A stretch of DNA of 64,000 bases from an uncultured beta proteobacterium (GTDB lineage Bacteria > Pseudomonadota > Gammaproteobacteria > Burkholderiales > Burkholderiaceae_C). The notes under the pieces are model-generated. The model did no database searches and was not told where the DNA came from. It saw nothing but the letters and a program-made list of their open reading frames with translations. Within the stretch, counting starts at the first letter, position 1; each line of letters opens with the position of its first letter. Positions 1-64,000 of this stretch are shown here, one piece after another. The stretch lies in the NCBI GenBank assembly GCA_903822435.1, contig CAIJPE010000053.1:37322-101321 (forward strand), written 5' to 3'. The position numbers and the translations under genes were made by a program.

Positions 1-180
1 CCTGCCGATCCGCCCGACGAAGCGCTGGCCCAGCTCCTGGCAGGCCAGCTGCTGCTGCAGGACAGCCCGGCCCCGTTCTACCCGCACCCTGGCGCCTCGG
101 CCGGCGCCACTGCCGATGCCCGCGCCCTCTTCGCCGAGCTTCGTGCTGGCCCCTCCGCCGACCGCACCGCATTCCGATAA
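1..180 (+). CDS. C-terminal fragment of a gene cut by the window edge (probably FlhG/FleN)
   Basis: Frame 1 is open from the first base to TAA at 178-180 and encodes a 59-residue tail (PADPPDEALAQLLAGQ...). The composition is normal coding sequence for this genome, and the stop lies nine bases before the fliA start, so the two genes are probably co-transcribed. In Burkholderiales the gene directly before fliA is usually the MinD-like ATPase FlhG, which controls flagellar number. The visible tail has no diagnostic motif, so FlhG rests on gene order alone. Confidence 0.5.
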   Translation, partial: PADPPDEALAQLLAGQLLLQDSPAPFYPHPGASAGATADARALFAELRAGPSADRTAFR

Positions 181-189
181 AGGCCATCC

Positions 190-906
190 ATGTATACCGC
201 CAAGGGACAACTCGACGCCGGCGCGCTGCTGAAGCAGTACAGCCCGTTGGTCCGCCGTCTGGCCCATCAGATGATTGCCAAGCTGCCGGCCAACGTCGAG
301 CTCGACGACCTGATCCAGGTCGGCATGATCGGCCTGAGCGACGCCCTGTCGCGCTTCGACGCCGCGCAGGGGGTGCAGTTCGAGACCTTCGCCACCCAGC
401 GCATCCGCGGCGCGATGCTCGACGAACTGCGGGGCAACGACTGGATGAGCCGCGGCGACCGCCGACACCAGCGCAGCATCGAGGCCGCCGTGCACAAGCT
501 GGAACAGCGCCACGGCCGTGCCCCCAGCGAAGGCGAGATCGCCCGCGAGATGGGCCTGAGCCTGACCGACTACCAGGAACTGCTGGGCAAGGTGCGTGGC
601 ACGCAGCTCATCTACCTGGAAGACATGAGCGGCGACGAGGGCGACGACGACTACCTCGACCGGCACGTGGCCGCCGACGGCGACGCCAACCCCATCGAGC
701 GGCTGCAGGACCAGCGCATGCGCGAGGCGCTCGTGGAAGCCATCAAGAACCTGCCCGAGCGCGAGCAGTACGTGATGAGCATGTACTACGAGCACGACAT
801 GAACCTCAAGGAGATCGCCGCCGTGCTGGGCGTGACCGAAAGCCGCGTGTGCCAACTGCACAGCCAATCCATTGCCCGGCTGCGGACGCGGCTGCGGGCC
901 TGGTAG
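190..906 (+). CDS. fliA: RNA polymerase sigma-28 factor FliA
   Basis: This is the flagellar sigma factor that transcribes late flagellar and chemotaxis genes and is held inactive by FlgM. The 238-residue length is typical. Region 2 lies at about residues 20-85 (NVELDDLIQVGMIGLSDAL, then FATQRIRGAMLDELRGNDW). Region 3 is near 90-150, and region 4 near 180-235 has the helix-turn-helix MNLKEIAAVLGVTESRVCQL. The ATG has AAAGG six bases upstream. Its anti-sigma partner FlgM is in the same window at 8806. The arn operon converges on its 3' end. Confidence 0.96.
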   Translation: MYTAKGQLDAGALLKQYSPLVRRLAHQMIAKLPANVELDDLIQVGMIGLSDALSRFDAAQGVQFETFATQRIRGAMLDELRGNDWMSRGDRRHQRSIEAAVHKLEQRHGRAPSEGEIAREMGLSLTDYQELLGKVRGTQLIYLEDMSGDEGDDDYLDRHVAADGDANPIERLQDQRMREALVEAIKNLPEREQYVMSMYYEHDMNLKEIAAVLGVTESRVCQLHSQSIARLRTRLRAW

Positions 907-1014
907 GTCATGTTGCCGCCGCCCAAGTCGGCTGCAGGCAGCCGCCAGCTGAGCTTCAGGTTCTGGGGCCCGGGGGGCGAAGCCGCACCGCGTCGCGGGC
1001 TGCTGCCGCAGCCT

Positions 1015-1914
1015 TCACCCCGGTTGCCCGGCCACCACGAGCGTCCCGCTGCGACCGGGGACACTGCCCCATACCAGGGGCCGGACGGGCAGGTCAGTGC
1101 TGCCGAGCCCGGCGTGCAGGCCGGCCAGGGTGACCAGGCGGTGGCCCTGGACGATCCAGCCGTCTAGCAGGGCCTCGAAGGCCGGGGCCAGCAGACCGCC
1201 TTCCAGTTCGGCGTGCAGGGTGTAGACCTGGTCGCCGCCGGTCTCCGTCTTGCGCAGCAGTGCGCGGGCCACATTGCCGTCATCGACGCCCTCCTGGCCG
1301 ATCAGCTCGTCCAGCGTGGGCAAGGTGGTGGGCCACTGCACGTGCCGCAGCACCTGCCCCCCGGCGCTGGGCCGGTAGGGGCCGCTGCCGCGCCCGTCCG
1401 ATGCGTAGGCCAGGCCCCAGCGGTCGATCTGGCGCAGCGCTTCGTCGTTCATCTGCCAGCCGGCAGCACCGTGCGTGGTGGGAGCCTGGCCGAAGACATC
1501 GCCGAAGCGCTGCCACGACAGCGCCATCTGCCGTTGCGTCCACGCGTTGTCGCGCTGGCGCACCTGATCCTGCCAGACGATGTGGTCCCAGGTGTGGATG
1601 CCGCACTCGTGGCCGGACCGCAAGGCTTCGCGCATGGGGGCGGCGGCGACGCGGCCGATGTCGGGAGCGGGCAGCAGCACGCCGTACATCAGCGTGCGCA
1701 GGCCGTAATGCTTGACCACCGAGGTGCGGGACACCTTGCTCAGGAAGCCCGGCCGGAAGACCCGCTTCAGGGCCCAGCCGGTGTGGTCCGGGCCCAGGCT
1801 GAACAGGAACGTCGCCTGCAGGCCGCGCCGGCCGAGCACCTGCAGCAGGCGCGGCACGCCTTCACGCGTGCCGCGCAGCGTGTCGACATCGACCTTCAGC
1901 GCGATGCGCGCCAT
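1015..1914 (-). CDS. arnD: 4-deoxy-4-formamido-L-arabinose-phosphoundecaprenol deformylase ArnD
   Basis: ArnD removes the formyl group from undecaprenyl-phosphate Ara4FN so that L-Ara4N can be flipped and attached to lipid A. The 299 residues match the NodB/polysaccharide-deacetylase family. The metal-binding aspartate motif is near the N-terminus (ALKVDVDTLRGT), and the paired histidines are in HECGIHTWDHIVWQ at about residues 100-113. It is the last gene of the leftward arn operon, 31 bases after the dehydrogenase gene. Length and motifs agree with a complete enzyme. Confidence 0.93.
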   Translation of the reverse strand: MARIALKVDVDTLRGTREGVPRLLQVLGRRGLQATFLFSLGPDHTGWALKRVFRPGFLSKVSRTSVVKHYGLRTLMYGVLLPAPDIGRVAAAPMREALRSGHECGIHTWDHIVWQDQVRQRDNAWTQRQMALSWQRFGDVFGQAPTTHGAAGWQMNDEALRQIDRWGLAYASDGRGSGPYRPSAGGQVLRHVQWPTTLPTLDELIGQEGVDDGNVARALLRKTETGGDQVYTLHAELEGGLLAPAFEALLDGWIVQGHRLVTLAGLHAGLGSTDLPVRPLVWGSVPGRSGTLVVAGQPG

Positions 1915-1945
1915 GCAAGGCCCCGGTCTGCGTTCGGCCGGGGGC

Positions 1946-2998
1946 TCAGGTGGCCGAATCCAGCAGCGAGCGGGCTTCCACCACCTTCTCGCGGTACGAC
2001 TCGAAGATGCGGCGCAGAGCCGTTTCCATGTTGATCAGCGGCTGCCACCCGAGCTCGGTCATGGTGGCCTCGATCTTGGGCAGGCGATTCTGCACGTCCT
2101 GGTAGCCCTTGCCATAGAACTGGCCGGACGAGGTCTCGATGATGCGCGAGTGCTGCGCGCCTTCGGCGTACTCGGGGTAGTCGGCGGCCATCTTGAGCAT
2201 CATCTCGGCCAGTTCGCGCACCGAGTAGTCGTTGGCGGGGTTGCCCACGTTGTAGATGCGGCCGCTGGCCACGCCGCCCGGGTTGTCGATGATCTTCATC
2301 AATTCCGAGACGCCGTCGGAGATGTCGGCGAAGGCCCGCCGCTGCTGGCCGCCGTCCACCAGCTGGATGGGCTCGCCGCGCACGATCTGGCCCAGGAACT
2401 GGGTGACCACGCGCGAGCTGCCTTCCTTGGTCTCGAAGATCGAATCCAGGCCCGAGCCGATCCAGTTGAAGGGCCGGAACAGCGTGTAGTTCAGGCCCTG
2501 TTCCATGCCGTAGGCGTGGATCACACGGTCCATCAGCTGTTTGCTGCAGGCATAGATCCAGCGTGGCTTGTTGATGGGGCCGTAGACGAGGTTGGAGGTC
2601 TCGGGGTCGAACTCGGTGTCCGGGCTCATGCCGTAGACCTCGGAGGTGGACGGGAAGACGAGGTGCTTCTTGTATTTCACGGCCGCGCGCACGATGGGCA
2701 GGTTGGCCTCGAAGTCGAGTTCGAACACGCGCAGCGGCTCGCGCACGTAGGTGGCTGGCGTGGCGATGGCCACCAGGGGCAGGATCACGTCGCACTTCTT
2801 GACGTGGTATTCGATCCATTCCTTGTTGATGGTGATGTCGCCCTCGAAGAACTTCATCCGGCTGTGGCGCACCATGTCGCCCAGGCGGCTGCTGCTCATG
2901 TCCATGCCGTAGACCTCCCACGGCGTGGTCTCGAGGATGCGCTGCGTGAGGTGGTGGCCGATGAAGCCGTTGACACCCAGGATCAGGACTTTCTTCAT
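1946..2998 (-). CDS. ArnA-type dehydrogenase (bifunctional UDP-4-keto-pentose/UDP-xylose synthase)
   Basis: This short-chain dehydrogenase/reductase of 350 residues corresponds to the C-terminal half of E. coli ArnA, which oxidatively decarboxylates UDP-glucuronic acid to UDP-4-keto-arabinose. The Rossmann motif is at the N-terminus (LILGVNGFIGHHL). The catalytic motif includes STSEVYGM, and YACSK carries the Tyr-x-x-x-Lys pair. The ATG at 2998 was chosen because homology starts at MKKVLILG; the longer ORF upstream is out-of-family. A stand-alone protein of this kind is known from Ralstonia (U4kpxs). The formyltransferase half is the separate gene 11 bases upstream, in another frame. Confidence 0.92.
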   Translation of the reverse strand: MKKVLILGVNGFIGHHLTQRILETTPWEVYGMDMSSSRLGDMVRHSRMKFFEGDITINKEWIEYHVKKCDVILPLVAIATPATYVREPLRVFELDFEANLPIVRAAVKYKKHLVFPSTSEVYGMSPDTEFDPETSNLVYGPINKPRWIYACSKQLMDRVIHAYGMEQGLNYTLFRPFNWIGSGLDSIFETKEGSSRVVTQFLGQIVRGEPIQLVDGGQQRRAFADISDGVSELMKIIDNPGGVASGRIYNVGNPANDYSVRELAEMMLKMAADYPEYAEGAQHSRIIETSSGQFYGKGYQDVQNRLPKIEATMTELGWQPLINMETALRRIFESYREKVVEARSLLDSAT

Positions 2999-3009
2999 GT
3001 CGTCGCTCT

Positions 3010-3942
3010 TTATGTCGTCGGTTTCGCGGAGGAAGGGTGCAGCAGGGCCTGCAGGCCGGCTGCATCCAGCACCTGGCCATCGGCCAGCAACTGGTGCACG
3101 TGCACGGTCTGGCCATCCCCGCACACGCCGATGATGAGGCCATCGACGGCGTGCAGGCCCGGCGCCAGGCCGGTGGTATCGACGGCCCGGCCCGGCAGCG
3201 GGCGGCGTGCGCGGGCCACCACCAGCCGCCGGCCCGCCGTGTCGGTGAAGGCGCCGGGGTAGGGCGGGGCCACGGCGCGGACGAGGTTGTAGACCTCGGC
3301 GGCGGGGCGCGTCCAGTCGATGCGGCCGTCTTCGGGCTTGCGGCCGCCGTAATAGCTGCCGGCGGACAGGTCGTTGGGCAAGGCCGGCACGCGGCCGGCC
3401 ATCAGCGCGGGCAGGCTGCGCCAGAGCACCAGCTCGGCGGCCACGGTGACCTTGTCGAAGACCTGCTCGGCCGTGTCGTCGGGCAGGATGGGTACGGCGC
3501 TCTGGTCGACGATGGCTCCTGCGTCCGGCTTGGCCACCATGGCGTGCAGGGTGGCGCCGGTCTCGGTGGCGCCCTTGAGCACAGCCCAGTTGGTGGGGGC
3601 GCGGCCGCGGAAGTGCGGCAGCAGAGAGCCATGGAGGTTGTAGGCACCCTGCGGCGCCAGCGCCAGCAGGCCGGCGGGCAGCATGGCGCGGTAGTAGAAG
3701 GAGAAGATCACGTCGGGCCGGGCCTGTGCCACGGCTTCGGCCAGGGCCGGCGACCGGGGGTCGTCCGCGTAGATCGTGGGAAGGCCCAGCTCTGCCGCGG
3801 TGTCGGCCACGCGCTGGAACCACAGCACCTCGCCGGGGTGGTCGGTGTGCGTGGCCACCAGCACCACCTCCAGGCCGCGCGCCACCAGCACGCGCAGGCA
3901 GCGATCGCCGACATTCGAGTACGCGAAGACGACGGCCCTCAC
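3010..3942 (-). CDS. ArnA-type formyltransferase (UDP-L-Ara4N N-formyltransferase)
   Basis: This 310-residue protein corresponds to the N-terminal half of E. coli ArnA, which formylates UDP-L-Ara4N with 10-formyl-tetrahydrofolate. Formyltransferase hallmarks are visible: YNLHGSLLPHFRGRAPTNWA around residue 100 with the catalytic Asn/His region, then the Asp segment (VAKPDAGAIVDQ) and a C-terminal FMT-C-like domain. The start is GTG at 3942, inferred from the homologous beginning RAVVFAYSNVG. It overlaps the arnC stop by four bases, showing translational coupling. Confidence 0.92.
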   Translation of the reverse strand: MRAVVFAYSNVGDRCLRVLVARGLEVVLVATHTDHPGEVLWFQRVADTAAELGLPTIYADDPRSPALAEAVAQARPDVIFSFYYRAMLPAGLLALAPQGAYNLHGSLLPHFRGRAPTNWAVLKGATETGATLHAMVAKPDAGAIVDQSAVPILPDDTAEQVFDKVTVAAELVLWRSLPALMAGRVPALPNDLSAGSYYGGRKPEDGRIDWTRPAAEVYNLVRAVAPPYPGAFTDTAGRRLVVARARRPLPGRAVDTTGLAPGLHAVDGLIIGVCGDGQTVHVHQLLADGQVLDAAGLQALLHPSSAKPTT

Positions 3943-4916
3943 GCGGGCCCCCTGCCGGCGTCGGCGAGAGCCGGCGGGTCCTGCGGTGCCTGAAGCACCG
4001 CGCTGATGCGCCAGCGCGGCCGCGCCCGGACCTGCTGCTGGATGCGACCGACGTACTCGCCCATCAGCCCGATGCCGAACAGCATGATGCCGGTGAGGAA
4101 GAACTGCAGTGCGAACAGCGTGAACACGCCTTCCACTTCCGAACCCAGCACGAAGCGCCGCACGGCCAGCAGCACGAACAGCGCGCCCGCGCCCAGTGAC
4201 AGCAGCATGCCGATCAGCGAGAACCACTGCAGCGGCACGATGGAAAAGCCGGTGACCAGGTCGAAATTCAGGCGGATGAGCTTGTACAGCGAGTACTTCG
4301 ATTCCCCCGCGAAGCGCTCCTCGTGTTCGACCTCGATCTCGGTGGGCGTGGCCGCGAAGGTGTAGGCCAGCGCCGGAATGAAGGTGTTGACCTCGCCGCA
4401 GGCGTTCAGGGTGTCCACCAGCGCCCGGTCGTAAGCCCGCAGCATGCAGCCCTGGTCGGTCATCTGGATGCGCGTGATGTTCTCGCGCAGGTTGTTCATG
4501 GCCCTGGACGCGATGCGGCGAAACGCGCTGTCTTCGCGTTTGCGGCGGATGCTGCCCACGTAGTCGTGCCCGGCGCGGATGGTGGCCACCAGCTTGGGGA
4601 TCTCTTCGGGCGGGTTTTGCAGGTCGGCATCCAGCGTGATGGCGATCTGCCCGCGGACGTGCTCGAAGCCGGCCATGATGGCCATGTGCTGCCCGAAATT
4701 GCCGTTGAACAGCACCACGCGGGTGACGTCCGGCCGCTTGCGGTATTGCTCGGCCAGCAGGGGCACAGAACGGTCGGTGCTGCCGTCGTTGACGAATATG
4801 ACCTCCCAGGGCTCGCCCTGTGCGTCCATGACGCGGTACAGGCGCTCGAACAAGGCGGCCAGCACGGCCTCTTCGTTGTAGACCGGAATGACGACGGACA
4901 GGACGGGCGTGTTCAC
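3939..4916 (-). CDS. arnC: Undecaprenyl-phosphate Ara4FN transferase ArnC
   Basis: ArnC is a membrane GT2 glycosyltransferase that moves Ara4FN from UDP to undecaprenyl phosphate. The 325-residue protein opens with the GT2 signature LSVVIPVYNEEAVL and has the metal-binding ITLDADLQNPPEEIP at about residue 95. It ends with two transmembrane helices (FSLIGMLLSLGAGALFVLL and FFLTGIMLFGIGLMGEYVG). GTG at 4916 is the start; it overlaps the arnB stop by four bases, and the longer upstream ORF is a shadow of arnB. The gene sits in the expected place between arnB and the formyltransferase. Confidence 0.94.
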   Translation of the reverse strand: MNTPVLSVVIPVYNEEAVLAALFERLYRVMDAQGEPWEVIFVNDGSTDRSVPLLAEQYRKRPDVTRVVLFNGNFGQHMAIMAGFEHVRGQIAITLDADLQNPPEEIPKLVATIRAGHDYVGSIRRKREDSAFRRIASRAMNNLRENITRIQMTDQGCMLRAYDRALVDTLNACGEVNTFIPALAYTFAATPTEIEVEHEERFAGESKYSLYKLIRLNFDLVTGFSIVPLQWFSLIGMLLSLGAGALFVLLAVRRFVLGSEVEGVFTLFALQFFLTGIMLFGIGLMGEYVGRIQQQVRARPRWRISAVLQAPQDPPALADAGRGPA

Positions 4917-6076
4917 AGTGCGAGTTGCCGGCAAGCCAGGGCGAGTTGGAAGCAGACACGGTCGGTGTCCTCGGTGGCCATCTGCGCAAACAGCGGCAGG
5001 GTCAGGATGCCGCGGCCGATGCGCTCGGCCGCCGGCAGCTGCCCGTCGCGCCAGCCCAGCCCGCGGTAGAACGAGAACAGGTGCAGCGCCGGGTAGTGCA
5101 CCCCGGTGCCGATGCCGGCTTCCTTCAGCAGCTGCATCACGCCGGCGCGGCCGCCGGCCAGCCGCTCGGCCGGCAGCACCACCTGGAACATGTGCCAGTT
5201 GGGCGTGATGCCGGCCGCCGAGATGGCCATGGGAGTGGGCGGCAGCCCGATGCCCAGCGAAGCCAGGCCGTGGCGTTCGGTCGCCTGGAAATACGCCGCG
5301 GCCAGCTCGGTGCGGCGCTGGGTGATCGCTGCCAGGTGGGGCAGCTGCCCCAGGCCGATGGTGGCGTTGATGTCGGTCAGGTTGAACTTGCCGCCCGGCG
5401 TCTCCACGTCCATGCCATCCGCGCCGGTTCGTACCACGCCCTGAAGGCGCAGTCGCTCGGCCCGCTCGGCTTCGTCCACGGTATTCATCACCAGGCAGCC
5501 GCCCTCCGCGCAGGTGATGTTCTTGTTGGCCTGGAAGCTGAAGCTCACCAGGTCGCCGAAGCTGCCGATGCGCCGGCCCTGCCAGCGCGCGTCGATGGCC
5601 TGGGCAGCGTCTTCGATCACGCGCAACTTGTGCCGCCGCGCGATGTCGTACAAGCGGTCCATGTCCACCGGCAGGCCGGCCAGGTACACCGGCATCAGGG
5701 CCCGGGTGCGCGGCGTGATGGCGGCCTCGACCGCGGCCAGGTCGAGGTTGCGGGTGACCGGGTCGATATCGACGAACACCGGGCGCGCGCCCACGGCCAC
5801 CACGACGTTGGCCGTGGCCACCCAGGTGATGGCGGAGGTGATCACTTCGTCCCCCGGCCCGATGCCGGCGACCCGCAAGGCCACTTCCATGGTGGCGGTT
5901 CCATTGGCGAAGGCGCGCACGGGCCGGCCGCCGAACAGCGCCGAGAGTTGCGTCTCGAAGGCCTGGACCTTGGGGCCCGAGGTGATCCACCCCGAAGCCA
6001 GCACGCGGCCGACCTCGGCGATGGTCTGCTCGTCGATGTGGGGGCGCGTGAAGGGCAGGAAGGCGGGGTCCGGCAT
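4913..6076 (-). CDS. arnB: UDP-4-amino-4-deoxy-L-arabinose aminotransferase ArnB
   Basis: ArnB is a PLP-dependent aminotransferase of the DegT/DnrJ/EryC1 family that converts UDP-4-keto-arabinose to UDP-L-Ara4N using glutamate. The 387 residues are full length. The substrate loop is SGWITSGPKVQAFE, the cofactor Asp lies in RVIEDAAQAIDA, and the Schiff-base lysine is in FSFQANKNITCAEGG. The PIYLAGL-like strand (LMPVYLAGLPVDM) precedes it. The gene follows the flippase gene by 22 bases and overlaps arnC by four. Confidence 0.94.
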   Translation of the reverse strand: MPDPAFLPFTRPHIDEQTIAEVGRVLASGWITSGPKVQAFETQLSALFGGRPVRAFANGTATMEVALRVAGIGPGDEVITSAITWVATANVVVAVGARPVFVDIDPVTRNLDLAAVEAAITPRTRALMPVYLAGLPVDMDRLYDIARRHKLRVIEDAAQAIDARWQGRRIGSFGDLVSFSFQANKNITCAEGGCLVMNTVDEAERAERLRLQGVVRTGADGMDVETPGGKFNLTDINATIGLGQLPHLAAITQRRTELAAAYFQATERHGLASLGIGLPPTPMAISAAGITPNWHMFQVVLPAERLAGGRAGVMQLLKEAGIGTGVHYPALHLFSFYRGLGWRDGQLPAAERIGRGILTLPLFAQMATEDTDRVCFQLALACRQLAL

Positions 6077-6098
6077 GGGTGGTTCGGCAGGCAGTGTT

Positions 6099-6470
6099 TC
6101 AGGTTCGGGACATGACGAGCACGCCAGCCAGGATCAGCATCATCCCGGCCCAGCGCATGGGTCCCAGGGCTTCGCCGAACAGCCACCAGGCCGCCAGGGC
6201 GTTGACCACGTAGCCGAGAGAGAGCATGGGGTAGGCCAGCGAGACTTCCACCCGCGACAGCCCGACGATCCACACGCCCACGCTGACCACGTAGCACGCC
6301 AGACCCGCGATGATGGGCCATTGCGCCAGCACCCGCAGGGCCGTGGGCACCAGCGTGTCCCAGCCGACGCTCAAGCTGCCCAGCGGCTGGACGCCGGCCT
6401 TCAGCAACAGTTGAGCGCCCGCATTGAGCATCACGCCGGTGAGGATGAGTGCAAAGGTTCCGGGGGTCAT
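6099..6470 (-). CDS. SMR/EamA-type membrane protein, probable Ara4N-phosphoundecaprenol flippase subunit (ArnE/ArnF-like)
   Basis: A 123-residue hydrophobic protein with four predicted transmembrane helices, the small-multidrug-resistance-like fold of ArnE and ArnF, which flip undecaprenyl-phosphate-Ara4N across the inner membrane. Visible features are the N-terminal helix with LNAGAQLLLKAG and a C-terminal helix MRWAGMMLILAGVLVM. E. coli uses an ArnE/ArnF heterodimer; only one such gene is present here, so the protein may act as a homodimer. It sits between arnT and arnB, seven bases after arnT. The role is inferred from family and operon position. Confidence 0.82.
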   Translation of the reverse strand: MTPGTFALILTGVMLNAGAQLLLKAGVQPLGSLSVGWDTLVPTALRVLAQWPIIAGLACYVVSVGVWIVGLSRVEVSLAYPMLSLGYVVNALAAWWLFGEALGPMRWAGMMLILAGVLVMSRT

Positions 6471-6477
6471 GGCGCCA

Positions 6478-8214
6478 TCAGGGGTGGGCTGTCTCGAAGT
6501 TGGCCACCACCACGCGCCGCTCGTCGGCGGCCACGGTGTGCATGACCAGGTGCCGAGCCTGCAGGGCAGCGTGGGTGTCCGCAGACATGATGGCCAGTGC
6601 GGGCACGCCCGACACCCAGGCCTGTTCGAAGGCGGCCAGGGTGGGTAGCCATTTCTGCGGCTCCTGGCGGGTGCCGAAGTCCAGTTCGTCGGGGTCTTCG
6701 ACCAGGATCGTCGTGCGCCTCAGGTAGAAGGGCAGGGTGTGGTCGAGCAGCCGCACGCTGTAGATCGGCATCCCGGGCGTGAGCACCCCCTGGATGGCCG
6801 GCACCAGGTCGGCCCCGGAACTGGGCCGACCCAGGGTTTCGTGCCCCGCCAGGCCCAAGGTGGTCGCACCGAAGAAGGCCAGGCCCGCGGCCACCAGGCT
6901 GGACGTCAACCGGCCTCGCCGGTTGAGCCGCCAGGCGAGCAGCAGCCCGGCCACGGCCACCGCGCAGGCGCCGACCAGCCAGGCGCCATAAGCCTGCAAT
7001 TCGGGGTTCGATTCGCCGGCCGGCACACGCCCCACCAGCGTGCTGGCCAGCAGCGCCAGCGTGCCGGCCACGAGCAGCCAGACCAACTGGCGCGCCCAGG
7101 CAGCGGCGTCGAGCCGGTCGAGCGCCACGCCGGCGATCAGGGCCAGCGCCGGGAACACCGGCACGATGTATCCCGGCAGCTTGGAGCCCGACAGGCTGAA
7201 AAAGCCGAAGATCACCCCCGCCCACACGGCGCAGAACAGCAGCGGCCGGAAGCCCGGCTGGGCGGATTCGCCGCGAACCGCGCCCGCGCCGCGCAACGCC
7301 AGGCCCAGCCACGGGAAGAAACCCGCCAGCAGCTGCGGCACGAAGTACCACGCCGGTGCCGAGCGCTGGTGCACGCTGGAGGTGTAGCGCTCCCAATGCT
7401 CGTGGATGAAGAAGAACTGCGCGAACTCGGGGTTGCGCAGTTCGATGAGCACGAACCAGGGGGCGGCGATCACGCCGAACACGGCCAGGCCGCCCAGCCA
7501 TTGCAGGCGCAGCCACAGGGCCCAGTCACGCGCCAGGGCGCTGTAGACCACCAGCGCCATGCCGGGCAGCACGATGCCGATCAGCCCCTTGGTGAGCACG
7601 GCCACGGCCATGGCCGCCCAGGCGAGCAGCATCCACCCCCGTTGCGCGGCCGGCGTGGCCTGCGGATGACGTGCCATCAGCACGGCGCCCAGCACGCCGG
7701 CCAGGGCCGCAGCCACGCCCATGTCCAGCGAATTGAAATGGCCGCCGATGTTCCAGGTGGGCGTGGCCAGCAGGGCCAGCGCCGCCAGAAGCCCCGCGCG
7801 GGGCCCGAACCACCGCGCGGCAGCAGCGCCGACGATGGCCACGCCGCCGGCACCGCACAGCCCCACCCACAGCCGTGCCTGCCATTCACCCACCCCGAAG
7901 GCGTGGTAGGCCAGCACGGTCATCCACAGGTGCAGCGGCGGCTTCTCGAAGTACTTGAGGCCCTGGTAGCGGATGGTCACCCAGTCGCCGGAAGTGAACA
8001 TCTCGCGGGCGATCTCGGCGTAGCGGCCTTCGTCCGAACGCAGCAGGTGGCGCGCGTCCAGGCTCACGAACCACACGACGGCCACCAGGGCCAACAGGGC
8101 CAGACCCCACCCCCCTTGCAGCCAGGCCGGGCCTGCCTGCTCGGAGCCTGCTGCGCCGGATGCGCGCCAGGAACCCGCGCGTGCAGCGTTCGCAGGGTTG
8201 GTCATCGCGGGCAT
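6478..8214 (-). CDS. arnT: 4-amino-4-deoxy-L-arabinose lipid A transferase ArnT
   Basis: ArnT is the GT83/PMT-type integral membrane transferase that moves L-Ara4N from undecaprenyl phosphate to lipid A in the periplasm, lowering binding of cationic peptides such as polymyxin. The 578-residue protein has about a dozen hydrophobic segments. The conserved first periplasmic loop (RHLLRSDEGRYAEIAREM) carries the acidic catalytic motif, followed by FEKPPLHLW. A second possible start (MTNPANAAR) lies three codons downstream. It is the first gene of the leftward arn operon. The 170-base stretch upstream separates it from flgN. Confidence 0.93.
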   Translation of the reverse strand: MPAMTNPANAARAGSWRASGAAGSEQAGPAWLQGGWGLALLALVAVVWFVSLDARHLLRSDEGRYAEIAREMFTSGDWVTIRYQGLKYFEKPPLHLWMTVLAYHAFGVGEWQARLWVGLCGAGGVAIVGAAAARWFGPRAGLLAALALLATPTWNIGGHFNSLDMGVAAALAGVLGAVLMARHPQATPAAQRGWMLLAWAAMAVAVLTKGLIGIVLPGMALVVYSALARDWALWLRLQWLGGLAVFGVIAAPWFVLIELRNPEFAQFFFIHEHWERYTSSVHQRSAPAWYFVPQLLAGFFPWLGLALRGAGAVRGESAQPGFRPLLFCAVWAGVIFGFFSLSGSKLPGYIVPVFPALALIAGVALDRLDAAAWARQLVWLLVAGTLALLASTLVGRVPAGESNPELQAYGAWLVGACAVAVAGLLLAWRLNRRGRLTSSLVAAGLAFFGATTLGLAGHETLGRPSSGADLVPAIQGVLTPGMPIYSVRLLDHTLPFYLRRTTILVEDPDELDFGTRQEPQKWLPTLAAFEQAWVSGVPALAIMSADTHAALQARHLVMHTVAADERRVVVANFETAHP

Positions 8215-8348
8215 CGGGAAGGGTCGGGCATGGGCAGTGGCGCTGCGGCTCCGCGGCGCTGGGTGCGCCGGGCTGGCGGCCCCGGCTCGATTGGGACCGG
8301 TGCTTGAGGCCTGTGCGGGCGGCCGGTTGAGGCCGAAAAGCGCCGAAA

Positions 8349-8366
8349 GCCGCTGATTCTAGCGGC
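8349..8366 (-). terminator. Weak hairpin downstream of flgN
   Basis: On the minus strand GCCGCT, a six-base loop and AGCGGC form a perfect stem, followed by TTTCGG and, after GCGC, by TTTTCGG. It lies 19 bases after the flgN stop in the direction of flgMN transcription, so it may end that operon before arnT. The U-tract is interrupted, so termination strength is uncertain. Confidence 0.4.
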
Positions 8367-8384
8367 CGTGCGGGGTGTGGCCGT

Positions 8385-8783
8385 TCAGGCCAGCAGGCTG
8401 CCGGGGGTGCTGGCGGCGCGCAGACCGGCGCCGGCCGAGTACACGCCGCCGGCCACCGGCCGCGGCAGCAGTGCGTCGATGGCGCGGTCCAGCGAAGCAG
8501 TGGCTCGGGCCAGCGCTTCGCGCTGCGCGGCCACTTGGCCGCTGGCCACCGCCAGGCGGCGGCGCAGGCCGGGCGGGATGCTGCCGCGGCGCGCGGCGCG
8601 GGCAAAGTGTTCGATGGCCGAGGCAAGCGCCACGTGCAGCGCGTCGGCAGCCCGGTCGATGGCGGCCGTGTCCTGACGCTGCAGCCCCAGGGCCAGGGCG
8701 TCGAGTTGTGCTTCCACGGCCAGCAAGGGACGTTCGAGCTCGTTGGCGTGCTGCAAGGGCAGCCGCTCCTTGGATGGATTCAT
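8385..8783 (-). CDS. flgN: Flagellar export chaperone FlgN
   Basis: FlgN is the cytoplasmic chaperone for the hook-associated proteins FlgK and FlgL and delivers them to the export gate. The 132-residue protein is mostly helical and Ala/Leu/Arg rich, as expected for the family, with the segment ELERPLLAVEAQLDAL near the N-terminus. Sequence conservation in FlgN is weak; the call depends strongly on its position 22 bases downstream of flgM and on its length. Both clients are encoded in this window. Confidence 0.82.
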   Translation of the reverse strand: MNPSKERLPLQHANELERPLLAVEAQLDALALGLQRQDTAAIDRAADALHVALASAIEHFARAARRGSIPPGLRRRLAVASGQVAAQREALARATASLDRAIDALLPRPVAGGVYSAGAGLRAASTPGSLLA

Positions 8784-8805
8784 CGTCGCGACAGGGTGGG
8801 CGCGT

Positions 8806-9114
8806 TCAGCTGGGTCGGCTGCCGAGCAGTTCCGTGGCGTTGAGGATCAACCTGTCGGCGATGGCCTCGTGGTTGACCGTGAGCTTGCCATCCCGGATCG
8901 CCTGCGCGATCCGGTCCACCTTGGCGGTATCGAAGGCAGGGTCGGCGCCCGACGTCGAGGTCGCGCCCGAGGCTGCACCGGTCAGTTGCGTGGCAGCAGA
9001 AGACAGTGCAACCCTGGCGCTGGGCTCGGCCGTGCTCTGCGCGGGCGTGGCGGTGCCCTTTCGCTCCGTGGGCGCCGTGTTGACGGGCTGGCTATCGAGA
9101 GGACCGATTTTCAT
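8806..9114 (-). CDS. flgM: Anti-sigma-28 factor FlgM
   Basis: FlgM binds FliA and keeps late flagellar genes silent until it is exported through the finished hook. The 102 residues start with the typical MKIGPLDSQPV. A disordered Ala/Ser/Thr-rich stretch follows, then the FliA-binding helices at the C-terminus (FDTAKVDRIAQAIRDGKLTV, then EAIADRLILNATELL). The ATG has a strong AGGAG six bases upstream. A sigma-28-like promoter precedes it, consistent with feedback control. Confidence 0.95.
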   Translation of the reverse strand: MKIGPLDSQPVNTAPTERKGTATPAQSTAEPSARVALSSAATQLTGAASGATSTSGADPAFDTAKVDRIAQAIRDGKLTVNHEAIADRLILNATELLGSRPS

Positions 9115-9169
9115 TTTGAACTCCTGTCAGGGGCACGTCTGAGGTGCTGACCCAACGACATAGACGCTC

Positions 9170-9197
9170 TATCGGACGGCAGCCCAGCATACTTGAG
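9170..9197 (-). promoter_or_regulatory. Candidate sigma-28 promoter for flgMN
   Basis: Read on the minus strand, TCAAGT and, about sixteen bases later, TCCGATAG resemble the sigma-28 elements TAAA and GCCGATAA. The -10-like element ends 55 bases before the flgM ATG. The six-of-eight match at -10 is good; the -35 is imperfect. This is a sequence match only, but a class 3 promoter before flgM is common in enteric and beta-proteobacteria. Confidence 0.5.
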
Positions 9198-9222
9198 ACT
9201 CGCCGTACATTTTCTTACGTAT

Positions 9223-9930
9223 TCACAGCTTCACTTCGATGCAGCGGTCGCTCACGGCGCGCCCGGTGAGCACCCCTCCGTCGCGAGCCTGGACCCGGGC
9301 GGACTGGCCTTCGATGCCGGCCGTGAGGGCCTGCCCCTCGCCGGTGACTGAAAAGCCCGGGCCGGTCGCGACGATGCGCACGCTGTCGCCCGGTGCGAAC
9401 CATTGGCGCGCCTGCAGGTCGACGCCGCGCAGCGCCTGGCCGGCCGCCAGCGGGCGCAACAGCACCCGGCCTGCGAGCAGCGCTGGGTCTTCGAAGGGGG
9501 CTGCCGGCGCAGCGGCCCAGTCGATCTCGGTGCGCTGCAGTTGCGAAGGATCCAGGTGAGTGCCGATGGGAAGGGGCCCGCGCGCGACCACCCCCGGCGC
9601 CCACACCGCCACCGTGACCGGCAGAGAGACGTTCCAGTGTGTCGCTCCCTCGACGCATCGCAGCCCGATGCGGCTGCGGCCCCACACCGGCACGCCCGGC
9701 AGCATGTGCGGCTCCACCCGGGTGCAAGGCGCCAGGCTCAACCGCGGGTCGAGCGAGCCGGCCTCCACGACCACGCGTGCGCCCCTCGGCGCCAGCACCG
9801 TGGCGGCTTCGCTGGCCAGGGTCAGCGCATGAGCCACGGTCTGCGGCGGCAGGGCCGCGCCGGGCTCTGCCGTGGCACCCACGCTCAGCCCGGCCCACAG
9901 CGCCAGCGCGCCGCAGGCCCTTGCGGCCAT
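9223..9930 (-). CDS. flgA: Flagellar P-ring assembly chaperone FlgA
   Basis: FlgA is a periplasmic chaperone that helps FlgI assemble the P-ring. From ATG 9930 the protein has 235 residues: a hydrophobic signal peptide (ALALWAGLSVGATA), a divergent N-terminal domain, and a C-terminal SAF-type domain containing GRVLLRPLAAGQALRGVDL and PGDSVRIVATGPGFSV. A GTG at 9954 would add eight residues and is also possible, because neither start has a clear ribosome binding site. The gene is divergent from flgB. The client FlgI is encoded at 15304. Confidence 0.9.
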   Translation of the reverse strand: MAARACGALALWAGLSVGATAEPGAALPPQTVAHALTLASEAATVLAPRGARVVVEAGSLDPRLSLAPCTRVEPHMLPGVPVWGRSRIGLRCVEGATHWNVSLPVTVAVWAPGVVARGPLPIGTHLDPSQLQRTEIDWAAAPAAPFEDPALLAGRVLLRPLAAGQALRGVDLQARQWFAPGDSVRIVATGPGFSVTGEGQALTAGIEGQSARVQARDGGVLTGRAVSDRCIEVKL

Positions 9931-9994
9931 GGAGGAAGGAAAGGTTCTGTACACCTTGGCGACTGTAGCCACCGGACTTGAGCCCCGAGCGCGT

Positions 9995-10022
9995 GAATAG
10001 GCCACGGTTGCAGCCTCTATTC
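9995..10022. promoter_or_regulatory. Inverted repeat between flgA and flgB, candidate FlhDC operator
   Basis: GAATAG and CTATTC form a perfect inverted repeat with a 16-base spacer, in the divergent flgA/flgB intergenic region. The extended arms GAATAGGC and GCCTCTATTC, about ten bases apart, resemble the FlhD4C2 box (AATAGCG, ten to twelve bases, CGCTATT). The 10022 edge is 60 bases from the flgB start. FlhDC controls the same divergent pair in E. coli. This is recognition by eye; flhDC itself is not in the window. Confidence 0.5.
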
Positions 10023-10081
10023 GCGCCGACGCGGCGAGGGGGGCTGCCCAGAATCGCTGCAAGCCCCAAACGGAGTTGCCG

Positions 10082-10486
10082 ATGATCACCGGACTCACCG
10101 ATTCACTGGATTTCCATGGCCAGGCCCTGCAGCTCCAGGCCGAGCGGGCCAAGCTGATCGCCGGCAACATCGCCAACGTCGATACCCCCGGCTTCAACGC
10201 CCGCGACTTCGACTTCGCCTCGGCGCTGCGCGACGCCACGGGCTCTGCCGGCCTGGGCAGCGGCATCGCCAGCCAGATCATGTCCAGCGGCGAGCCCGGC
10301 GTGCCCAACCCCGAGTTGCGCTACGCCCTGCCCAGCCAGACCAACCTGGACGGCAACAGCGTGGACATGGACCGCGAGCGCGACGCCTTCGCCAGCAACA
10401 GCGTCAAGTACGAGTCGACCCTGCGCTTCATCAACGCCAGCGTGCGCAACACGATGGACGCCATGAAGAGCTTCCACCAGTTCTGA
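10082..10486 (+). CDS. flgB: Flagellar proximal rod protein FlgB
   Basis: FlgB is a proximal rod component exported without a cleaved signal. The 134-residue protein has the rod family N-terminal motif AKLIAGNIANVDTPGFNARD and a C-terminal helix with VKYESTLRFINASVRN. The ATG at 10082 has GGAG about six bases upstream and was preferred over the TTG at 10076. It is the first gene of the rightward flg operon, preceded by the candidate FlhDC box. Confidence 0.95.
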   Translation: MITGLTDSLDFHGQALQLQAERAKLIAGNIANVDTPGFNARDFDFASALRDATGSAGLGSGIASQIMSSGEPGVPNPELRYALPSQTNLDGNSVDMDRERDAFASNSVKYESTLRFINASVRNTMDAMKSFHQF

Positions 10487-10520
10487 GCGGCCCTGAAGCG
10501 AACCCGAGCCAAGGATCCCC

Positions 10521-10940
10521 ATGAGCTTGATGAACATCTTCAGCGTCAGCGGCAGCGCCGTCAGCGCCCAGAGCCAACGCCTGAACGTGGTGGCTTCCAA
10601 CCTGGCCAACGCCGATGCCGTGGCCGGCCCGGACGGCACCCCCTACAAGGCCCGCCAGGTCGTCTTCCAGACCGAGCTGATGGGCACCGGCGACCAGCGC
10701 AACGCCACCGCCGGCGTGCGCGTGAGCACCATCACCGAGAGCCAGGCACCAGGGCGCAAGGTGCGGGATCCGAGCAATCCCAGCGCCGATTCAGAGGGCT
10801 ATGTGACCTACAGCAATGTCAGTCCGGTCGAGGAGATGGTCAACATGATCTCCGCCTCGCGGTCCTACCAGAACAACATCGAAGTCATGAACACCGCCCG
10901 CAGCTTGCTGCTCAAGACCTTGCAGCTCGGCCAGTCCTGA
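10521..10940 (+). CDS. flgC: Flagellar proximal rod protein FlgC
   Basis: FlgC forms part of the proximal rod in the periplasm. The 139-residue protein has the rod/hook N-terminal signature [17 protein letters not shown] and the C-terminal heptad region [20 protein letters not shown], both typical of the family. It lies 34 bases after flgB and 32 before flgD, in standard operon order. Confidence 0.96.
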
Positions 10941-10972
10941 GTCCGGCACGGCCCAACCCCCCCTGCATCTCC

Positions 10973-11650
10973 ATGACCATCACCTCCACCGCCGACACCT
11001 TCACCGCGCTGAACAACACCAGCACGGCCTCTGCCGGTGCCAGCAGCAGCAGCGCCGCCAGCACCACCACGGCCGCGGCCACCTCCGACCGCTTCCTGAA
11101 GCTGCTGGTCACGCAGATGCAGAACCAGGACCCGCTGAACCCGACGGACAACGCCCAGATCACCAGCCAGATGGCGCAGATCAACACGGTCGACGGCATC
11201 CAGCAGCTCAACACCACGATGGCCGGCTTGAACAGCCAGTTCGTGCAGCTGCAGGCGCTGCAGGGCGCCTCGCTCGTAGGCCACTCGGTCACCGTGCAGG
11301 GCAATCGACTCACGCCGGTCAACGGCACGGCCACGGGCGGCTTCGACCTGTCCACCAGCGCCGACAGCGTGAAGATCCAGGTGATCAACGGCGCGGGCTC
11401 GGTCGTCGATACGGTGAACCTGGCTGCACAGACACCCGGCCAGCACAGCTTCGACTGGAGCGGCGCCAACGCCGTCGATGGCGCGCAATACAGCTTCAAG
11501 GTCGTCGCCACGTCCAGCGGCAACCCCGTGGCGGCCACGCCGCTGATGCGCGACAAGGTCGTCTCGGTCAGTTCGGGTGCAGGCGGCCTGACCTTGACCA
11601 CCTTGAATTCGGGCGACGTCGCGTATGCCGACGTCAAGTCCTTCGATTAA
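10973..11650 (+). CDS. flgD: Flagellar hook capping protein FlgD
   Basis: FlgD caps the growing hook and is discarded once the hook is complete. The 225-residue protein has the conserved N-terminal scaffold DRFLKLLVTQMQNQDPLNPT and QITSQMAQINTVDGIQQLN, followed by FLG-D Ig-like and Tudor-like regions (HSFDWSGANAVDGAQY). The first 35 residues are a Ser/Thr/Ala-rich export segment. The gene is in canonical order between flgC and flgE. Confidence 0.95.
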   Translation: MTITSTADTFTALNNTSTASAGASSSSAASTTTAAATSDRFLKLLVTQMQNQDPLNPTDNAQITSQMAQINTVDGIQQLNTTMAGLNSQFVQLQALQGASLVGHSVTVQGNRLTPVNGTATGGFDLSTSADSVKIQVINGAGSVVDTVNLAAQTPGQHSFDWSGANAVDGAQYSFKVVATSSGNPVAATPLMRDKVVSVSSGAGGLTLTTLNSGDVAYADVKSFD

Positions 11651-11668
11651 CCCCACCGGTACCCATCC

Positions 11669-12931
11669 ATGAGCTTCCAGCAAGGCCTGTCGGGCATCTC
11701 GGCCTCGAGCAAGAACCTCGAGATCATCGGCAACAACATCGCCAACGCCAACAGTTACGGCAGCAAGATGTCGCGGGGTGAATTCGGCGACGTCTACGCG
11801 GCGGCCCTGAACGGCACCGGCACCGATTCGGTGGGTATCGGCACGAGCCTGGAGACCGTGGCGCAGCAGTTCACGCAGGGCACCATTTCCACCACCTCCA
11901 ACCCCATGGACCTGGCCATCAATGGCGCGGGCTTCTTCCAGATCACCGACGGCAACAGCCCCACGCAGTACACGCGCAACGGGCAGTTCAAGGTCAACCG
12001 CGACGGCTACCTGGTGACCAACGACCAGAAGAAGCTCATGGGCTACCAGGTCAATGCCCAGGGCGTCATCCAGCCCGGCATTGCCGTGCCGCTGCAACTG
12101 CCCACCGGTGAAGTCAATCCGAACCCCACCTCGACGGTGAACATCGGGCTGAACCTGGACGCCAGCAAGGCCGTGACGCTGCCCACCGACGGCACCACGA
12201 TCGACTTTGCCAACGCAGCCACCTACAACAATGCCACCAGCCTGACGGTGTACGACGCCAAGGGCCAGAGCATTGCCATGACGTACTACTTCCAGAAGGC
12301 CGCCACCGACAGCTGGAACGTGTACGCCACGGCCAACGGCGTCAGCGTCGCCGGCGACAACACGGCCCCCGTGGCCGTCACCACGCTGACCTTCCCCGAA
12401 TCCGGCGTGGCGCCCACCGACCCCACGGCGCCCGTCCTGTTCGACGTCCCGGCCACCACCAATGCCACCGGGGCCACCACCCTGGCGATGACCGGCGTGA
12501 AGCTGGACCTGACCAAGGCCACCGAATTCGGCAGCGCCTTCGGCGTCAGCATGATCAAGCAGGACGGATTCTCGGCCGGCCAGCTCACCGGGATCACCAC
12601 GGCCGACAACGGCATCATCACCGCCAGCTATTCCAACGGGCAGACGCGGCCGGCGGGCCAGGTGGAACTGGCCAACTTCACCAACCTGCAGGGCCTGCAG
12701 CCCATCGGCAACAACGCCTGGGCGCGGACTTACAGCTCGGGCGACCCGATCACGAACGTCCCCGGGGGTGCCAACCTGGGCACCCTGCAGGCCGGCGCCC
12801 TGGAGGAGTCCAACGTCGACCTGACGGGCGAGCTGGTCAACATGATCACGGCCCAGCGCGTCTACCAGGCCAATGCGCAGACCATCAAGACGCAGGACCA
12901 GGTCTTGCAGACCCTCGTCAACCTGCGTTGA
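11669..12931 (+). CDS. flgE: Flagellar hook protein FlgE
   Basis: FlgE is the structural subunit of the hook. The 420-residue protein begins with MSFQQGLSGISASSKNLEIIGNNIANANSYG and ends with a matching heptad region (ESNVDLTGELVNMITAQRVYQAN). The middle D1/D2 domains include NPMDLAINGAGFFQI and TQYTRNGQFKVNRDG. Length and both terminal motifs indicate a complete gene. It follows flgD by 18 bases. Confidence 0.96.
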   Translation: MSFQQGLSGISASSKNLEIIGNNIANANSYGSKMSRGEFGDVYAAALNGTGTDSVGIGTSLETVAQQFTQGTISTTSNPMDLAINGAGFFQITDGNSPTQYTRNGQFKVNRDGYLVTNDQKKLMGYQVNAQGVIQPGIAVPLQLPTGEVNPNPTSTVNIGLNLDASKAVTLPTDGTTIDFANAATYNNATSLTVYDAKGQSIAMTYYFQKAATDSWNVYATANGVSVAGDNTAPVAVTTLTFPESGVAPTDPTAPVLFDVPATTNATGATTLAMTGVKLDLTKATEFGSAFGVSMIKQDGFSAGQLTGITTADNGIITASYSNGQTRPAGQVELANFTNLQGLQPIGNNAWARTYSSGDPITNVPGGANLGTLQAGALEESNVDLTGELVNMITAQRVYQANAQTIKTQDQVLQTLVNLR

Positions 12932-12963
12932 ACGGGGCCCTAGCCCTGCCAGCCTGAGCCGCC

Positions 12964-13692
12964 ATGGACCGCCTGATCTACCTTTCGATGTCCGGCGCGA
13001 AGGCCACGCTGCAGCGCCAGGATTCGCTGGCCAACAATCTGGCCAATGCCTCGACGGCCGGCTTCCGGGCCGAACTGCAGGCCTTCCGCGCCGTGCCGGT
13101 GCTGGGCAATGGCGCCTCGACCCGGGTCTATGCGCTGGAATCCAGCGTCGGTTGGGACAACAGCGCCGGCCCCGTGGAGAGCACGGGGCGCTCGCTGGAC
13201 GTGGCGCTGCGCGGCAACGCCTGGCTGGCCGTGCAGTCGCTGGACGGCACCGAGGCCTACACCCGCGCGGGGTCCTTGCAGGTCAACAGCGAAGGGCAAC
13301 TGGTCACGCTGTCGGGGCTGCCCGTGCAGGGCGATGGCGGGCCCATCACCATACCGCCGAACGCGGCGGTGGAGATCGCCGACGACGGCAGCATCACCAC
13401 CACGGTGGGCAGCGCGCGCCCGCAGCAGGCCGGCCGGCTGAAGCTGGTCACGCCAGAAGCCACGCTGAACCGCGGCAACGACGGCCTCTTCCGTCCCGCC
13501 GACGGCAACGACCTGACATCCGACACCACGGCCCGGCTGCGCAGTGGCGCGCTCGAAGGCTCCAACGTGAACCCGGTGGCCACCATGGTGGCCATGATCT
13601 CGGCGGCACGCCAGTTCGAGCAGCAGATGAAGAGCCTGCAGGGCGCCGAGCAACGCGAGCAGGGCGCGGCCAAGCTGCTGGCGCCGGGCTGA
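12964..13692 (+). CDS. flgF: Flagellar proximal rod protein FlgF
   Basis: FlgF is a rod subunit. The 242-residue protein shows the family N-terminus DRLIYLSMSGAKATLQRQDS and LANNLANASTAGFRAEL, the middle motif RSLDVALRGNAWLAVQ, and the C-terminal EGSNVNPVATMVAMISAARQFEQQ. It is complete. A 140-base gap with a strong hairpin separates it from flgG, the longest spacer within the operon. Confidence 0.95.
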   Translation: MDRLIYLSMSGAKATLQRQDSLANNLANASTAGFRAELQAFRAVPVLGNGASTRVYALESSVGWDNSAGPVESTGRSLDVALRGNAWLAVQSLDGTEAYTRAGSLQVNSEGQLVTLSGLPVQGDGGPITIPPNAAVEIADDGSITTTVGSARPQQAGRLKLVTPEATLNRGNDGLFRPADGNDLTSDTTARLRSGALEGSNVNPVATMVAMISAARQFEQQMKSLQGAEQREQGAAKLLAPG

Positions 13693-13705
13693 AGGCGGCG
13701 AGGCC

Positions 13706-13723
13706 GCACGCCGTGCGGCGTGC
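13706..13723. repeat. Hairpin in the flgF-flgG spacer
   Basis: GCACGCC, a four-base loop GTGC and GGCGTGC form a perfect seven-base-pair stem, 13 bases after the flgF stop. No T-run follows, so it does not look like an intrinsic terminator. It may stabilise or punctuate the long flg transcript. Function is unknown. Confidence 0.4.
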
Positions 13724-13832
13724 CCCGAATTACGGGCCATTTGCGCCGCATTTCCACCGCTCGCGGGGCTTCAGTCGGAGACAAGATCGACCGATCGAGG
13801 CCCACGCCTCCAGGGGCAAGGAAGCACGCACC

Positions 13833-14615
13833 ATGATTCGATCGCTGTGGATCGCCAAGTCAGGCATGGAAGGCCAGCAGACCAAGCTGGACGCCATCTC
13901 GAACAACCTGGCCAACGTGGGCACGAACGGCTTCAAGCGGGGCGGGATCGTGTTCGAGGACCTGATGTACCAGAACCTGCGGCCCGCGGGTTCGGCCACC
14001 TCCGACCAGAGCCAGCTGCCCACCGGCCTTCAGGTGGGCCTGGGCGTGCGGGCTGCGGCCAGCACGCGCAACTTCGCCCAGGGCACCCTGCAGTCCACGG
14101 GCAACGACCTGGACGTGGCCATCCAGGGCGCGGGCTTCTTCCAGGTGCAGATGCCGGATGGCACCACCGCCTACACGCGCGACGGCAGCTTCCAGCGCGA
14201 TGCGGCCGGGCAGATCGTCACCAACGCCGGCTACGTGCTGCAGCCGGGGCTGACCGTGCCCGGCACGGCGCTGAGCGTGACCATCGGCCAGGACGGCACG
14301 GTGCAGGCCATGATGCCCGGACAGGTGGCGCCGCAGACGCTGGGCCAGATCCAGCTGGCGTCGTTCGTGAACCCGGGCGGCCTGGAGTCGCGCGGCGGCA
14401 ACCTGTACGGCGAGACCGCCGCCTCGGGCACGGCCAACGCCGCGGCGCCGGGCAGCTCCGGCCACGGCTCGCTCAAGCAGGGCTTCGTGGAAGGCAGCAA
14501 CGTCAACGTGGTGGAAGAGCTCGTGAGCATGATCGCCACGCAGCGCGCCTACGAGCTCAACTCCAAGGCGATCCAGACTTCCGACCAGATGCTGCAGAGG
14601 CTGGGCCAGCTGTGA
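13833..14615 (+). CDS. flgG: Flagellar distal rod protein FlgG
   Basis: FlgG makes the distal rod. The 260-residue length is exactly typical. The N-terminus IRSLWIAKSGMEGQQTKLDA and ISNNLANVGTNGFKRG, the middle NDLDVAIQGAGFFQVQ, and the C-terminus GSNVNVVEELVSMIATQRAYE identify it. The ATG at 13833 begins the homology; the longer ORF upstream is read-through of the flgF shadow frame. The flgH GTG overlaps its stop by four bases. Confidence 0.96.
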   Translation: MIRSLWIAKSGMEGQQTKLDAISNNLANVGTNGFKRGGIVFEDLMYQNLRPAGSATSDQSQLPTGLQVGLGVRAAASTRNFAQGTLQSTGNDLDVAIQGAGFFQVQMPDGTTAYTRDGSFQRDAAGQIVTNAGYVLQPGLTVPGTALSVTIGQDGTVQAMMPGQVAPQTLGQIQLASFVNPGGLESRGGNLYGETAASGTANAAAPGSSGHGSLKQGFVEGSNVNVVEELVSMIATQRAYELNSKAIQTSDQMLQRLGQL

Positions 14616-15304
14616 ACGCCTTCTGCCTGATCCGCCGCGCCGTTCTCGGTGCCTGCCTGGGCGCCGCGGCGCTGCTGGCCGGCTGCGATACCCTTTACCC
14701 GCGGGTAGAAATGGACGACACAGCGCCCCCGCCGCCGCCGGCCGCGCCGGCCGAGGCGCCCATGGCCACCGGCTCGATCTTCCAGATGTCGAGCTACCGC
14801 CCGCTGTTCGAGGACTATCGGGCCCGCCTGGTGGGCGACACGCTGACGGTGACCATCGTGGAGAAGATCAGCGCCACCGCCACCTCCACCAGTTCCATCG
14901 ACAAGAGCGGCACTGTCACCGGTTCGATCACCGCCTTGCCCGGGGTGGTGCCCAACCCCTTGAACCGGGCCAGCGTCAACGGCACCTCGTCCAACACCTT
15001 CGCGGGCAAGGGTGCCACGGTCAACAGCAACGACTTCAGCGGCACGATCACGGTCGTGGTGCGCCAGGTGCTGCCCAATGGCAATCTCATCATCGCTGGC
15101 GAAAAGCAGATCGGCGTGAACGAAAACGTGGACGTGCTGCGCTTTTCGGGTCAGGTCGATCCGCGCACCATCCAGCTGGGCAACACCGTCGCCAGTGGCC
15201 AGATCGCCAACGTGCGGCTCGAGCAGCGCGGCCGCGGTGCGCAGGCCGACTCGCAGGCCATCGGCTGGCTCGGCCGCGTCTTCCTCAGCGTGCTGCCCAT
15301 CTGA
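14612..15304 (+). CDS. flgH: Flagellar L-ring lipoprotein FlgH
   Basis: FlgH forms the outer-membrane L-ring. The 230-residue protein starts at GTG 14612 and has a lipoprotein signal with lipobox LLAGC at about residues 19-23. Family blocks follow: SIFQMSSYRPLFEDYRARLVGDTLT and, later, LPNGNLIIAGEKQIGVNENVDVLRFSG. It overlaps flgG by four bases and flgI by one. The acidic, proline-rich linker after the cysteine is normal for the family. Confidence 0.95.
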   Translation: MNAFCLIRRAVLGACLGAAALLAGCDTLYPRVEMDDTAPPPPPAAPAEAPMATGSIFQMSSYRPLFEDYRARLVGDTLTVTIVEKISATATSTSSIDKSGTVTGSITALPGVVPNPLNRASVNGTSSNTFAGKGATVNSNDFSGTITVVVRQVLPNGNLIIAGEKQIGVNENVDVLRFSGQVDPRTIQLGNTVASGQIANVRLEQRGRGAQADSQAIGWLGRVFLSVLPI

Positions 15305-16440
15305 TGGACCGCCAGCCGGATCGCGCGTTGCGCTGGGTCGTGCTGCTGGCCTTTGCCCTGGCCAGCAGCGCCTTGTGGTGGCCGGCCAGCGCCAAGGCCA
15401 CCGTGCGGCTCAAGGAGCTGGCCGCCGTGGAAGGCGTGCGCTCCAACAAGCTGGTGGGCTACGGTCTCGTGGTGGGCCTGGACGGCACCGGCGACCAGAC
15501 CACGCAGACCCCATTCACCACGCAAAGCCTGCAGGCCATGCTGCAGCAGATGGGCGTGACCATGCCTGCGGGCGTCACCATCCAGCTGCGCAACGTGGCC
15601 GGCGTCATGATCACCGCCGACCTGCCGCCTTTCGCGCGGCCCGGCCAGAACATCGACATCAACGTCTCCTCGATGGGCAACGCCAAGAGCCTGCGTGGCG
15701 GCACGCTGATCGCCACGCCGCTCAAGGGGGTGGACGGGCAGGTCTACGCCATTGCCCAGGGCAACCTGATCGTGGGCGGGGCCGGCGCTGCATCGGGCGG
15801 CTCCAAGGTCCAGATCAACCACCTGTCTGCCGGGCGCGTGCCCGATGGCGCCACGGTGGAGCGTGCCGTGCCCACCCCGCTGGGCCAGGCCGGCATGATC
15901 CGGCTGGGGCTCACGGCCAACGACTACGCCACGGCCCGCGCCGTGGTGGGCGCCATCAACGGCGCGAAGGGTGACGGCACGGCCAGCGCCATGGACGGCC
16001 GCACCGTTCGCGTGAAGATGCCCGAAACCGAGGACGAGCGCGTGGCCTTCCTGGCCGACATCGAGAACCTGCCCATCGCGCTGGAGAAGCCCGCGGCGCG
16101 CATCAGCGTCAACGCCCGCACCGGCTCGGTGGTGATGAACGAGTCCGTCACCTTGAGCCCTTGTGCCGTGGCGCATGGCAACCTGTCGGTGACCATCAGC
16201 AACACGCCGGTGGTCAGCCAGCCGAATGCCCTGGCGCAGGGCCAGACCGTGCAGGCCGAGAAGTCCGACATCACCATCAGCCAGCAAGGCGGCGCGCTGA
16301 TCAACATGCCCGCAGGGGCCAAGCTCACCGACGTCGTCAAGGCGCTGAACGCCATGGGCGCCACGCCGATGGACCTGCTGGCGATCCTGCAGGCCATGAA
16401 GAGCGCGGGTGCCTTGCACGCGGAAATCGAGAATCTCTGA
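15304..16440 (+). CDS. flgI: Flagellar P-ring protein FlgI
   Basis: FlgI is the periplasmic P-ring subunit, chaperoned by FlgA. The 378-residue protein has a long signal peptide (VVLLAFALASSALWWPASAKA). Conserved blocks follow: RLKELAAVEGVRSNKLVGYGL, LDGTGDQT, and near the C-terminus GARISVNARTGSVVMNE-type sequence (ARISVNARTGSVVMNE). It starts on the last base of the flgH stop codon and is followed by flgJ two bases later. Confidence 0.95.
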   Translation: MDRQPDRALRWVVLLAFALASSALWWPASAKATVRLKELAAVEGVRSNKLVGYGLVVGLDGTGDQTTQTPFTTQSLQAMLQQMGVTMPAGVTIQLRNVAGVMITADLPPFARPGQNIDINVSSMGNAKSLRGGTLIATPLKGVDGQVYAIAQGNLIVGGAGAASGGSKVQINHLSAGRVPDGATVERAVPTPLGQAGMIRLGLTANDYATARAVVGAINGAKGDGTASAMDGRTVRVKMPETEDERVAFLADIENLPIALEKPAARISVNARTGSVVMNESVTLSPCAVAHGNLSVTISNTPVVSQPNALAQGQTVQAEKSDITISQQGGALINMPAGAKLTDVVKALNAMGATPMDLLAILQAMKSAGALHAEIENL

Positions 16441-16442
16441 GC

Positions 16443-17349
16443 ATGGGCGTCGTTCCCGCATCGCCGCTGTCCGCAGGCCCGCAGCAGCCCGGCGGGCTGG
16501 CCACCGACACGCGGTCGCTGGACAGCCTGAAGTCGCGCGCCGCCAAGGACCCCCGGGGTGCGGTGCGCGAGGCTTCGCGGCAGTTCGAATCGCTGTTCAT
16601 GAACGAACTGGTCAAGAGCATGCGCTCGACCACGCTGGCCACCGGGGCGCTGGACAACGCCGGCACCAGCATGGGCACGGACATGCTGGACACCCAGCTG
16701 GCCACGCAGCTCAGCGGCCGGCCCGGCGGGCTGTCGGACGCGATCATGAAGCAGCTGGAGCGGCAGATGGGCCTGTCGCCCGGGCCCATCCCGGCGACCG
16801 GCTCGGCCAACAACACGCCGGCTGCGCTGGGCGCCACCGCGCAGCCCACGCACATCCCGCAGACGGGGGCGGCAGGCTTCGTCCAGCAGCATACGCAGGC
16901 CGCCCGCGCGGCCGAAGGCAGTACCGGCATCCCGGCCACCTTCATGATCTCGCAGGCTGCCCTGGAGACCGGCTGGGGGCCGCAAGGAGATCCGGCATGC
17001 GGACGGCTCGCCCTCGTACAACCTCTTCGGCATCAAGGCCGACGCCAGCTGGAAAGGCCCGGTGGCCGAAGTCACGACCACCGAGTATGTCGGTGGCAAG
17101 GCCGTCAAGGGCGTGGCCAAGTTCAGGGCCTACGCCAGTTACGCCGAATCCTTCGCCGACTATGGCAGGCTGATGACGGCCAGCCCGCGCTACCAGAACG
17201 TGGTGGCCCAGGCGCAGGCCCAGGGCGGCACGGCCAGCGGCTTTGCGCACGGGCTGCAGCGGGCGGGCTATGCCACCGACCCGGCGTATGCCGACAAGCT
17301 CAGTCGCGTCATCAACACCACGCTGCGCCTGCAGCGTGCACAGGCTTAA
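16443..17349 (+). pseudogene. flgJ: Frameshifted FlgJ (rod cap / peptidoglycan hydrolase)
   Basis: FlgJ scaffolds the rod and its C-terminal glucosaminidase domain opens the peptidoglycan. The N-terminal rod-binding part is intact (AVREASRQFESLFMNELVKSM) and the hydrolase domain begins with FMISQAALETGWG. At the G5 run 16975-16979 the frame shifts. Dropping one G restores GRKEIRHADGSPSYNLFGIKA and continues through the ORF that ends at 17349. The gene therefore has one extra base. As read, the hydrolase domain is lost after the catalytic Glu of ALETGWG. All neighbouring flg genes are intact, so a homopolymer sequencing error is a strong alternative. Confidence 0.85.
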
Positions 17350-17358
17350 GGGCGGGCG

Positions 17359-19320
17359 ATGAGCGGCACTGCGTTGCTGGGGATCGGCGTCAAGGCCATG
17401 ACGGCCAACTATGCGGCCTTGCAGACCACGGGCAACAACATTGCCAATGCCAACGTGGCCGGTTACTCGCGCCAGCAGGTCGAACTGGCCACGGCTCCGG
17501 GCCAGTTCACCGGCGCCGGGTACTTCGGGCGCGGTGTCGATGTCAGCACGGTCAGCCGCTCGCACGACAACTTCCTCAGCGGGCAAGCGGTCAACACGGC
17601 GTCGCTTGCCGCCATGGACAGCGCGCGCTATGGCCAGCTTCAGGATCTGGAAAAGGTGTTCGTCACCGGAGAGCAGGGCCTGGGCGATGCCACCAGCCAG
17701 CTGTTCAGCGCCATGACGGACGTGGCCAGCAACCCGGCCGATCTGTCCTCGCGGCAGGTGGTGCTGGCGCGCGCCAGCGACATGGCTTCGCGCTTCTCCG
17801 ATGCGTCCAACGCGCTGGACACCCTCCAGAGCTCGGTGACCTCGGAGCTGGGCTCCTCCGTCACTCAGATCAACAGCCTGGCCCAGAGCATCGCGAACGC
17901 CAACCAGCAGATCGCAGCTCAGCGCGGGTCTGGACAGCCCCCCAACGATCTGCTGGACGAGCGCGATCGGCTGATCTCGGAGCTCGCCAAGCAGGTGCAG
18001 ATCAACCGCGTCGACGATTCCGACGGCAACGCCAACATCTTCATCGGCGGTGGCCAGCGACTGGTGCTGGGAAGCGACGCGCTCCAGGTGCAACTGGCCC
18101 ATGACCCCGCCGACCCCAGTCGCAGCGCGCTGGCCGTCATCGAAGGGCCCACGCAGCGGGTGCTGGACACCTCCAGCCTGGGTGGTGGCGCCGTGGCGGG
18201 CCTGCTGAAATTCCAGAACAACGACCTCGTGCAGGGACGCAATCTCGTGGGCCGCCTGGCCGCGTCGGTCAGTGCGGCAGTCAACAGCCAGCAGGCGCGT
18301 GGCGTGAACCTGCAGCCGCCCTTGGGCCAGAGCGCCGGCGCTGCGCTCTTCAGCACCGGCGCACCCGTGGCGCTTTCCAACGCCAACAACGCCAAGGACG
18401 GCAACGGCAACCCGCTGGGCAGCGTCGCCCTGACCGTGTCCGATGCCAGCGCCCTGCAGCCCAGCGACTACGCCTTGAGCGAGGCGCCCGGAAGCCCCGG
18501 CACCTGGCAACTGACTCGGCTGATGGACGGCAACGTGCAAACCGTGAGCAGTGGCGACGTGGTCGATGGTGTGCGCATCGACATGACCAATCTGCAGTCT
18601 GGCGATCGGTACCTGCTCCAGCCCGTGGGACGTGCAGCCAGTGGCATGGCCAGCTTGTTGACGGATCCCCGTGACATCGCGGCGGCCTCGCCGCTTCTCG
18701 CGTCCATGGCCGGTGCCAACACCGGCACGTCCAGCGTGGCCACCCTCGCCGTCACGGCTTCGCCGCTGCCCACGCCGGGCGCCACCACGCAGATCACGTT
18801 CAACAACAACTCGGGTGGCTACGACTGGCAGTTGCTGGACGCCAACGGCGGCTCCCTGGGCGGAGGCTCGGGGCAGTGGGTAGCCGGACAGTCCATTCCC
18901 CCGCCGCCTGCCGACTACAACGGCTTCTCGCTGTTGCTGTCGGGAGTGCCGCGCAGTGGCGACGTCGTCACCGTGTCACCCACCCCACCCGGCGCCGTGG
19001 CCTCGAACAATGGCAATGCCGTCGCGCTGGCCGCCCTGCGCGACGCGCCGCTGGCAACCGGCCACACGGCGACCGACACTTACGCCACGGCACTGGCTGA
19101 CGTGGGCGTCAGCGTGCAAAGCGCCAAGACCAGCTCCGACCTGTCGACGGCCTCGGCTTCGCAGGCCGAACAGGCGCGCAGTTCGCAAGCTGGCGTCAAC
19201 CTCGACGAGGAGGCCGCACGGCTGATCCAGTACCAGCAAAGTTACCAGGCCGCGGCCAAGGTGTTGCAGGTTGCTCAAACGCTCTTCGACTCGCTGCTGC
19301 AGACCGCCTCGGCAGCCTGA
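17359..19320 (+). CDS. flgK: Hook-filament junction protein FlgK (HAP1)
   Basis: FlgK joins the hook to the filament and is a FlgN client. The 653-residue protein begins with LLGIGVKAMTANYAALQTTG and NNIANANVAGYSRQQVEL, the standard HAP1 start. The C-terminal helix region GVNLDEEAARLIQYQQSYQAAAKVLQ is equally typical. The variable middle (about residues 330-560) is long, with Gly/Ala-rich segments. It is on the long side for the family but complete. Confidence 0.95.
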   Translation: MSGTALLGIGVKAMTANYAALQTTGNNIANANVAGYSRQQVELATAPGQFTGAGYFGRGVDVSTVSRSHDNFLSGQAVNTASLAAMDSARYGQLQDLEKVFVTGEQGLGDATSQLFSAMTDVASNPADLSSRQVVLARASDMASRFSDASNALDTLQSSVTSELGSSVTQINSLAQSIANANQQIAAQRGSGQPPNDLLDERDRLISELAKQVQINRVDDSDGNANIFIGGGQRLVLGSDALQVQLAHDPADPSRSALAVIEGPTQRVLDTSSLGGGAVAGLLKFQNNDLVQGRNLVGRLAASVSAAVNSQQARGVNLQPPLGQSAGAALFSTGAPVALSNANNAKDGNGNPLGSVALTVSDASALQPSDYALSEAPGSPGTWQLTRLMDGNVQTVSSGDVVDGVRIDMTNLQSGDRYLLQPVGRAASGMASLLTDPRDIAAASPLLASMAGANTGTSSVATLAVTASPLPTPGATTQITFNNNSGGYDWQLLDANGGSLGGGSGQWVAGQSIPPPPADYNGFSLLLSGVPRSGDVVTVSPTPPGAVASNNGNAVALAALRDAPLATGHTATDTYATALADVGVSVQSAKTSSDLSTASASQAEQARSSQAGVNLDEEAARLIQYQQSYQAAAKVLQVAQTLFDSLLQTASAA

Positions 19321-19346
19321 TCGGGCCCACCGTAAGGTCATTGTTC

Positions 19347-20273
19347 ATGCGAATCAGTACCGCCTACGCCTTCGAATCCTCGGTCGCCAACCTGCAGCGT
19401 CGGCAGTCGGCGCTCACCGACAGCCAGGAGCAACTGACCAGCGGCAAGCGCGTGCAGCGGGCCAGCGACGACCCGGCTGCGGCGGCACAAGCCGAACGTG
19501 CCCTGGCTGCCTCATCGCGTGTGGTGGCCCAGCAGCGCGCACTGGATGCGAGCAAGAACGACATGCAGCTCAGCGAGAGCGCCCTGGGTGACGCCTCCAA
19601 CCTGATCGTCCAGGCCCGTGACCTGGTGGTCACCGCCGGGAACGGCACATACACCGACAGCGACCGAGCCACCCTGGTGCAACAGTTGCAGGGGTTGCGG
19701 ACCGACCTGCTGGGCGTGGCCAACCGGACCGATGCCAACGGCCGCTACCTCTTCGGCGGACAGGGCAGCGACACCCAGCCGCTGGTCGATGCTCCGGGCG
19801 GGGTCACCTACAACGGCTCTTCGGGCCAGCAACAGGCCGCCACCAGCGAAACCATGCCCCTGTCGATCGACGGCCGCGCGGCGTGGTTGCAAGCGCCCGA
19901 CCCGGCCAATCCTGGCAGCACCATCTCGTTGTTCGACTCCCTGGATCAGACCATCAACGCCTTGGCGACGCCCGGACAGAGCAGTGCCCAGATCGCACAG
20001 ACCGTTTCGCGCGGGCTCGGCGGCATCGACGCTGCCTCGGCAAACCTGTCTGCCTGGCGATCCCATGCGGGTGCGCAGCTCACGCGGGCCGATGGCATCG
20101 ACGCGCGCCTGTCGCAGGCCAAGCTGGACGCGCAGACCCAGCGGTCCACCGCCGAAGACCTGGATATGGTGCAGGCTGTCTCGGAATTCCAGAGCCGGCA
20201 GAGCGGCTACGATGCAGCCTTGAAGACATACTCCATGGTCCAGCAGATGTCGCTGTTCCAGTACATCAAGTGA
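19347..20273 (+). CDS. flgL: Hook-filament junction protein FlgL (HAP3)
   Basis: FlgL is the second junction protein and shares terminal helices with flagellin. The 308-residue protein begins MRISTAYAFESSVANLQRRQ, followed by QLTSGKRVQRASDDPAAAAQ. The C-terminal helix reads AVSEFQSRQSGYDAALKTYS. The ATG at 19347 has TAAGG upstream and was preferred to the TTG at 19341. It ends the contiguous flg operon. Confidence 0.95.
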   Translation: MRISTAYAFESSVANLQRRQSALTDSQEQLTSGKRVQRASDDPAAAAQAERALAASSRVVAQQRALDASKNDMQLSESALGDASNLIVQARDLVVTAGNGTYTDSDRATLVQQLQGLRTDLLGVANRTDANGRYLFGGQGSDTQPLVDAPGGVTYNGSSGQQQAATSETMPLSIDGRAAWLQAPDPANPGSTISLFDSLDQTINALATPGQSSAQIAQTVSRGLGGIDAASANLSAWRSHAGAQLTRADGIDARLSQAKLDAQTQRSTAEDLDMVQAVSEFQSRQSGYDAALKTYSMVQQMSLFQYIK

Positions 20274-20297
20274 TCTTCGGCCCCACAGGCGTCGTGC

Positions 20298-21575
20298 ATG
20301 CAAGACCATCCCGTTCTGGCCCAGGTGGCCCTGGGCTACAGCCCGATGATCGATCGCCAGCGCGCCGTGGTGGCTACTCGCCTGACTGTCTTTCCTGAGC
20401 GTCCCGATCTCGCGCCCGATCCCCGGGCCCTCCTGGCCGCCCTGAGCGAAGTCTGGCCGCTCGACCCCGAAGGCCCCGGTGGCCGCCCGGCACCCAACCC
20501 GCATCCGCTGGATCCGGCGGCCGGCAAGGCTGCCGCCGGAAGGCCCGCGGTTTCGCTGAACCTGGCCGGCGAAGGCCTGCTGCGTGAAATGATGGCTGCG
20601 GCGCCGCCGCTCCAATTCATGGTGGAAGTCCCTGCTTTCATGGCGGCCGACCCTCCGCACGCTGCCCTGCTGCAGCGGCTGCACGATGCCGGCACGGTGC
20701 TGCTGATCAAGGGGCGCCCGGTGGCGCCCCTGGCCCCCGAGGTGCTGGGCCTTTTCGGGCACTCCATCGTGGACGTTGACGAAGAGCGGCGCCATCCGTC
20801 GCAGCCGCCTTCGGGCGTGCGCAGCGTCACCACGGTGCAGGCCGGGGCGCGCAACAGCGCCCAGGTCGACGCCGCTTTCCAGCGCGGCGCCGTGGCCGTG
20901 CTGGGCTGGCCCTGGGAAGACCTGGTGCCCCGCAGCACCGGCCGCCATGTGGTGCCCGCCGAGATCGGCGTGGTGATGGAACTGATCGACGGGGTAGAGC
21001 GCGAAGCGCCGCTCGGCCAGCTCGAGGCCGTGTTGCGCCGCGACCCCACCCTGGCCTTCCGGTTGCTGCGCTACCTGAATTCACCCGCTTTCGGCCTGTC
21101 GGTCGAAATCAGCTCCTTCGGCCATGCCCTGATGATGCTGGGTTACCAGCGGCTCAAGCGTTGGCTGGCCCTGCTGCTGGTCTCTTCGGCCAAGGGCGCC
21201 AACTGCCGGCCGATCATGTTTGCCGCGGTGCGCCGCGGCCTGCTGATGGAGGCGCTGGCGCAGGAACATGGCCCCGGCAACGACAGCGAAATGCGCTCGG
21301 AGATGTTCGTCTGCGGCGTCTTCTCGCTGCTCGACCGCCTGCTGAACCAGCCCTTCAGCGACCTGCTGCGCAACGTGCCGGTGCCCGAGCGGGTGCAGCA
21401 GGCCCTGCGGGGCGAAGGCGGGCCCTATCTGCCTTATCTGGAACTGGTCCAGGCGATCGAGCAGGAGTCGCTCTTCGACATCCGCGAGCGCACCGAGCAG
21501 GTCCTGCTGAGCCCCGCCGCGGTCAACAGGGCCGTGCTGACGGCGCTGCTCGGCGCGCGACAACTCGACGGTTGA
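20298..21575 (+). CDS. HDOD-domain signalling protein with a degenerate EAL-like N-terminus
   Basis: A 425-residue protein of the YuxH/CdgJ type. The N-terminal ~190 residues follow an EAL-like fold but lack the E-A-L catalytic motif, so no phosphodiesterase activity is expected. The HDOD domain starts near residue 215 ([18 protein letters not shown]) with [20 protein letters not shown] and [22 protein letters not shown] proteins of this kind act as protein-interaction modules in motility and c-di-GMP signalling. It starts 24 bases after flgL and is followed by a kinase gene after 7 bases, suggesting a link between flagellar assembly and signalling. Confidence 0.85.
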
Positions 21576-21582
21576 ACGGGCC

Positions 21583-24500
21583 ATGGCGCAGGCCTACGCC
21601 AGACCCGAGGCCAGTTCCTTGCTGCTGGCCCTCTGGGCTTCGCCAACCCCCGCCACCCTCCAAGGCCCTGACCAACGCCTGCTGGATGCCAACCTGGCCT
21701 TCTCGGCGCTCGTGGGTTGCGCGCGCGAAGCGCTGATCGGCCGCAGCGCCTTCGAGTTCGAACCGGCCGAGGATCAGCTGCTGGCGCGTGGGCGGCCCTC
21801 CAGCAGGGCCGGGGACAGTGGCGCGGCGTCGGGCCTTGCGGCCCAGCCCGAGGTTCAGCAACGCAGGCTGGTTGGCGCGGGCGGCGAGGTGCGCTGGTTC
21901 TCGACCTCTTCCTCGGCCCTGGAGCCCTTGCCCGCCAGCGCCCCGGGCTCGGCCGCCCGCGCCGGACTCCACCTGACCCTGTGGCATGACATGACGGCCG
22001 AAGTGCAGGCCCGTGAGCAGGCCCGCCACGCCCAGGACGAACTGGGCCAGTGGTTCGAGCTCAGTGGGACCGGCATGCTGGTGTTCGACCCCGCCGGACT
22101 CATCGTGCGTTGCAACGCCGCCTTCGAAGGCCTGGTGCAGCATGTGCCGGCCACGCTGGAGGAAGCATCGCCGGAATTGCAGTTCCTGCTCGGGTGGCAG
22201 GCTGGTGCGGTGGCCCCGGCTCTGGTACCCGGCGCGCCCCCCATCGAGAGACAGGCGCTGGTGCCGCTCCCCGGTGGCGGCCGCCGCAGGCTGAGTGCCC
22301 GCCTGGCGTGCCATGCGGTGAATCCGGGCGGGCAGGACGGCGCCAACCCACGGCGCGTCATGGCCGTGGTCGAAGACCGCAGCGCCGAGGATGACCGCGA
22401 TCTGGCGCAGCTCGAGATGGGCATGCTGATGGACACGGCCAGCATCGGCGTGGCCACCTACGACCCCACCCACGGCTGGCTGGCGCCGCAGCACAAGTCA
22501 TCTGCCGCCGCGCCCGACGGCCATGCCGAGCCGGCCGGGCCGGCGACCGCAGCCGCGCAGGGCGCGGGCCCGGCTGGCGCGTTGCGGGGTATCGGGCGGG
22601 AACTGGTGGAGGCGGCCTCGCTGCCCGAGTTCGAACGCCTGCAGCGTGCCCTGCGCAGTGGTGAACGGACCGAGGTGCGCTACGCCGTGCGACACCCCGA
22701 ACTGGGCCCGCGCTGGCTGCTCACGCGGGTGGAGCCCGGTGCGCTGGCCGGCGGGCGCGCCACGACGTCGGTGGTCACGCTGGACGTCACCGACCAGGAG
22801 CGCGCCCAGCGCCGCAACGAGCAATTGCTGCGCGAACTCAGCACCATCCTGGACAGCTCCACTGCCGGCATCGCCTATCTGCGCGGGCCGGTGCTTGTGC
22901 GCTGCAACCGCCGCTTCGAACGCATGCTCGGCTTTTCCGCCGGGGCGTCCGCCGGCGCCTCGCTCGAAGAAATCTTCGGCCGCACGCTGGGCGCCCAGCA
23001 GGGCGTGCACGAAGCCATCGAGGCGCTGGCGCACGGCCTGCCCTTCGAGGCCGAACTGCCCCTGGCCCGCGACGGCGGGCCGGCCCAGTGGTATTCGCTG
23101 TCGGTGCGGCGCGCACAGGGCGAAGGCGAGCAGGACGAGGCCGTTGCCGTGCTGACCGACATCACGCGGCTGAAGACCCAGCAGGCCGAGCTGGAGCAGT
23201 TGCTGCGCGACCGCGAGCTGATGTTCAGCCTGTCGGAAGTGGGTATCGTCTACCAGCGCGGGGCCCGCATCGAGAGGGCCAACCAAGCCATGGCCGCGCT
23301 CACGGGCTGGGCGCCGCCCGAATTGAGCACGCTGGATGCGGCCGAGCTTTACGAAAGCGCCCGGGCCTGCGTCGACTTCGAAACCCGCACCGTGCAGGCC
23401 CTGCGCGAGCACGGCCGTTTCAGTGGCGAACGCCGCCTGCGCCGCCGCGACGGCAGCCTGACCTGGGTTCAGGTGGCCGTGCGCCCGGTCCGCAGCGACG
23501 ACCCCGAGGAGGGCGTGATCTGCTCCTTCGTCGACGTGGACGAGCGGCGACGCGCCCGCGAGAGCCTGGCCCAGCAGGCCGACCGCACGCGGGCGATCCT
23601 CAACTCCGTGCTGGTGGGCATCGTCACGGTGTCCGAGCAAGGCATCCAGTGGATGAATCGCTCGGCCCGTCGCATGTTCGCCGGCGAGCTGGCCGATTTC
23701 GTGGGCGAGCCGATGAGCATCGTGGCCACGGCCGAACCCGACCATCCCTTGCGCCGCGCCGACCTGCTGGAACGGCTGGAAGAAGGCCACGCCGAGACTT
23801 TCGAGTGCCGCCTGCGCGGGCGCGACGGCCGTGAATTCTGGGTCGTGGGCAATGCGGTGCGCACCGGCGACACCCCCGCGGAAGGGGGGCGCGAGCTGAC
23901 CATCGCGCTGCTGGACATCGAGCAGCGCCGACAGGCCGAGGTGCGCATCGCACAGGCCCAGGCTTCGCTGCAGCGCGTGATGGAGACTGCCCCGCTGGCC
24001 ATCGCGCTGTTCGATGCCCGCACCCTTCGCGTGCAGCAACTCAACCAGACGGCGGCCAGCTTCTTCCATTCGCAGGTCGACGCCATGGAGGGCGCCGCGC
24101 CCGCGCAGTGGGCCACCAGCCCCAGCGCCAAGGCACTGGTGGCGTGGCTGGGCGAGGCCGCCGCCGGCGGTGGCGTGCGCCTGCACGAATGGCGCGAGGA
24201 GGCCACCGGCTCGGCCGATGGCGCGCCGCCGCTCAGCGTGTGGGACTGCCGCATCACGCCGCTGGACGAGGGCGGCGAGACCGTCACCCAGTTGCTGCTG
24301 GTGGCCAGCGACGTGACCGAGCAACGCGCTGCCGAACGGGCCCGCCTGCAGGCGGCCATCGCGCAGCGCGAGGTGCTGGTGCGTGAGGTCCACCACCGCA
24401 TCAAGAACAACCTGCAGGGCGTGGCCGGCCTGCTGCAGCAGAACGCGGCAAGGCACCCCGAGCTGGCCCTGGCGCTGTCCGAGGCCGTGGGCCAGGTGCA

Positions 24501-24978
24501 GGCCATCGCGCAGGTCTATGGCCTGCAGGTGGGTGCCGGCGGCCCGCTGACGGTGGCCAGCCTGCTGGCAGCCATCGCGCAGTCGGTGCAGCGCACGTTC
24601 GGCCGGCCGATCGTCGTGCGCGTCGAAGGCGACGTGCCTCACCTGCTTCCCGAGGCCGAGTCCATCCCGGTGGCCCTGACGGTCAACGAGTTGCTGACCA
24701 ATGCCATCAAGCACGGGCAGGGCGGTGAGGTGCGTTGCGCCTTGCGGGTCCAACAAGAGGGTGTACGCATCGAAATCGGCAGCCACGGCCGGCTGCCCGA
24801 AGGTTTCGACCTGGCGAGCATGCGGGGTGGCCTCTCGGGGCTGGGCCTGGTGCGGGCGCTGCTTCCCCGCCGCAGCGCCACGCTCAGCTTGCAGCAGGTG
24901 GGTGAGGAGGTGGTGGCTGCCATCGAATTGCGACCCCCGGGAGTGCGGGTGCCGGCGCTGGACGCGGCGCCCGCCTGA
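21583..24978 (+). CDS. Multi-PAS sensor histidine kinase (HisKA_2 family)
   Basis: An 1131-residue kinase with no clear transmembrane segment, so probably cytosolic. Several PAS-like repeats fill residues ~30-920; each ends with sequences such as [38 protein letters not shown] or [16 protein letters not shown]. The phospho-acceptor box is [20 protein letters not shown] near residue 935, the HisKA_2 form. The ATPase domain has the N-box [10 protein letters not shown] and a short G-box region ([14 protein letters not shown]). The partner is almost certainly the ANTAR response regulator 18 bases downstream, a common pairing for HisKA_2 kinases. The ligand is unknown. Confidence 0.88.
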
Positions 24979-24996
24979 TCGGCCACAATCCAGGGC

Positions 24997-25659
24997 ATGA
25001 GCGCACAGGCCACCGCCTCGCCTCCCCCCGGCCCCCCCAGCGGCCCGTCGGCCGGCAAGGGAAGCATCCTCGTCGTGGACGATGACCGCCTGGTGCTGGC
25101 CACGGTGGTGCACGGCCTGTCCCAGGCGGGCTATCACGTCATCGATGCGGACAACGGCGACGACGCCATCCTGCTGGCACGCGAGCACCGCCCGGAACTG
25201 GCGCTGCTGGATATCCGCATGGAAGGCAAGAGCGGCTTCGACGTCGCCGAGACCCTGCGGGACGCCTATGGCATTCCCTTCATGTTCCTGTCGGCCTTCG
25301 CCGACGAGGCCACCCTGGCGCAGGTGCAGGCACTGGGGGCCGTGGATTACCTCATCAAGCCGCTGGATGTCGGCCAGATCGTGCCCAGCGTGGACGCGGC
25401 TTTCGCGCGCTTGCGGGCGGCGGGGGCCCAGCCGGCGACCCCGGCAACCATTGCCGCGGCGCCGGCCGAAGGGGCGGCCAGCGTGCTGAGCAACCCGGTG
25501 CCCCTGGCCGTGGGCGTGTTGATGCATCGCCATTCGCTGTCGCGCACCGAGGCCTGGCGCCGTCTGCAGCGGCTGGCCGCTGACCAGAAGATGAGCCTTC
25601 AGGCGCAAGCCGAGCGGCTGCTGGGCGCGGTGGAAGAGCTGGCCCGTACGGGCGGCTGA
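24997..25659 (+). CDS. Response regulator with receiver and ANTAR RNA-binding domains
   Basis: A 220-residue AmiR/NasT-type regulator. The receiver domain has the acidic pocket SILVVDDDRLVL, the phospho-acceptor Asp at about residue 72 (LALLDIRMEGKSG), and the conserved Lys in VDYLIKPLDVGQ. The C-terminal ANTAR helices are AVGVLMHRHSLSRTEAWRRL and QKMSLQAQAERLL. ANTAR proteins bind two-hairpin RNA and prevent transcription termination, so its targets are probably leader RNAs. It follows the HisKA_2 kinase and converges with the kinase at 25673, with a 13-base gap. Confidence 0.9.
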   Translation: MSAQATASPPPGPPSGPSAGKGSILVVDDDRLVLATVVHGLSQAGYHVIDADNGDDAILLAREHRPELALLDIRMEGKSGFDVAETLRDAYGIPFMFLSAFADEATLAQVQALGAVDYLIKPLDVGQIVPSVDAAFARLRAAGAQPATPATIAAAPAEGAASVLSNPVPLAVGVLMHRHSLSRTEAWRRLQRLAADQKMSLQAQAERLLGAVEELARTGG

Positions 25660-25672
25660 CCGCGCCGGCCGT

Positions 25673-27280
25673 TCAGCCGGCCAGCGTGAAGTAGAAGGAG
25701 GCACCCCGGCCGGCTTCGGCCTCGGCCCAGATTTCGCCGCCATGCCGCCTCACGATGCGCCGCACCGAAGCCAGCCCCACACCGTGGCCGGGGAACTCGC
25801 TGGCGCTGTGCAGGCGCTGGAACAGGCCGAAGAGCCGGTCGGCCGAGCGCATGTCGAAGCCCGAGCCGTTGTCGCGGACCACATAGGCGATCCCGCTGCC
25901 ATGCGGCACTCGCCGCAACGAGATCTGCGCCTTGGGGCAGCGCGCGCTGTACTTCCAGGCGTTGCCGATCAGGTTTTCCAGCACCAGCCGCAGCAGCGTG
26001 GGGTCGCCACGGGTGCTCAGACCGGGCTCGATGTCGATCTCGGCCACGCGTTCGGGCGCGCCGCGGGCCAGCTCGTCCGCCACCCAACCGGCCAGTTGCG
26101 ACAGGTTGACGGTCTGTTGCGCCAGCGGCTGCGTCGACAGCTTGGCCAGTGTCAGCAGCGCATCGATCATCAGGTTCATGCGGGCCGCGGCGCCGAGCAC
26201 GCGGTCCAGGTGGTCGTTGCCCACGCGGTCGAGCAGCCGTCCGTAGTCTTCCTTGACGATGCGGGTAAAGCCTTCGACCACCCGGATCGGCGCGCGCAGG
26301 TCGTGCGAGACCGTGAAGCTGAACTGCTCGCTCTCGGTGCTGTCGGCGACTTGTGACTCGGTCAGGGCAGCGCGGTTGCCGGGCGTGCGCTGCGCCAGCA
26401 CCAGTCCCGCGCTGCCGTCCGGCAAGGGCCCGAAGGGCTCGAAGCGCCAGCCTGCCGCGGTCTCGCCGGCCGGAATGCCCGGTGTGGACTGCGCAGCGGT
26501 GCTGGCCAGCAGCAGCCGCTGGGCCGCCTGGCGGGCTGGCTCCGGGAGGTCCTCCAGGACAGCGTCCAGCCTGGCGCCGGCCGTCAGGCCTGGCCAGCGC
26601 GTACGGGCGGCCTGGCTCGCGTGGCTGACCGTCCAGGCGCCCTGTCGGGCCGTGGCCACGATGACTGCCGTGACGTCGCTGGCCAGCAAGGCGGGCAGGG
26701 CGGCCGAAGCGGCTGTCAGCCGGTCGAGGGCGTCGACCGGTCGGGCCGTGCCGACGAACCCGCTGAAGGCGCCCCGATCGTCGAGCTGCGGCATGCCCGC
26801 CAGTTCCCAGTGCTGGGCGCCTGCGGCGGCGGCGCCATGCCACTGCAGGCCGGCAAAGGCCGTCTGCGACCGAAGCCGGTCCTGCAGTCCGGGCCGCGGC
26901 GGCGGGTCCTGGGCATCGTCGGTCGGGTCGAACAGGGCGCAGCGGTCCACGGCCGGCAGCCCCGGCCCTTGCCAGGTGACCAGCCGGTGGGCCGCATCGG
27001 TGCGCCAGACGAAGGCGTCCTGCAGGCCTTGCCACAGCCTTGCGGCAGCTCGGGCTTCGCGCAGTTCGCGATCGGCCGCCGCGCGACCGGCCTGGCGGCC
27101 CCAGACATGGGCCAGCACCCCCACGGCAACCAGGGCGGTGCAGGCCAACAGCCAATGGGTGGCGGCGTCGGGATCGGTCGGGCCCTGGCACGCACTGAGA
27201 GCCAGTGCAGCGGCCCATGCGGCGGCATGTCGCGTGCGACGCGGCCTGCCGTCCGGGCTTGTACCAAGCATGAAAGCCAT
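25673..27280 (-). CDS. Membrane sensor histidine kinase (PAS-like, HisKA, HATPase)
   Basis: From ATG 27280 the protein has 535 residues. A short cytosolic N-terminus and one or two transmembrane helices (AAWAAALALSAC; WLLACTALVAVGVLAHVWG) precede PAS-like regions. The H-box is QFSFTVSHDLRAPIRVVEGF near residue 310, followed by the ATPase domain with LENLIGNAWKYS and VRDNGSGFDM, and a phytochrome-kinase-like end (GHGVGLASVRRIVRRHGGEI). The longer track ORF (617 residues) adds an unsupported N-terminus. It diverges from the Hpt gene at 27490, with which it may form a phosphorelay. Confidence 0.87.
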   Translation of the reverse strand: MAFMLGTSPDGRPRRTRHAAAWAAALALSACQGPTDPDAATHWLLACTALVAVGVLAHVWGRQAGRAAADRELREARAAARLWQGLQDAFVWRTDAAHRLVTWQGPGLPAVDRCALFDPTDDAQDPPPRPGLQDRLRSQTAFAGLQWHGAAAAGAQHWELAGMPQLDDRGAFSGFVGTARPVDALDRLTAASAALPALLASDVTAVIVATARQGAWTVSHASQAARTRWPGLTAGARLDAVLEDLPEPARQAAQRLLLASTAAQSTPGIPAGETAAGWRFEPFGPLPDGSAGLVLAQRTPGNRAALTESQVADSTESEQFSFTVSHDLRAPIRVVEGFTRIVKEDYGRLLDRVGNDHLDRVLGAAARMNLMIDALLTLAKLSTQPLAQQTVNLSQLAGWVADELARGAPERVAEIDIEPGLSTRGDPTLLRLVLENLIGNAWKYSARCPKAQISLRRVPHGSGIAYVVRDNGSGFDMRSADRLFGLFQRLHSASEFPGHGVGLASVRRIVRRHGGEIWAEAEAGRGASFYFTLAG

Positions 27281-27489
27281 TGTACGGAGCGCCCGGCGGG
27301 CCTCCCTGGCGCTCAAGTTCGGTTGGGGCGCGCCGAAATTCACGACATGCACTTGCACCCTGATCGCCCGTGGCATGCCTTGCTTTGCGTGCGCCGTTCT
27401 CGCCAGCGCGGGTACAGTCAGGACGCTCTCGCGCGGCTTGCCGAGCAGGCCGGGACGATCGCAATCCATGCTCCTACGCGCCTGCCCCG

Positions 27490-27888
27490 ATGAGCCCACT
27501 GACCGACCATCCGTCTGCGCCGACACCGGCTCCCGTCCCGATCACGCTCGACGCGGCCGCCCTGGCGCGGCTGCGTGAGCTGGATCCCGAGGGCCGCCTG
27601 GGCGTGGTCGAACGGGTCCTCAAGGCCTTCGAGACGTCGCTGTCGCGGATGATGGGACAGTTGGAGACCGAACGTTCGGGCGGCAACGCGGCGGTCGTTT
27701 CTGCCGTGACGCACACCCTGAAGTCATCGGCCGCCAGCGTGGGCGCGTTGTCCCTGTCCAGGGCCTGCGCCGAGACCGAGAAGTGGCTGCGCAACGGCGA
27801 GCCCGGCGACCTCGCCGCGGACATCGAACGGTTGCTTGCCGAGTCCCACGCCGCGTTGGCGGCGGTTAAGGCTATGCTGCGGTATTGA
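27490..27888 (+). CDS. Histidine phosphotransfer (Hpt) protein
   Basis: A 132-residue Hpt module that would relay phosphate between a kinase/receiver and a response regulator. The phospho-acceptor His75 is in the family motif VTHTLKSSAASVGA, with surrounding helices (GVVERVLKAFETSLSRMMGQ; LSRACAETEKWLRNGE). The ATG at 27490 follows a proline-rich region without a clear ribosome binding site. The next gene, a receiver-GGDEF-EAL protein, starts 13 bases downstream and is the obvious phosphate acceptor. Confidence 0.88.
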   Translation: MSPLTDHPSAPTPAPVPITLDAAALARLRELDPEGRLGVVERVLKAFETSLSRMMGQLETERSGGNAAVVSAVTHTLKSSAASVGALSLSRACAETEKWLRNGEPGDLAADIERLLAESHAALAAVKAMLRY

Positions 27889-27901
27889 TCGAGCGCAGCC
27901 C

Positions 27902-30160
27902 ATGATCACCTCGCAGCCGTTCGTCGACGACAGCCTTCTGCCTCAACCGGAGGTATTGCTGGTCGACGACGATGAAGTCAACCTGCTCTTGATCTCGCTG
28001 GCGCTGCGCGAGCGCGGCTTCAAGATCTCCGAGGCCTGCAGCGGCGAGAAGGCCCTGGAGATGTTGCGGGATTGGACGCCCGACATCATCGTTCTCGATG
28101 CACTGATGCCCGGCGGCCTGGATGGCTTCGACACCTGCCGTCGCCTGCGCGAGATGCCCGGGTTCGAGAACATCCCGGTGCTGATGCTCACGGGCCTGGA
28201 AGACGACCCCTCCATCACCCGCGCCTACCAGGCCGGCGCGACCGACTTCTTCATCAAGGCCACGCAGTGGAACCTGCTGGTTCGCCGGCTGCATTACCTG
28301 CTGCGCGCTTCGCGCACGCGCATCGAGCTGGAACGCAGCAAGAGCAAGCTGGCGCGCGCCCAGGACCTGGCGCGCATGGGCAGCTTCGATTGGCGCCGGC
28401 CCGACCGCCTGGAAACCGGCGGCCTGATCATGTCGCCCGAGGCGCTGCGGGTCTTCGGCTTCGGCCCTCAGGAAGATGTGAGCCTGCGCGCGCTGCTGCG
28501 CATGGTGCCGCAGGACGAGCGACGGTCCTTCCTGCGGCAGCTGCACGACGCGCTGCGCCGCGCATCGGTCTTCGCCACCGACGTGCCCATCGTGCTGTTC
28601 GACGGCCGCCAGCGGATCATCCACGTGGAGGCCGAGCCCGAGTTCAACGAGCATGGCCACGGTGCGGGCTATGCGGGGATCGTCCAGGACGTGACCGACC
28701 GCCGGGTGGCCGAGGACAAGATCCGCCAGCTGGCCAACTTCGACGCGCTCACCGGCCTGCCCAACCGGCGCCAGCTGATGTGGCGCGCCGAGCGTGCGCT
28801 GGAACAGGCGCGGCGCATGCAGCACCAGTGCGCGCTGTTGCTGATCGACCTCGACCGCTTCAAGATCATCAACGACACCCTGGGCCACGCGGCAGGCGAT
28901 GAACTGTTGGTGGAAGTGGGCCGCCGGCTGCGGGCCTGCGTGCGCCACAGCGACCAGGTGATGGAAGGCGCCGTTGAGATCGGCGGCGTGCGATCGCACC
29001 GCTCGCTCGAGGCGGTGGGCCGGCTGGGCGGCGACGAGTTCGTGGCCCTGCTGCCCGAGGTGGCCGCCGACAGCGACGCCGAGCGCGTGGCCGAGCGGGT
29101 GCTCGAATCGCTGCGCGAGCCGATTTTCGTGAGCGGCCAGGAATGCTTCGTCACGGCCAGCATCGGCGTGGCGATCTTCCCGCGCGACGGCAACACCGTC
29201 ATGGACCTGCTGCGCAATTCCGATGTGGCGATGTATTCGGTCAAGGCCCAGGGCAAGAACTCCTCGGCCATCTACAGCCACACGCTGGCTGGCCGCGGCC
29301 GAGAGAAGCTGGAATTGGAAACGGCCCTGCACAAGGCCATCGAGCGCGAAGAACTGGTGCTGCACTACCAGCCCAAGGTCGACGTGCGTGGCGCCCGCAT
29401 GGTGGGCGTGGAAGCGCTGATGCGCTGGCAGCGCGGCGGCAAGCTGGTGCCGCCGGGCGACTTCATTCCACTGGCCGAGGACACCGGCCTGATCGTGCCG
29501 TTGTCGGAGTGGGCCCTGCGCGAAGCCGCCAAGCAGGCCCGACTCTGGCACGAGGCCTTCGGCTTTGCGGACTCCATCGCCGTCAACCTGCCCAGCCGCC
29601 TGTTCGAGCGCAGCGACCTGGTCGAGCACATCCACCAGTGCGTCACCCAGGCCGGCGTACCGCACCGCGTGATCCAGCTCGAGATCACCGAAGACAACCT
29701 GATGAAGGAGTTGCAGAACGTCATCCCGGCGCTGCATCGCTTGAACGAGATCGGTGTGGAGATCTCCATCGACGACTTCGGCACCGGCTATTCGTCGCTG
29801 GCCTACCTGACCACCCTGCCGATTTCTGAGCTCAAGATCGACCGCAGCTTCGTGCGCGACCTGGGCATCACGCCGCAGAGCTCGGCGGTTGTCACCGCCA
29901 TCATCGCGCTGGCCCGCTCGCTGGGCCTGCGCGTGATCGCAGAGGGCGTGGAGACGCTGCGCCAGATGGAGGTGCTGCACCGCCTGGGGTGCGGCGTCAT
30001 GCAGGGCTTCCTGTTTAGCCGCGCCGTGCCGCCCGATGACCTTCAGGTGTGGCTGGAGCAGACGGTGCTGCCGCGCAAGGCGCCCTGGATCGGCGCGGCC
30101 AACGAAGGCGATCCCCTCGGGGAGGGGCCCCGCGCCGCGGGCGGGCGGCCCGCCCGCTGA
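27902..30160 (+). CDS. Response regulator with PAS-like, GGDEF and EAL domains
   Basis: A 752-residue c-di-GMP enzyme under phosphorelay control. Residues ~15-135 form a receiver (VLLVDDDEVNLLL, phospho-Asp in DIIVLDALMPGG, Lys in FFIKATQW). A PAS-like region spans ~150-270. The GGDEF domain has FDALTGLPNRRQLM and the intact active site GRLGGDEFVALLP, preceded by an insertion of about 15 residues (EGAVEIGGVRSHRSLE). The EAL domain starts near residue 490 (VGVEALMRW) with IDDFGTGYSSLAYL and LKIDRSFV. Both catalytic motifs look intact, so it could make or degrade c-di-GMP. It overlaps the next gene by one base. Confidence 0.92.
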   Translation: MITSQPFVDDSLLPQPEVLLVDDDEVNLLLISLALRERGFKISEACSGEKALEMLRDWTPDIIVLDALMPGGLDGFDTCRRLREMPGFENIPVLMLTGLEDDPSITRAYQAGATDFFIKATQWNLLVRRLHYLLRASRTRIELERSKSKLARAQDLARMGSFDWRRPDRLETGGLIMSPEALRVFGFGPQEDVSLRALLRMVPQDERRSFLRQLHDALRRASVFATDVPIVLFDGRQRIIHVEAEPEFNEHGHGAGYAGIVQDVTDRRVAEDKIRQLANFDALTGLPNRRQLMWRAERALEQARRMQHQCALLLIDLDRFKIINDTLGHAAGDELLVEVGRRLRACVRHSDQVMEGAVEIGGVRSHRSLEAVGRLGGDEFVALLPEVAADSDAERVAERVLESLREPIFVSGQECFVTASIGVAIFPRDGNTVMDLLRNSDVAMYSVKAQGKNSSAIYSHTLAGRGREKLELETALHKAIEREELVLHYQPKVDVRGARMVGVEALMRWQRGGKLVPPGDFIPLAEDTGLIVPLSEWALREAAKQARLWHEAFGFADSIAVNLPSRLFERSDLVEHIHQCVTQAGVPHRVIQLEITEDNLMKELQNVIPALHRLNEIGVEISIDDFGTGYSSLAYLTTLPISELKIDRSFVRDLGITPQSSAVVTAIIALARSLGLRVIAEGVETLRQMEVLHRLGCGVMQGFLFSRAVPPDDLQVWLEQTVLPRKAPWIGAANEGDPLGEGPRAAGGRPAR

Positions 30161-31863
30161 TGGACGCCACCCGGACCTCGCCGTCGCCAGCGGCGGCGCC
30201 TGCCGCGTCGCCGATGGCCACGGGGCTCCTGCCCGCAGCCCTGGCCAAGGGCGCGCTGCGCCGCCTGGCGCAGGCCCAGTTGGAACCCACGCCCGAGAAC
30301 TACGCCCGCGCCTACGCCGATGAGGCTGGCCTGCCGCCGCCCTCGCCGCTGGCGTCGGTAGCGCCGGGCGCCACGGATGCCAAAGTGCAGGGCCCTGCCT
30401 GGGCCGGGCTGGTCGAGCGGCTGGCACGAAACCTCGAGCGCGGCGGCCGGCAGTGGACCGCGGCGCGGCGCAAGGACAGCCTGCAGCGCGTGCTGGATGG
30501 CAGCCGCAGCGACGCCCAGCGCCTGCTGCAGCGCCTGCAGTCGTTGATGACGGCCTGGGAGGGCGATCTTCCTCCCGATGCCGCGCTGGCGGCCGAGATC
30601 GGCACGCCGCCGGCCGCCGCCCTGGTTGCAGGCGACCCCGGGGCATGGCCGCCGCTGGTCGCCACGCTGGAGGCCACCGTCCGGGCCGGCCTGCCGCCGG
30701 CGGAAGCCCGTGCCGTGGCGCTGGCCGATGAACTCAAGGCCCTGGCCTGCTCGCTGGCCGCCGACGGCGCATTGCCGGCCCACATCGCGGCCATCGATGC
30801 CGTCTGCCACCAGGCGCGACGTCTCTTTGCGCACCGCCACCACCTGGTCGACGAACTGTCCGGCCTGTGCCGTGAATTGAGCGCCGGGTTGACCGAGCTG
30901 TCCGAAGACGACAGCTGGGCCCAGGGCCAGTGCGAGGCGCTGCAGGCCCGCCTGGGCGACGAGCCCGGCGAGGCCTTGAGCGTGCGCAGCGTGCGGGCGG
31001 CCAGTGCGCTGCTGGCCGAAACGCGCGCCGAGCAGCAGCGCCTTCGCAGTGACCGTCAGGCTGCACGGTTGGCGCTGCGGCAGCTCATCACGGACATGCT
31101 GCACGAGATGGGCGAGCTCGGCGAGCACACAGGCCGTTTCGAGCAGGCCGCTGCCAGCCACGCGCAGGCCATCGAGCGCGCCGACACGCTGGACGGGCTC
31201 ACCGCCGTGGTCAAGGCGCTGCTGGAAGATACGCGCACGGTGCAGTCGGCCGTCCGCGTCTCGCAGCAGCGACTGCAGGCCGACCGCGCCCGCGCTGCCG
31301 ATCTCGAATCGAAGGTCCTCGAGCTCGAGAGCGAGTTGCGGCGTCTGTCCGAGGAAGTGTCCACCGATGCGCTTACACAGGTGGCCAACCGCCGCGGCCT
31401 GACGCTAGCCTTCACCGCCGAAAGTGCTCGCAGCGAACGCGAGCAGTCCGCAGGCGACACGGCCGCCGCGGCACTGGCGGTGGGCCTGATCGACATCGAC
31501 AACTTCAAGAAGCTCAACGACAGCCTGGGACACGCCGCCGGCGACCAGGCCCTGAAGTTGCTGGCTGCCGCGGTGCGCGAACGGCTGCGCCCGGTGGACC
31601 ACCTGGCCCGCTTCGGCGGCGAGGAATTCGTGGTGCTGATGCCGGCCACCCAGGCGGCGCAGGCGCAGGAGGCGCTGACCCGGCTTCAGCGAAGCCTGAG
31701 CGAAGCCCTGTTCCTCCACGATGGGCGCGAAGTCTTCGTGACCTTCTCGGGCGGCGTGACCCAATGGCGCCCCGGCGAGGCGCTGCAGGCGGCCCTGGAG
31801 CGTGCCGACGAAGCCCTGTACGAAGCCAAGCGCAGCGGCAAGAACAGGACCTGCCTGGCCTGA
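30160..31863 (+). CDS. GGDEF-domain diguanylate cyclase with long helical N-terminus
   Basis: A 567-residue cytosolic protein. The first ~390 residues are Ala/Leu/Arg-rich and mostly helical, including coiled coils (RARAADLESKVLELESELRR just before the catalytic domain). The GGDEF domain starts at about residue 395 (STDALTQVANRRGLTLAF), contains IDIDNFKKLNDSLGHAAGDQ, and has the active site RFGGEEFVVLMP. It ends with ADEALYEAKRSGKNRTCLA. The family makes c-di-GMP from two GTP. The ATG overlaps the stop of the GGDEF-EAL gene, so the two are translationally coupled. Confidence 0.92.
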   Translation: MDATRTSPSPAAAPAASPMATGLLPAALAKGALRRLAQAQLEPTPENYARAYADEAGLPPPSPLASVAPGATDAKVQGPAWAGLVERLARNLERGGRQWTAARRKDSLQRVLDGSRSDAQRLLQRLQSLMTAWEGDLPPDAALAAEIGTPPAAALVAGDPGAWPPLVATLEATVRAGLPPAEARAVALADELKALACSLAADGALPAHIAAIDAVCHQARRLFAHRHHLVDELSGLCRELSAGLTELSEDDSWAQGQCEALQARLGDEPGEALSVRSVRAASALLAETRAEQQRLRSDRQAARLALRQLITDMLHEMGELGEHTGRFEQAAASHAQAIERADTLDGLTAVVKALLEDTRTVQSAVRVSQQRLQADRARAADLESKVLELESELRRLSEEVSTDALTQVANRRGLTLAFTAESARSEREQSAGDTAAAALAVGLIDIDNFKKLNDSLGHAAGDQALKLLAAAVRERLRPVDHLARFGGEEFVVLMPATQAAQAQEALTRLQRSLSEALFLHDGREVFVTFSGGVTQWRPGEALQAALERADEALYEAKRSGKNRTCLA

Positions 31864-31977
31864 TCCAGGACCGGTGCGAGGCGAGGGTCCTGCGGTGGCG
31901 CCCCGCCATGTTCCGCGTGCGTTTGGTCACAACCGGGTCTCAAGCCATGCCTACACTCGGTCGAAAGGCTGTCAGGT

Positions 31978-31996
31978 GAATCCAGAATCTGGATTC
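31978..31996. repeat. 19-base palindrome upstream of the unknown gene at 32057
   Basis: GAATCCAG-AAT-CTGGATTC is a perfect inverted repeat of two eight-base arms around three bases, 61 bases before the start of the next gene. No T-run follows, so it is unlikely to be a terminator. It could be a repressor or activator operator, or a leader hairpin. Confidence 0.45.
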
Positions 31997-32056
31997 GGCT
32001 GGTGAGGCCAGTTCCGAATCCGAGCGTTCCAACCGCCAAGGCTCAGGCCACAGGGC

Positions 32057-32776
32057 ATGCAACCGATGAGTCCTCTCAGCCACCTGTTCAACCCCTTTCG
32101 CAAACTGGTCGCCGCCGTCTTCCGGCATGACCTGGCTTTGCGGCGAGCCGAGTCCGGCGTGCGCGTGGTGCTGGAAGAGCGCAGCACGCGGCCCGGCAAG
32201 GTCAAGCCGCCCAGCCGGGCCGAACTGGCAGCGGCACGCGAGGCCAAGGAACTGGAGCTGATGCGCACCCAGCTGGCCGAACTTCTCAACGAGGTGCCCG
32301 AGACCCGGCAGGCCATGCGGCACCTCGTCTTCGTGGAACAGGCGCTCACCCGCAAAGGCTTGCGTGCGTTGCACAAGTTGCCGCTGGATGTGCTGCAGAG
32401 GGCCTTGGAACAGCTGGACGGCCTGGTAACAAATTGGTCGCCTGTTGGCCTGGCCGGCCTGCGCTCCAAGATGGCCGTGGCCATCATCGACCGTGAAAAC
32501 ATGGACCCGGACGCCGAGGCCGATGCCTACCGGACGGCCGCGGTCCTGGAAGCGGCACCCTTCTCGCAGGAAGTACCCGAGGTCCCCGCCCGATCGGACG
32601 ACGAGGCTTTGGCGGCGGCCTACGCCGCCCTGGGCGACCTGGCGCCCAGCACGGTGGAAACGCAAGGCGAGCTGCGCTCGCAGTCGGTCCGCACGGCACC
32701 CCGCCGCAGCCTGCTGCAGCCTGACAGCATCAGCTCGCCGAGCCCGGACATCGAAGTCCGCGCCCTGCACGATTGA
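32057..32776 (+). CDS. Conserved-looking protein of unknown function
   Basis: A 239-residue soluble protein that I do not recognise. Residues ~55-150 are strongly helical and charged (ELAAAREAKELELMRTQLAE, LLNEVPETRQAMRHLVFVEQ), and the C-terminal third is disordered and Ser/Pro/Glu-rich. It has no signal peptide or transmembrane helix. ATG 32057 is used; the in-frame ATG at 32066 is equally possible because neither has a good ribosome binding site. Position after the c-di-GMP block suggests, but does not show, a signalling role. A 19-base palindrome lies just upstream. Confidence 0.7.
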   Translation: MQPMSPLSHLFNPFRKLVAAVFRHDLALRRAESGVRVVLEERSTRPGKVKPPSRAELAAAREAKELELMRTQLAELLNEVPETRQAMRHLVFVEQALTRKGLRALHKLPLDVLQRALEQLDGLVTNWSPVGLAGLRSKMAVAIIDRENMDPDAEADAYRTAAVLEAAPFSQEVPEVPARSDDEALAAAYAALGDLAPSTVETQGELRSQSVRTAPRRSLLQPDSISSPSPDIEVRALHD

Positions 32777-32974
32777 ACCCGCCCTTCGTGGGGCGCCGCC
32801 CCGGCGCATGCCGCGACGTACATCAAGACACATTCAGGCCAGGGTAAACACACCTACGATCCCTCGAATGAGGGGTTAGGGCTTGCTGGAGGGATTCCCC
32901 GATCTCAAACTTGTGGTGCTATGCCGCAAAATGTGGGCACTTCACACATTTAACGACCACTCCACGAGGAACAC

Positions 32975-33625
32975 ATGAGCAAGAAGTCCTTTTTCAAGAC
33001 TGCCCTGATGGCGGCCTGCCTGAGCGCCGCGGGCGCGTCGCAGGCTGCAGTGCAGGTCTACACCGATTCCGCCAGCTTCCTGGCTGCCGTTACGGCCGCG
33101 GCCACCGACACGTTCGACAACCTGACGGCCGGCACGCAGTACGCCAGCCCGATGACGCGCAGCGCGGGCACCTACGGCTACACGGCCTCGGTCACGCGGT
33201 CCGACGGCAGTGCCGACACGTTCTATCCCGCCGGGGGCGGCGGCGATAGCTGGCTGTCGCCCAACGTGGTGGACGACACCATCAGCTTCACCGGTTTCAC
33301 CAGTCCCATCTATGCGATTGGCGGCCTGTTCTTCGGCACCAACTTCGCCGGCGCCTTTGCCGCGGGGCTGTCGCTGGATGTCACCATCAGCGACGGCACC
33401 ACCACCACCACGAGCAGCGTGGTCAATGGCACCACCAGCAGTTTCCTGGGCTTCGTGTCCAGCACGGCCATCGTCAGCATGAGCGTCACGGAACAGGCGA
33501 GCGCCAGCCCGACCTGGCCGACCATCAACAACTTGGTGGTCGCCGTGCCCGAGCCGCAGACCTACGCCCTGATGCTGGCGGGCCTGGCCATGGTGGGCGC
33601 CAGCGTCCGCCGTCGCGCGGGCTGA
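32975..33625 (+). CDS. PEP-CTERM sorting-domain exported protein
   Basis: A 216-residue exported protein with a signal peptide (KTALMAACLSAAGASQAAVQ) and a C-terminal PEP-CTERM tripartite signal: VPEPQTYALMLAGLAMVGAS followed by the basic VRRRAG. Exosortase recognises this signal and anchors or releases the protein at the surface. The body is Thr/Ser/Gly-rich, as usual for the group, and has no enzyme motif. GAGGAA precedes the ATG. No exosortase gene is in the window. A strong terminator follows. Confidence 0.9.
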   Translation: MSKKSFFKTALMAACLSAAGASQAAVQVYTDSASFLAAVTAAATDTFDNLTAGTQYASPMTRSAGTYGYTASVTRSDGSADTFYPAGGGGDSWLSPNVVDDTISFTGFTSPIYAIGGLFFGTNFAGAFAAGLSLDVTISDGTTTTTSSVVNGTTSSFLGFVSSTAIVSMSVTEQASASPTWPTINNLVVAVPEPQTYALMLAGLAMVGASVRRRAG

Positions 33626-33667
33626 TGCCGCACCTGGGGCCGCCACGTGCGGCCCCAGACACCACAC

Positions 33668-33690
33668 AGGCCGCCTGGGGCGGCCTTTTT
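33668..33690. terminator. Rho-independent terminator after the PEP-CTERM gene
   Basis: AGGCCGCC, a three-base loop and GGCGGCCT form a perfect eight-pair stem, followed by a T5 run. It ends the transcript of the PEP-CTERM gene 43 bases after its stop. The convergent lipoprotein gene terminates at 33690, so the hairpin may also serve it on the other strand. Confidence 0.85.
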
Positions 33691-33938
33691 CATTTCTTCT
33701 TGGGGTCGACCTTGTCGCCGATGACCCCACCCACCACGGCGCCGCCCACCGTGCCCACGGCACTGCCGCCGGTGAGGATGGCGCCCGCCACCCCTCCGAT
33801 GGCCGCCCCCCCGGCGGTGTTCTGTTCGTGCTGCGAGAGATTGCTGCAAGCCGTTGCCGTCAACGCCAGCAGCGTGAAGGCGCAGAGCGTGGTGATGTGA
33901 TGGGCGGGGGTCCGAAGGGTCGTGTTGCGAAGGGTCAT
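33690..33938 (-). CDS. Small glycine-zipper lipoprotein
   Basis: An 82-residue OsmB-like protein. The N-terminus is a lipoprotein signal with a likely lipobox TATAC at residues ~29-33. The mature part is a glycine zipper (GGAAIGGVAGAILTGGSAVG and TVGGAVVGGVIGD) ending in a lysine tail. Proteins of this type sit in the outer membrane, often as stress-induced lipoproteins. ATG 33938 starts the signal peptide; the longer track ORF is not supported. Confidence 0.8.
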   Translation of the reverse strand: MTLRNTTLRTPAHHITTLCAFTLLALTATACSNLSQHEQNTAGGAAIGGVAGAILTGGSAVGTVGGAVVGGVIGDKVDPKKK

Positions 33939-34140
33939 GGCAGTTCCTGGCAAGAGCGTGGCACCCGGCGGATGCGCGGGATGAACGCACGGGGCACGCG
34001 GCCCCGTGTCGATGACACGGTTTAGCGGTAACGGGGGCGGGCGTCTGTGCGCCAACTCGCATGGCCAGCGCGGCCAGGGTTGAGGGCTGTGCGCGCGAAT
34101 CGGGTACAAGATCGCCAGCAATCAACAGGCCCGGACTCCC

Positions 34141-34764
34141 ATGACGACTCCATTCACTGACGCGGCGGCCCTCTGGAACCAGCGGTTCGCGGGTGAGGAC
34201 TATCTCTTCGGCCGCCATCCCAACGAATACCTGCGCGCCAAGGCGCCCCTGCTGCCGAAGGCCGGCCGGGTCTTGTGCGTGGCCGATGGGGAAGGGCGCA
34301 ACAGCGTCTGGCTGGCCGGGCAGGGATTGCAGGTCGAGGCCTTCGACATCTCGGCCGTGGGGGTCGACAAGGCCCGGCGACTGGCCGCGGATGCGGGGGT
34401 GTCGGTCGCCTTCAGCGTGGCCGATTGCGACAACTTTGCATGGGCCCCGGAAAGCCACGATGCGGTGGTCGCGATCTTCGTGCAATTCGCAGACCCGGCG
34501 ATGCGGGCCCGCCTGTTCGCCCGCATGGTCCAGGCGCTGAAGCCCGGCGGCCTGGTCATCCTGCAGGGCTACACGCCCCGGCAGCTCGAATACAAGACGG
34601 GCGGGCCGAGCGAGTTGTCGCACCTGTACACGGCCGAGTTGATCGGCGAATCGTTCAGGCCGCTCCAGACGCTGGAACTGGTCGAGTACGAGGCGGCGTT
34701 GAACGAAGGGGCGCGCCATGCGGGGCGCTCGGCCTTGCTGGGGTTCGTCGCGCGCAAGCCCTGA
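34141..34764 (+). CDS. Class I SAM-dependent methyltransferase
   Basis: A 207-residue cytosolic methyltransferase of the TehB/thiopurine-methyltransferase-like group. Motif I is VLCVADGEGRNSVWLAGQG at about residues 44-62, followed by the acidic loop VEAFDISAVGVDKAR, motif II around VAIFVQFAD and motif III in LKPGGLVILQGYT. The N-terminus WNQRFAGEDYLFGRHPNEYL is typical for this group. The substrate cannot be told from sequence. It is transcribed alone and converges with the YedE gene at 34780. Confidence 0.85.
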   Translation: MTTPFTDAAALWNQRFAGEDYLFGRHPNEYLRAKAPLLPKAGRVLCVADGEGRNSVWLAGQGLQVEAFDISAVGVDKARRLAADAGVSVAFSVADCDNFAWAPESHDAVVAIFVQFADPAMRARLFARMVQALKPGGLVILQGYTPRQLEYKTGGPSELSHLYTAELIGESFRPLQTLELVEYEAALNEGARHAGRSALLGFVARKP

Positions 34765-34779
34765 GCACGGCGCAGGCTG

Positions 34780-35193
34780 TCAGCGGGCGGCCAGGAAGCG
34801 GTCGTGGAGCCACATGCCCGCGACCATCGCCGCGACGAACAGCCAAGCAGCGCCCAGGCCGCTGCCCATGGCCACCAGTGCAGGGCCTGGGCAGAAGCCG
34901 CCGATGCCCCAGCCGATGCCGAAGAGCACGCCACCCGCGATCAGGCGCCCGTCGATCAGCGTGATGGCAGGCAACTCCATCGGCTCGCCCGTCCATGAGC
35001 GCTTGCGGCGCCGCGCCACGGCGAAGGCCCACACGCCCACCGCGATGGCGCCGCCCATCACCAGGGCCAGGCTCGGGTCCCAGGCGCCGAACAGGTCCAG
35101 GAAGGCCTTGACCTTGGCCGAGTCGGTCATCCCGCCGGCAATGAGGCCCAGGCCGAACAGCAACCCGCTGATACCCGCGAACACGTTGCGCAT
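34780..35193 (-). CDS. Half-size YeeE/YedE-type membrane protein (DUF6691)
   Basis: A 137-residue membrane protein with about four helices. Family motifs are GLLFGLGLIAGGMTDSAKV at the N-terminus and IGWGIGGFCPGPALVAMGSG around residue 95, where the Gly/Cys motif lines a thiosulfate/sulfur-compound pore in related proteins. It follows its partner half by 12 bases. Such pairs commonly accompany persulfide-responsive ArsR regulators, and an ArsR gene is upstream. It is probably uptake or release of a small sulfur species, by inference. Confidence 0.85.
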   Translation of the reverse strand: MRNVFAGISGLLFGLGLIAGGMTDSAKVKAFLDLFGAWDPSLALVMGGAIAVGVWAFAVARRRKRSWTGEPMELPAITLIDGRLIAGGVLFGIGWGIGGFCPGPALVAMGSGLGAAWLFVAAMVAGMWLHDRFLAAR

Positions 35194-35205
35194 GGCGTGG
35201 CTGCT

Positions 35206-35649
35206 TCAGATGACGTGACGCAGCAGGAACACGGTGACGAAGCCCGCGCCCATGAAGGCCAGCACGTTGGCCATGGAACGCGGCGAAAGGCGGCTCAGCC
35301 CGCACACTCCGTGGCCGCTGGTGCAGCCGTTGCCCATCCGGACCCCGACCCCGACGAACAGCCCCGCGGCCACCAGCGCCCAGGGGCCGACGTCGACGCG
35401 CGCCGCCGGCAAGGGTGCGAACAGGCGCCAGACCCAGGGTGCCATGAAGAGCCCGGCAAGGAACAGCAGGCGCGTTCGTTCCGGCCGCAGGCTGGAACCC
35501 GACAGCAGCGCACGCAACGGGCTGGCGACGATGCCGGCGATGCCCGCCACACGCCCGTTGCCCAGGATGAACAGCGCCGACGCCAGGCCGATCAACAGGC
35601 CGCCGACGAGCGCACTCCAGGGTGTGAAACGATCCCAGGCAATCATCAT
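35206..35649 (-). CDS. Half-size YeeE/YedE-type membrane protein
   Basis: A 147-residue partner of the DUF6691 protein. Conserved blocks are WSALVGGLLIGLASALFILGN, GRVAGIAGIV and the pore motif RMGNGCTSGHGVCGLSRLSP with two cysteines. ATG 35649 (MMIAWDRF) starts the homology; the track ORF is longer by 25 codons. It lies 22 bases downstream of the ArsR gene and is probably controlled by it. Confidence 0.85.
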   Translation of the reverse strand: MMIAWDRFTPWSALVGGLLIGLASALFILGNGRVAGIAGIVASPLRALLSGSSLRPERTRLLFLAGLFMAPWVWRLFAPLPAARVDVGPWALVAAGLFVGVGVRMGNGCTSGHGVCGLSRLSPRSMANVLAFMGAGFVTVFLLRHVI

Positions 35650-35671
35650 CTGCACAGGAGGGGCCCGCCTC

Positions 35672-36028
35672 TCAACGGTGCGCCAGGGGCACGAGCCGGT
35701 CGGACGAATCCACCTCGGCGCCACTGTCCAGTTCGATCGCCACCTGGGTGCATACCGCGCGGCACAGCATGGCCACGCGCTCGCTCTGCAGCCGGTAGTA
35801 GATCTGCGTGCCTTCGCGCCGCTTGGCCAGCACTCCGCTGCGATACAGCGTGGCCAGGTGCTGCGACATGTTCGGCTGGGTGGTGTCGATCAGGGCCAGC
35901 AGTTCGCTGACGTTCTTCTCCTGCTGGCACACGGCGCTGATGATCTTCAGGCGGACCGGCGTGGCCAGCACCCCGAAGAGCTCGGCCGCCGACTCGAACA
36001 CGCGGTCTTGATTGCTCTGCTCTGGCAT
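35672..36028 (-). CDS. ArsR-family winged-helix regulator, possibly persulfide-sensing
   Basis: A 118-residue ArsR/SmtB repressor. The recognition helix region is TTQPNMSQHLATLYRSGVLA and the wing is KRREGTQIYYRL. Three cysteines are present: Cys34 (ISAVCQQEKN) on the second helix and Cys89/Cys93 (MLCRAVCTQ) on the last helix. This arrangement resembles BigR/SqrR, which form a tetrasulfide link between two such cysteines. No metal-binding CxC motif is present. Neighbouring YedE, MBL and sox genes support a sulfur signal, but the persulfide function is inferred. Confidence 0.8.
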   Translation of the reverse strand: MPEQSNQDRVFESAAELFGVLATPVRLKIISAVCQQEKNVSELLALIDTTQPNMSQHLATLYRSGVLAKRREGTQIYYRLQSERVAMLCRAVCTQVAIELDSGAEVDSSDRLVPLAHR

Positions 36029-36105
36029 CGTACGGCTCCAGCGGGTTGGCCCATTCGTTCAGCATTTTATTCGTACTCAGCGATGAATGGGGCGCGCAAG
36101 GCCCG

Positions 36106-36920
36106 CTACTTGCCGTCCTGCTGCTCCATCAACAGGTACGCGTTGTAGGCATTCATGCGGTTGGCGGCGCGGAACAGCGGCATGTCTTCGTAGCGCGACC
36201 AGTCCGTGCGGGCATAGGTGTCCTCGAAGGGCTCGATTTCGTGGGCCGCCGCGCCCATGGTCTGGCGCAGGTAAGCCAGGTAGTCGCGCGTGAGCGCCAG
36301 GTCGGCCAACGGATCGGTCGACGCCGGGCCGTGCCCGGGCACGACCACGCGCGGCCGGTCCTGGATCAGGCGCTCGAGCGAGGACATCCACAGGCTGCTG
36401 TCGGCCTGGCCGACGAAGGGAATGCGACCGCGGAAGAACAAGTCCCCCGAGAACAGCACCCCCAGCTTCGGCACGAAGACCACCAGGTCCTCGGCCGTGT
36501 GGGCGGGGCCCACATGGCGGATGAGGATGTCGTAAGAGCCCACCTGCAGGTGCGTCTCGTCGGCCTCCAGCCATCGGTCGGCGGGCACCAGGTGCGTGTG
36601 GTCATCCACCCACGGCGCCAGTTCCAGCCGGCTGGCTTCCAGGCGCTTCCGTGCGGTGTCGGCGTTGAGGTATTCGCGCGCCGCGTGGTGCGCCAGGATG
36701 GTGGCCCCGGCGGCCTTGAAGGTTTGCAGGCCGTAGATGTGGTCGGCGTGGTAGTGCGTCACGATCACGACGCGCACGGGCTGCGTGGCGATGCGCCGGA
36801 TCTCGGCCAGCAGGGCCTCGGCCAGCGTGGGCGAGCCCAGGGCATCGGCCACGACCACGCCGTCGTCGGCGACGATGAAGCCGGCATTCGAGATGAAGTT
36901 GCGGTGCGGCGGGCAGCCCC
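36106..36920 (-). pseudogene. Metallo-beta-lactamase-fold hydrolase, N-terminally truncated
   Basis: The family is an exported MBL hydrolase common in sox clusters. The visible part begins at RNFISNAGFIVADDGVVVAD and includes the metal motif THYHADHIYG, GPAHTAEDLVVF, FSGDLFFRGRIP and VVPGHGP, ending normally at 36106. The sequence before RNFISNAG does not match: the same frame meets a TGA about 14 codons upstream and the signal peptide plus ~50 residues are missing. The DNA upstream is instead the 5' part of a yeeE gene in another frame. An internal GTG or ATG (36858) could give a short protein, but it would lack export. Confidence 0.75.
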
Positions 36921-37327
36921 GGCATCAGCGACCGCAGGTTACCCTGCGCCGCCAGCACCAGCAGCCGGCTCGAGCAGCCGCGGGCCAGGATCATGCCGGT
37001 GCCGAACACGGCGCCGCCCACGACCGCACCCGAGAGGCTGCCGCGTGCCGCCAACTGCCGGGCGTCGCGGGCGTCGAACCAGCCCGCCCCGGCCAGTGCC
37101 TGCGTGGCCAGCACGGCCGTGGCAAAGGCGAACAGCCAGACGGTGAGCTTGCCGCCCGTGAGGTTGCGGGCAAATTCGATCACGGCCGAGCGCAGGCAGA
37201 AGCGGGAACGCTGGGCCAGGAACCCGAACGCCACGCCCACGGCCAGCCCCGTCAGTACCAGCGTGTTGCTCTCGCCCAGGCGGCCGACGGCGGGTTCGAC
37301 GAGGCTTTCGAGCAGGGGAACGACCAT
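36915..37327 (-). pseudogene. YeeE/YedE transporter, 3' end missing
   Basis: From ATG 37327 (or GTG 37336) the frame encodes a full-size YeeE/YedE N-terminal half: LVLTGLAVGVAFGFLAQRSR, FCLRSAVIEFARNLTG, and FGTGMILARGCSSRLLVLAA. Homology ends at QGNLRSL, about residue 140 of an expected ~370. From there the frame runs into MBL coding sequence out of frame. Together with the truncated MBL gene this marks one deletion that removed roughly 0.7-0.9 kb, estimated from family lengths. Confidence 0.75.
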
Positions 37328-37413
37328 CACCGCCACCGTAGGGGACGCGCCACCGGTTCGCCTTGACGGGGATCAGGTCCAGGCGCTTGGGCAGCCAAGG
37401 AAGGGCCGCCTGG

Positions 37414-37827
37414 CTAAGGCCGGATGTACGCGTAGCCTTGCCCTTGGAGCTCGGCCAGCCGCACCACCCCGGACGGGGTGAAGTCGGCTTCCTGCAGGAA
37501 CTGGTCCTTCCTCAGGCCCCGTGTCTTGAGCGTGATCTCGCAGACCTCGAAGGACACGCCGCGGCTCTTCAGGGCCGACACGGGGCCCGCATACGGGCTG
37601 CCGTTCTTGTCCTTGGCGCCCTCCATCAGGAAGTCCACGCCCTGGGCGTGGGCCACCACGATGATCTTGGCGGTGGGGTCGGTGTCCAGGTGGTTGCGCA
37701 CGTTGCGCAAGGCGCCCAGCGCCTGCGCATCGGTGTCGCTGACGTGGTCGGCGACCTTGTCCTGCGCCCAGGTCAGGCCGGAAACGAGGAGCAGTGCTGC
37801 ACAGGCGAGAAAGCGGCGGACGTTCAT
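37414..37827 (-). CDS. Exported DsrE-family protein
   Basis: A 137-residue DsrE/DsrF-like protein with a signal peptide (RRFLACAALLLVSGLTWAQ), so probably periplasmic. Family features are KIIVVAHAQGVDFLMEGAKD and FEVCEITLKTRGLRKDQFL, with a conserved Cys in the second. ATG 37827 has AAGGAG eight bases upstream; the longer track ORF is a read-through of the upstream pseudogene. DsrE-like proteins carry or hold sulfur in sulfur-oxidation clusters; the precise role of this exported form is unknown. It is one of the few intact genes of the sox stretch. Confidence 0.85.
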   Translation of the reverse strand: MNVRRFLACAALLLVSGLTWAQDKVADHVSDTDAQALGALRNVRNHLDTDPTAKIIVVAHAQGVDFLMEGAKDKNGSPYAGPVSALKSRGVSFEVCEITLKTRGLRKDQFLQEADFTPSGVVRLAELQGQGYAYIRP

Positions 37828-37860
37828 CGAGGTCTCCTTGGGGATGGGCGGGCGGGGGGT

Positions 37861-38110
37861 CAGAACTCGATGGCGTCGGCGATCGCTTTCAGGCCGGCCA
37901 CGGCGCAAGCGTCGTTGGCCTCGCACCCGGCGCACCCGAGACGCCGATGCCGGCCAGGGTCTCGGCGGCCAGCGTGGCCGTCAGGGCGGCTTCAGGCGTC
38001 AGCAGCTTGACGGCGTAGACCGCCTGCTGCCCGAGCACGGTTGCCGCCGGCAACGCCAGGCAAGCCGCCCAGAGCCAGGTGCAGCGGCAGGAACGCACGG
38101 AGGTGCTCAT
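37861..38110 (-). pseudogene. HbpS/GlcG-like gene with internal deletion and frameshift
   Basis: The 5' part encodes a signal-peptide-like start and QAVYAVKLLTPEAALTA, the beginning of the heme-binding HbpS/GlcG family. It is followed at once by LAGIGVSGAPG, which belongs near the C-terminus, so about 80 residues are missing. After GAPG the frame is off by one base. Restoring it gives EANDACAVAGLKAIADAIEF and a stop at 37861, the normal family end. The 73-residue track ORF is thus a remnant, not a novel gene. Confidence 0.8.
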
Positions 38111-38116
38111 GCTCGC

Positions 38117-39840
38117 TCAGGCCTTGGCGATGCCGGGGTTGCCCTGCACGCCCACCAGCGTGGGCGTGTTGATCTGGCGGGCCTTCACGTGGCCCCCTGG
38201 CTGCGACTTCAACCAGCCTTCGACCACGTCCCACACCGGCTGGCTGCCCGGCGCCGTGCGCGCCTCTTCGGCCACCGGGGCCCAGCCCGCCACCTTGTAC
38301 TTGCGGGCGGCCTCGATCGACTTGCCGGCCAGCCGCATGTCGCTGATGCGGCGGCCCGTCTGCTCCCCCGGTTGGCAGGTGTAGGCCAGCCCGCCCACGC
38401 GCACCATGTCGCCGCCCTGCTGGTCGTAGGGGTCGGGGTTGAAGAGGTTGTCGGCCACGTCTTCGAGGATGGTCTTGATCGTCTCATCGGTCATCTCGCT
38501 GACCGTGGCCGTCGGGTAGGTGATGGCCAGCTGGTCCATCATCAGTTCGCGCGTGATCACGTCGCCCGGCAGCAGCGTGGTGCCCCAGCGGAAGCCGGGC
38601 AAGAAGGCGATCTCGGCTCCCTGCACGTCCATCAGCGCATCGCAGACGAGCTGGTCCCAGCTGCCGTTGAAATTGCCCCGCCGGTACAGCAGCCCGTCGG
38701 TGACCGCGAGCTTCTCGGCCAGCCTGGCCTGGTGGGGTTGTCGGAACTTGGCGATCAGGCTCGCCATGCCCGGATCGGCCTTCAACGGGTCGGCGAAGAC
38801 GGGCAGCAGGCGATACCGGAAATCAGCCACCTTGCCGCCTTTCACGTCGAAGTCCATCACGCCCAGGAACTTGCCGTTGCTGCCGGCGTTGGTCACCAGC
38901 GTCTTGCCGCCGGCGTTGGCCACGGGCACCGCCACGGGCTCGCCGTCATGGGTGTGGCCGCCGAAGATCGCGTCGAGCCCCCGCACGCGCGAAGCCAGCT
39001 TCAGGTCGACGTCCATGCCATTGTGCGAGAGCAGGACGACCACCTGCGCTGCCTTGCCGCGCAATTCGTCGATCATCTTCTGCAGGTCTCGTCCTGGATG
39101 CCGAAGCTCCAGTCGGCCACCATGTAGCGCGGGTTGGCAATGGGCGTGTACGGAAAGGCCTGCCCGATGATGGCCACCGGGATGCCATGGATCTCGCGCA
39201 GCACGTAGGGCTTGAAGACGGGGTCGCCGAAGTCGGTCGTCCTGACGTTCTGGGCGACGAATTCGAGGTGCCCCTTGAAGTCCTTTTCGACGATCTCCCT
39301 CACCCGGTCCATGCCATAGGTGAACTCCCAGGGGCCGGTCATCACGTCCACGCCCAGCAGCTTGCAGGCGTCGACCAGGTCCTGCGCTTGGGTCCACAGC
39401 GAGGTGGCCGAGCCTTGCCAGGTGTCGCCGCCATCCAGCAGGAGCGCGCCGGGGCGGTTGGACTTCAGCTGCTTGACCAGCGTGGCCAGGTGCGCAAAGC
39501 CGCCCACCTTGCCGTAGCGGCGCGCCGCGGAGTCGAAGTCGAGGCAGGTGTAGGCAAAGGACTGTTCGCTGCCGGGGCGCAACCCGGCGGCCTTCAGCAG
39601 CGATTCCCCCACCAGGTGCGGCAGCTGGCCCTGCATGGCACCCACGCCCATGTTCACGCTGGGTTCGCGGAAGTGGACGGGCAGCAACTGCGCATGGCAG
39701 TCGGTCATGTGCAGCAGCGACACGTTCCCGAAGGCCGGCAGGTCGTACAGCCCTTGTTGCGCGCTGGCAGCATCGGCGTGGGCGTGGCGGCCGAGGTTCA
39801 GGCCGGCGGCCGAGGCGGCGCCCAACACCTGGAGGAATCC
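38117..39840 (-). pseudogene. soxB: SoxB thiosulfohydrolase, frameshifted and lacking its start
   Basis: SoxB is the dimanganese enzyme that hydrolyses sulfate from SoxY-bound thiosulfonate. The Tat-signal remnant FLQVLGAASAAGLNLGRHAH, the metal motif LLHMTDCHAQLLPVHFREPS, LLLDGGDTWQGSATSLW and later LSHNGMDVDLKL and FGGHTHDGEP are all recognisable through to the stop at 38117. Near 39087-39093 the frame shifts by -1 (GIQDE then DLQKMIDELRGK in the next frame). The 5' end fuses out of frame to soxY at about 39840, so the ATG and twin-arginine motif are lost. It is non-functional as read. Confidence 0.88.
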
Positions 39841-40169
39841 TTGGTGGCGCACAGCACGCGGCCGTCGGCCGTCATCGCCACGGCGAAGACGTTGGACGAC
39901 TGGCCCATCTTCACGCGGGTGGAAAAGCTGGGCTGTACCGCATCGCTGACGTCGAACATGGCCGACAGCATGGCCGGGTTCTTCTCGACCAGCAGCAGCA
40001 GCCGCTTGACGCCGGGCAGTGACGTGGCCGCGCCGACCGGCACCACGGCACCGTTCTCGGCGATATCCGGGCCGGTGATGGTCACGTCCTTGCTCTCGGT
40101 GGGCGCGGCTCCGCCCAGCGCCTTCATCAGGTCCGGCAGGGTCTTGGCGTCGAACGCCGCGGAGTTGTA
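39841..40169 (-). pseudogene. soxY: SoxY sulfur carrier, both ends missing
   Basis: SoxY carries sulfur intermediates on a C-terminal GGCGG arm. The mature body is clear: NSAAFDAKTLPDLMKALGG, DIAENGAVVPVGAATSLPG, LLLVEKNPAMLSAMFDVSD and FSTRVKMGQSSNVFAVAMT. The signal peptide is missing because the frame continues directly from soxD. The C-terminus stops at VLCATKD and passes into soxB sequence, so the final strand and the essential GGCG cysteine are lost. SoxZ, its partner, is absent. Confidence 0.85.
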
Positions 40170-41214
40170 GCCCGCGGCCAGCCACTGCGCAATGGTGCGT
40201 GCCTCGGCCTCGCTCAGGGTTTGTGGGGGCATGGTGATCGCGCCCCACGGGCCCGTGCCGCCGGAGCGGATCTTGCCGGCGAGATACGCCACGGCATCGG
40301 TGCGGTCGCCGTATTTCCTGGCGATGTCGCGGAAGGCCGGGCCGACGATCTAGCTGTCGACGGCATGGCAAGCCACACAGGTGTACTGGCGGGTGAGCGC
40401 GGCGGCCGACGCGGGTGCTGCGCCTTCGGCCGGGGTTGCCGGTGCGGCCAGGGCGGTCCGGGCCGTGGCCAGGCTCGCCGGCGGCGGCCATGTGGTGTCG
40501 GCGCCGTGCTGGGCGCCGACCAGGCGGTTTTGCTCGGCCAGGTTGCCATGCTGGTTGCGTGCGAAATCGGGCAGGAACGAAGCCACCCGGGGTTCGGGCG
40601 CGCAGTCCTTCATGCAGGCGATGGCCTTGACGTCGGGCCGGCCGCCATTGCCCAGGCCGCCCTTGGCGGCACTGGCGCCGGGCCACAGGCCATGGTCGGT
40701 GGTGACACCGTTGCGGTTCGGCAGCCGCTTCTGCACCTCGGCGATGTTGCGATCGGACAGCACGAGGTCATCGGGCACGATGCCGCCGAGGTTCAACAGG
40801 TAGGCCGTGACCGCATACACCTCGTCCGGCTTGAGCGACTTGGGTGCCGACCAGGGCATGGCGCGGTTGATGTAGTCCCACAGCGTGGACAGCGTGGAGA
40901 CCTTCATCAAGGTGGTGCGGCCAGGAAACGCCGGGTCGTTGAGGCGGGCCACGTGGCCGGTCTTGATGTCGTCGGCGGTGGTGCCGCCCACCAGGGGCGA
41001 GAAGGTCTGGTTGCTTTCGCCGAAGATGCCATGGCAGGCGGCGCATTTGCCTTCCCACCCCTCCATGCCTTGCGCGACCGAGCCCGAGCCGGGCGGCAGG
41101 CCCTTGAAATCGGGGCGTACGTCGATGTCCCAGGCCGCCACCTCTTTCGGGCTGGCCGCGCGGCCCACGCCGGGATAAGCCTCTTGCGCCTGCAGCGCCC
41201 CCGCCACACCCAGT
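40170..41214 (-). pseudogene. soxD: SoxD diheme cytochrome c, truncated start, nonsense codon, fused 3' end
   Basis: SoxD is the cytochrome subunit of sulfane dehydrogenase SoxCD. The first heme region is KCAACHGIFGESNQTFSPL with NRAMPWSAPKSLKPDEVYA. The second is YTCVACHAVDS. A TAG (40350-40352) follows that motif where the family has Lys (DSKIVGPAFR), and homology continues IVGPAFRDIARKYGDRTDAV to AQWLAAG. There the frame passes without a stop into mature SoxY. The 5' end starts within the signal peptide (ALQAQEAYPGVGRAA), directly after soxC sequence. Confidence 0.87.
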
Positions 41215-42415
41215 CGATGTTGAAGCGCGTCAGGCACTTCGAGAGCACCGGGGTATCAAGCCGCGCCGTGCGCCAGCTGCGCCCGCCATCCACCGATACG
41301 TCCACCCGCTGGACCTTGCCGCGGCCCGACCACGCCAGGCCCGAGACGTTGTAGTAGCCCTTGTCCAGCAGCACCTGCCCACCCGAGGGCGTGGTGACCA
41401 CGCTCTTGCATTCCTGCGTGCTGGTGTACTGGCGATGCAGCCCGCCTGGCAGCAGATCGACGTAATGGATGGTCTCGTCCTTGGTGCCATAGGGCATGGC
41501 GCCCACTTCGATGCGGCGCAGGTACTTGACCCAGCTGACGCCTTGCACGCCCGGCACCACCAGGCGCAGCGGGTAGCCGTTCTCAGGCCGCAGCATCTCG
41601 CCGTTCTGGCCGTAGGCCACGATGACCTCGCCGCTCTCGATCAATTCCATCGGCACCGTGCGGGTCATCGAAGAGCCGTCGGCGCTCTCGGCCAGCACGA
41701 ATCGGCCGCGCTTGTAGTCCACGCCGGCCCTGTCCAGCGGAATCTTCAGCGGCACGCGGGTGAACTCGCTGCAACTCAGCATGCCGTGGGTGTACTGGCA
41801 GGTCGGCACGGCCACGTTGCCCCACTCCATGCCGGTGTTGGCGCCGCATTCGATGAAGTGGAAGCGGCTCACCGCGGGCAAGCGCATCAGTTCGTCCATG
41901 GTGTAGACCATGGGTTGCCTGAGGATCTTGTCATCCGAACCGTTGATCATCAAGCGGTGCCTGGACGGATCCACGTCCCACCAGCCCTGGTGATGGCGCT
42001 CGAAGTGAAGGCCGCTGGGTGTGACGATGCCGAACAGGGACTGCATCGGTACGAACGAGACCGAGGCCTGGGCCGTCTGGGTCAGGCCCGGGCTGGTGCG
42101 CCGCTGCACATTCGACTCGAAGCGGGAAGGCTTGCCGTAGCCATCGGTGGCCACCGACTGCCCCAGGCCGCGCGAATGCGCCGGCAGCACGAGGATGTTG
42201 GGGTCCCCCCCTTCGGCGGGCAGGGGATTGGACTGTGCGCCCGCAGCCGGGGCCACGATTGCCGCGCCGGCTGCGCCCACCGTGGCAAAGGCCTTGCGGA
42301 TGAAGTCGCGGCGCCCCGACTGGGCCTCGACGAACACCTGCTGCACACCATGGGCATCCAGAAGGTGCTCGGGGGCCTTGAGCAGGCGTCCGGTGGTTTG
42401 GCGCTCGGGTTGCAA
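41208..42415 (-). pseudogene. soxC: SoxC sulfane dehydrogenase molybdopterin subunit, C-terminus missing
   Basis: SoxC is the molybdenum subunit of SoxCD, of the sulfite-oxidase family. Conserved blocks are LHFERHHQGWWDVDPSRHRL, HFIECGANTGMEWGNVAVPT (molybdenum-ligand Cys), YGQNGEMLRPENGYPLRLV and GLAWSGRGKVQRVDVSVDGG. Homology stops at RFNIDWVW, about 60 residues early, then runs into soxD out of frame. The likely start is TTG 42415: GGAGAAG lies four bases upstream and RLLKAPEHLLDAHG begins soon after. The ATG at 42466 in the track seems too far upstream. The signal includes a twin-arginine-like SGRRDFIRKAF. Confidence 0.87.
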
Positions 42416-42610
42416 GGGTCTTCTCCGATCGGTCCGCAGGCATCGCGGAACCATCCATCTGTGCATGCAAGTTCACACACCCAAGAAAAGTGTGATTGAC
42501 GAGCAGTCGGGGAAACCCGTGGTCGTCTGTTGAACCTGCACCCTGCGGCATCATTGCCGGGCGTGTTGGCCAGGTTGCCGGCAGCCCCCTACCGAAGACG
42601 GAATCCCGTG

Positions 42611-43729
42611 ATGAGCCTCCCGCTAAGCCCTGCCGCTGCCACACAGGCCGTGATCTGGGGTGGCCTGTTGATCGGCCTGCTGCTCGGCGCGGTGGCGCAG
42701 ACGACCCGCTTTTGCACCATGGGTGCGCTGGCCGACTGGTTCGGCTTTGGCGGCGCGGCCCGGTTGATGATGTGGGTGCTGGCCGTCACCTTGGCCGCCA
42801 CGTGCACCGTGGCCCTGATGAGCCTGGGCTGGTTCGACCCTTCGCGAACCGCCGCCTGGAGCGACCGGTTCCTGTGGCTTTCCTACGCGGTGGGCGGCCT
42901 GGTGTTCGGGTTCGGCATGGTGCTCGCCTCGGGTTGCCCCCAGCGCAACCTGGTGAAGGCTGGCGCAGGCAGCCTGAAGGCCTGGGTGACTCTCGTCGTG
43001 GCGGCCATCTCGGCCGAGATGACGCTGCGCGGCGTGCTGGCCGAGGCCCGGGTGCGCGGCCTGGACGGCGCTGCCATCCAGTTGGCCCACCCTCAGGATC
43101 TCGGGTCCACCTTTGCCCCGCTGGTGGGCGCCACGCCGGCTGCGTTCCGGTGGGCAGTGGTGGTGCTCATGCTGCTGGCGGCCGCTTGGCTCTTGTGGCG
43201 CTCGAAGGAGGCCATGGACCGCTTTCACTGGATCGGCGGCGCCGCGGTCGGCTTGCTGGTGCCTGCGGCGTGGCTGCTCACGGGCCACCTCGGGTTCATA
43301 GCCGAGCATCCCGAGACGCTGGAGGCGTCCTGGATGGGCACCTATTCGCACCGGCCCGAAGCCTTGACCTTTGCCGCTCCCATCGCGCACAGCCTCGACC
43401 TGCTCACGCTCTGGTCGGACCGCAACAACACCCTCAGCTTCGGCGTCATGGTCACGCTGGGGGTCGTCCTGGGCAGCCTGGCCGCGGCCCTGCTGCGCAA
43501 GGAATTCCAGGTCGAGTCGTTCCAGAACGCCGAAGACATGGTCAACCACCTGTTGGGCGCCGTGCTGATGGGCTTCGGTGGCATTACCGCCATGGGTTGC
43601 TCCATCGGCCAGGGCATCAGCGGCCTGTCGCTGCTATCGGCGGGTTCTTGCCTGGCGGTGGCGGGCATCGTGGGCGGGGCCTGGCTCGGCTTGCGGCTGC
43701 AGGCGTGGCGGATCGAGCGCAGCGCCTGA
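42611..43729 (+). CDS. Full-length YeeE/YedE-family transporter
   Basis: A 372-residue membrane protein with about ten helices. YeeE motifs are VAQTTRFCTMGALADWFGFG and, repeated in the second half, GGITAMGCSIGQGISGLSLL; FGFGMVLASGCPQRNLVKAG is in the first half. Homologues import thiosulfate or move other small sulfur compounds. ATG 42611 is chosen at the start of homology, not the TTG-initiated track ORF. It is divergent from soxC. Unlike the other full-size copy at 36915, it reads as complete. Confidence 0.88.
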   Translation: MSLPLSPAAATQAVIWGGLLIGLLLGAVAQTTRFCTMGALADWFGFGGAARLMMWVLAVTLAATCTVALMSLGWFDPSRTAAWSDRFLWLSYAVGGLVFGFGMVLASGCPQRNLVKAGAGSLKAWVTLVVAAISAEMTLRGVLAEARVRGLDGAAIQLAHPQDLGSTFAPLVGATPAAFRWAVVVLMLLAAAWLLWRSKEAMDRFHWIGGAAVGLLVPAAWLLTGHLGFIAEHPETLEASWMGTYSHRPEALTFAAPIAHSLDLLTLWSDRNNTLSFGVMVTLGVVLGSLAAALLRKEFQVESFQNAEDMVNHLLGAVLMGFGGITAMGCSIGQGISGLSLLSAGSCLAVAGIVGGAWLGLRLQAWRIERSA

Positions 43730-43840
43730 CAGGGTCGGCCAGGGCCGCCTGCCGGCCCCCGTCATTGACCCAGGACGATGATGGTGCATTGCGCGCGGCG
43801 CCCAATCTTCTTGTCGCAACGACGAGGAAATTGGAAGGCA

Positions 43841-43988
43841 TGCCCTCAAGGATCTCTTCACATCGCCCGAGGGCCTGATGACGGTGGCCGGGCTGGGCGT
43901 CATGCTCTGCATGGCTGTGTTCTTCGTCCGCTACTTCATCAAGCACGTGCGGGAAGACAGCGCCCGGGACATCCGGCTCAAGTCCTGA
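43841..43988 (+). pseudogene. Small DUF3149-like membrane protein with a frame break at the start
   Basis: One frame ending at TGA 43986-43988 encodes ALKDLFTSPEGLMTVAGLGV, a single transmembrane helix (MLCMAVFFVRYFIKH) and an acidic/basic tail. This fits the DUF3149 family of about 45 residues. The ATG expected just before ALKDLF exists (43840-43842) but in the wrong frame by one base (ATG CCC TCA instead of ATG GCC CTC). An internal ATG at 43878 would give only 36 residues. It is either a lost start, a sequencing error or a shorter protein. Confidence 0.5.
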
Positions 43989-44001
43989 GGCGTGCGTGAC
44001 T

Positions 44002-44618
44002 TCAGGCCTTGGGGCCTTCGCCGATCACGATGCGCGTATCGCTGGCGTACCGATACGGCGGGATCTCGAGGTTGGTCGGCGCGGGCTTGTTCTTGAACAC
44101 ACGGCCGGCGCCGTCGAAGGTCGAGCCGTGGCAAGGGCAGAAAAAGCCGCCCGGCCAGTCTGCGGGCAGGCTCGGGTTGCCGGCGCCTTTCGGCGCCACG
44201 CCTGGCGAGCAGCCCAGGTGCGTGCAGATGCCGACAGCCACGAAGACCTCCGGCCTGACCGCGCGAGCGGCATTCTTCGCATAGGGCGGCTGCTGGTCCT
44301 TCAAGGACAGCGGATCGACGAGTTGGGCGTCGTGACCTTGCAGGGACGCCAGCATCTCGGGCGTGCGCCGCACGATCCAGACGGGCTTGCCACGCCACTC
44401 CAGACCTTGAGGCCGCCCGGCGGGACGTCCGCGATGTCCACCTCGACGGGGCCGCCTGCGGCCTTGGCCCGTTCACTGGGTTCCAGGGTCTCGACGAACG
44501 GGATGGCCGTGGCCACAGCCGCCACGCAACTGGCCGTGCCAGTGGCCAACAGCCAGAAGCGACGTTCCGGGTCACCGGCGACGGCAGCCTGAGGCTGAAG
44601 GGGTAGGGTATCGCTCAT
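44002..44618 (-). pseudogene. petA: Rieske iron-sulfur protein of the bc1 complex, frameshifted
   Basis: This is the ubiquinol-cytochrome c reductase Rieske subunit. It has a membrane helix (RFWLLATGTASCVAAVATAIPF) and the cluster motifs ICTHLGCSPG and FFCPCHGSTFD, each with Cys and His ligands. Near 44403 one base is missing: GGLKV leads into EWRGKPVWIVRR only after a -1 correction. The cytochrome b and c1 genes that normally follow are not present; a small DUF3149-like gene lies there instead. It is divergent from ccoG. Confidence 0.83.
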
Positions 44619-44747
44619 GGGCCATAGACCCAAGTTCCGTGCCATTCGTTCCGTCTGAACACCGCGCTCCTCGCGCGGGGCTGTCGACGCCCGGTGCTCA
44701 GGGCCTTGGCGCAGGGGGCACCAACCCTCGAGGGGGACATTGCAAGC

Positions 44748-44793
44748 CTGCCACGGCTGCCGGGACGGCCTGCCAAACCCACGGCAATGGCAG
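44748..44793. repeat. Cluster of CTGCCA repeats upstream of ccoG
   Basis: CTGCCAC (44748), CTGCCGG (44757) and CTGCCAA (44770) occur in the same direction, with an inverted ATGGCAG at 44787-44793. The first two are nine bases apart, the same spacing as the first two CTGCCAA repeats before the persulfide dioxygenase operon at 47255. This may be a second binding region for FisR, whose gene lies downstream. Inference from repeats only. Confidence 0.35.
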
Positions 44794-44861
44794 AACGCCC
44801 GTGGCGGCAGACATCCCTGCGTGCCCATGCCACGTTTTCGAGGCACCCGTGGTCGATCTGC

Positions 44862-45905
44862 CGCCAGGCTATGCCCTTCGACCTGGGCAAGCGGCGCTTC
44901 TACGTCTTCGGATTGGTGCTGTACCCGCAGAGCTTCATCTACATGACGGCCCTGTTGTTGATCCCGGCCCATTCGCTGTTCCTGTTCACCACCGTGGCCG
45001 GCCGGCTGTGGTGTGGCTATGCCCGCCCGCAGACCGTCTACACCGAATTGTTCAGGTGGGTCGAGCGCAGGATCGAAGGCGACCGGATCGCCACGGGCTT
45101 GTGGACGGGCTTTACCTTCGTCGGTTCCTTCACGCCGATCCACTCGCTGGCCGCGGAAGTGGGCAGGCTGGCCCTGGGCCCCTGGGAGACCTTCTGGGTG
45201 CTGTTCTACCGATTTGCCACCTATGGCAATGCCGGCTTCATGCGCGAGCAGGTGTGCAAGTACATGTGCCCCTATGCGCGCTTCCAGAGCGCCATGCTCG
45301 ACAAGGACACGCTCATCATCACCTACGACCAGGCGTGTGGCGAGCCCCGCGGTTCGCGGTCGAAGAAGGCCGACCCCAAGGCCCTGAACCTGGGGGCCTG
45401 CATCGACTGCAACCTGTGCGTGCAGGTGTGCCCCACCGGCATCGACATCCGCAAGGGCCTGCAATACGAGTGCATCGGCTGCGCGGCCTGCATCGACGTG
45501 TGCGACGACGTGATGAAGAAGATGAACTACGCCCCGGGACTGGTGCGCTACGACACGCAGAACGGGCTGGCGCAGGGGCTCACGGCCAGCCAGCGGCTGC
45601 GCCGCGTGTTCCGGCCGCGGGTCATCGTCTACAGCGTGATCCTGCTGCTGATCTGCAGCGCGCTGGGCGTCAGGATTGCCTTGCGTTCGCCGTTCAAGGT
45701 GGACGTGGTGCGAGACCGCGCTGCGTTGGCCCGGCTCGTGGAGGACTGCTACGTGGAGAACGTCTATCGCTTGCAGGTGATGAACGCAACCGAGCGGCTG
45801 CAGCACTACCGGGTGACGGCCGACGGCCTTCCCGGCCTGCCGACTCAGGCCAGGCCGAGCGCCTTCAGCCGTCGGTACAGCGTTCGCTCGCTCAGGCCCA
45901 GTTGA
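44862..45905 (+). pseudogene. ccoG: CcoG-type ferredoxin/cytochrome oxidase accessory protein, truncated at three places
   Basis: CcoG is a membrane polyferredoxin needed for cbb3 oxidase copper/heme maturation. Recognisable parts are RRFYVFGLVLYPQSFIYMTA, YGNAGFMREQVCKYMCPYAR and the two cluster motifs CIDCNLCVQVCPTGID and CIGCAACIDVC. Homology begins only at RQAMPFDLG (about 90 residues late) and ~25 residues are missing between GDRIA and TGLWTGF. A conserved CPQTVY cysteine is Arg (CGYARPQTVY). After DGLPGL the frame runs into antisense fisR, losing ~80 residues. ATG 44871 could start a 344-residue product. Confidence 0.8.
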
Positions 45906-47215
45906 TGGGCCATCTCGAGCCGTGTGAGCTGGCCGCCCTGGACCAGCTGCCTCAGTTCGTGGTCGAGGTCGTGTCTGGGCAAGCGTTCGTGGGCAGGTGC
46001 CCTGAGCCGCCTGCACCGGGGGCGTGATGCGGCCCCAGGTCCTCCGGCAGGTGCTCGGCGCGCACGATGCCGTCGTCGGCAAAGAGCCGCGCCCGGTCCA
46101 GCACGTTGCGCAACTCACGGATGTTGCCGGGCCAGTCGTGGGCCTGCAGGCGGGCCATGGCCTCGGGTTCGACCGAGACAGGGTGCTTGCTCGAACCGCC
46201 GCGCTGCAGGAACGAGTCGGCCAGCATCGGGATGTCGGCCACGCGCTCGCGCAGGGGCGGCAGAAGGATCGGGAACGCCCTGATGCGGTAGTACAGGTCT
46301 TGCCGGAAGCGCCCGTCGGCCACCATCTGCGCCAGCGGCTTGTGCGTGGCCGCCACCAGCCTGAAGTTGGCTTGCTGCGTCTCGATCCTGCCCACGCGGC
46401 GGAAGCTGCCCGACTCGATCAGGCGCAGCAGCTTGACCTGCATGGCCAGGGGTACGTCGCCCATCTCATCGAGGAAGAGCGTGCCCGCCTCGGCGGTTTC
46501 GACCAGGCCCTTCTTGCGCGTATGGGCTTCCGTGAACGCGCCCTTCTCGTAGCCGAAGAGTTCGCTCTCGAACAGCGTCTCGGTCAGGCCCGAGCAGTCC
46601 ACCACCACGAAGGTGGCCGGAGGCCCGGTCGCTGACCTCGTGCACGGCGCGGGCGAAGAGTTCCTTGCCGGTGCCGGATTCTCCCGGCAGCAGCACGGGC
46701 AGCATCGAAGGGGCCACGCGCTGGACGGCCGACCGCGCGGCATTGAAGGCCGGTGCGCGCCCCACCAGGCCTTCGGCGCTGGGGCGGGCCGAGGCACTGC
46801 GCACGGTGACCAACCGCTCGACGTAGGCCACCACCTCGCGCCCGGCGTCCAGGATCGGCCGCAGTTCGACGTCCACATGCTCCGGTCCGCGGGGCGTGTG
46901 GTGGATGTGCAGCGCTCGGTCGGGCCCCTTGAGTTCGAAGGCCTTCTTCATCGGGCAGTGTTCGCCGGCATGGTCGCAGGGCACGTCGTAATGGTGTGAA
47001 ACGCGAAAGCACTTCTGGCCCACGTAGGGCTTGCCGGCCGTCCCGAACTGTCGAAGGTACGCGGTGTTGGCGGCCAGGATGCGGTACTCGGGGTCGAGCA
47101 CGATCATCGGCTGCGGCTCGTGCTCGAGATACGAAATCAGCGCTTGCACGTGCACTGCGGGCCCAGGACCGGTGGCGGTACCCTGGGCATCAGCCCGGGT
47201 CTTGGCGTCTTGCAT
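45845..47215 (-). pseudogene. fisR: FisR-type sigma-54-dependent regulator, two frameshifts
   Basis: FisR senses sulfane sulfur and activates sulfide-oxidation genes with sigma-54. The N-terminal PAS-type sensor has cysteines at 69, 80 and 87 (KCFRVSHHYDVPCDHAGEHC); the +11/+7 spacing equals that of the three sensing cysteines of Cupriavidus FisR. The AAA+ domain has Walker A GESGTGKE, the loop GAFTEA (usually GAFTGA) and Walker B LFLDEMGD. The Fis-type helix-turn-helix (LTRLEMAHQLGLSERTLYRR) ends at 45845. Frameshifts occur near 46623 (one extra base after HEVSDRA) and near 45985-46010, before the DNA-binding domain. As read, no single protein contains all three parts. Confidence 0.87.
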
Positions 47216-47254
47216 CGCCGTTGCTTTCGCGGCGTGCAGCGATTGTGCGCCGGG

Positions 47255-47303
47255 CTGCCAAGTCTGCCAACCCGGCCTTGCAGGCTGCCAAAGGGCCTGC
47301 CAA
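47255..47303. promoter_or_regulatory. Four CTGCCAA direct repeats, candidate FisR upstream activating sequence
   Basis: CTGCCAA occurs at 47255, 47264, 47285 and 47297, all in the same direction, 105-153 bases upstream of a sigma-54-type promoter. Two pairs, spaced nine and twelve bases, suit an oligomeric enhancer-binding protein. The site lies between divergent fisR and the DUF2892-dioxygenase operon, as expected for FisR. Binding is inferred. Confidence 0.5.
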
Positions 47304-47407
47304 GGCCACGGCGGCGGCGTTCGCCGGATGGGCCGGTGCCGGAAGCTGAGTCCATAAAGTGCTGTCGAATCAACAGGTTGAGCACGTTGTTCGGCTCCGC
47401 CCCGATG

Positions 47408-47423
47408 TGGCACGGCTCTTGAT
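47408..47423 (+). promoter_or_regulatory. Sigma-54 (-24/-12) promoter of the DUF2892-dioxygenase operon
   Basis: TGGCACGGCTCTTGAT matches the sigma-54 consensus TGGCACG-N4-TTGC(A/T) at all positions except the -12 C, which is A. It is 60 bases before the DUF2892 start. The upstream repeats and the sigma-54 activator gene support it. The -12 change would weaken it. Confidence 0.6.
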
Positions 47424-47483
47424 AGAGCACCGTCGCGGCGCTCCTCGTGGCCGCCACCAGTTTCAGCATCAAGGAAACACATC

Positions 47484-47678
47484 ATGACCAAGAACGAAGG
47501 CAGTCTGGATCGGGTCCTGCGCGTGGCGGGGGGCTTGTTGCTCATCGGCCTGGCAGCCACCCACGCGCTGGGTGCATGGGCCTATGTCGGCATCGTGCCA
47601 CTCGTCACGGGTGCCGTCGGAATGTGCCCGCTGTATTCGATCCTGGGCATCAACACCTGCCCGCTGAACCAGCGCTGA
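47484..47678 (+). CDS. Small DUF2892 inner-membrane protein
   Basis: A 64-residue protein with two transmembrane helices (LRVAGGLLLIGLAATHALGA and WAYVGIVPLVTGAVGM) and the family end CPLYSILGINTC, with two cysteines. DUF2892 proteins resemble the membrane part of the rhodanese YgaP and accompany sulfide-oxidation genes. GAAAC and AAGGAAAC-type sequence precedes the ATG. The persulfide dioxygenase starts two bases after its stop, so they are coupled. The exact role is unknown. Confidence 0.87.
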   Translation: MTKNEGSLDRVLRVAGGLLLIGLAATHALGAWAYVGIVPLVTGAVGMCPLYSILGINTCPLNQR

Positions 47679-47680
47679 CC

Positions 47681-48577
47681 ATGGCCACCGGCAGCAACCT
47701 GCAGGTCGAAGGCTATTTCGACCCGGCCACCTGGACCGTCAGCTACATCGTCTTCGACCGGAAGACGCGCGCCTGTGCGCTGATCGACAGCGTGCTCGAC
47801 TTCGACCCGAAGTCGGGGCGGACGGCCCACACCACTGCCGACCGCTTGATCGAGCGTGTGAGCGCACTCGGAGCCAAGGTGCAGTGGATCCTGGAGACGC
47901 ATGTCCACGCCGATCACCTGACGGCCGCCCCGTACCTGAAAGCGGCAGTCGGCGGGCAATCGGGCATCGGGGCGCAGATCACGGCTGTCCAGCGGGTGTT
48001 CGGTGCGCTCTTCAACGCGGGTGACCTGTTCGCACGCGATGGGCGCCAGTTCGACCACCTGTTCGACGACGAAGAGGCCTTTGCCATCGGCAGCCTGAAG
48101 GCCCGCGCCATTCACACCCCTGGGCACACCCCGGCTTGCATGACCTACATCGTCAGCGATGGCGAGGGTTCGACGCTGGAGATCGCCGCCTTCGTCGGGG
48201 ACACCCTGTTCATGCCCGACTACGGGACGGCGCGATGCGACTTCCCGGGTGGCGACGCCCGCACCTTGTTCCGGTCGGTCAACAAGGTGCTCAGCCTGCC
48301 GCCACGGACCCGCCTGTACATGTGCCACGACTACCAACCCGGAGGGCGCGAGGTGCAGTACGTCAGCACCGTGGCCGAAGAGCGCGAGCACAACATCCAC
48401 GTGCGCAACGGGATCAGCGAAGATGAGTTCGTGGCGATGAGGCATGCACGGGATGCGACCCTGGGAATGCCCACGTTGATCCTGCCGTCGGTTCAGGTGA
48501 ACATGCGTGCGGGCCAATTCCCCGAGCCTGAGAGCAACGGCGTGCGCTACCTCAAAATCCCCTTGAATGCGGTGTAG
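47681..48577 (+). CDS. Persulfide dioxygenase (ETHE1/Blh type, MBL fold)
   Basis: This iron enzyme oxidises glutathione persulfide to sulfite and glutathione in the cytosol. The 298-residue protein has the metal motif THVHADHLTAAPYL, HTPGHTPACMTYIV, the second Asp in FVGDTLFMPDYGTARCDFPG, and the final His in YMCHDYQPGG. The signature GTARCDFPGG is typical of the bacterial dioxygenases. It is the catalytic core of the FisR-controlled operon and is followed by a DUF442 remnant and a TauE sulfite-type exporter, so its product sulfite could be exported. Confidence 0.92.
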   Translation: MATGSNLQVEGYFDPATWTVSYIVFDRKTRACALIDSVLDFDPKSGRTAHTTADRLIERVSALGAKVQWILETHVHADHLTAAPYLKAAVGGQSGIGAQITAVQRVFGALFNAGDLFARDGRQFDHLFDDEEAFAIGSLKARAIHTPGHTPACMTYIVSDGEGSTLEIAAFVGDTLFMPDYGTARCDFPGGDARTLFRSVNKVLSLPPRTRLYMCHDYQPGGREVQYVSTVAEEREHNIHVRNGISEDEFVAMRHARDATLGMPTLILPSVQVNMRAGQFPEPESNGVRYLKIPLNAV

Positions 48578-48580
48578 CCC

Positions 48581-48721
48581 ATGGACACCCAAGCACTCAC
48601 CCCCGAACTGTCGGTGGCGCCGCAGATCGTCGGCGCCGACATGCCTGCGGTGCCGCGCAAGCAGGCCCCGATGGTGGAGCACAACCTGCTCGCCCCTGCG
48701 GGGTGCCGCGGATGGCGCTGA
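48581..48721 (+). pseudogene. Remnant of a DUF442 (TIGR01244) sulfur-transferase-like gene
   Basis: Three bases after the dioxygenase stop an ATG opens a 46-codon frame. The first ~22 residues (MDTQALTPELSVAPQIVGAD) match the start of the DUF442/TIGR01244 domain, a phosphatase-like partner often fused to or beside these dioxygenases. After that the sequence bears no resemblance and ends at TGA within the start of the TauE gene. About 85 residues of a normal domain are gone. It is too short for the ORF track. Confidence 0.55.
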
Positions 48722-49539
48722 GCCTCTTGGGCCTGGGCCTGGGCGCCGTCGTGGGGCTGATCCTGGCGCTGGCGGGCGCAGGCGGCGGCATCCTGGCCGT
48801 GCCGCTGCTGGTCTTCGGGCTGCACCTGACGATGATGCAGGCCGCGCCGGTCGGCTTGATCGCCGTCGGCGCGGCTTCGGCGTTCGGCGCGGTGCTCGGG
48901 CTTCGTGAGGGGCTCGTCCGCTATCGTGCAGCGGCCCTCATCGGCTGCACCGGCATGCTGCTGGCCCCCGTGGGCGTGCGCCTGGCACGGGTCATCCCCA
49001 ATGCGCCGCTGATGGTGGCGTTCTCGGTCGTGCTGGCCTGGGTGGCCTTTCGCATGTTCCGGCAGGCGCGGCTTGCGGCCGCGGGCAGGCCACAGCCTGC
49101 CCATGCCCAGTCGCAACTGCCGTGTGTTCTCAATCCGACGGAAGGCCGCTTGATCTGGACCCTGCCTTGCGCCTGGGTGCTGGCGGCCACGGGCGTGGTG
49201 TCGGGCATCCTCAGCGGCTTGCTCGGCGTGGGCGGCGGCTTCGTCATCGTGCCATCGCTCAGCCGCTACACCAACCTGGCCACGCGCAGCATCTTCGCCA
49301 CCTCGCTGGCCGTGATCGCGCTGGTATCCATTGGCGGCGTGGGCGCGGCGGCCTGGCAGGGCACCATCGCCTGGGACCTCGCCGGCCCCTTCGCCCTGGG
49401 TGCCATCGTGGCACTGGTGGCTGGCCGATGGGTGGCCGCCCGCCTGGCCGGGGCGCGCCTGCAGCAGGCCTTCGCGGTGACCAGCGGCGCGGTGTCGCTG
49501 GTGTTGCTGGCGCGTGGGATGGGATGGATCACTGCGTAA
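48712..49539 (+). CDS. TauE/SafE-family sulfite-type exporter
   Basis: A 275-residue membrane permease with eight likely helices. The family's repeated motif is seen in the first half as LILALAGAGGGILAVPLLVF and in the second as GLLGVGGGFVIVPSLSRYTN. The middle contains a short loop with two prolines and a Cys. ATG 48712 is used; a GTG at 48703 is possible. TauE proteins export sulfite and related anions, which suits the position right after persulfide dioxygenase. Substrate is inferred from context. Confidence 0.88.
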   Translation: MALSLLGLGLGAVVGLILALAGAGGGILAVPLLVFGLHLTMMQAAPVGLIAVGAASAFGAVLGLREGLVRYRAAALIGCTGMLLAPVGVRLARVIPNAPLMVAFSVVLAWVAFRMFRQARLAAAGRPQPAHAQSQLPCVLNPTEGRLIWTLPCAWVLAATGVVSGILSGLLGVGGGFVIVPSLSRYTNLATRSIFATSLAVIALVSIGGVGAAAWQGTIAWDLAGPFALGAIVALVAGRWVAARLAGARLQQAFAVTSGAVSLVLLARGMGWITA

Positions 49540-50010
49540 TGCCGGGGCCTTTGTCAGGAGGGCCGCGAAGGCCAGGCCAAGGCCGTGGGTGGCCCACATC
49601 CAGCCCTTGTCGACGCAGCGCACAAGGCTGACGGCGCTGCACGCACAGGCAGCGCGGCGTCGATGACGGCCGCCGCCCAGGCGAGACAGGCAGTGGTGGC
49701 GATGCAGGATGCTGATGCCGCTGGCGCGATGGAGGAAGTGCCCGCGCAGCCTCTGGGCGCAGGTCAAGCCTTCAAGGTCATGGTGCGAGTGTCCGCCGGC
49801 CACGCCCAAGTCGCCAGACCATGCACGGGCCGTCGTCGCGCTGTGCGGTTCGTCCGATCGGCTAGCCTGCGCGCCTACGGCACTGCGGCCTTGTCCGGAT
49901 CCGGCGGCAGCGCCTCGGCTGCGACCGAGCGGGCGATCAGCGTGAAAGTGCCGTGCAGCGGCGCATGGCCGCCCGGCGGGAACGGGCCGATGCCCATCGC
50001 ATGAGGACAG
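49540..50010. other. Intergenic stretch without a convincing gene
   Basis: About 470 bases between TauE and the FtsH-like gene. Both strands have open frames but none has a recognisable domain. The only small candidate is a minus-strand 40-codon frame at 49875-49997 (MGIGPFPPGGHAPLHGTF...), just after the FtsH-like stop, with no clear ribosome binding site. No clear hairpin-plus-T-run was noticed. It may be degraded coding DNA. Confidence 0.4.
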
Positions 50011-51927
50011 TCAGGCCAGACCCTCGGCTTGGACGAGGGGCTCATCGCCAGCGGTGAGCAGCCCCTTCAGCTCGTCGCCACAAAGCACCTCACGTTGCAG
50101 CAAGGCCAGCGCCAGGGCGTCGAGCTGCCAGCGGCGCGAGCTCAGCAGTTGCTCGCATCGGGCCTGCGCTTGCTCGAGCATCGCCCGGGCTTCCGTCAGC
50201 ACCGCCGCCTGGATGTCGGGGCCCAGCAATTCCTTGGGCACGCCGGCCACGCTCAAAAGGCCGAAGGTCTTGGAGAAGCCCAGCGAGCCAACCATGTTGA
50301 TGGCCAGTTCCGAGGCCCGCTTCAAATCGTCGGACGCGCCGCTGGAAACGCTGCCCTTGACCAGCAATTCGGCCTCGCGCCCACCCAGCATCATCGCCAG
50401 GCGGTTGCTGAGTTCGGCCTGAGCGTACAGCGGGTCTTCGGTGTCACGGCTGATGTAGGTCACCCCCAGAGCCTGGCCGCGGGGCTCGATGGTCACCCGT
50501 TCGACCGCCCCGAGTTGCAGCCAGTGGCCGACCAGCGCATGGCCGGCCTCATGGTAGGCCAGGCGTTCGCGCGTGCTCTCGCTGAGCAGGCCCTTGACGG
50601 CAGACACCTCGCCGCCGAGCTGATGGGTTTCGATGGCGCGCAGCAGATGCTCCTGCGACACGGTGCGCGCACCAGCTTCGGCCGCGCTGGATGCGGCCTT
50701 GTTGACGGTGTTGGCGATGTCGGCGGGCGTCAGGCCCGCGGTCATGCGCGCCAGCGCTGCGGTGTCGGCCTTGCCGTCATGGAACAGCTTGCCGATGTAG
50801 AGATCGAAGAGCCGCTGGCGGTCCGGCAAGGTCGGCAGACCCAGGCGCACCAGCATGTCGAAGCGGCCGGGCCGGCGCATCGCCGGGTCGATGTTGTCCT
50901 CGTGGTTGGTGGCGGCTACCACGACCACGTTGTCCAGGCTCTCGAAGCCGTCCATCTCGACCAGCACACGGTTGATGATCCGGTTCAGCTCTGACTCCGC
51001 ACCCCCGCCCTGGCCACCCTGGCTGCGTTTGCCGATGCCGTCGACCTCGTCAATGAACAGCACGCAGGGTGCGTTCCTGCGCGCCAACTTGAACAACTCC
51101 TTGACCTTGCTGACACCTGCACCGTAGAACATGGCGGTGAAGTAGGAACCGTCAACAGCGATGAATTTGGCCTTGCTTTCGCCGGCCAGGGCCTTGGCGA
51201 GCAAGGTCTTGCCGGTGCCCGGCGGGCCCACCAGCAGCACGCCGCGGGGGGCCGACGCGCCCAGCTTGGCGTACTGGCTCGGGTCGTGCATGAAGGCCTT
51301 GACCCGATTCAACCCGGCCTTGGCTTCGTCGCTGCCGATGACGTCGGCGAATTGCGTCTGCGGCCGCGCAGACAGCTTGGACGCAGCGCCCCCCATGCCG
51401 GTCTGCAGCTTGGTGCCCATGAACAGCGCCGCGACGAGTGTGCCCAGCAACAGCAGGGGCGACAGCACCTTGTCGGCCAGGTCCAGCGCACGGCGGCTGC
51501 CTGTGCGCGGATCGACATCGACGCTGACCAGCACAAAGCCGGCCTCGGCGCTCTTGTCGCCGAGACGCTCCAGCGCGGCGCCGGGGCAGCTTTGCGCGGT
51601 GCAGCCCGGCACCGTGGCACTGGCCTTTTCACCGCTTTTCAGCGTGTACAGCACCAGCCCGGGCTGGGCGTTGGCCAGGCCCACCGCCGCGAGCCTGTTG
51701 CCGTCGAGTGCCCGGCGAAATTGAGATACCGTCTGTTCATGATCCAGCCATTCGGCTGGCGCCTGTTCGAATTGCCGGGCTTCAGGGCTCTTGCGAGCGT
51801 TGCCCTCCCGAACGGCCTGGAGGTAGAGGGCCAACAGGCAGGCCAGCAGCAGCACGGCGGCGAGCGCGGCGATCAAGGCCTGGGGCTGTGCACGAGCGCG
51901 CCTGAGCAGCTTCTTGAAAGGCGTCAT
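50011..51927 (-). CDS. FtsH-like ATP-dependent zinc metalloprotease
   Basis: A membrane AAA+ protease of about 638 residues from ATG 51927. It has an N-terminal helix (ALIAALAAVLLLACLLALYL), a periplasmic region with two cysteines (GCTAQSCPGA) and a second helix (LLLLGTLVAALFMG). The AAA domain has Walker A GPPGTGKT, Walker B VLFIDEVDGIG and RRPGRFD, and the protease has the zinc motif YHEAGHALVGHW. It is a divergent paralogue, not the housekeeping FtsH, because no rrmJ/folP neighbours are present and the N-terminus differs. An upstream ATG at 51966 is an alternative start. Confidence 0.88.
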   Translation of the reverse strand: MTPFKKLLRRARAQPQALIAALAAVLLLACLLALYLQAVREGNARKSPEARQFEQAPAEWLDHEQTVSQFRRALDGNRLAAVGLANAQPGLVLYTLKSGEKASATVPGCTAQSCPGAALERLGDKSAEAGFVLVSVDVDPRTGSRRALDLADKVLSPLLLLGTLVAALFMGTKLQTGMGGAASKLSARPQTQFADVIGSDEAKAGLNRVKAFMHDPSQYAKLGASAPRGVLLVGPPGTGKTLLAKALAGESKAKFIAVDGSYFTAMFYGAGVSKVKELFKLARRNAPCVLFIDEVDGIGKRSQGGQGGGAESELNRIINRVLVEMDGFESLDNVVVVAATNHEDNIDPAMRRPGRFDMLVRLGLPTLPDRQRLFDLYIGKLFHDGKADTAALARMTAGLTPADIANTVNKAASSAAEAGARTVSQEHLLRAIETHQLGGEVSAVKGLLSESTRERLAYHEAGHALVGHWLQLGAVERVTIEPRGQALGVTYISRDTEDPLYAQAELSNRLAMMLGGREAELLVKGSVSSGASDDLKRASELAINMVGSLGFSKTFGLLSVAGVPKELLGPDIQAAVLTEARAMLEQAQARCEQLLSSRRWQLDALALALLQREVLCGDELKGLLTAGDEPLVQAEGLA

Positions 51928-51966
51928 CGGGGGCTTGGAAACTCGCGCGGCAGCAGGGTGGTCCAT

Positions 51967-52431
51967 CTCATGGCCGAGCCTACGGGCCCGCTGCAGCCGG
52001 CTCGCGGTAGAAGTGAACCGCAATGCCGTGCCAGATCCGGCGCTCGGCAGACTTTCGCCCACCCATCGCCGAGCGGCGGCATCGGTTCGCTGCCAAACAG
52101 ACCAGGATGTCGTCGGCACTTACGCTGATGCGGTGGCGGGTCCGGCAGGGCTGGCAGGCTGTCAACCGGACATCACGACGGTTCCAACCGCACAAGGCAT
52201 CGACATGGAAGGCACCGACAAAGCGCGTGACAGGTTCGGCATGGATGCCAAAGACAACGGTGGCCCTGGCCCGGCGCCGAGGGGCGCCGACAGCGCGATG
52301 GGCCGTGACGTCTGCAACGAGGCTGTGGAGCCACCGGGCGATGTCCTCAAATTCAACACCGACAGGGCCTCCGGGCAGGCTGCCGATGCCGTGCTGTCGT
52401 ACCGCGGGTCCTGATCGGGCGCTGTCTTTCG
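51967..52431. other. Intergenic stretch between the divergent protease and lipid kinase genes
   Basis: About 465 bases. Overlapping open frames exist on both strands (for example 51914-52414 plus, 51980-52453 minus) but their translations show no known family and have opposite-frame composition typical of shadows. It probably holds the promoters of the divergent genes. No specific site could be assigned. Confidence 0.4.
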
Positions 52432-53475
52432 ATGCAGGTGTCTTTCGAGTCACGCGGCACCGACGCCATCGCCTTCGATGAGGCTTCGTGCCGTCGCGGG
52501 ATCGACCCTGCTGCGCCGATGCTGTTCATCATCAACGCCGCCTCGGGGCGCCATTCGCCCGAGGCCACCGGCCCGCTCATCGAAGAGGCCTTGCGCTCGG
52601 CCGGCCGCAGCGGCGAACTGCTGTTCACCAGCGCGGGCGAACTGGAAAACGTCGCACGGCACGCCGCGGCGAGGGCGGCGGTGCGCCGAAGTGCGCTCGT
52701 CGCCGTGGGTGGTGACGGCACGATCAACGCGGTGGCACAAGCCGCGCACGCCCAAGGCTGCAACCTCGGTGTGGTGCCGATGGGCACCTTCAACTATTTC
52801 GCCCGGACACATGGCATTCCGACGGAGGCCACCGAGGCCGTCGAGGCCTTGCTCGGCTTCGAGCCGGTGCCCGTCCAGGTCGCCCAGATCAACGAGCGCA
52901 TCTTTCTCGTCAACGCAAGCCTGGGCCTGTACCCGGAACTGCTGCAGGACCGCGAGGCCTACAAGGTCCGCTTCGGTCGCAGCAGGATGGTCGCCTTCAG
53001 CGCGGCGGTGGCGACCTTGCTCGGCGCCCACCGTCAACTGCAGCTTCGAATCGAGCTGGGTGCGGGCGCCCGGGAGATCACCACGCCGACGCTGTTTGTC
53101 GGCAACAACCGGTTGCAACTGGAAAGGGTGGGTCTTCAGGAGGCGCCGGCGCTCGACGCGGGCTGCCTCGCCGCGGTGATGCTGCGGCCCATCGGCAGCC
53201 TGGCGATGCTCTGGCTGATCGTGCGCGGCTGCATCGGCACGCTCGGCAGCGCCGACGACGTCGAGAGCTTCAAGTTCCACCGCATGGTCGTCACGCCTCG
53301 GATGCGCAGGAGCGGGAGCCTGGTGAAGGTGGCCTACGACGGCGAGATCGGCCGGCTGGCGGCGCCCCTCGAATTTCGCGTCTCGCCCAAGCCACTGTAC
53401 CTCCTCAGGCCGGCTCCCAACGCCCACACGGCCGCGCCGGGTCCTGCAACCCCTGGTCGCAAGACCCCGCCGTGA
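52432..53475 (+). CDS. Diacylglycerol/lipid kinase family protein (YegS-like)
   Basis: A 347-residue DAGK-catalytic-domain protein that phosphorylates a lipid or sphingoid hydroxyl. Signature motifs are FIINAASGRHSPEATGPLIE, the nucleotide loop VAVGGDGTINAVAQAA and GVVPMGTFNYFARTHGIP. The C-terminal half has GNNRLQLERVG and a beta-sandwich ending EFRVSPKPLYLL. The lipid substrate is not identifiable. Its stop overlaps the GTG of the phosphoesterase gene by four bases, so they are co-translated; a kinase and a phosphatase acting on related substrates is plausible. Confidence 0.88.
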   Translation: MQVSFESRGTDAIAFDEASCRRGIDPAAPMLFIINAASGRHSPEATGPLIEEALRSAGRSGELLFTSAGELENVARHAAARAAVRRSALVAVGGDGTINAVAQAAHAQGCNLGVVPMGTFNYFARTHGIPTEATEAVEALLGFEPVPVQVAQINERIFLVNASLGLYPELLQDREAYKVRFGRSRMVAFSAAVATLLGAHRQLQLRIELGAGAREITTPTLFVGNNRLQLERVGLQEAPALDAGCLAAVMLRPIGSLAMLWLIVRGCIGTLGSADDVESFKFHRMVVTPRMRRSGSLVKVAYDGEIGRLAAPLEFRVSPKPLYLLRPAPNAHTAAPGPATPGRKTPP

Positions 53476-54281
53476 CCGTCCTGCTGCAGATCTCCGACCC
53501 GCACTTCGGCACTGAGCGGCAGCCCGTGGTGGAAGCGCTGACCCGCCTGTCGCACGATCAGCAGCCCGACCTGCTGGTGGTTTCGGGTGACATCACGCAG
53601 CGGGCACGGCGCCGCCAGTTCCGGACGGCGCGGATCTTTCTCGAGCGGCTCGGCAAGCCCTGGCTGGCGATACCCGGCAACCACGACATTCCGCTGTTCG
53701 ACCTGCGCGCGCGCGTCATGCATCCGTACGCCCGCCACCGCGAGGCTTTCGGGCCCGACCTGGAACCCGAACACGACTCGCCGGAGTTGCTCGTGCTGGG
53801 CGTCAACTCCACCCGCTGGTATCGGCACCAGGATGGCGAGGTGTCCCCGGCGCAAATCGAACGCGTGGGGCGCCGCCTGCAATGCGCGGGGGTCGGGCAA
53901 CTGCGCATCGTGGTGGCTCATCAACCGGTGGCGGTGCCACAGTCGAAAGACGTTCACAACCTGCTGCGCAGGCACGCACTGGCAGTGCACGAATGGGCCG
54001 CAGCCGGCTGCGACCTCGTCATGGGCGGGCACATCCACCTGCCCTATGTGGTCGCCTTGTCGGGCCTGGCACGCCCGATGTGGGCCGTGCAGGCCGGCAC
54101 GGCCGTGTCCTGGCGGGTGCGCGACGGCGTGCCGAATTCCGTGAATCTCCTGCGTTGGGGCCGTGATGCGCCTGCCGGGCTGTGCCTGATCGAACGCTGG
54201 GACTGCAACGCCAGGGGCCCGGCGTTCATCCGCGAATCGGTCGTCGAAGTGAAGCCCCACAGGGCGGCGCTGGGCCATTGA
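53472..54281 (+). CDS. Calcineurin-like metallophosphoesterase
   Basis: A 269-residue binuclear metallophosphatase. The five metal motifs are in order: ISDPHFGT, VVSGDITQRARRRQF, IPGNHDIPLFD, IVVAHQPVA and VMGGHIHLPYVV. It is soluble with no signal peptide. The start is GTG 53472, overlapping the lipid kinase stop. Enzymes of this group cleave phosphomonoesters or cyclic nucleotides; the substrate here is unknown, though coupling to a lipid kinase suggests a lipid or lipid-derived one. Confidence 0.88.
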   Translation: MTVLLQISDPHFGTERQPVVEALTRLSHDQQPDLLVVSGDITQRARRRQFRTARIFLERLGKPWLAIPGNHDIPLFDLRARVMHPYARHREAFGPDLEPEHDSPELLVLGVNSTRWYRHQDGEVSPAQIERVGRRLQCAGVGQLRIVVAHQPVAVPQSKDVHNLLRRHALAVHEWAAAGCDLVMGGHIHLPYVVALSGLARPMWAVQAGTAVSWRVRDGVPNSVNLLRWGRDAPAGLCLIERWDCNARGPAFIRESVVEVKPHRAALGH

Positions 54282-54662
54282 CGATGCCTGCACTTTCGTC
54301 TGTGCTTCGTTGTCGGCCTGGTTCAGTGCTCGCATGCGCCGACCCCATCAGCCGCCACCGAGCTGCCGTTGACGAATGCCGGCAACTGGCCGGAGCCGGG
54401 CCTACCCGAGGGCGGCCGCGATTGCCGCCCTGAAGTCGCTGGCAAGCAAGGCGTCGAACAGCTGGCGCTCGCCGTTGGCGTCGAACAGGCAGTCCCTGCG
54501 GCGGTGTTGCCTGGCGAGCCAGAACCGGGGCCAGATGTTGGTGGTCGACGACATCGCGTCCGTTGCCTCCGGTTTGGCCGCCACTTCGCGATAGCCCAGG
54601 GTCGATGGAGTCGGCCTGAGCACGGCCATCGCGGTGCGATCGACATGATCACCTCTGCAGGG
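54282..54662. other. Intergenic stretch with one weak small frame
   Basis: About 380 bases between the phosphoesterase and MgtC genes. A minus-strand frame at 54402-54629 encodes 75 residues ending in ERQLFDALLASDFRAAIAAA, which has coding-like composition but no recognised family and no clear ribosome binding site. It lies downstream of mgtC on the same strand. Otherwise nothing is seen. Confidence 0.3.
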
Positions 54663-55118
54663 TCATCGCGGCGGCTCCGGGTCTTCGGGCTTGTGCGGCC
54701 AGCGGCGGTGAATGCCCTTCTCGATCGGGCCACCGAGCATGAGAACCGCGAAGCCGAGCCCGGTGGCCTCCAGCGCCAGCACCCAATGACCGAGCCCGCA
54801 GGTCACGCCCAGCGCTGCTGTCAGCCAGATCGACGCCGCGGTCGTCAAGCCGTGAATGCGGTCGGAGGTCGAATCCTTGACGATGACGCCGGCGCCGAGA
54901 AAGCCGATGCCCGTGACGATGCCTTGGACGGCGCGCGTGGCATCGCCATTGCCGCCCACCAGCCCGGCAGCGACGACGATCAAGGCCGAGCCGAGGCCGA
55001 CCAGCCCCATGGTGCGCACACCCGTCGGCTTGCCGTGCAGATCGCGGTTCAGCCCGATGACCCCGCCGACGAGCGTGGCGGTGACCAGTCGCAGTGCCAT
55101 CTCCAGTACCGGATCCAT
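54663..55118 (-). CDS. MgtC/SapB-family membrane protein
   Basis: A 151-residue protein with four to five transmembrane helices. Family motifs are GGVIGLNRDLHGKPTGVRTM, GIVTGIGFLGAGVIVKDSTS and GLTTAASIWLTAALGVTCGLG. It corresponds to the membrane domain of MgtC, which modulates the F1Fo ATPase and magnesium or acid adaptation; the C-terminal soluble domain is absent, as in many SapB forms. ATG 55118 starts the homology. It appears monocistronic. Confidence 0.9.
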   Translation of the reverse strand: MDPVLEMALRLVTATLVGGVIGLNRDLHGKPTGVRTMGLVGLGSALIVVAAGLVGGNGDATRAVQGIVTGIGFLGAGVIVKDSTSDRIHGLTTAASIWLTAALGVTCGLGHWVLALEATGLGFAVLMLGGPIEKGIHRRWPHKPEDPEPPR

Positions 55119-55492
55119 GCGCCCGACTTTGGTCCATTCGGCTCGGCGTGGCAATGGCGCCGCACGGAAATCGCGGCCGCTGGCGCGTTGCTCAGACTGA
55201 TGCCTTGCGATGGAAGGGCGTACCGCGAAGAAGGGCCAACCGCCAGACGTATTCCGGGTTGAGCAGCCGTCTGCGGACGCCTCGGGTCATCTGGACATTG
55301 GCGCTCCCAGGGCAGCTTCGAGGTGCGAAACGGGCGCGGCTGCAACGGGTCGGGGCACCTGCTCGGCGGGCGCTGAGGCAGGCCGGTCGCCAGGCTGTCG
55401 CACCCATGACCGTTGGCATGGGTCGACGCGGTTCTCAGCGGCTACGCTGTGCGGCCTGACTTGAACAACCTGCCCGCCGAACGCCTGTGGTC
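55119..55492. other. Intergenic stretch upstream of mgtC and the two-component pair
   Basis: About 370 bases between divergent genes. Only short overlapping frames are present and none looks coding. It should hold the promoters of mgtC and the kinase gene; no consensus elements were convincing. Confidence 0.35.
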
Positions 55493-56485
55493 ATGACGCT
55501 ATCGCCCGACTACCGCCAGATGCTGCGTGCCGCTGGCTTGCTGACGGTCGCCAGCGTTGCCGCCTTTCTGCCGTTCTGCACCGCGCCGGCGAGCCCGCTG
55601 ATCACCACGCTGTTGCTTGCAGGACTCGTGGCCCTGTTCTGGCGTTCGACGCGCCTGGCCGCTGCGCTGGCCGCAACCCAGACTGCGGCCAGCGCGCTGG
55701 TGCTGATGCCCAGCCTGGGCCGGCCGGAGGTGCTGACGTATGTCGGTGCGGCCCTGGGCTTCCAGGTGTTCGGCCTGGCCGCCGATGCGCTGGCTCACCG
55801 CGAAGCGCGGGCGCGTGCCGATCTGGCACTGGCGCTCGATACGCTGGCGCAAGCGCAGTCGCGCCGTCTGGCCCAGGCGCGGCAAGACGAACGGCTGGAC
55901 ATCGCGCGTGACCTGCACGACGAGCTCGGGCATGGCCTGATCGCCTTGCTGCTCACCTTGTCTGCAGCCGACCGTGCTGCGACTGAAGCGGACCTCAAAG
56001 TCGACGCTCCAATGCCACGCGGCTGGCGGCGGGACTGCTGGACCGCCTTCGCGCAGTGGTCGGCCCGATGCGCGAGCCGCTCCCGGCCGCCTTCGCGCTG
56101 GCGCCGGCCTTGCAGGACCTGGTCTCTGCCGTCGCCGATCGCCGGTTCGACATCCGATTGGCGATCGACGGCTGCGACGACCCGGTGGAAGGCAGCCACG
56201 CACCGACGGTGCTGCGCCTGGTGCAGGAAGCCATCACCAACGCCGTGCGGCACGGCGGGGATGCCCTGTCGACCATCGACGTTCGCGTCGCGCGGACAAC
56301 CCAGGGCGGGGTTGACGGTGGCGGTGCGGGATAACGGTTCGGGTTCCGTGACGGTGACCCCCGGCAACGGGCTGAAAGGCATGCGCGAGCGCTTGGCGCG
56401 GCTGGGCGGCTCGATCCGCTGGGCCTCAAGCGACGGTGGAGGGTTCCAGCTTGAAGCCGAACTGCCAGGCGGCCGTGCGCCGTGA
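55493..56485 (+). pseudogene. NarL-type sensor histidine kinase with two compensating frameshifts
   Basis: The N-terminal half has about four transmembrane helices (LLTVASVAAFLPFC onward) and the HisKA_3 box RLDIARDLHDELGHGLIALL. After the box, near 55990-56010, the reading frame departs. The true continuation (NATRLAAGLLDRLRAVVGPM and the ATPase N-box LVQEAITNAVRHG) is in the next frame, as far as about 56305. There the original frame resumes as LTVAVRDNGSGSVTVTPGNG and GLKGMRERLARLGG. The ORF therefore stays open but has ~100 nonsense residues and lacks the N-box. It is kinase-dead as read, or contains two sequencing errors. Confidence 0.82.
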
Positions 56486-57171
56486 AACCACGCGTCTTTG
56501 TCGTGGACGACCAGGCGCTTGTGCGCAGGGGCATCGTGGCCCTGCTGTCGCTCACAGCCCAGGTCGAAGTGGTGGGTGAAGCCGACGACGGCGATACCGC
56601 GCTGCTGCAGGTGCTGAAGTCGCCGCCGGACGTCGTGCTGTCCGACGTGCGCATGCCGCGCCTCGGGGGCATCGGCCTGGTGCGGGCACTGCGCGAGCGG
56701 GGTTGCGCGGTGCCCGTGTTGTTGCTCAGCACCTTCGACGACAGCCAGGCCCTGGTCGAGGGGCTGCGTGCCGGTGCTCAGGGTCTGCTGCTGAAGATTG
56801 TCGAACCCGAGCCGCTGCTGCAGGCGATAGCGGCTGCGGCGCGCGGCGAAAGTCTGTTTGCGCATCTGGCCAGCGACCGCTTGCTGGACGCCCTGACACA
56901 CGCCCACGCCCTGCACGGTCGGCGCGCGACGGCCGCCGAACGCGACACCTTGGCGATCGAGCTCACATCCCGCGAACAAGCGGTGCTGGACCTGATGTCA
57001 CGGGGGCTGCGCAACAAGGAAATCGCGCGGGCGCTGAACCTGGCCGAGGGCACGGTGAAGAACCATGCGTCGGCGATGCTCGGCAAGCTGGGTATCGCCG
57101 ACCGCATGAAGGCCGTGCTGTTTGCGATTGCCAACGGGCTGGTGCGGACGGGGCGCGACCGAAAGCCTTGA
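56482..57171 (+). CDS. NarL/LuxR-type response regulator
   Basis: A 229-residue regulator. The receiver has VFVVDDQALVRRG, the phospho-acceptor in VVLSDVRMPRLGG and the Thr/Lys positions LLSTFDD and LLLKIVEPEP. The DNA-binding domain is SREQAVLDLMSRGLRNKEIA and NLAEGTVKNHASAMLGKLG. The GTG at 56482 overlaps the kinase stop by four bases, so kinase and regulator form an operon. The regulator itself is intact although its kinase is damaged. Confidence 0.9.
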   Translation: MKPRVFVVDDQALVRRGIVALLSLTAQVEVVGEADDGDTALLQVLKSPPDVVLSDVRMPRLGGIGLVRALRERGCAVPVLLLSTFDDSQALVEGLRAGAQGLLLKIVEPEPLLQAIAAAARGESLFAHLASDRLLDALTHAHALHGRRATAAERDTLAIELTSREQAVLDLMSRGLRNKEIARALNLAEGTVKNHASAMLGKLGIADRMKAVLFAIANGLVRTGRDRKP

Positions 57172-57328
57172 GCGGGCCCCGTCGGGCCGACGCTGCGATG
57201 GCTTCGCCGTTCGAGGCTCACAAGCCCTTCATGCCGAACTGCCCCGTGCTGCATGCCGATGTGACCCGGGTGTCGATACTGAGCCCCAAAGCGTGCAAGA
57301 CCGTGCGGGCCCGCCGTGCTGTTCCTGG

Positions 57329-57961
57329 CTAGGCCAATGGCGGCCGGCGTCCAATCCTGAGCGCGCGCACGCCGATCCCGCCGAGGCCGGCAAGAAACAA
57401 CGCATAAGTGGCGGGCTCGGGGACTGGCGCACCCTGAGATACACCAAAGGAGAATGGAGAGCGGATGTTGTCAGCCAGGTAGTAGGGCGATATTGCGCCG
57501 CTCTGAAAGAACGCCATCGTGGCGGGCGGCGGCGTAGCGACCGTGAATACCAGCCGGCTTGACGATGAGCTCACCCCGTCGACGAAAGAGATGCTGCCGG
57601 GGCCGAGATTCGTATCGAGCGTCAGGTAGCGCGCAAGCAATCCGGGTGTGACTACCGCTGTCGAGATGATGGGTGCCCCAGTGAACGATATGTGGGCACC
57701 GGCATCGGTCGAAGATATAGAGTACGGGGTCGGGCCCGTTGCCGAGAACGACCATGAAATAATGTCCGCAGCACCCACAACGCCGAGAATGCCGTCCGTC
57801 GTGACGCTTCCGGTCATGAATTCCGAAACGCCAGTCTGAATATTGACAGCATAGGTCAACGTGACCGCATGGGCACCACTTGTCGTGAGCGCGATGCCAG
57901 CGACTGCCCGCAGCACCGTCTTGGCCAATGATCCTGGCGTGTCACAGTTCGCGGTCGGCAC
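57329..57961 (-). CDS. PEP-CTERM sorting-domain exported protein
   Basis: A 210-residue exported protein. The start is GTG 57961, because AAGGAG sits seven bases upstream and a signal peptide follows (AKTVLRAVAGIALTTSGAHA). The C-terminus is a standard PEP-CTERM signal: VPEPATYALFLAGLGGIGVR plus the basic LRIGRR. The body is Ser/Thr-rich and resembles no enzyme. It is unrelated in sequence to the PEP-CTERM protein at 32975. Codon use is less GC-biased than in the left part of the window. Confidence 0.88.
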   Translation of the reverse strand: MPTANCDTPGSLAKTVLRAVAGIALTTSGAHAVTLTYAVNIQTGVSEFMTGSVTTDGILGVVGAADIISWSFSATGPTPYSISSTDAGAHISFTGAPIISTAVVTPGLLARYLTLDTNLGPGSISFVDGVSSSSSRLVFTVATPPPATMAFFQSGAISPYYLADNIRSPFSFGVSQGAPVPEPATYALFLAGLGGIGVRALRIGRRPPLA

Positions 57962-58344
57962 GTTGTAACTCCTTCGGGCTAAAAATCTGTAAGGCGCGAA
58001 TCCATCGTACCTGACGTCCAGCCACGTGATGATGTCCATCCCCGTCGCTGCACGATCCTGGCGACCCCCGATCTGGGGGGGTGCCGCACCCACTCAACCC
58101 ATCTCGGACCGGCTTCAGCGGGGCATCGACCCGTGCAGTGCGAGGCTATGTCCCGTACTGATCTGACGATGGTTGCCGCGCCCGCTTTTGCCTGGGTCAA
58201 CTTGACCGGAATGTTTTGGGCGCAGGCGGTCCAGATGAGCGGCTTGGGGACGATGTCGTGACGGGCAACAGACAAGAAGATGGCCCGTTCCAGTCTCTAC
58301 ATGCTGGTGAAGCTGTGACGCAATGCTGCGCCACTCAGCCGGCA

Positions 58345-59037
58345 TCATCGAATGGCAGTACCGCGCTGACCCATCCAATGGTCGCGAAGCAACTCACCGA
58401 CGGGTCGGGTCTCGGGCAAGACATACACGATGCCGCGTTGGCGCCCGATCGACGGACGCACGACGGTATCGTAGAACGCGACGGGCACGACAATGCAACC
58501 GTATGAAATTCGCTTGTCATCGCTGCGTGCCGAGTCCATTCTCTCGTCGCGGCGTTGGTTCGCAGGGCTGGGCCGCAACCGGTGGATTGCGAGCGAAGCG
58601 TCGTAGTCGAACCAGACGATGTCTTCGCCGTGTAGGTTGTGCCCTGGCTCGGACGCAAACCGCCCGGCTGGCGTCGTTCGCTCGGCAGGCGCCAGGCTCG
58701 CCGGCGTGCGCTGCGCGATGTCGGGGGTCGACTCGTCGCCCACCGACAAGCCCAGTAACACGGGCGAATCACCCATGAGGCGACCGGTAGACGCGAAGAC
58801 GTATAAGGTCGCACGCAGCTTGTCGACGATCACGAAGGGCAGGCCGCCGTTGTCCTCGTTGCCCACGACCCAGCGAGCTACGAGTCCGGCATCTCCGGAC
58901 AAACCTGATTCGGTGGTGGGTGCCGCCCCGGGACGCAGTCGTTCGGGCTCGGCCGGGCTGGAAGCGTTCGACGATGAGACCAGCCCCACAAGGACCCATC
59001 CGCACACCCTGCTTGGTACGCTCTGTCGAATCGCCAT
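58345..59037 (-). CDS. L,D-transpeptidase-like exported protein (paralogue 1)
   Basis: A 230-residue protein with a probable signal sequence (VCGWVLVGLVSSSNA). The catalytic region matches the YkuD family: a conserved His in DASLAIHRL and the nucleophile motif RISYGCIVVPVAFYD, with Cys present but Tyr where most enzymes have His (SHGC). PFVIVDKLRATLYVF is the usual first strand. Members crosslink peptidoglycan or attach proteins to it. It is a tandem paralogue of the gene at 59149, with the same domain order; the shared Tyr/Asn variant suggests a distinct subfamily. The start is uncertain. Confidence 0.75.
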   Translation of the reverse strand: MAIRQSVPSRVCGWVLVGLVSSSNASSPAEPERLRPGAAPTTESGLSGDAGLVARWVVGNEDNGGLPFVIVDKLRATLYVFASTGRLMGDSPVLLGLSVGDESTPDIAQRTPASLAPAERTTPAGRFASEPGHNLHGEDIVWFDYDASLAIHRLRPSPANQRRDERMDSARSDDKRISYGCIVVPVAFYDTVVRPSIGRQRGIVYVLPETRPVGELLRDHWMGQRGTAIR

Positions 59038-59148
59038 CTGCCCGGACCCCACAGTTGCAGGGTGAAGTCTCGTGCAAGTGGGGGCCCATGCATGTGCGCG
59101 TCCAGCACAGGCGGATCAGAATTCGAGCGTTTGGTGGCTTTTCACACA

Positions 59149-59901
59149 CTATGGGAAGGCCCATCGGTAGGCCTCCGGGAAGACGAGCTGTATCGGCTTG
59201 ATTTCCGGCAGTACGTAGACAATCGCTCGCGAGCGTCCGAGTTCGGGTTCGACCACGGAGTCGAAGAACGCGATCGGGACGTTGATGCAGCCGTTTGAGA
59301 TTCGCTTGTCTTCGATCGAGTCGGTGGCGAGTCGCTCGAAGCGACGTTCCTTCGGATCAATGACTTTTACGCGGTGCATCGCGAGCGCCGCCTCATAGTC
59401 GACCCACACTACCTTGTCGCCTGCCTCGTCGTGGCCTGGCTCGCTGATAAACCGGCCTGCTGCAGTGGTGCGCTCCTGCGGGAGCACCGCCGTCAAGGGA
59501 CGGTTGCCGATGCCTGCGACGGAGTCGTCACCAGCCGCCGACCCCAGCAGCACCAGACTTGAACCCATCAATCGAGCTTGAGCATTGAATATATAGACGC
59601 GCGCGCCTCGTTTGTCGAGGATCGCGAAGGGCAAGCTCTTGTTGTCGTTCGAGCCGGCCACCCAATCGGCAACGTGCCTGGCATCCGCAGACGGCGATAG
59701 CGAACCGAAGTCCGCTCGCGGTGAATTTTGATTTGCCACCGCATCGCCAGATACCTTGGCATGATGTTGAGTCGTGGACCCAGCAACGCTGGAGATTCCG
59801 GAACTTGGCAGCAAAACGATGCCCCCAGCCACTGCGAGCAAGACACCGTGCTTCAGGCCCTCGAGCACATCGGAAAGCTTCGATCGAGGGGCTTCCGACA
59901 T
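59149..59901 (-). CDS. L,D-transpeptidase-like protein (paralogue 2)
   Basis: From ATG 59901 the protein has 250 residues with an N-terminal hydrophobic segment (HGVLLAVAGGIVLLPSSGIS), then a YkuD-type domain. Blocks parallel to paralogue 1 are PFAILDKRGARVYIFNAQAR, ERTTAAGRFISEPGHDEAGD, AALAMHRVKV and RISNGCINVPIAFFDSVVEP, with the catalytic Cys after Ser-Asn-Gly. The two genes lie on the same strand about 110 bases apart, a duplication. An upstream ATG at 59940 or 60000 is possible. Catalytic activity is probable but unproven. Confidence 0.78.
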   Translation of the reverse strand: MSEAPRSKLSDVLEGLKHGVLLAVAGGIVLLPSSGISSVAGSTTQHHAKVSGDAVANQNSPRADFGSLSPSADARHVADWVAGSNDNKSLPFAILDKRGARVYIFNAQARLMGSSLVLLGSAAGDDSVAGIGNRPLTAVLPQERTTAAGRFISEPGHDEAGDKVVWVDYEAALAMHRVKVIDPKERRFERLATDSIEDKRISNGCINVPIAFFDSVVEPELGRSRAIVYVLPEIKPIQLVFPEAYRWAFP

Positions 59902-60013
59902 CGATGTTGTCAATTCGATGGGGCAACTTTGGGAGGCCATCCCCACAACGACTGTCTTGACGCGCCCGACAAGGGTGCCCCAAGACAGTTGAAGATGCAA
60001 GGCGCAGTGTGGG

Positions 60014-60292
60014 TCAGCCGCGATCCGCCTTCGGGGTCCGCTCGCCCGTCCCTCCGACGCTGTCGGTGTTCATCGGAGGCGCCGTCGTGGTGGCCGCAGG
60101 CATGGTGCCGCTCGTGTCCACTGTCGCGTTGGGGGAGGTGCCCGACGCAGGCGTTGCCATCGGGGTCGAGCCGCTGGAAGTGGACGCCGGGGTTTGCGTC
60201 CTGTCAGTTGTTGTCTGCGCGTAGGCAAAACCGATGCCGCCCGTCAATGCGGCCGCGACGGCAAAAGTGGTCAGGAGTCGAGTCGTGTTCAT
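60014..60292 (-). CDS. Small T/S/P-rich exported protein
   Basis: A 92-residue protein with a clear signal peptide (LLTTFAVAAALTGGIGFAYA, cleavage after AYA) and a low-complexity mature part dominated by Thr, Ser, Pro and Ala (TSSGSTPMATPASGTSPNAT). AAGGAA lies seven bases before the ATG. There is no known domain. It may be a cell-wall or matrix protein. It is followed, on the same strand, by the L,D-transpeptidase pair, which hints at a shared envelope function. Confidence 0.75.
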   Translation of the reverse strand: MNTTRLLTTFAVAAALTGGIGFAYAQTTTDRTQTPASTSSGSTPMATPASGTSPNATVDTSGTMPAATTTAPPMNTDSVGGTGERTPKADRG

Positions 60293-60304
60293 CTAGATGT
60301 TCCT

Positions 60305-60718
60305 TCAAGGTTGAGATGCCTCTTTGGGGGGCATCGGGAGCAGACGAGCCATGAATTGGACGCCTCGGTTGAGCCTAGCCGCTGGTACGAGCCCCGCTAT
60401 CGGACACGGGAGCCATGCGTCGTAGGACAAGAGGGGTATCTGAATGCAACCACGCCGATCTGACTCTGCGCAAGAGAATTGACGCCGGACGCAGGTCTTG
60501 CCGCCGTGCACCAGCGGCCTGGTCGCGAACGGGGAATGGATCCCACGACGGATCTGCCCGAGTCTCGTTGAAACCGGGTTGGATGCCCACTGCTGCGATG
60601 CGGCGAGTGGCCGCATGCACGGTGTGCGGGTTGCGTTGGTGGTGCCGACCTTAGCCCGGGCCGCTCTGACGAAGCACAACGGCGAGATCCTGCCCTTCGG
60701 TCGGCGGCGCATGCTCAA
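60305..60718 (-). pseudogene. Possible remnant of a third L,D-transpeptidase-like gene
   Basis: The 545-base stretch between the small exported protein and the GAF-GGDEF gene has no intact gene. In one minus-strand frame (60305-60718) the segment DRRGCIQIPLLSYDAW resembles the nucleophile motif of the adjacent paralogues (GCINVPIAFFD, GCIVVPVAFYD). The rest of the frame shows no further match. It may be a decayed third copy; the evidence is short and weak. Confidence 0.3.
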
Positions 60719-60845
60719 ACATGGTCACGGCGTCGACAAGGTGGAGTGACTGCAAGTTCAGAATGACGGCGGATCCCGCGATCTGTTCGACCAACGCCAA
60801 GGTCAACGCAAAGGCCGCGTGACCGCGTGACCGCGCGTCAGATCG

Positions 60846-61862
60846 CTATTCACCGGTGCCAAGAGCGGATGCCGACAAAACGACAATACGATTTTTACCG
60901 GCGTGCTTCGCGGCGTACATGAGCCGATCGGCAATCACGAATGCCTCATACGCGTCCGAGGGTGGCCGTGAAAAGACTGCCACGCCGATCGAAAAGCCGA
61001 CCGGTGCTTCTCGACATACGACCGATGCGGTCAGTGAATCAAAGACCCGGTGTGCGAGCTTCGATGCGTCGGCCCCATCACATTGGGGTATGAGAACGGC
61101 AAACTCATCTCCCCCAAGTCGACCGGGGATGTCGACTTCACGAACGGAATCGGCAAGACCGATTCCCACTTTCCTCAGTAACTCATCCCCTGCTGCGTGA
61201 CCCCGGCTATCGTTGATGTACTTGAAATTGTCGATGTCCAAGTAGAGCACCGCGAATGGCGAGCCGTCGTGGCTGCTCCGCGCGATGATCGCCTCGAGAT
61301 CCAGCATCAGCCCAGAGCGGTTTGCAAGACCCGTCAGCCCGTCGATCAAGGCCAGGTTGCGAGCGCGCAGCATGGCCTTGCGCATGTTGAGCATTGTCAT
61401 CACAGTCGACGCCAGATTGGCCAGGGCTCCGACCTGCTCCGGCCGGGGTCGTTGCGGGCTGGAATCAATGGCGCAAAGGGTACCCAGGGCAAGTCCATCG
61501 GGCGTCAACAACGGGGCGCCGATGTAAAAGCGCACGTTGTTGGGTTCTTGGATGAGGGGATTGTCGGAGAACCGTTCATCATGCGACATATCCTCGACGA
61601 CCATGGGGTCCCGGCCCAAAATTGCGTAGGCGCACGGCGCGAGTTCACGGGCGAGTTCATCGGGGCCCGAACCAACTTTGCCACGAACAACTTGTCGATT
61701 CGAATCGCTGATGGAAACAAGCGCGATGGAAGAGCCGAAGATCGCGGACACCACACGGCAGATCGCATCCAGGGACTCTTCACGCTTACCGGCGAGGACG
61801 TCGTAGCTGCGCAGCGCCAGTAGCCGTTCGGCTTCGTTCGACGGGATCGGTGCTCCAGGCAT
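60846..61862 (-). CDS. GAF-GGDEF diguanylate cyclase
   Basis: A 338-residue cytosolic protein. The GAF domain covers about residues 25-160 (ALVSISDSNRQVVRGKVGSG; FYIGAPLLTPDGLALGTLCA). The GGDEF domain begins LALIDGLTGLANRSGLMLDL, has LDIDNFKYINDSRGHAAGDE and the intact site GRLGGDEFAVLIP, and ends ADRLMYAAKHAGKNRIVV. It should make c-di-GMP under control of a small ligand or oxidant. It diverges from the EAL phosphodiesterase at 62053, giving opposed activities around one 190-base spacer. Confidence 0.9.
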   Translation of the reverse strand: MPGAPIPSNEAERLLALRSYDVLAGKREESLDAICRVVSAIFGSSIALVSISDSNRQVVRGKVGSGPDELARELAPCAYAILGRDPMVVEDMSHDERFSDNPLIQEPNNVRFYIGAPLLTPDGLALGTLCAIDSSPQRPRPEQVGALANLASTVMTMLNMRKAMLRARNLALIDGLTGLANRSGLMLDLEAIIARSSHDGSPFAVLYLDIDNFKYINDSRGHAAGDELLRKVGIGLADSVREVDIPGRLGGDEFAVLIPQCDGADASKLAHRVFDSLTASVVCREAPVGFSIGVAVFSRPPSDAYEAFVIADRLMYAAKHAGKNRIVVLSASALGTGE

Positions 61863-62052
61863 GACGCGGTTATCGGCCGGTCACCCAAGGAGCCTGAGCA
61901 ATCTTCAAAGATTTGGGGCACCTCGGTGTTGCCGGAACACCCGCGTTCGTTGCCGTGCGCTGCGCGCCAATCGGTGATCTGCGCGGACGATCGGTTCTTC
62001 TCAAGCCGCTGCCGAAGTGGTCGATATCGCGGGTGGGTTCCAAGGACTTGCC

Positions 62053-62862
62053 ATGTTCAAGATTCATCAGGCGCCATCCGAATTCGTGCAGCTCGATGCC
62101 GCGCCCTCAGACTGCGCATCCTGTGGCACGGTCGAACGGCTCGGCTTCCAGTTCGACTACGCCTACCAGCCCATCGTCGATGTGGTCGCTCGCCGTACCT
62201 ATGCGCACGAAGCATTGGTGCGCGGCCCTGCGGGTGAAGGCGCGCTGTCGGTGCTGTCGCAGGTGACGGAGCAGAACCGATACCGCTTCGACCAAGCTTG
62301 CCGCGTGAAGGCGATCAAGACCGCGGCGCAACTTGGGATGAAGGAGAGGGTGTCGATCAACTTCCTGCCAAACGCGGTCTACAGGCCGGAGGTCTGCATC
62401 CGGACGACGCTGGAAGCTGCGCGCGCGCACAGCTTTCCGATTGATCACATCATTTTCGAGGTGACCGAGGGCGAGCGTGTCGAGGACGGCCCCTGGCTCG
62501 CGACGATCCTTCGGGAGTACAAACGTTGCGGCTTCCTGACCGCCATCGACGATTTTGGCGCGGGGTATGCCGGCCTCACGCTGCTGGCCGACTTCACGCC
62601 TGACTTCATCAAACTCGACATGGCGCTCGTGCGCGGTGTGAACGTGAGCAAGTCGCGCCAAGCCATCGCACGCGGCATGGTCCGCATCTGCCAGGAGCTG
62701 CGCGTCCAGGTCATCGCCGAGGGTGTCGAAACCGCCGCCGAGCGCGACTTCTTCCTGAGCGAGGGTGTGACTCTGATGCAGGGATACCTGTTCGCCCAGC
62801 CCGTGTTTCGGGCGATCACATCTGCGGCTACGACATCCTGGCCGGCGCCGATGCACCGGTGA
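62053..62862 (+). CDS. EAL-domain c-di-GMP phosphodiesterase
   Basis: A 269-residue stand-alone EAL protein. The catalytic motif is YAHEALVRGPAGEGA, with further motifs INFLPNAVY, IIFEVTEGERV, AIDDFGAGYAGL, LIKLDMALV-like FIKLDMALVRG and VIAEGVETAAE, so the active site looks complete. A short N-terminal extension with two cysteines (DCASCGTVERL) could bind a metal, a weak inference. AAGGA precedes ATG 62053. It is divergent from the GAF-GGDEF cyclase. Confidence 0.88.
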   Translation: MFKIHQAPSEFVQLDAAPSDCASCGTVERLGFQFDYAYQPIVDVVARRTYAHEALVRGPAGEGALSVLSQVTEQNRYRFDQACRVKAIKTAAQLGMKERVSINFLPNAVYRPEVCIRTTLEAARAHSFPIDHIIFEVTEGERVEDGPWLATILREYKRCGFLTAIDDFGAGYAGLTLLADFTPDFIKLDMALVRGVNVSKSRQAIARGMVRICQELRVQVIAEGVETAAERDFFLSEGVTLMQGYLFAQPVFRAITSAATTSWPAPMHR

Positions 62863-63189
62863 AGACGGGCCCCGCGCATCACGGCGTCGATGCGCAGCAG
62901 CCGCTGCTCACCTTGAACCCGAAGCTGCGCCGGTCGAGTTTCGCCACACGAACTCGCGCAGCCAACGTGGCGAACCGGACGCTCAAGCTTCCTGGGGCTT
63001 TCGCCATGCCGTTCCTGGCGGGCAGGGTCTGCCAGGCACCCAGCCAGCGCGTCTGCACACTCAGTGATCCGTGGGAGAGCGCTCAGTGCGGGCTCCATGT
63101 TGGGTCCGGAATAGGATCTGGTGTCGCTTTGGACGGCCGCAGTACACACGCTTGACGGTACTCGGCCATGCCGCTCGGGTCTGACATGT
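62863..63189. other. Intergenic stretch without a recognisable gene
   Basis: About 330 bases between the EAL gene and the GNAT remnant. One plus-strand frame (62859-63155) starts at a GTG overlapping the EAL stop, but its translation has no known domain and no coding-like pattern at its end. Nothing else is seen. Confidence 0.35.
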
Positions 63190-63719
63190 TCATCTGCACG
63201 AATTCATCCTTGAGGTTGATCGCCCCCAAAAGCGCTGCCGTCCAGGCGGCAGATGCAGGGTCACTGGCGTGCCCTGGAAGGACTTGAATCCGAAGTGCAG
63301 GTAGAAGGCTTTGGCCAATTCGTCCTTCGCATCCACAATCAGCGCGCAGTCCGCGACCTGCTTTCGAGCCTGCAGGCAGCGGTCGACCGCGCAACCCGGC
63401 AGCAGCTTGCCCAGGACCTGGCCGCGCCGGTCTGTTCGGCACGCAAGCCGGTCCATGCGAAAGCACGGCACAGGAAAGTGCGGCAACTTCTTGCGCTCGG
63501 CTTCGCTCAAGCGCTCGCCGTCCGCCTCCGCCGCGCTCAGCCTGTGGTACCCCAGAATGCGCTCGGGCTGCGCCGATTCGGTGAGCACGTAGACCGAACT
63601 GATGCCGCGCCGGCGGCGCTGATCGGCAAGGCGACGGGGGGCTCATCCAGCGCCGGCACGTCGCACTCGAAGCCTCGACGGTCGTGAACCGCAGGGTCAA
63701 GCGGGAGGTCGTCAAGCAC
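63190..63719 (-). pseudogene. GNAT-type acetyltransferase toxin (TacT-like), frameshifted
   Basis: The C-terminal part matches the TacT-type toxins that acetylate aminoacyl-tRNA: ERILGYHRLSAAEADGERLS, LACRTDRRGQVLGKLLPGCA (acetyl-CoA loop) and AKAFYLHFGFKSF. The start MLDDLPLDPAVHDRRGFECD also matches the family, but in another frame. Between VPALDE and ISSVYVLTE a base is missing (near 63640), so the two parts are split. The C-terminal end reads through past the usual stop. A DUF1778-type antitoxin gene, normally just upstream, is not visible. Confidence 0.75.
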
Positions 63720-63779
63720 GCCGAACCCTGTGGCGCACCTCCGTCAGGGCAGCCTACATCCGTCCTCAAGCCGCTACTT

Positions 63780-63815
63780 GGGTGTCGGTAGGGGTGTAGG
63801 TAGAGGTGTAGAACG
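63780..63815. repeat. Three imperfect 12-base tandem repeats
   Basis: GGGTGTCGGTAG, GGGTGTAGGTAG and AGGTGTAGAACG follow one another. They lie in the AT-richer end of the window, which has no gene call. The number is too low and the units too short for CRISPR. A possible link to an integration site or to a mobile-element edge is only a guess. Confidence 0.4.
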
Positions 63816-64000
63816 GGCCCAAAAGGCGCGCCAATCCTGGCGAACTGGCGGAAGCGGTGAGAAATTTACTCACTGCCCCACAAAGTCAAGTAAATCAATG
63901 ACTTAGGTGTGTTCGTGACAGCGATTTTGGCACACCTGCATGACACACCACAAGCGGTTGTCGCAGCCAAGATCAGCGGCACAAATGCAGCAGCCCCGCC

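Follow-up and report, generated by a model that had tools for sequence, protein, structure and literature searches.

The spacer between fisR and a persulfide dioxygenase (pdo) operon raises two questions: whether it is a working control region, and which protein acts on it. The window, as we call the whole 64-kb stretch of DNA that was analysed, is part of a 6.07-Mb genome in 426 contigs, which its relatives would place in the order Burkholderiales. An earlier note on this DNA had read the spacer as a FisR control region with repeats and a sigma-54 promoter. FisR/sigma-54 control of sulfide-oxidising genes was reportedly described for Cupriavidus pinatubonensis JMP134 by Li et al. in 2017, and FisR control of sulfide-oxidising operons via sigma-54 is already known in Cupriavidus and Acinetobacter. 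The available text of two papers describes Cupriavidus FisR as a persulfide-responsive activator, with sigma-54 control of sulfide-oxidising operons, and Acinetobacter FisR as an activator of pdo/sqr operons (PMC7315123, PMC9774590). In Acinetobacter baumannii, operon A1S_1707-1711 has a divergent sigma-54 activator, pdo-sqr-tauE and a predicted sigma-54 promoter, and a fisR mutant loses its induction by sulfide; sulfide also induces cydAB, for which FisR is not credited in the text available (PMC7315123). That same text contains no FisR operator in its description of the operon, and reports an A. baumannii FisR without the regulatory cysteines of Cupriavidus FisR (PMC7315123).

The spacer and the damaged fisR beside it

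The features of the locus, in window coordinates, are the following.

44629-44644, minus strand: -24/-12-like element TGGCACGGAACTTGGG, directed toward petA, which is frameshifted, and separated from the second array by about 104 bp
44748-44793, no strand assigned: second, weaker array (CTGCCA, CTGCCA, TGGCAG), between petA and a ccoG remnant
45955-47215, minus strand: fisR, broken, with a frame change near 46614 and the C-terminal helix-turn-helix missing
47242-47247, minus strand: predicted fisR -10 element CACAAT, 17 bp from repeat 2, invariant in a three-way alignment; suggestive
47255-47261, plus strand: CTGCCAA repeat 1, candidate FisR half-site, its register kept in the paralogous locus (L005)
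47264-47270, plus strand: CTGCCAA repeat 2; its complement TTGGCA doubles as the -35 element of the predicted fisR sigma-70 promoter
47285-47291, plus strand: CTGCCAA repeat 3
47297-47303, plus strand: CTGCCAA repeat 4; from core 1 to core 4 is 42 bp, or four helical turns
47368-47380, plus strand: candidate IHF-consensus site AATCAACAGGTTG, a perfect WATCAANNNNTTR with no mismatch, 40 bp upstream of the -24 element
47408-47423, plus strand: sigma-54-type -24/-12 element TGGCACGGCTCTTGAT with TTGAT as a variant -12; transcription is expected to begin near 47434
47484-47678, plus strand: YgaP-like transmembrane protein (ygaP-TM; PF11127, domain match), 64 aa, first gene of the operon
47681-48577, plus strand: persulfide dioxygenase-like MBL-fold protein (pdo), 298 aa, intact; top NCBIfam match NF040641, below its cut-off; 81% identical to its paralog
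48703-49539, plus strand: TauE/SafE-type exporter (tauE, domain match), intact

All four same-direction CTGCCAA copies that had been claimed are present, at 47255, 47264, 47285 and 47297, with spacings of 9, 21 and 12 bp, each one or two turns of the helix. When the 269-bp spacer was shuffled 20,000 times with dinucleotides preserved, the copy number never exceeded two, and among 5,000 shuffles there were 12 in which any 7-mer at all had four copies. No 7-mer other than CTGCCAA has four copies inside 60 bp anywhere in the window; over the entire window CTGCCAA is not enriched (9 found, 11.2 expected), and the signal is therefore the cluster. The third of five turn positions in the array lacks a clear site. 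A structured RNA or riboswitch was rejected as a reading, since Rfam gave no match.

The -24/-12 element starts after 104 bases from the end of repeat 4 and has one mismatch to TGGCACG-N4-TTGCW. The position and the fit thus agree with the earlier description of a nearly perfect promoter about 105 bases on, but the mismatch strikes the C of the -12 GC. The GG of the -24 TGGCAC is present (TGGCACG at 47408-47414); ten bases from it the canonical GC is absent and GA stands instead, making the -12 element TTGAT rather than TTGCW. TTGA occupies this position in 23 of 29 FisR promoters of the clade, whereas outside the clade it does so in 3 of 24 and TTGC in 19 of 24. Its retention in the clade indicates a conserved variant, not a lost promoter. 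Scans of the genome itself for TTGCW- and TTGAW-type promoters gave counts near background. IHF-type sites were counted when they had at most one mismatch and lay 28-43 bp upstream of the -24 element, in 53 spacers with a clear -24/-12; they were found in 24 of these, against 1.1 expected. Fifteen lie at 39-41 bp (0.24 expected), and a smaller group lies at 29-31 bp, one turn nearer the promoter.

The pdo operon adjoins fisR, and ygaP-TM, pdo and tauE are all open and complete. Elsewhere in the genome, on a separate 11-kb contig (C262), lies another fisR-pdo locus. Relative to that copy, the fisR of the window carries a single additional base near 46614. Its PAS-like N-terminus and AAA+ domains are kept but divided between two frames, and a Cys-x10-Cys-x6-Cys sensor is legible in the N-terminus. 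The 3' end has no helix-turn-helix, the homology ending beside the truncated ccoG. The local fisR, as it reads, cannot yield a functional activator; lacking a helix-turn-helix, it makes the window the target region of a FisR system rather than a complete system. The differences from the C262 gene are mostly at third codon positions on each side of the frameshift, which points to damage that is either recent or in part an error of assembly. Further from the operon, petA (Rieske; 44002-44592, minus strand) is frameshifted and ccoG/fixG (44694-45905, plus strand) is truncated at both ends and has an internal gap. These decayed genes lie directly against the broken fisR, while no damage is apparent in the genes downstream of pdo. 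An open reading frame identified by eye as a YeeE/YedE-like sulfur transporter lies at 42530-43729 (plus strand), near the sulfide locus.

Because the local fisR is broken, the operon would depend on the intact C262 FisR acting in trans. The two FisR proteins are about 86% identical. The C262 protein has PAS_4, Sigma54_activat and AAA_lid_14 domains, contains Cys-x10-Cys-x6-Cys, and keeps a C-terminal Fis-type helix-turn-helix, ..RKELARRAGLSERTLYRRLK; the alignment with NtrC/NifA chains extends as far as residue 463-465, and no helix-turn-helix Pfam model scores on it at E 0.001. The C262 spacer has four CTGCCAA copies at gaps of 9, 21 and 13 bp and a -24/-12 element, TGGCACGCGTCTTGAT, at a similar distance from the array. 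The BLAST match between the two loci stops before the spacer and restarts in the first gene, and a three-way spacer alignment shows prominent blocks of conservation at the repeats, the IHF-type site and the promoter. C262 could in principle be a foreign contig in the 426-contig assembly; its 4-mer composition fits that of the window, consistent with a common genome.

The decay around fisR makes it conceivable that the spacer is a relic, merely not yet eroded and no longer responsive: fisR has lost its frame and its helix-turn-helix, petA is frameshifted and ccoG truncated. We consider this unlikely, as the array, the IHF site and the promoter are all intact, so are the three operon genes, and C262 carries both an intact FisR and the same array.

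Occurrence of the array and its link to FisR

FisR relatives were drawn from family, order and GTDB contigs. In 19 close fisR spacers, which are not fully independent owing to relatedness, CTGCCA is the top hexamer (78 copies against 5.8 expected, z 28), and 18 of them have at least two copies. It is still the top hexamer at 50-57% FisR identity within the family (43 observed, 5.5 expected). The copies of CTGCCAA described earlier are present, but the 7-mer was rejected as the conserved unit: its last A varies among relatives, and the unit is CTGCCA with the core TGSCA. Beyond the family CTGCCA declines while the variants TGACA/TGTCA rise, and few copies occur near most FisR-like proteins of about 50% identity outside the family. 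At distant FisR loci such as L050 and L051, TGACA/TGTCA replace CTGCCA despite a similar-looking recognition helix; a change in that helix was dropped as the cause of the shift from TGCCA, no residue change being obvious.

CTGCCA sites occur in both orientations. As the TGSCA core is pseudo-palindromic, a flipped copy alters just the central base pair. Among periods of 6-20 bp, 10.5 bp fits the pairwise core distances best (p about 3e-4), and the array spans 41-43 bp, or four helical turns, in 10 of 18 spacers. The Cys-x10-Cys-x6-Cys motif is present in 62 of 65 FisR relatives, including those linked to cydA. The comparison of orthologous spacers that the earlier note had proposed came out in its favour, CTGCCA arrays with a -24/-12 element recurring in close relatives, in the C262 paralog and in C. 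metallidurans CH34.

The array also follows FisR. It precedes pdo in all seven genomes with a close FisR and in none of 23 others; some pdo of the genomes with neither array nor close FisR are 70-81% identical. Across 351 kb of FisR loci there are 36 CTGCCA clusters, compared with none at the loci of other activators, also 351 kb in total. Arrays stand before cydA in eight FisR-bearing genomes, in two of them on a contig other than that of fisR: G054, and the genome of the window, on contig C305. An array before cydA/cydPA was found as well in G082 (L234/L255, G082:C1:110400), where FisR went undetected at the threshold used. At L010, L011, L037 and L038 a single fisR is flanked by two arrays, one toward pdo and the other toward cydPA. 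In C. metallidurans CH34 arrays with sigma-54-type promoters precede both pdo-sqr and tauE, flanking fisR, and at L013 the order is fisR, array, promoter, petA. Taken together, the recurrence in close-FisR spacers and the absence before pdo where no close FisR occurs argue for the FisR reading of the spacer.

Another protein could bind the repeats, with FisR a mere neighbour, for the assignment of the array to FisR rests on sequence, and no FisR recognition sequence or DNA specificity was found in the literature searched, a search that excepted the primary 2017 paper. We regard this as improbable in view of the absence of arrays before pdo without close FisR, the arrays on both sides of fisR, and those beside cyd genes located on a different contig from fisR (G054, C305).

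A third possibility is that the array chiefly represses fisR, pdo being activated through other sites. On the minus strand, repeat 2 (TTGGCA) and CACAAT at 17 bp would form a plausible sigma-70 promoter for fisR; the arrangement is identical in L007 and L010 and slightly different in L008, L011 and L012. The excess of this geometry over control spacings is modest, though, leaving negative autoregulation a suggestion, and arrays also precede cydPA, petA and tauE where there is no divergent fisR promoter. As the main function of the array, repression of fisR therefore seems to us very improbable. Lastly, chance or an in-frame coding repeat has a negligible claim: the spacings of 9, 21 and 12 are all multiples of three and an open minus-strand frame reads Trp-Gln repeats, but the shuffles do not reproduce the array, CTGCCA is conserved across spacers, and the last gap of 13 in the C262 paralog breaks the reading frame, which refutes the coding repeat.

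A genome-wide scan for triple repeats in the family gave matches outside FisR loci of which most resemble simple coding repeats; the pattern by itself, with no promoter beside it, is therefore not specific. A cluster on contig C283 was set aside as an apparent coding repeat. On C305 (L152, G000:C305), one cluster, at 2943-2978, lies between ccoG and a small open reading frame upstream of cydPA, and another, at 5825-5861, lies upstream of a flavin/NAD-binding oxidoreductase-like frame. A TTGG-type -12 element, in place of TTGC or TTGA, is common to the promoter before cydPA at L152, the promoter upstream of cydA at L234 and the window element at 44629-44644.

Proposed mechanism and regulon

Very probably, then, this segment controls the sulfide/persulfide-detoxification operon ygaP-TM, pdo, tauE, which FisR activates through the array, IHF and the sigma-54 promoter, with the C262 FisR acting in trans. 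The layout of repeats plus promoter first proposed for it stands, with amendments: the conserved unit is CTGCCA, copies may flip, an IHF-type site intervenes, and the fisR next to it is damaged.

FisR, which activates sigma-54 promoters and senses sulfane sulfur through three cysteines, would bind the CTGCCA array with one helix-turn-helix per TGSCA core. The pairs 9 and 12 bp apart may represent two dimer sites, two helical turns from each other. A bend introduced by IHF at 47368-47380 would bring the FisR oligomer to the sigma-54 polymerase at 47408-47423, and persulfide modification of FisR would lead to ATP hydrolysis and opening of the promoter. As the array overlaps the likely fisR promoter, FisR may also limit its own synthesis. 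The intact C262 paralog, whose own spacer contains the same array, would serve the window operon as well.

This arrangement resembles the classical sigma-54 enhancers with IHF, of the NtrC, NifA, NorR and XylR type, in having upstream activator sites, an IHF site and a -24/-12 promoter. Activator sites of that type are usually inverted repeats, whereas in the FisR arrays a pseudo-palindromic TGSCA core recurs in helical phase, mostly in direct orientation. The system of C. pinatubonensis JMP134 is matched in that its sister species C. metallidurans CH34 has a CTGCCA array beside fisR and pdo-sqr; it differs in that the local fisR of the window is broken and a second copy exists.

The arrays and sigma-54-type promoters before cydPAB, petA and tauE in relatives indicate that the FisR regulon probably couples sulfide oxidation with a sulfide-resistant oxidase. 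A wider proposal, to which we give an even chance, is that FisR operators may form a class of their own: four to six single TGSCA half-sites in helical phase, in either orientation, over about four turns, with IHF and a TTGA -12 element. The regulon would comprise pdo, sqr and tauE together with cydPAB and petA/ccoG, and one fisR copy could be lost while the target array is kept under a paralog.

New and testable are the operator with its helical phasing, the TTGA -12 element conserved in the clade and the wider regulon, the novelty of the motif being provisional. The CTGCCA array is a testable predicted FisR operator that can be scanned for across proteobacterial genomes. The prediction that FisR directly drives cytochrome bd oxidase would account for the induction of a sulfide-resistant oxidase by sulfide in FisR-bearing bacteria.
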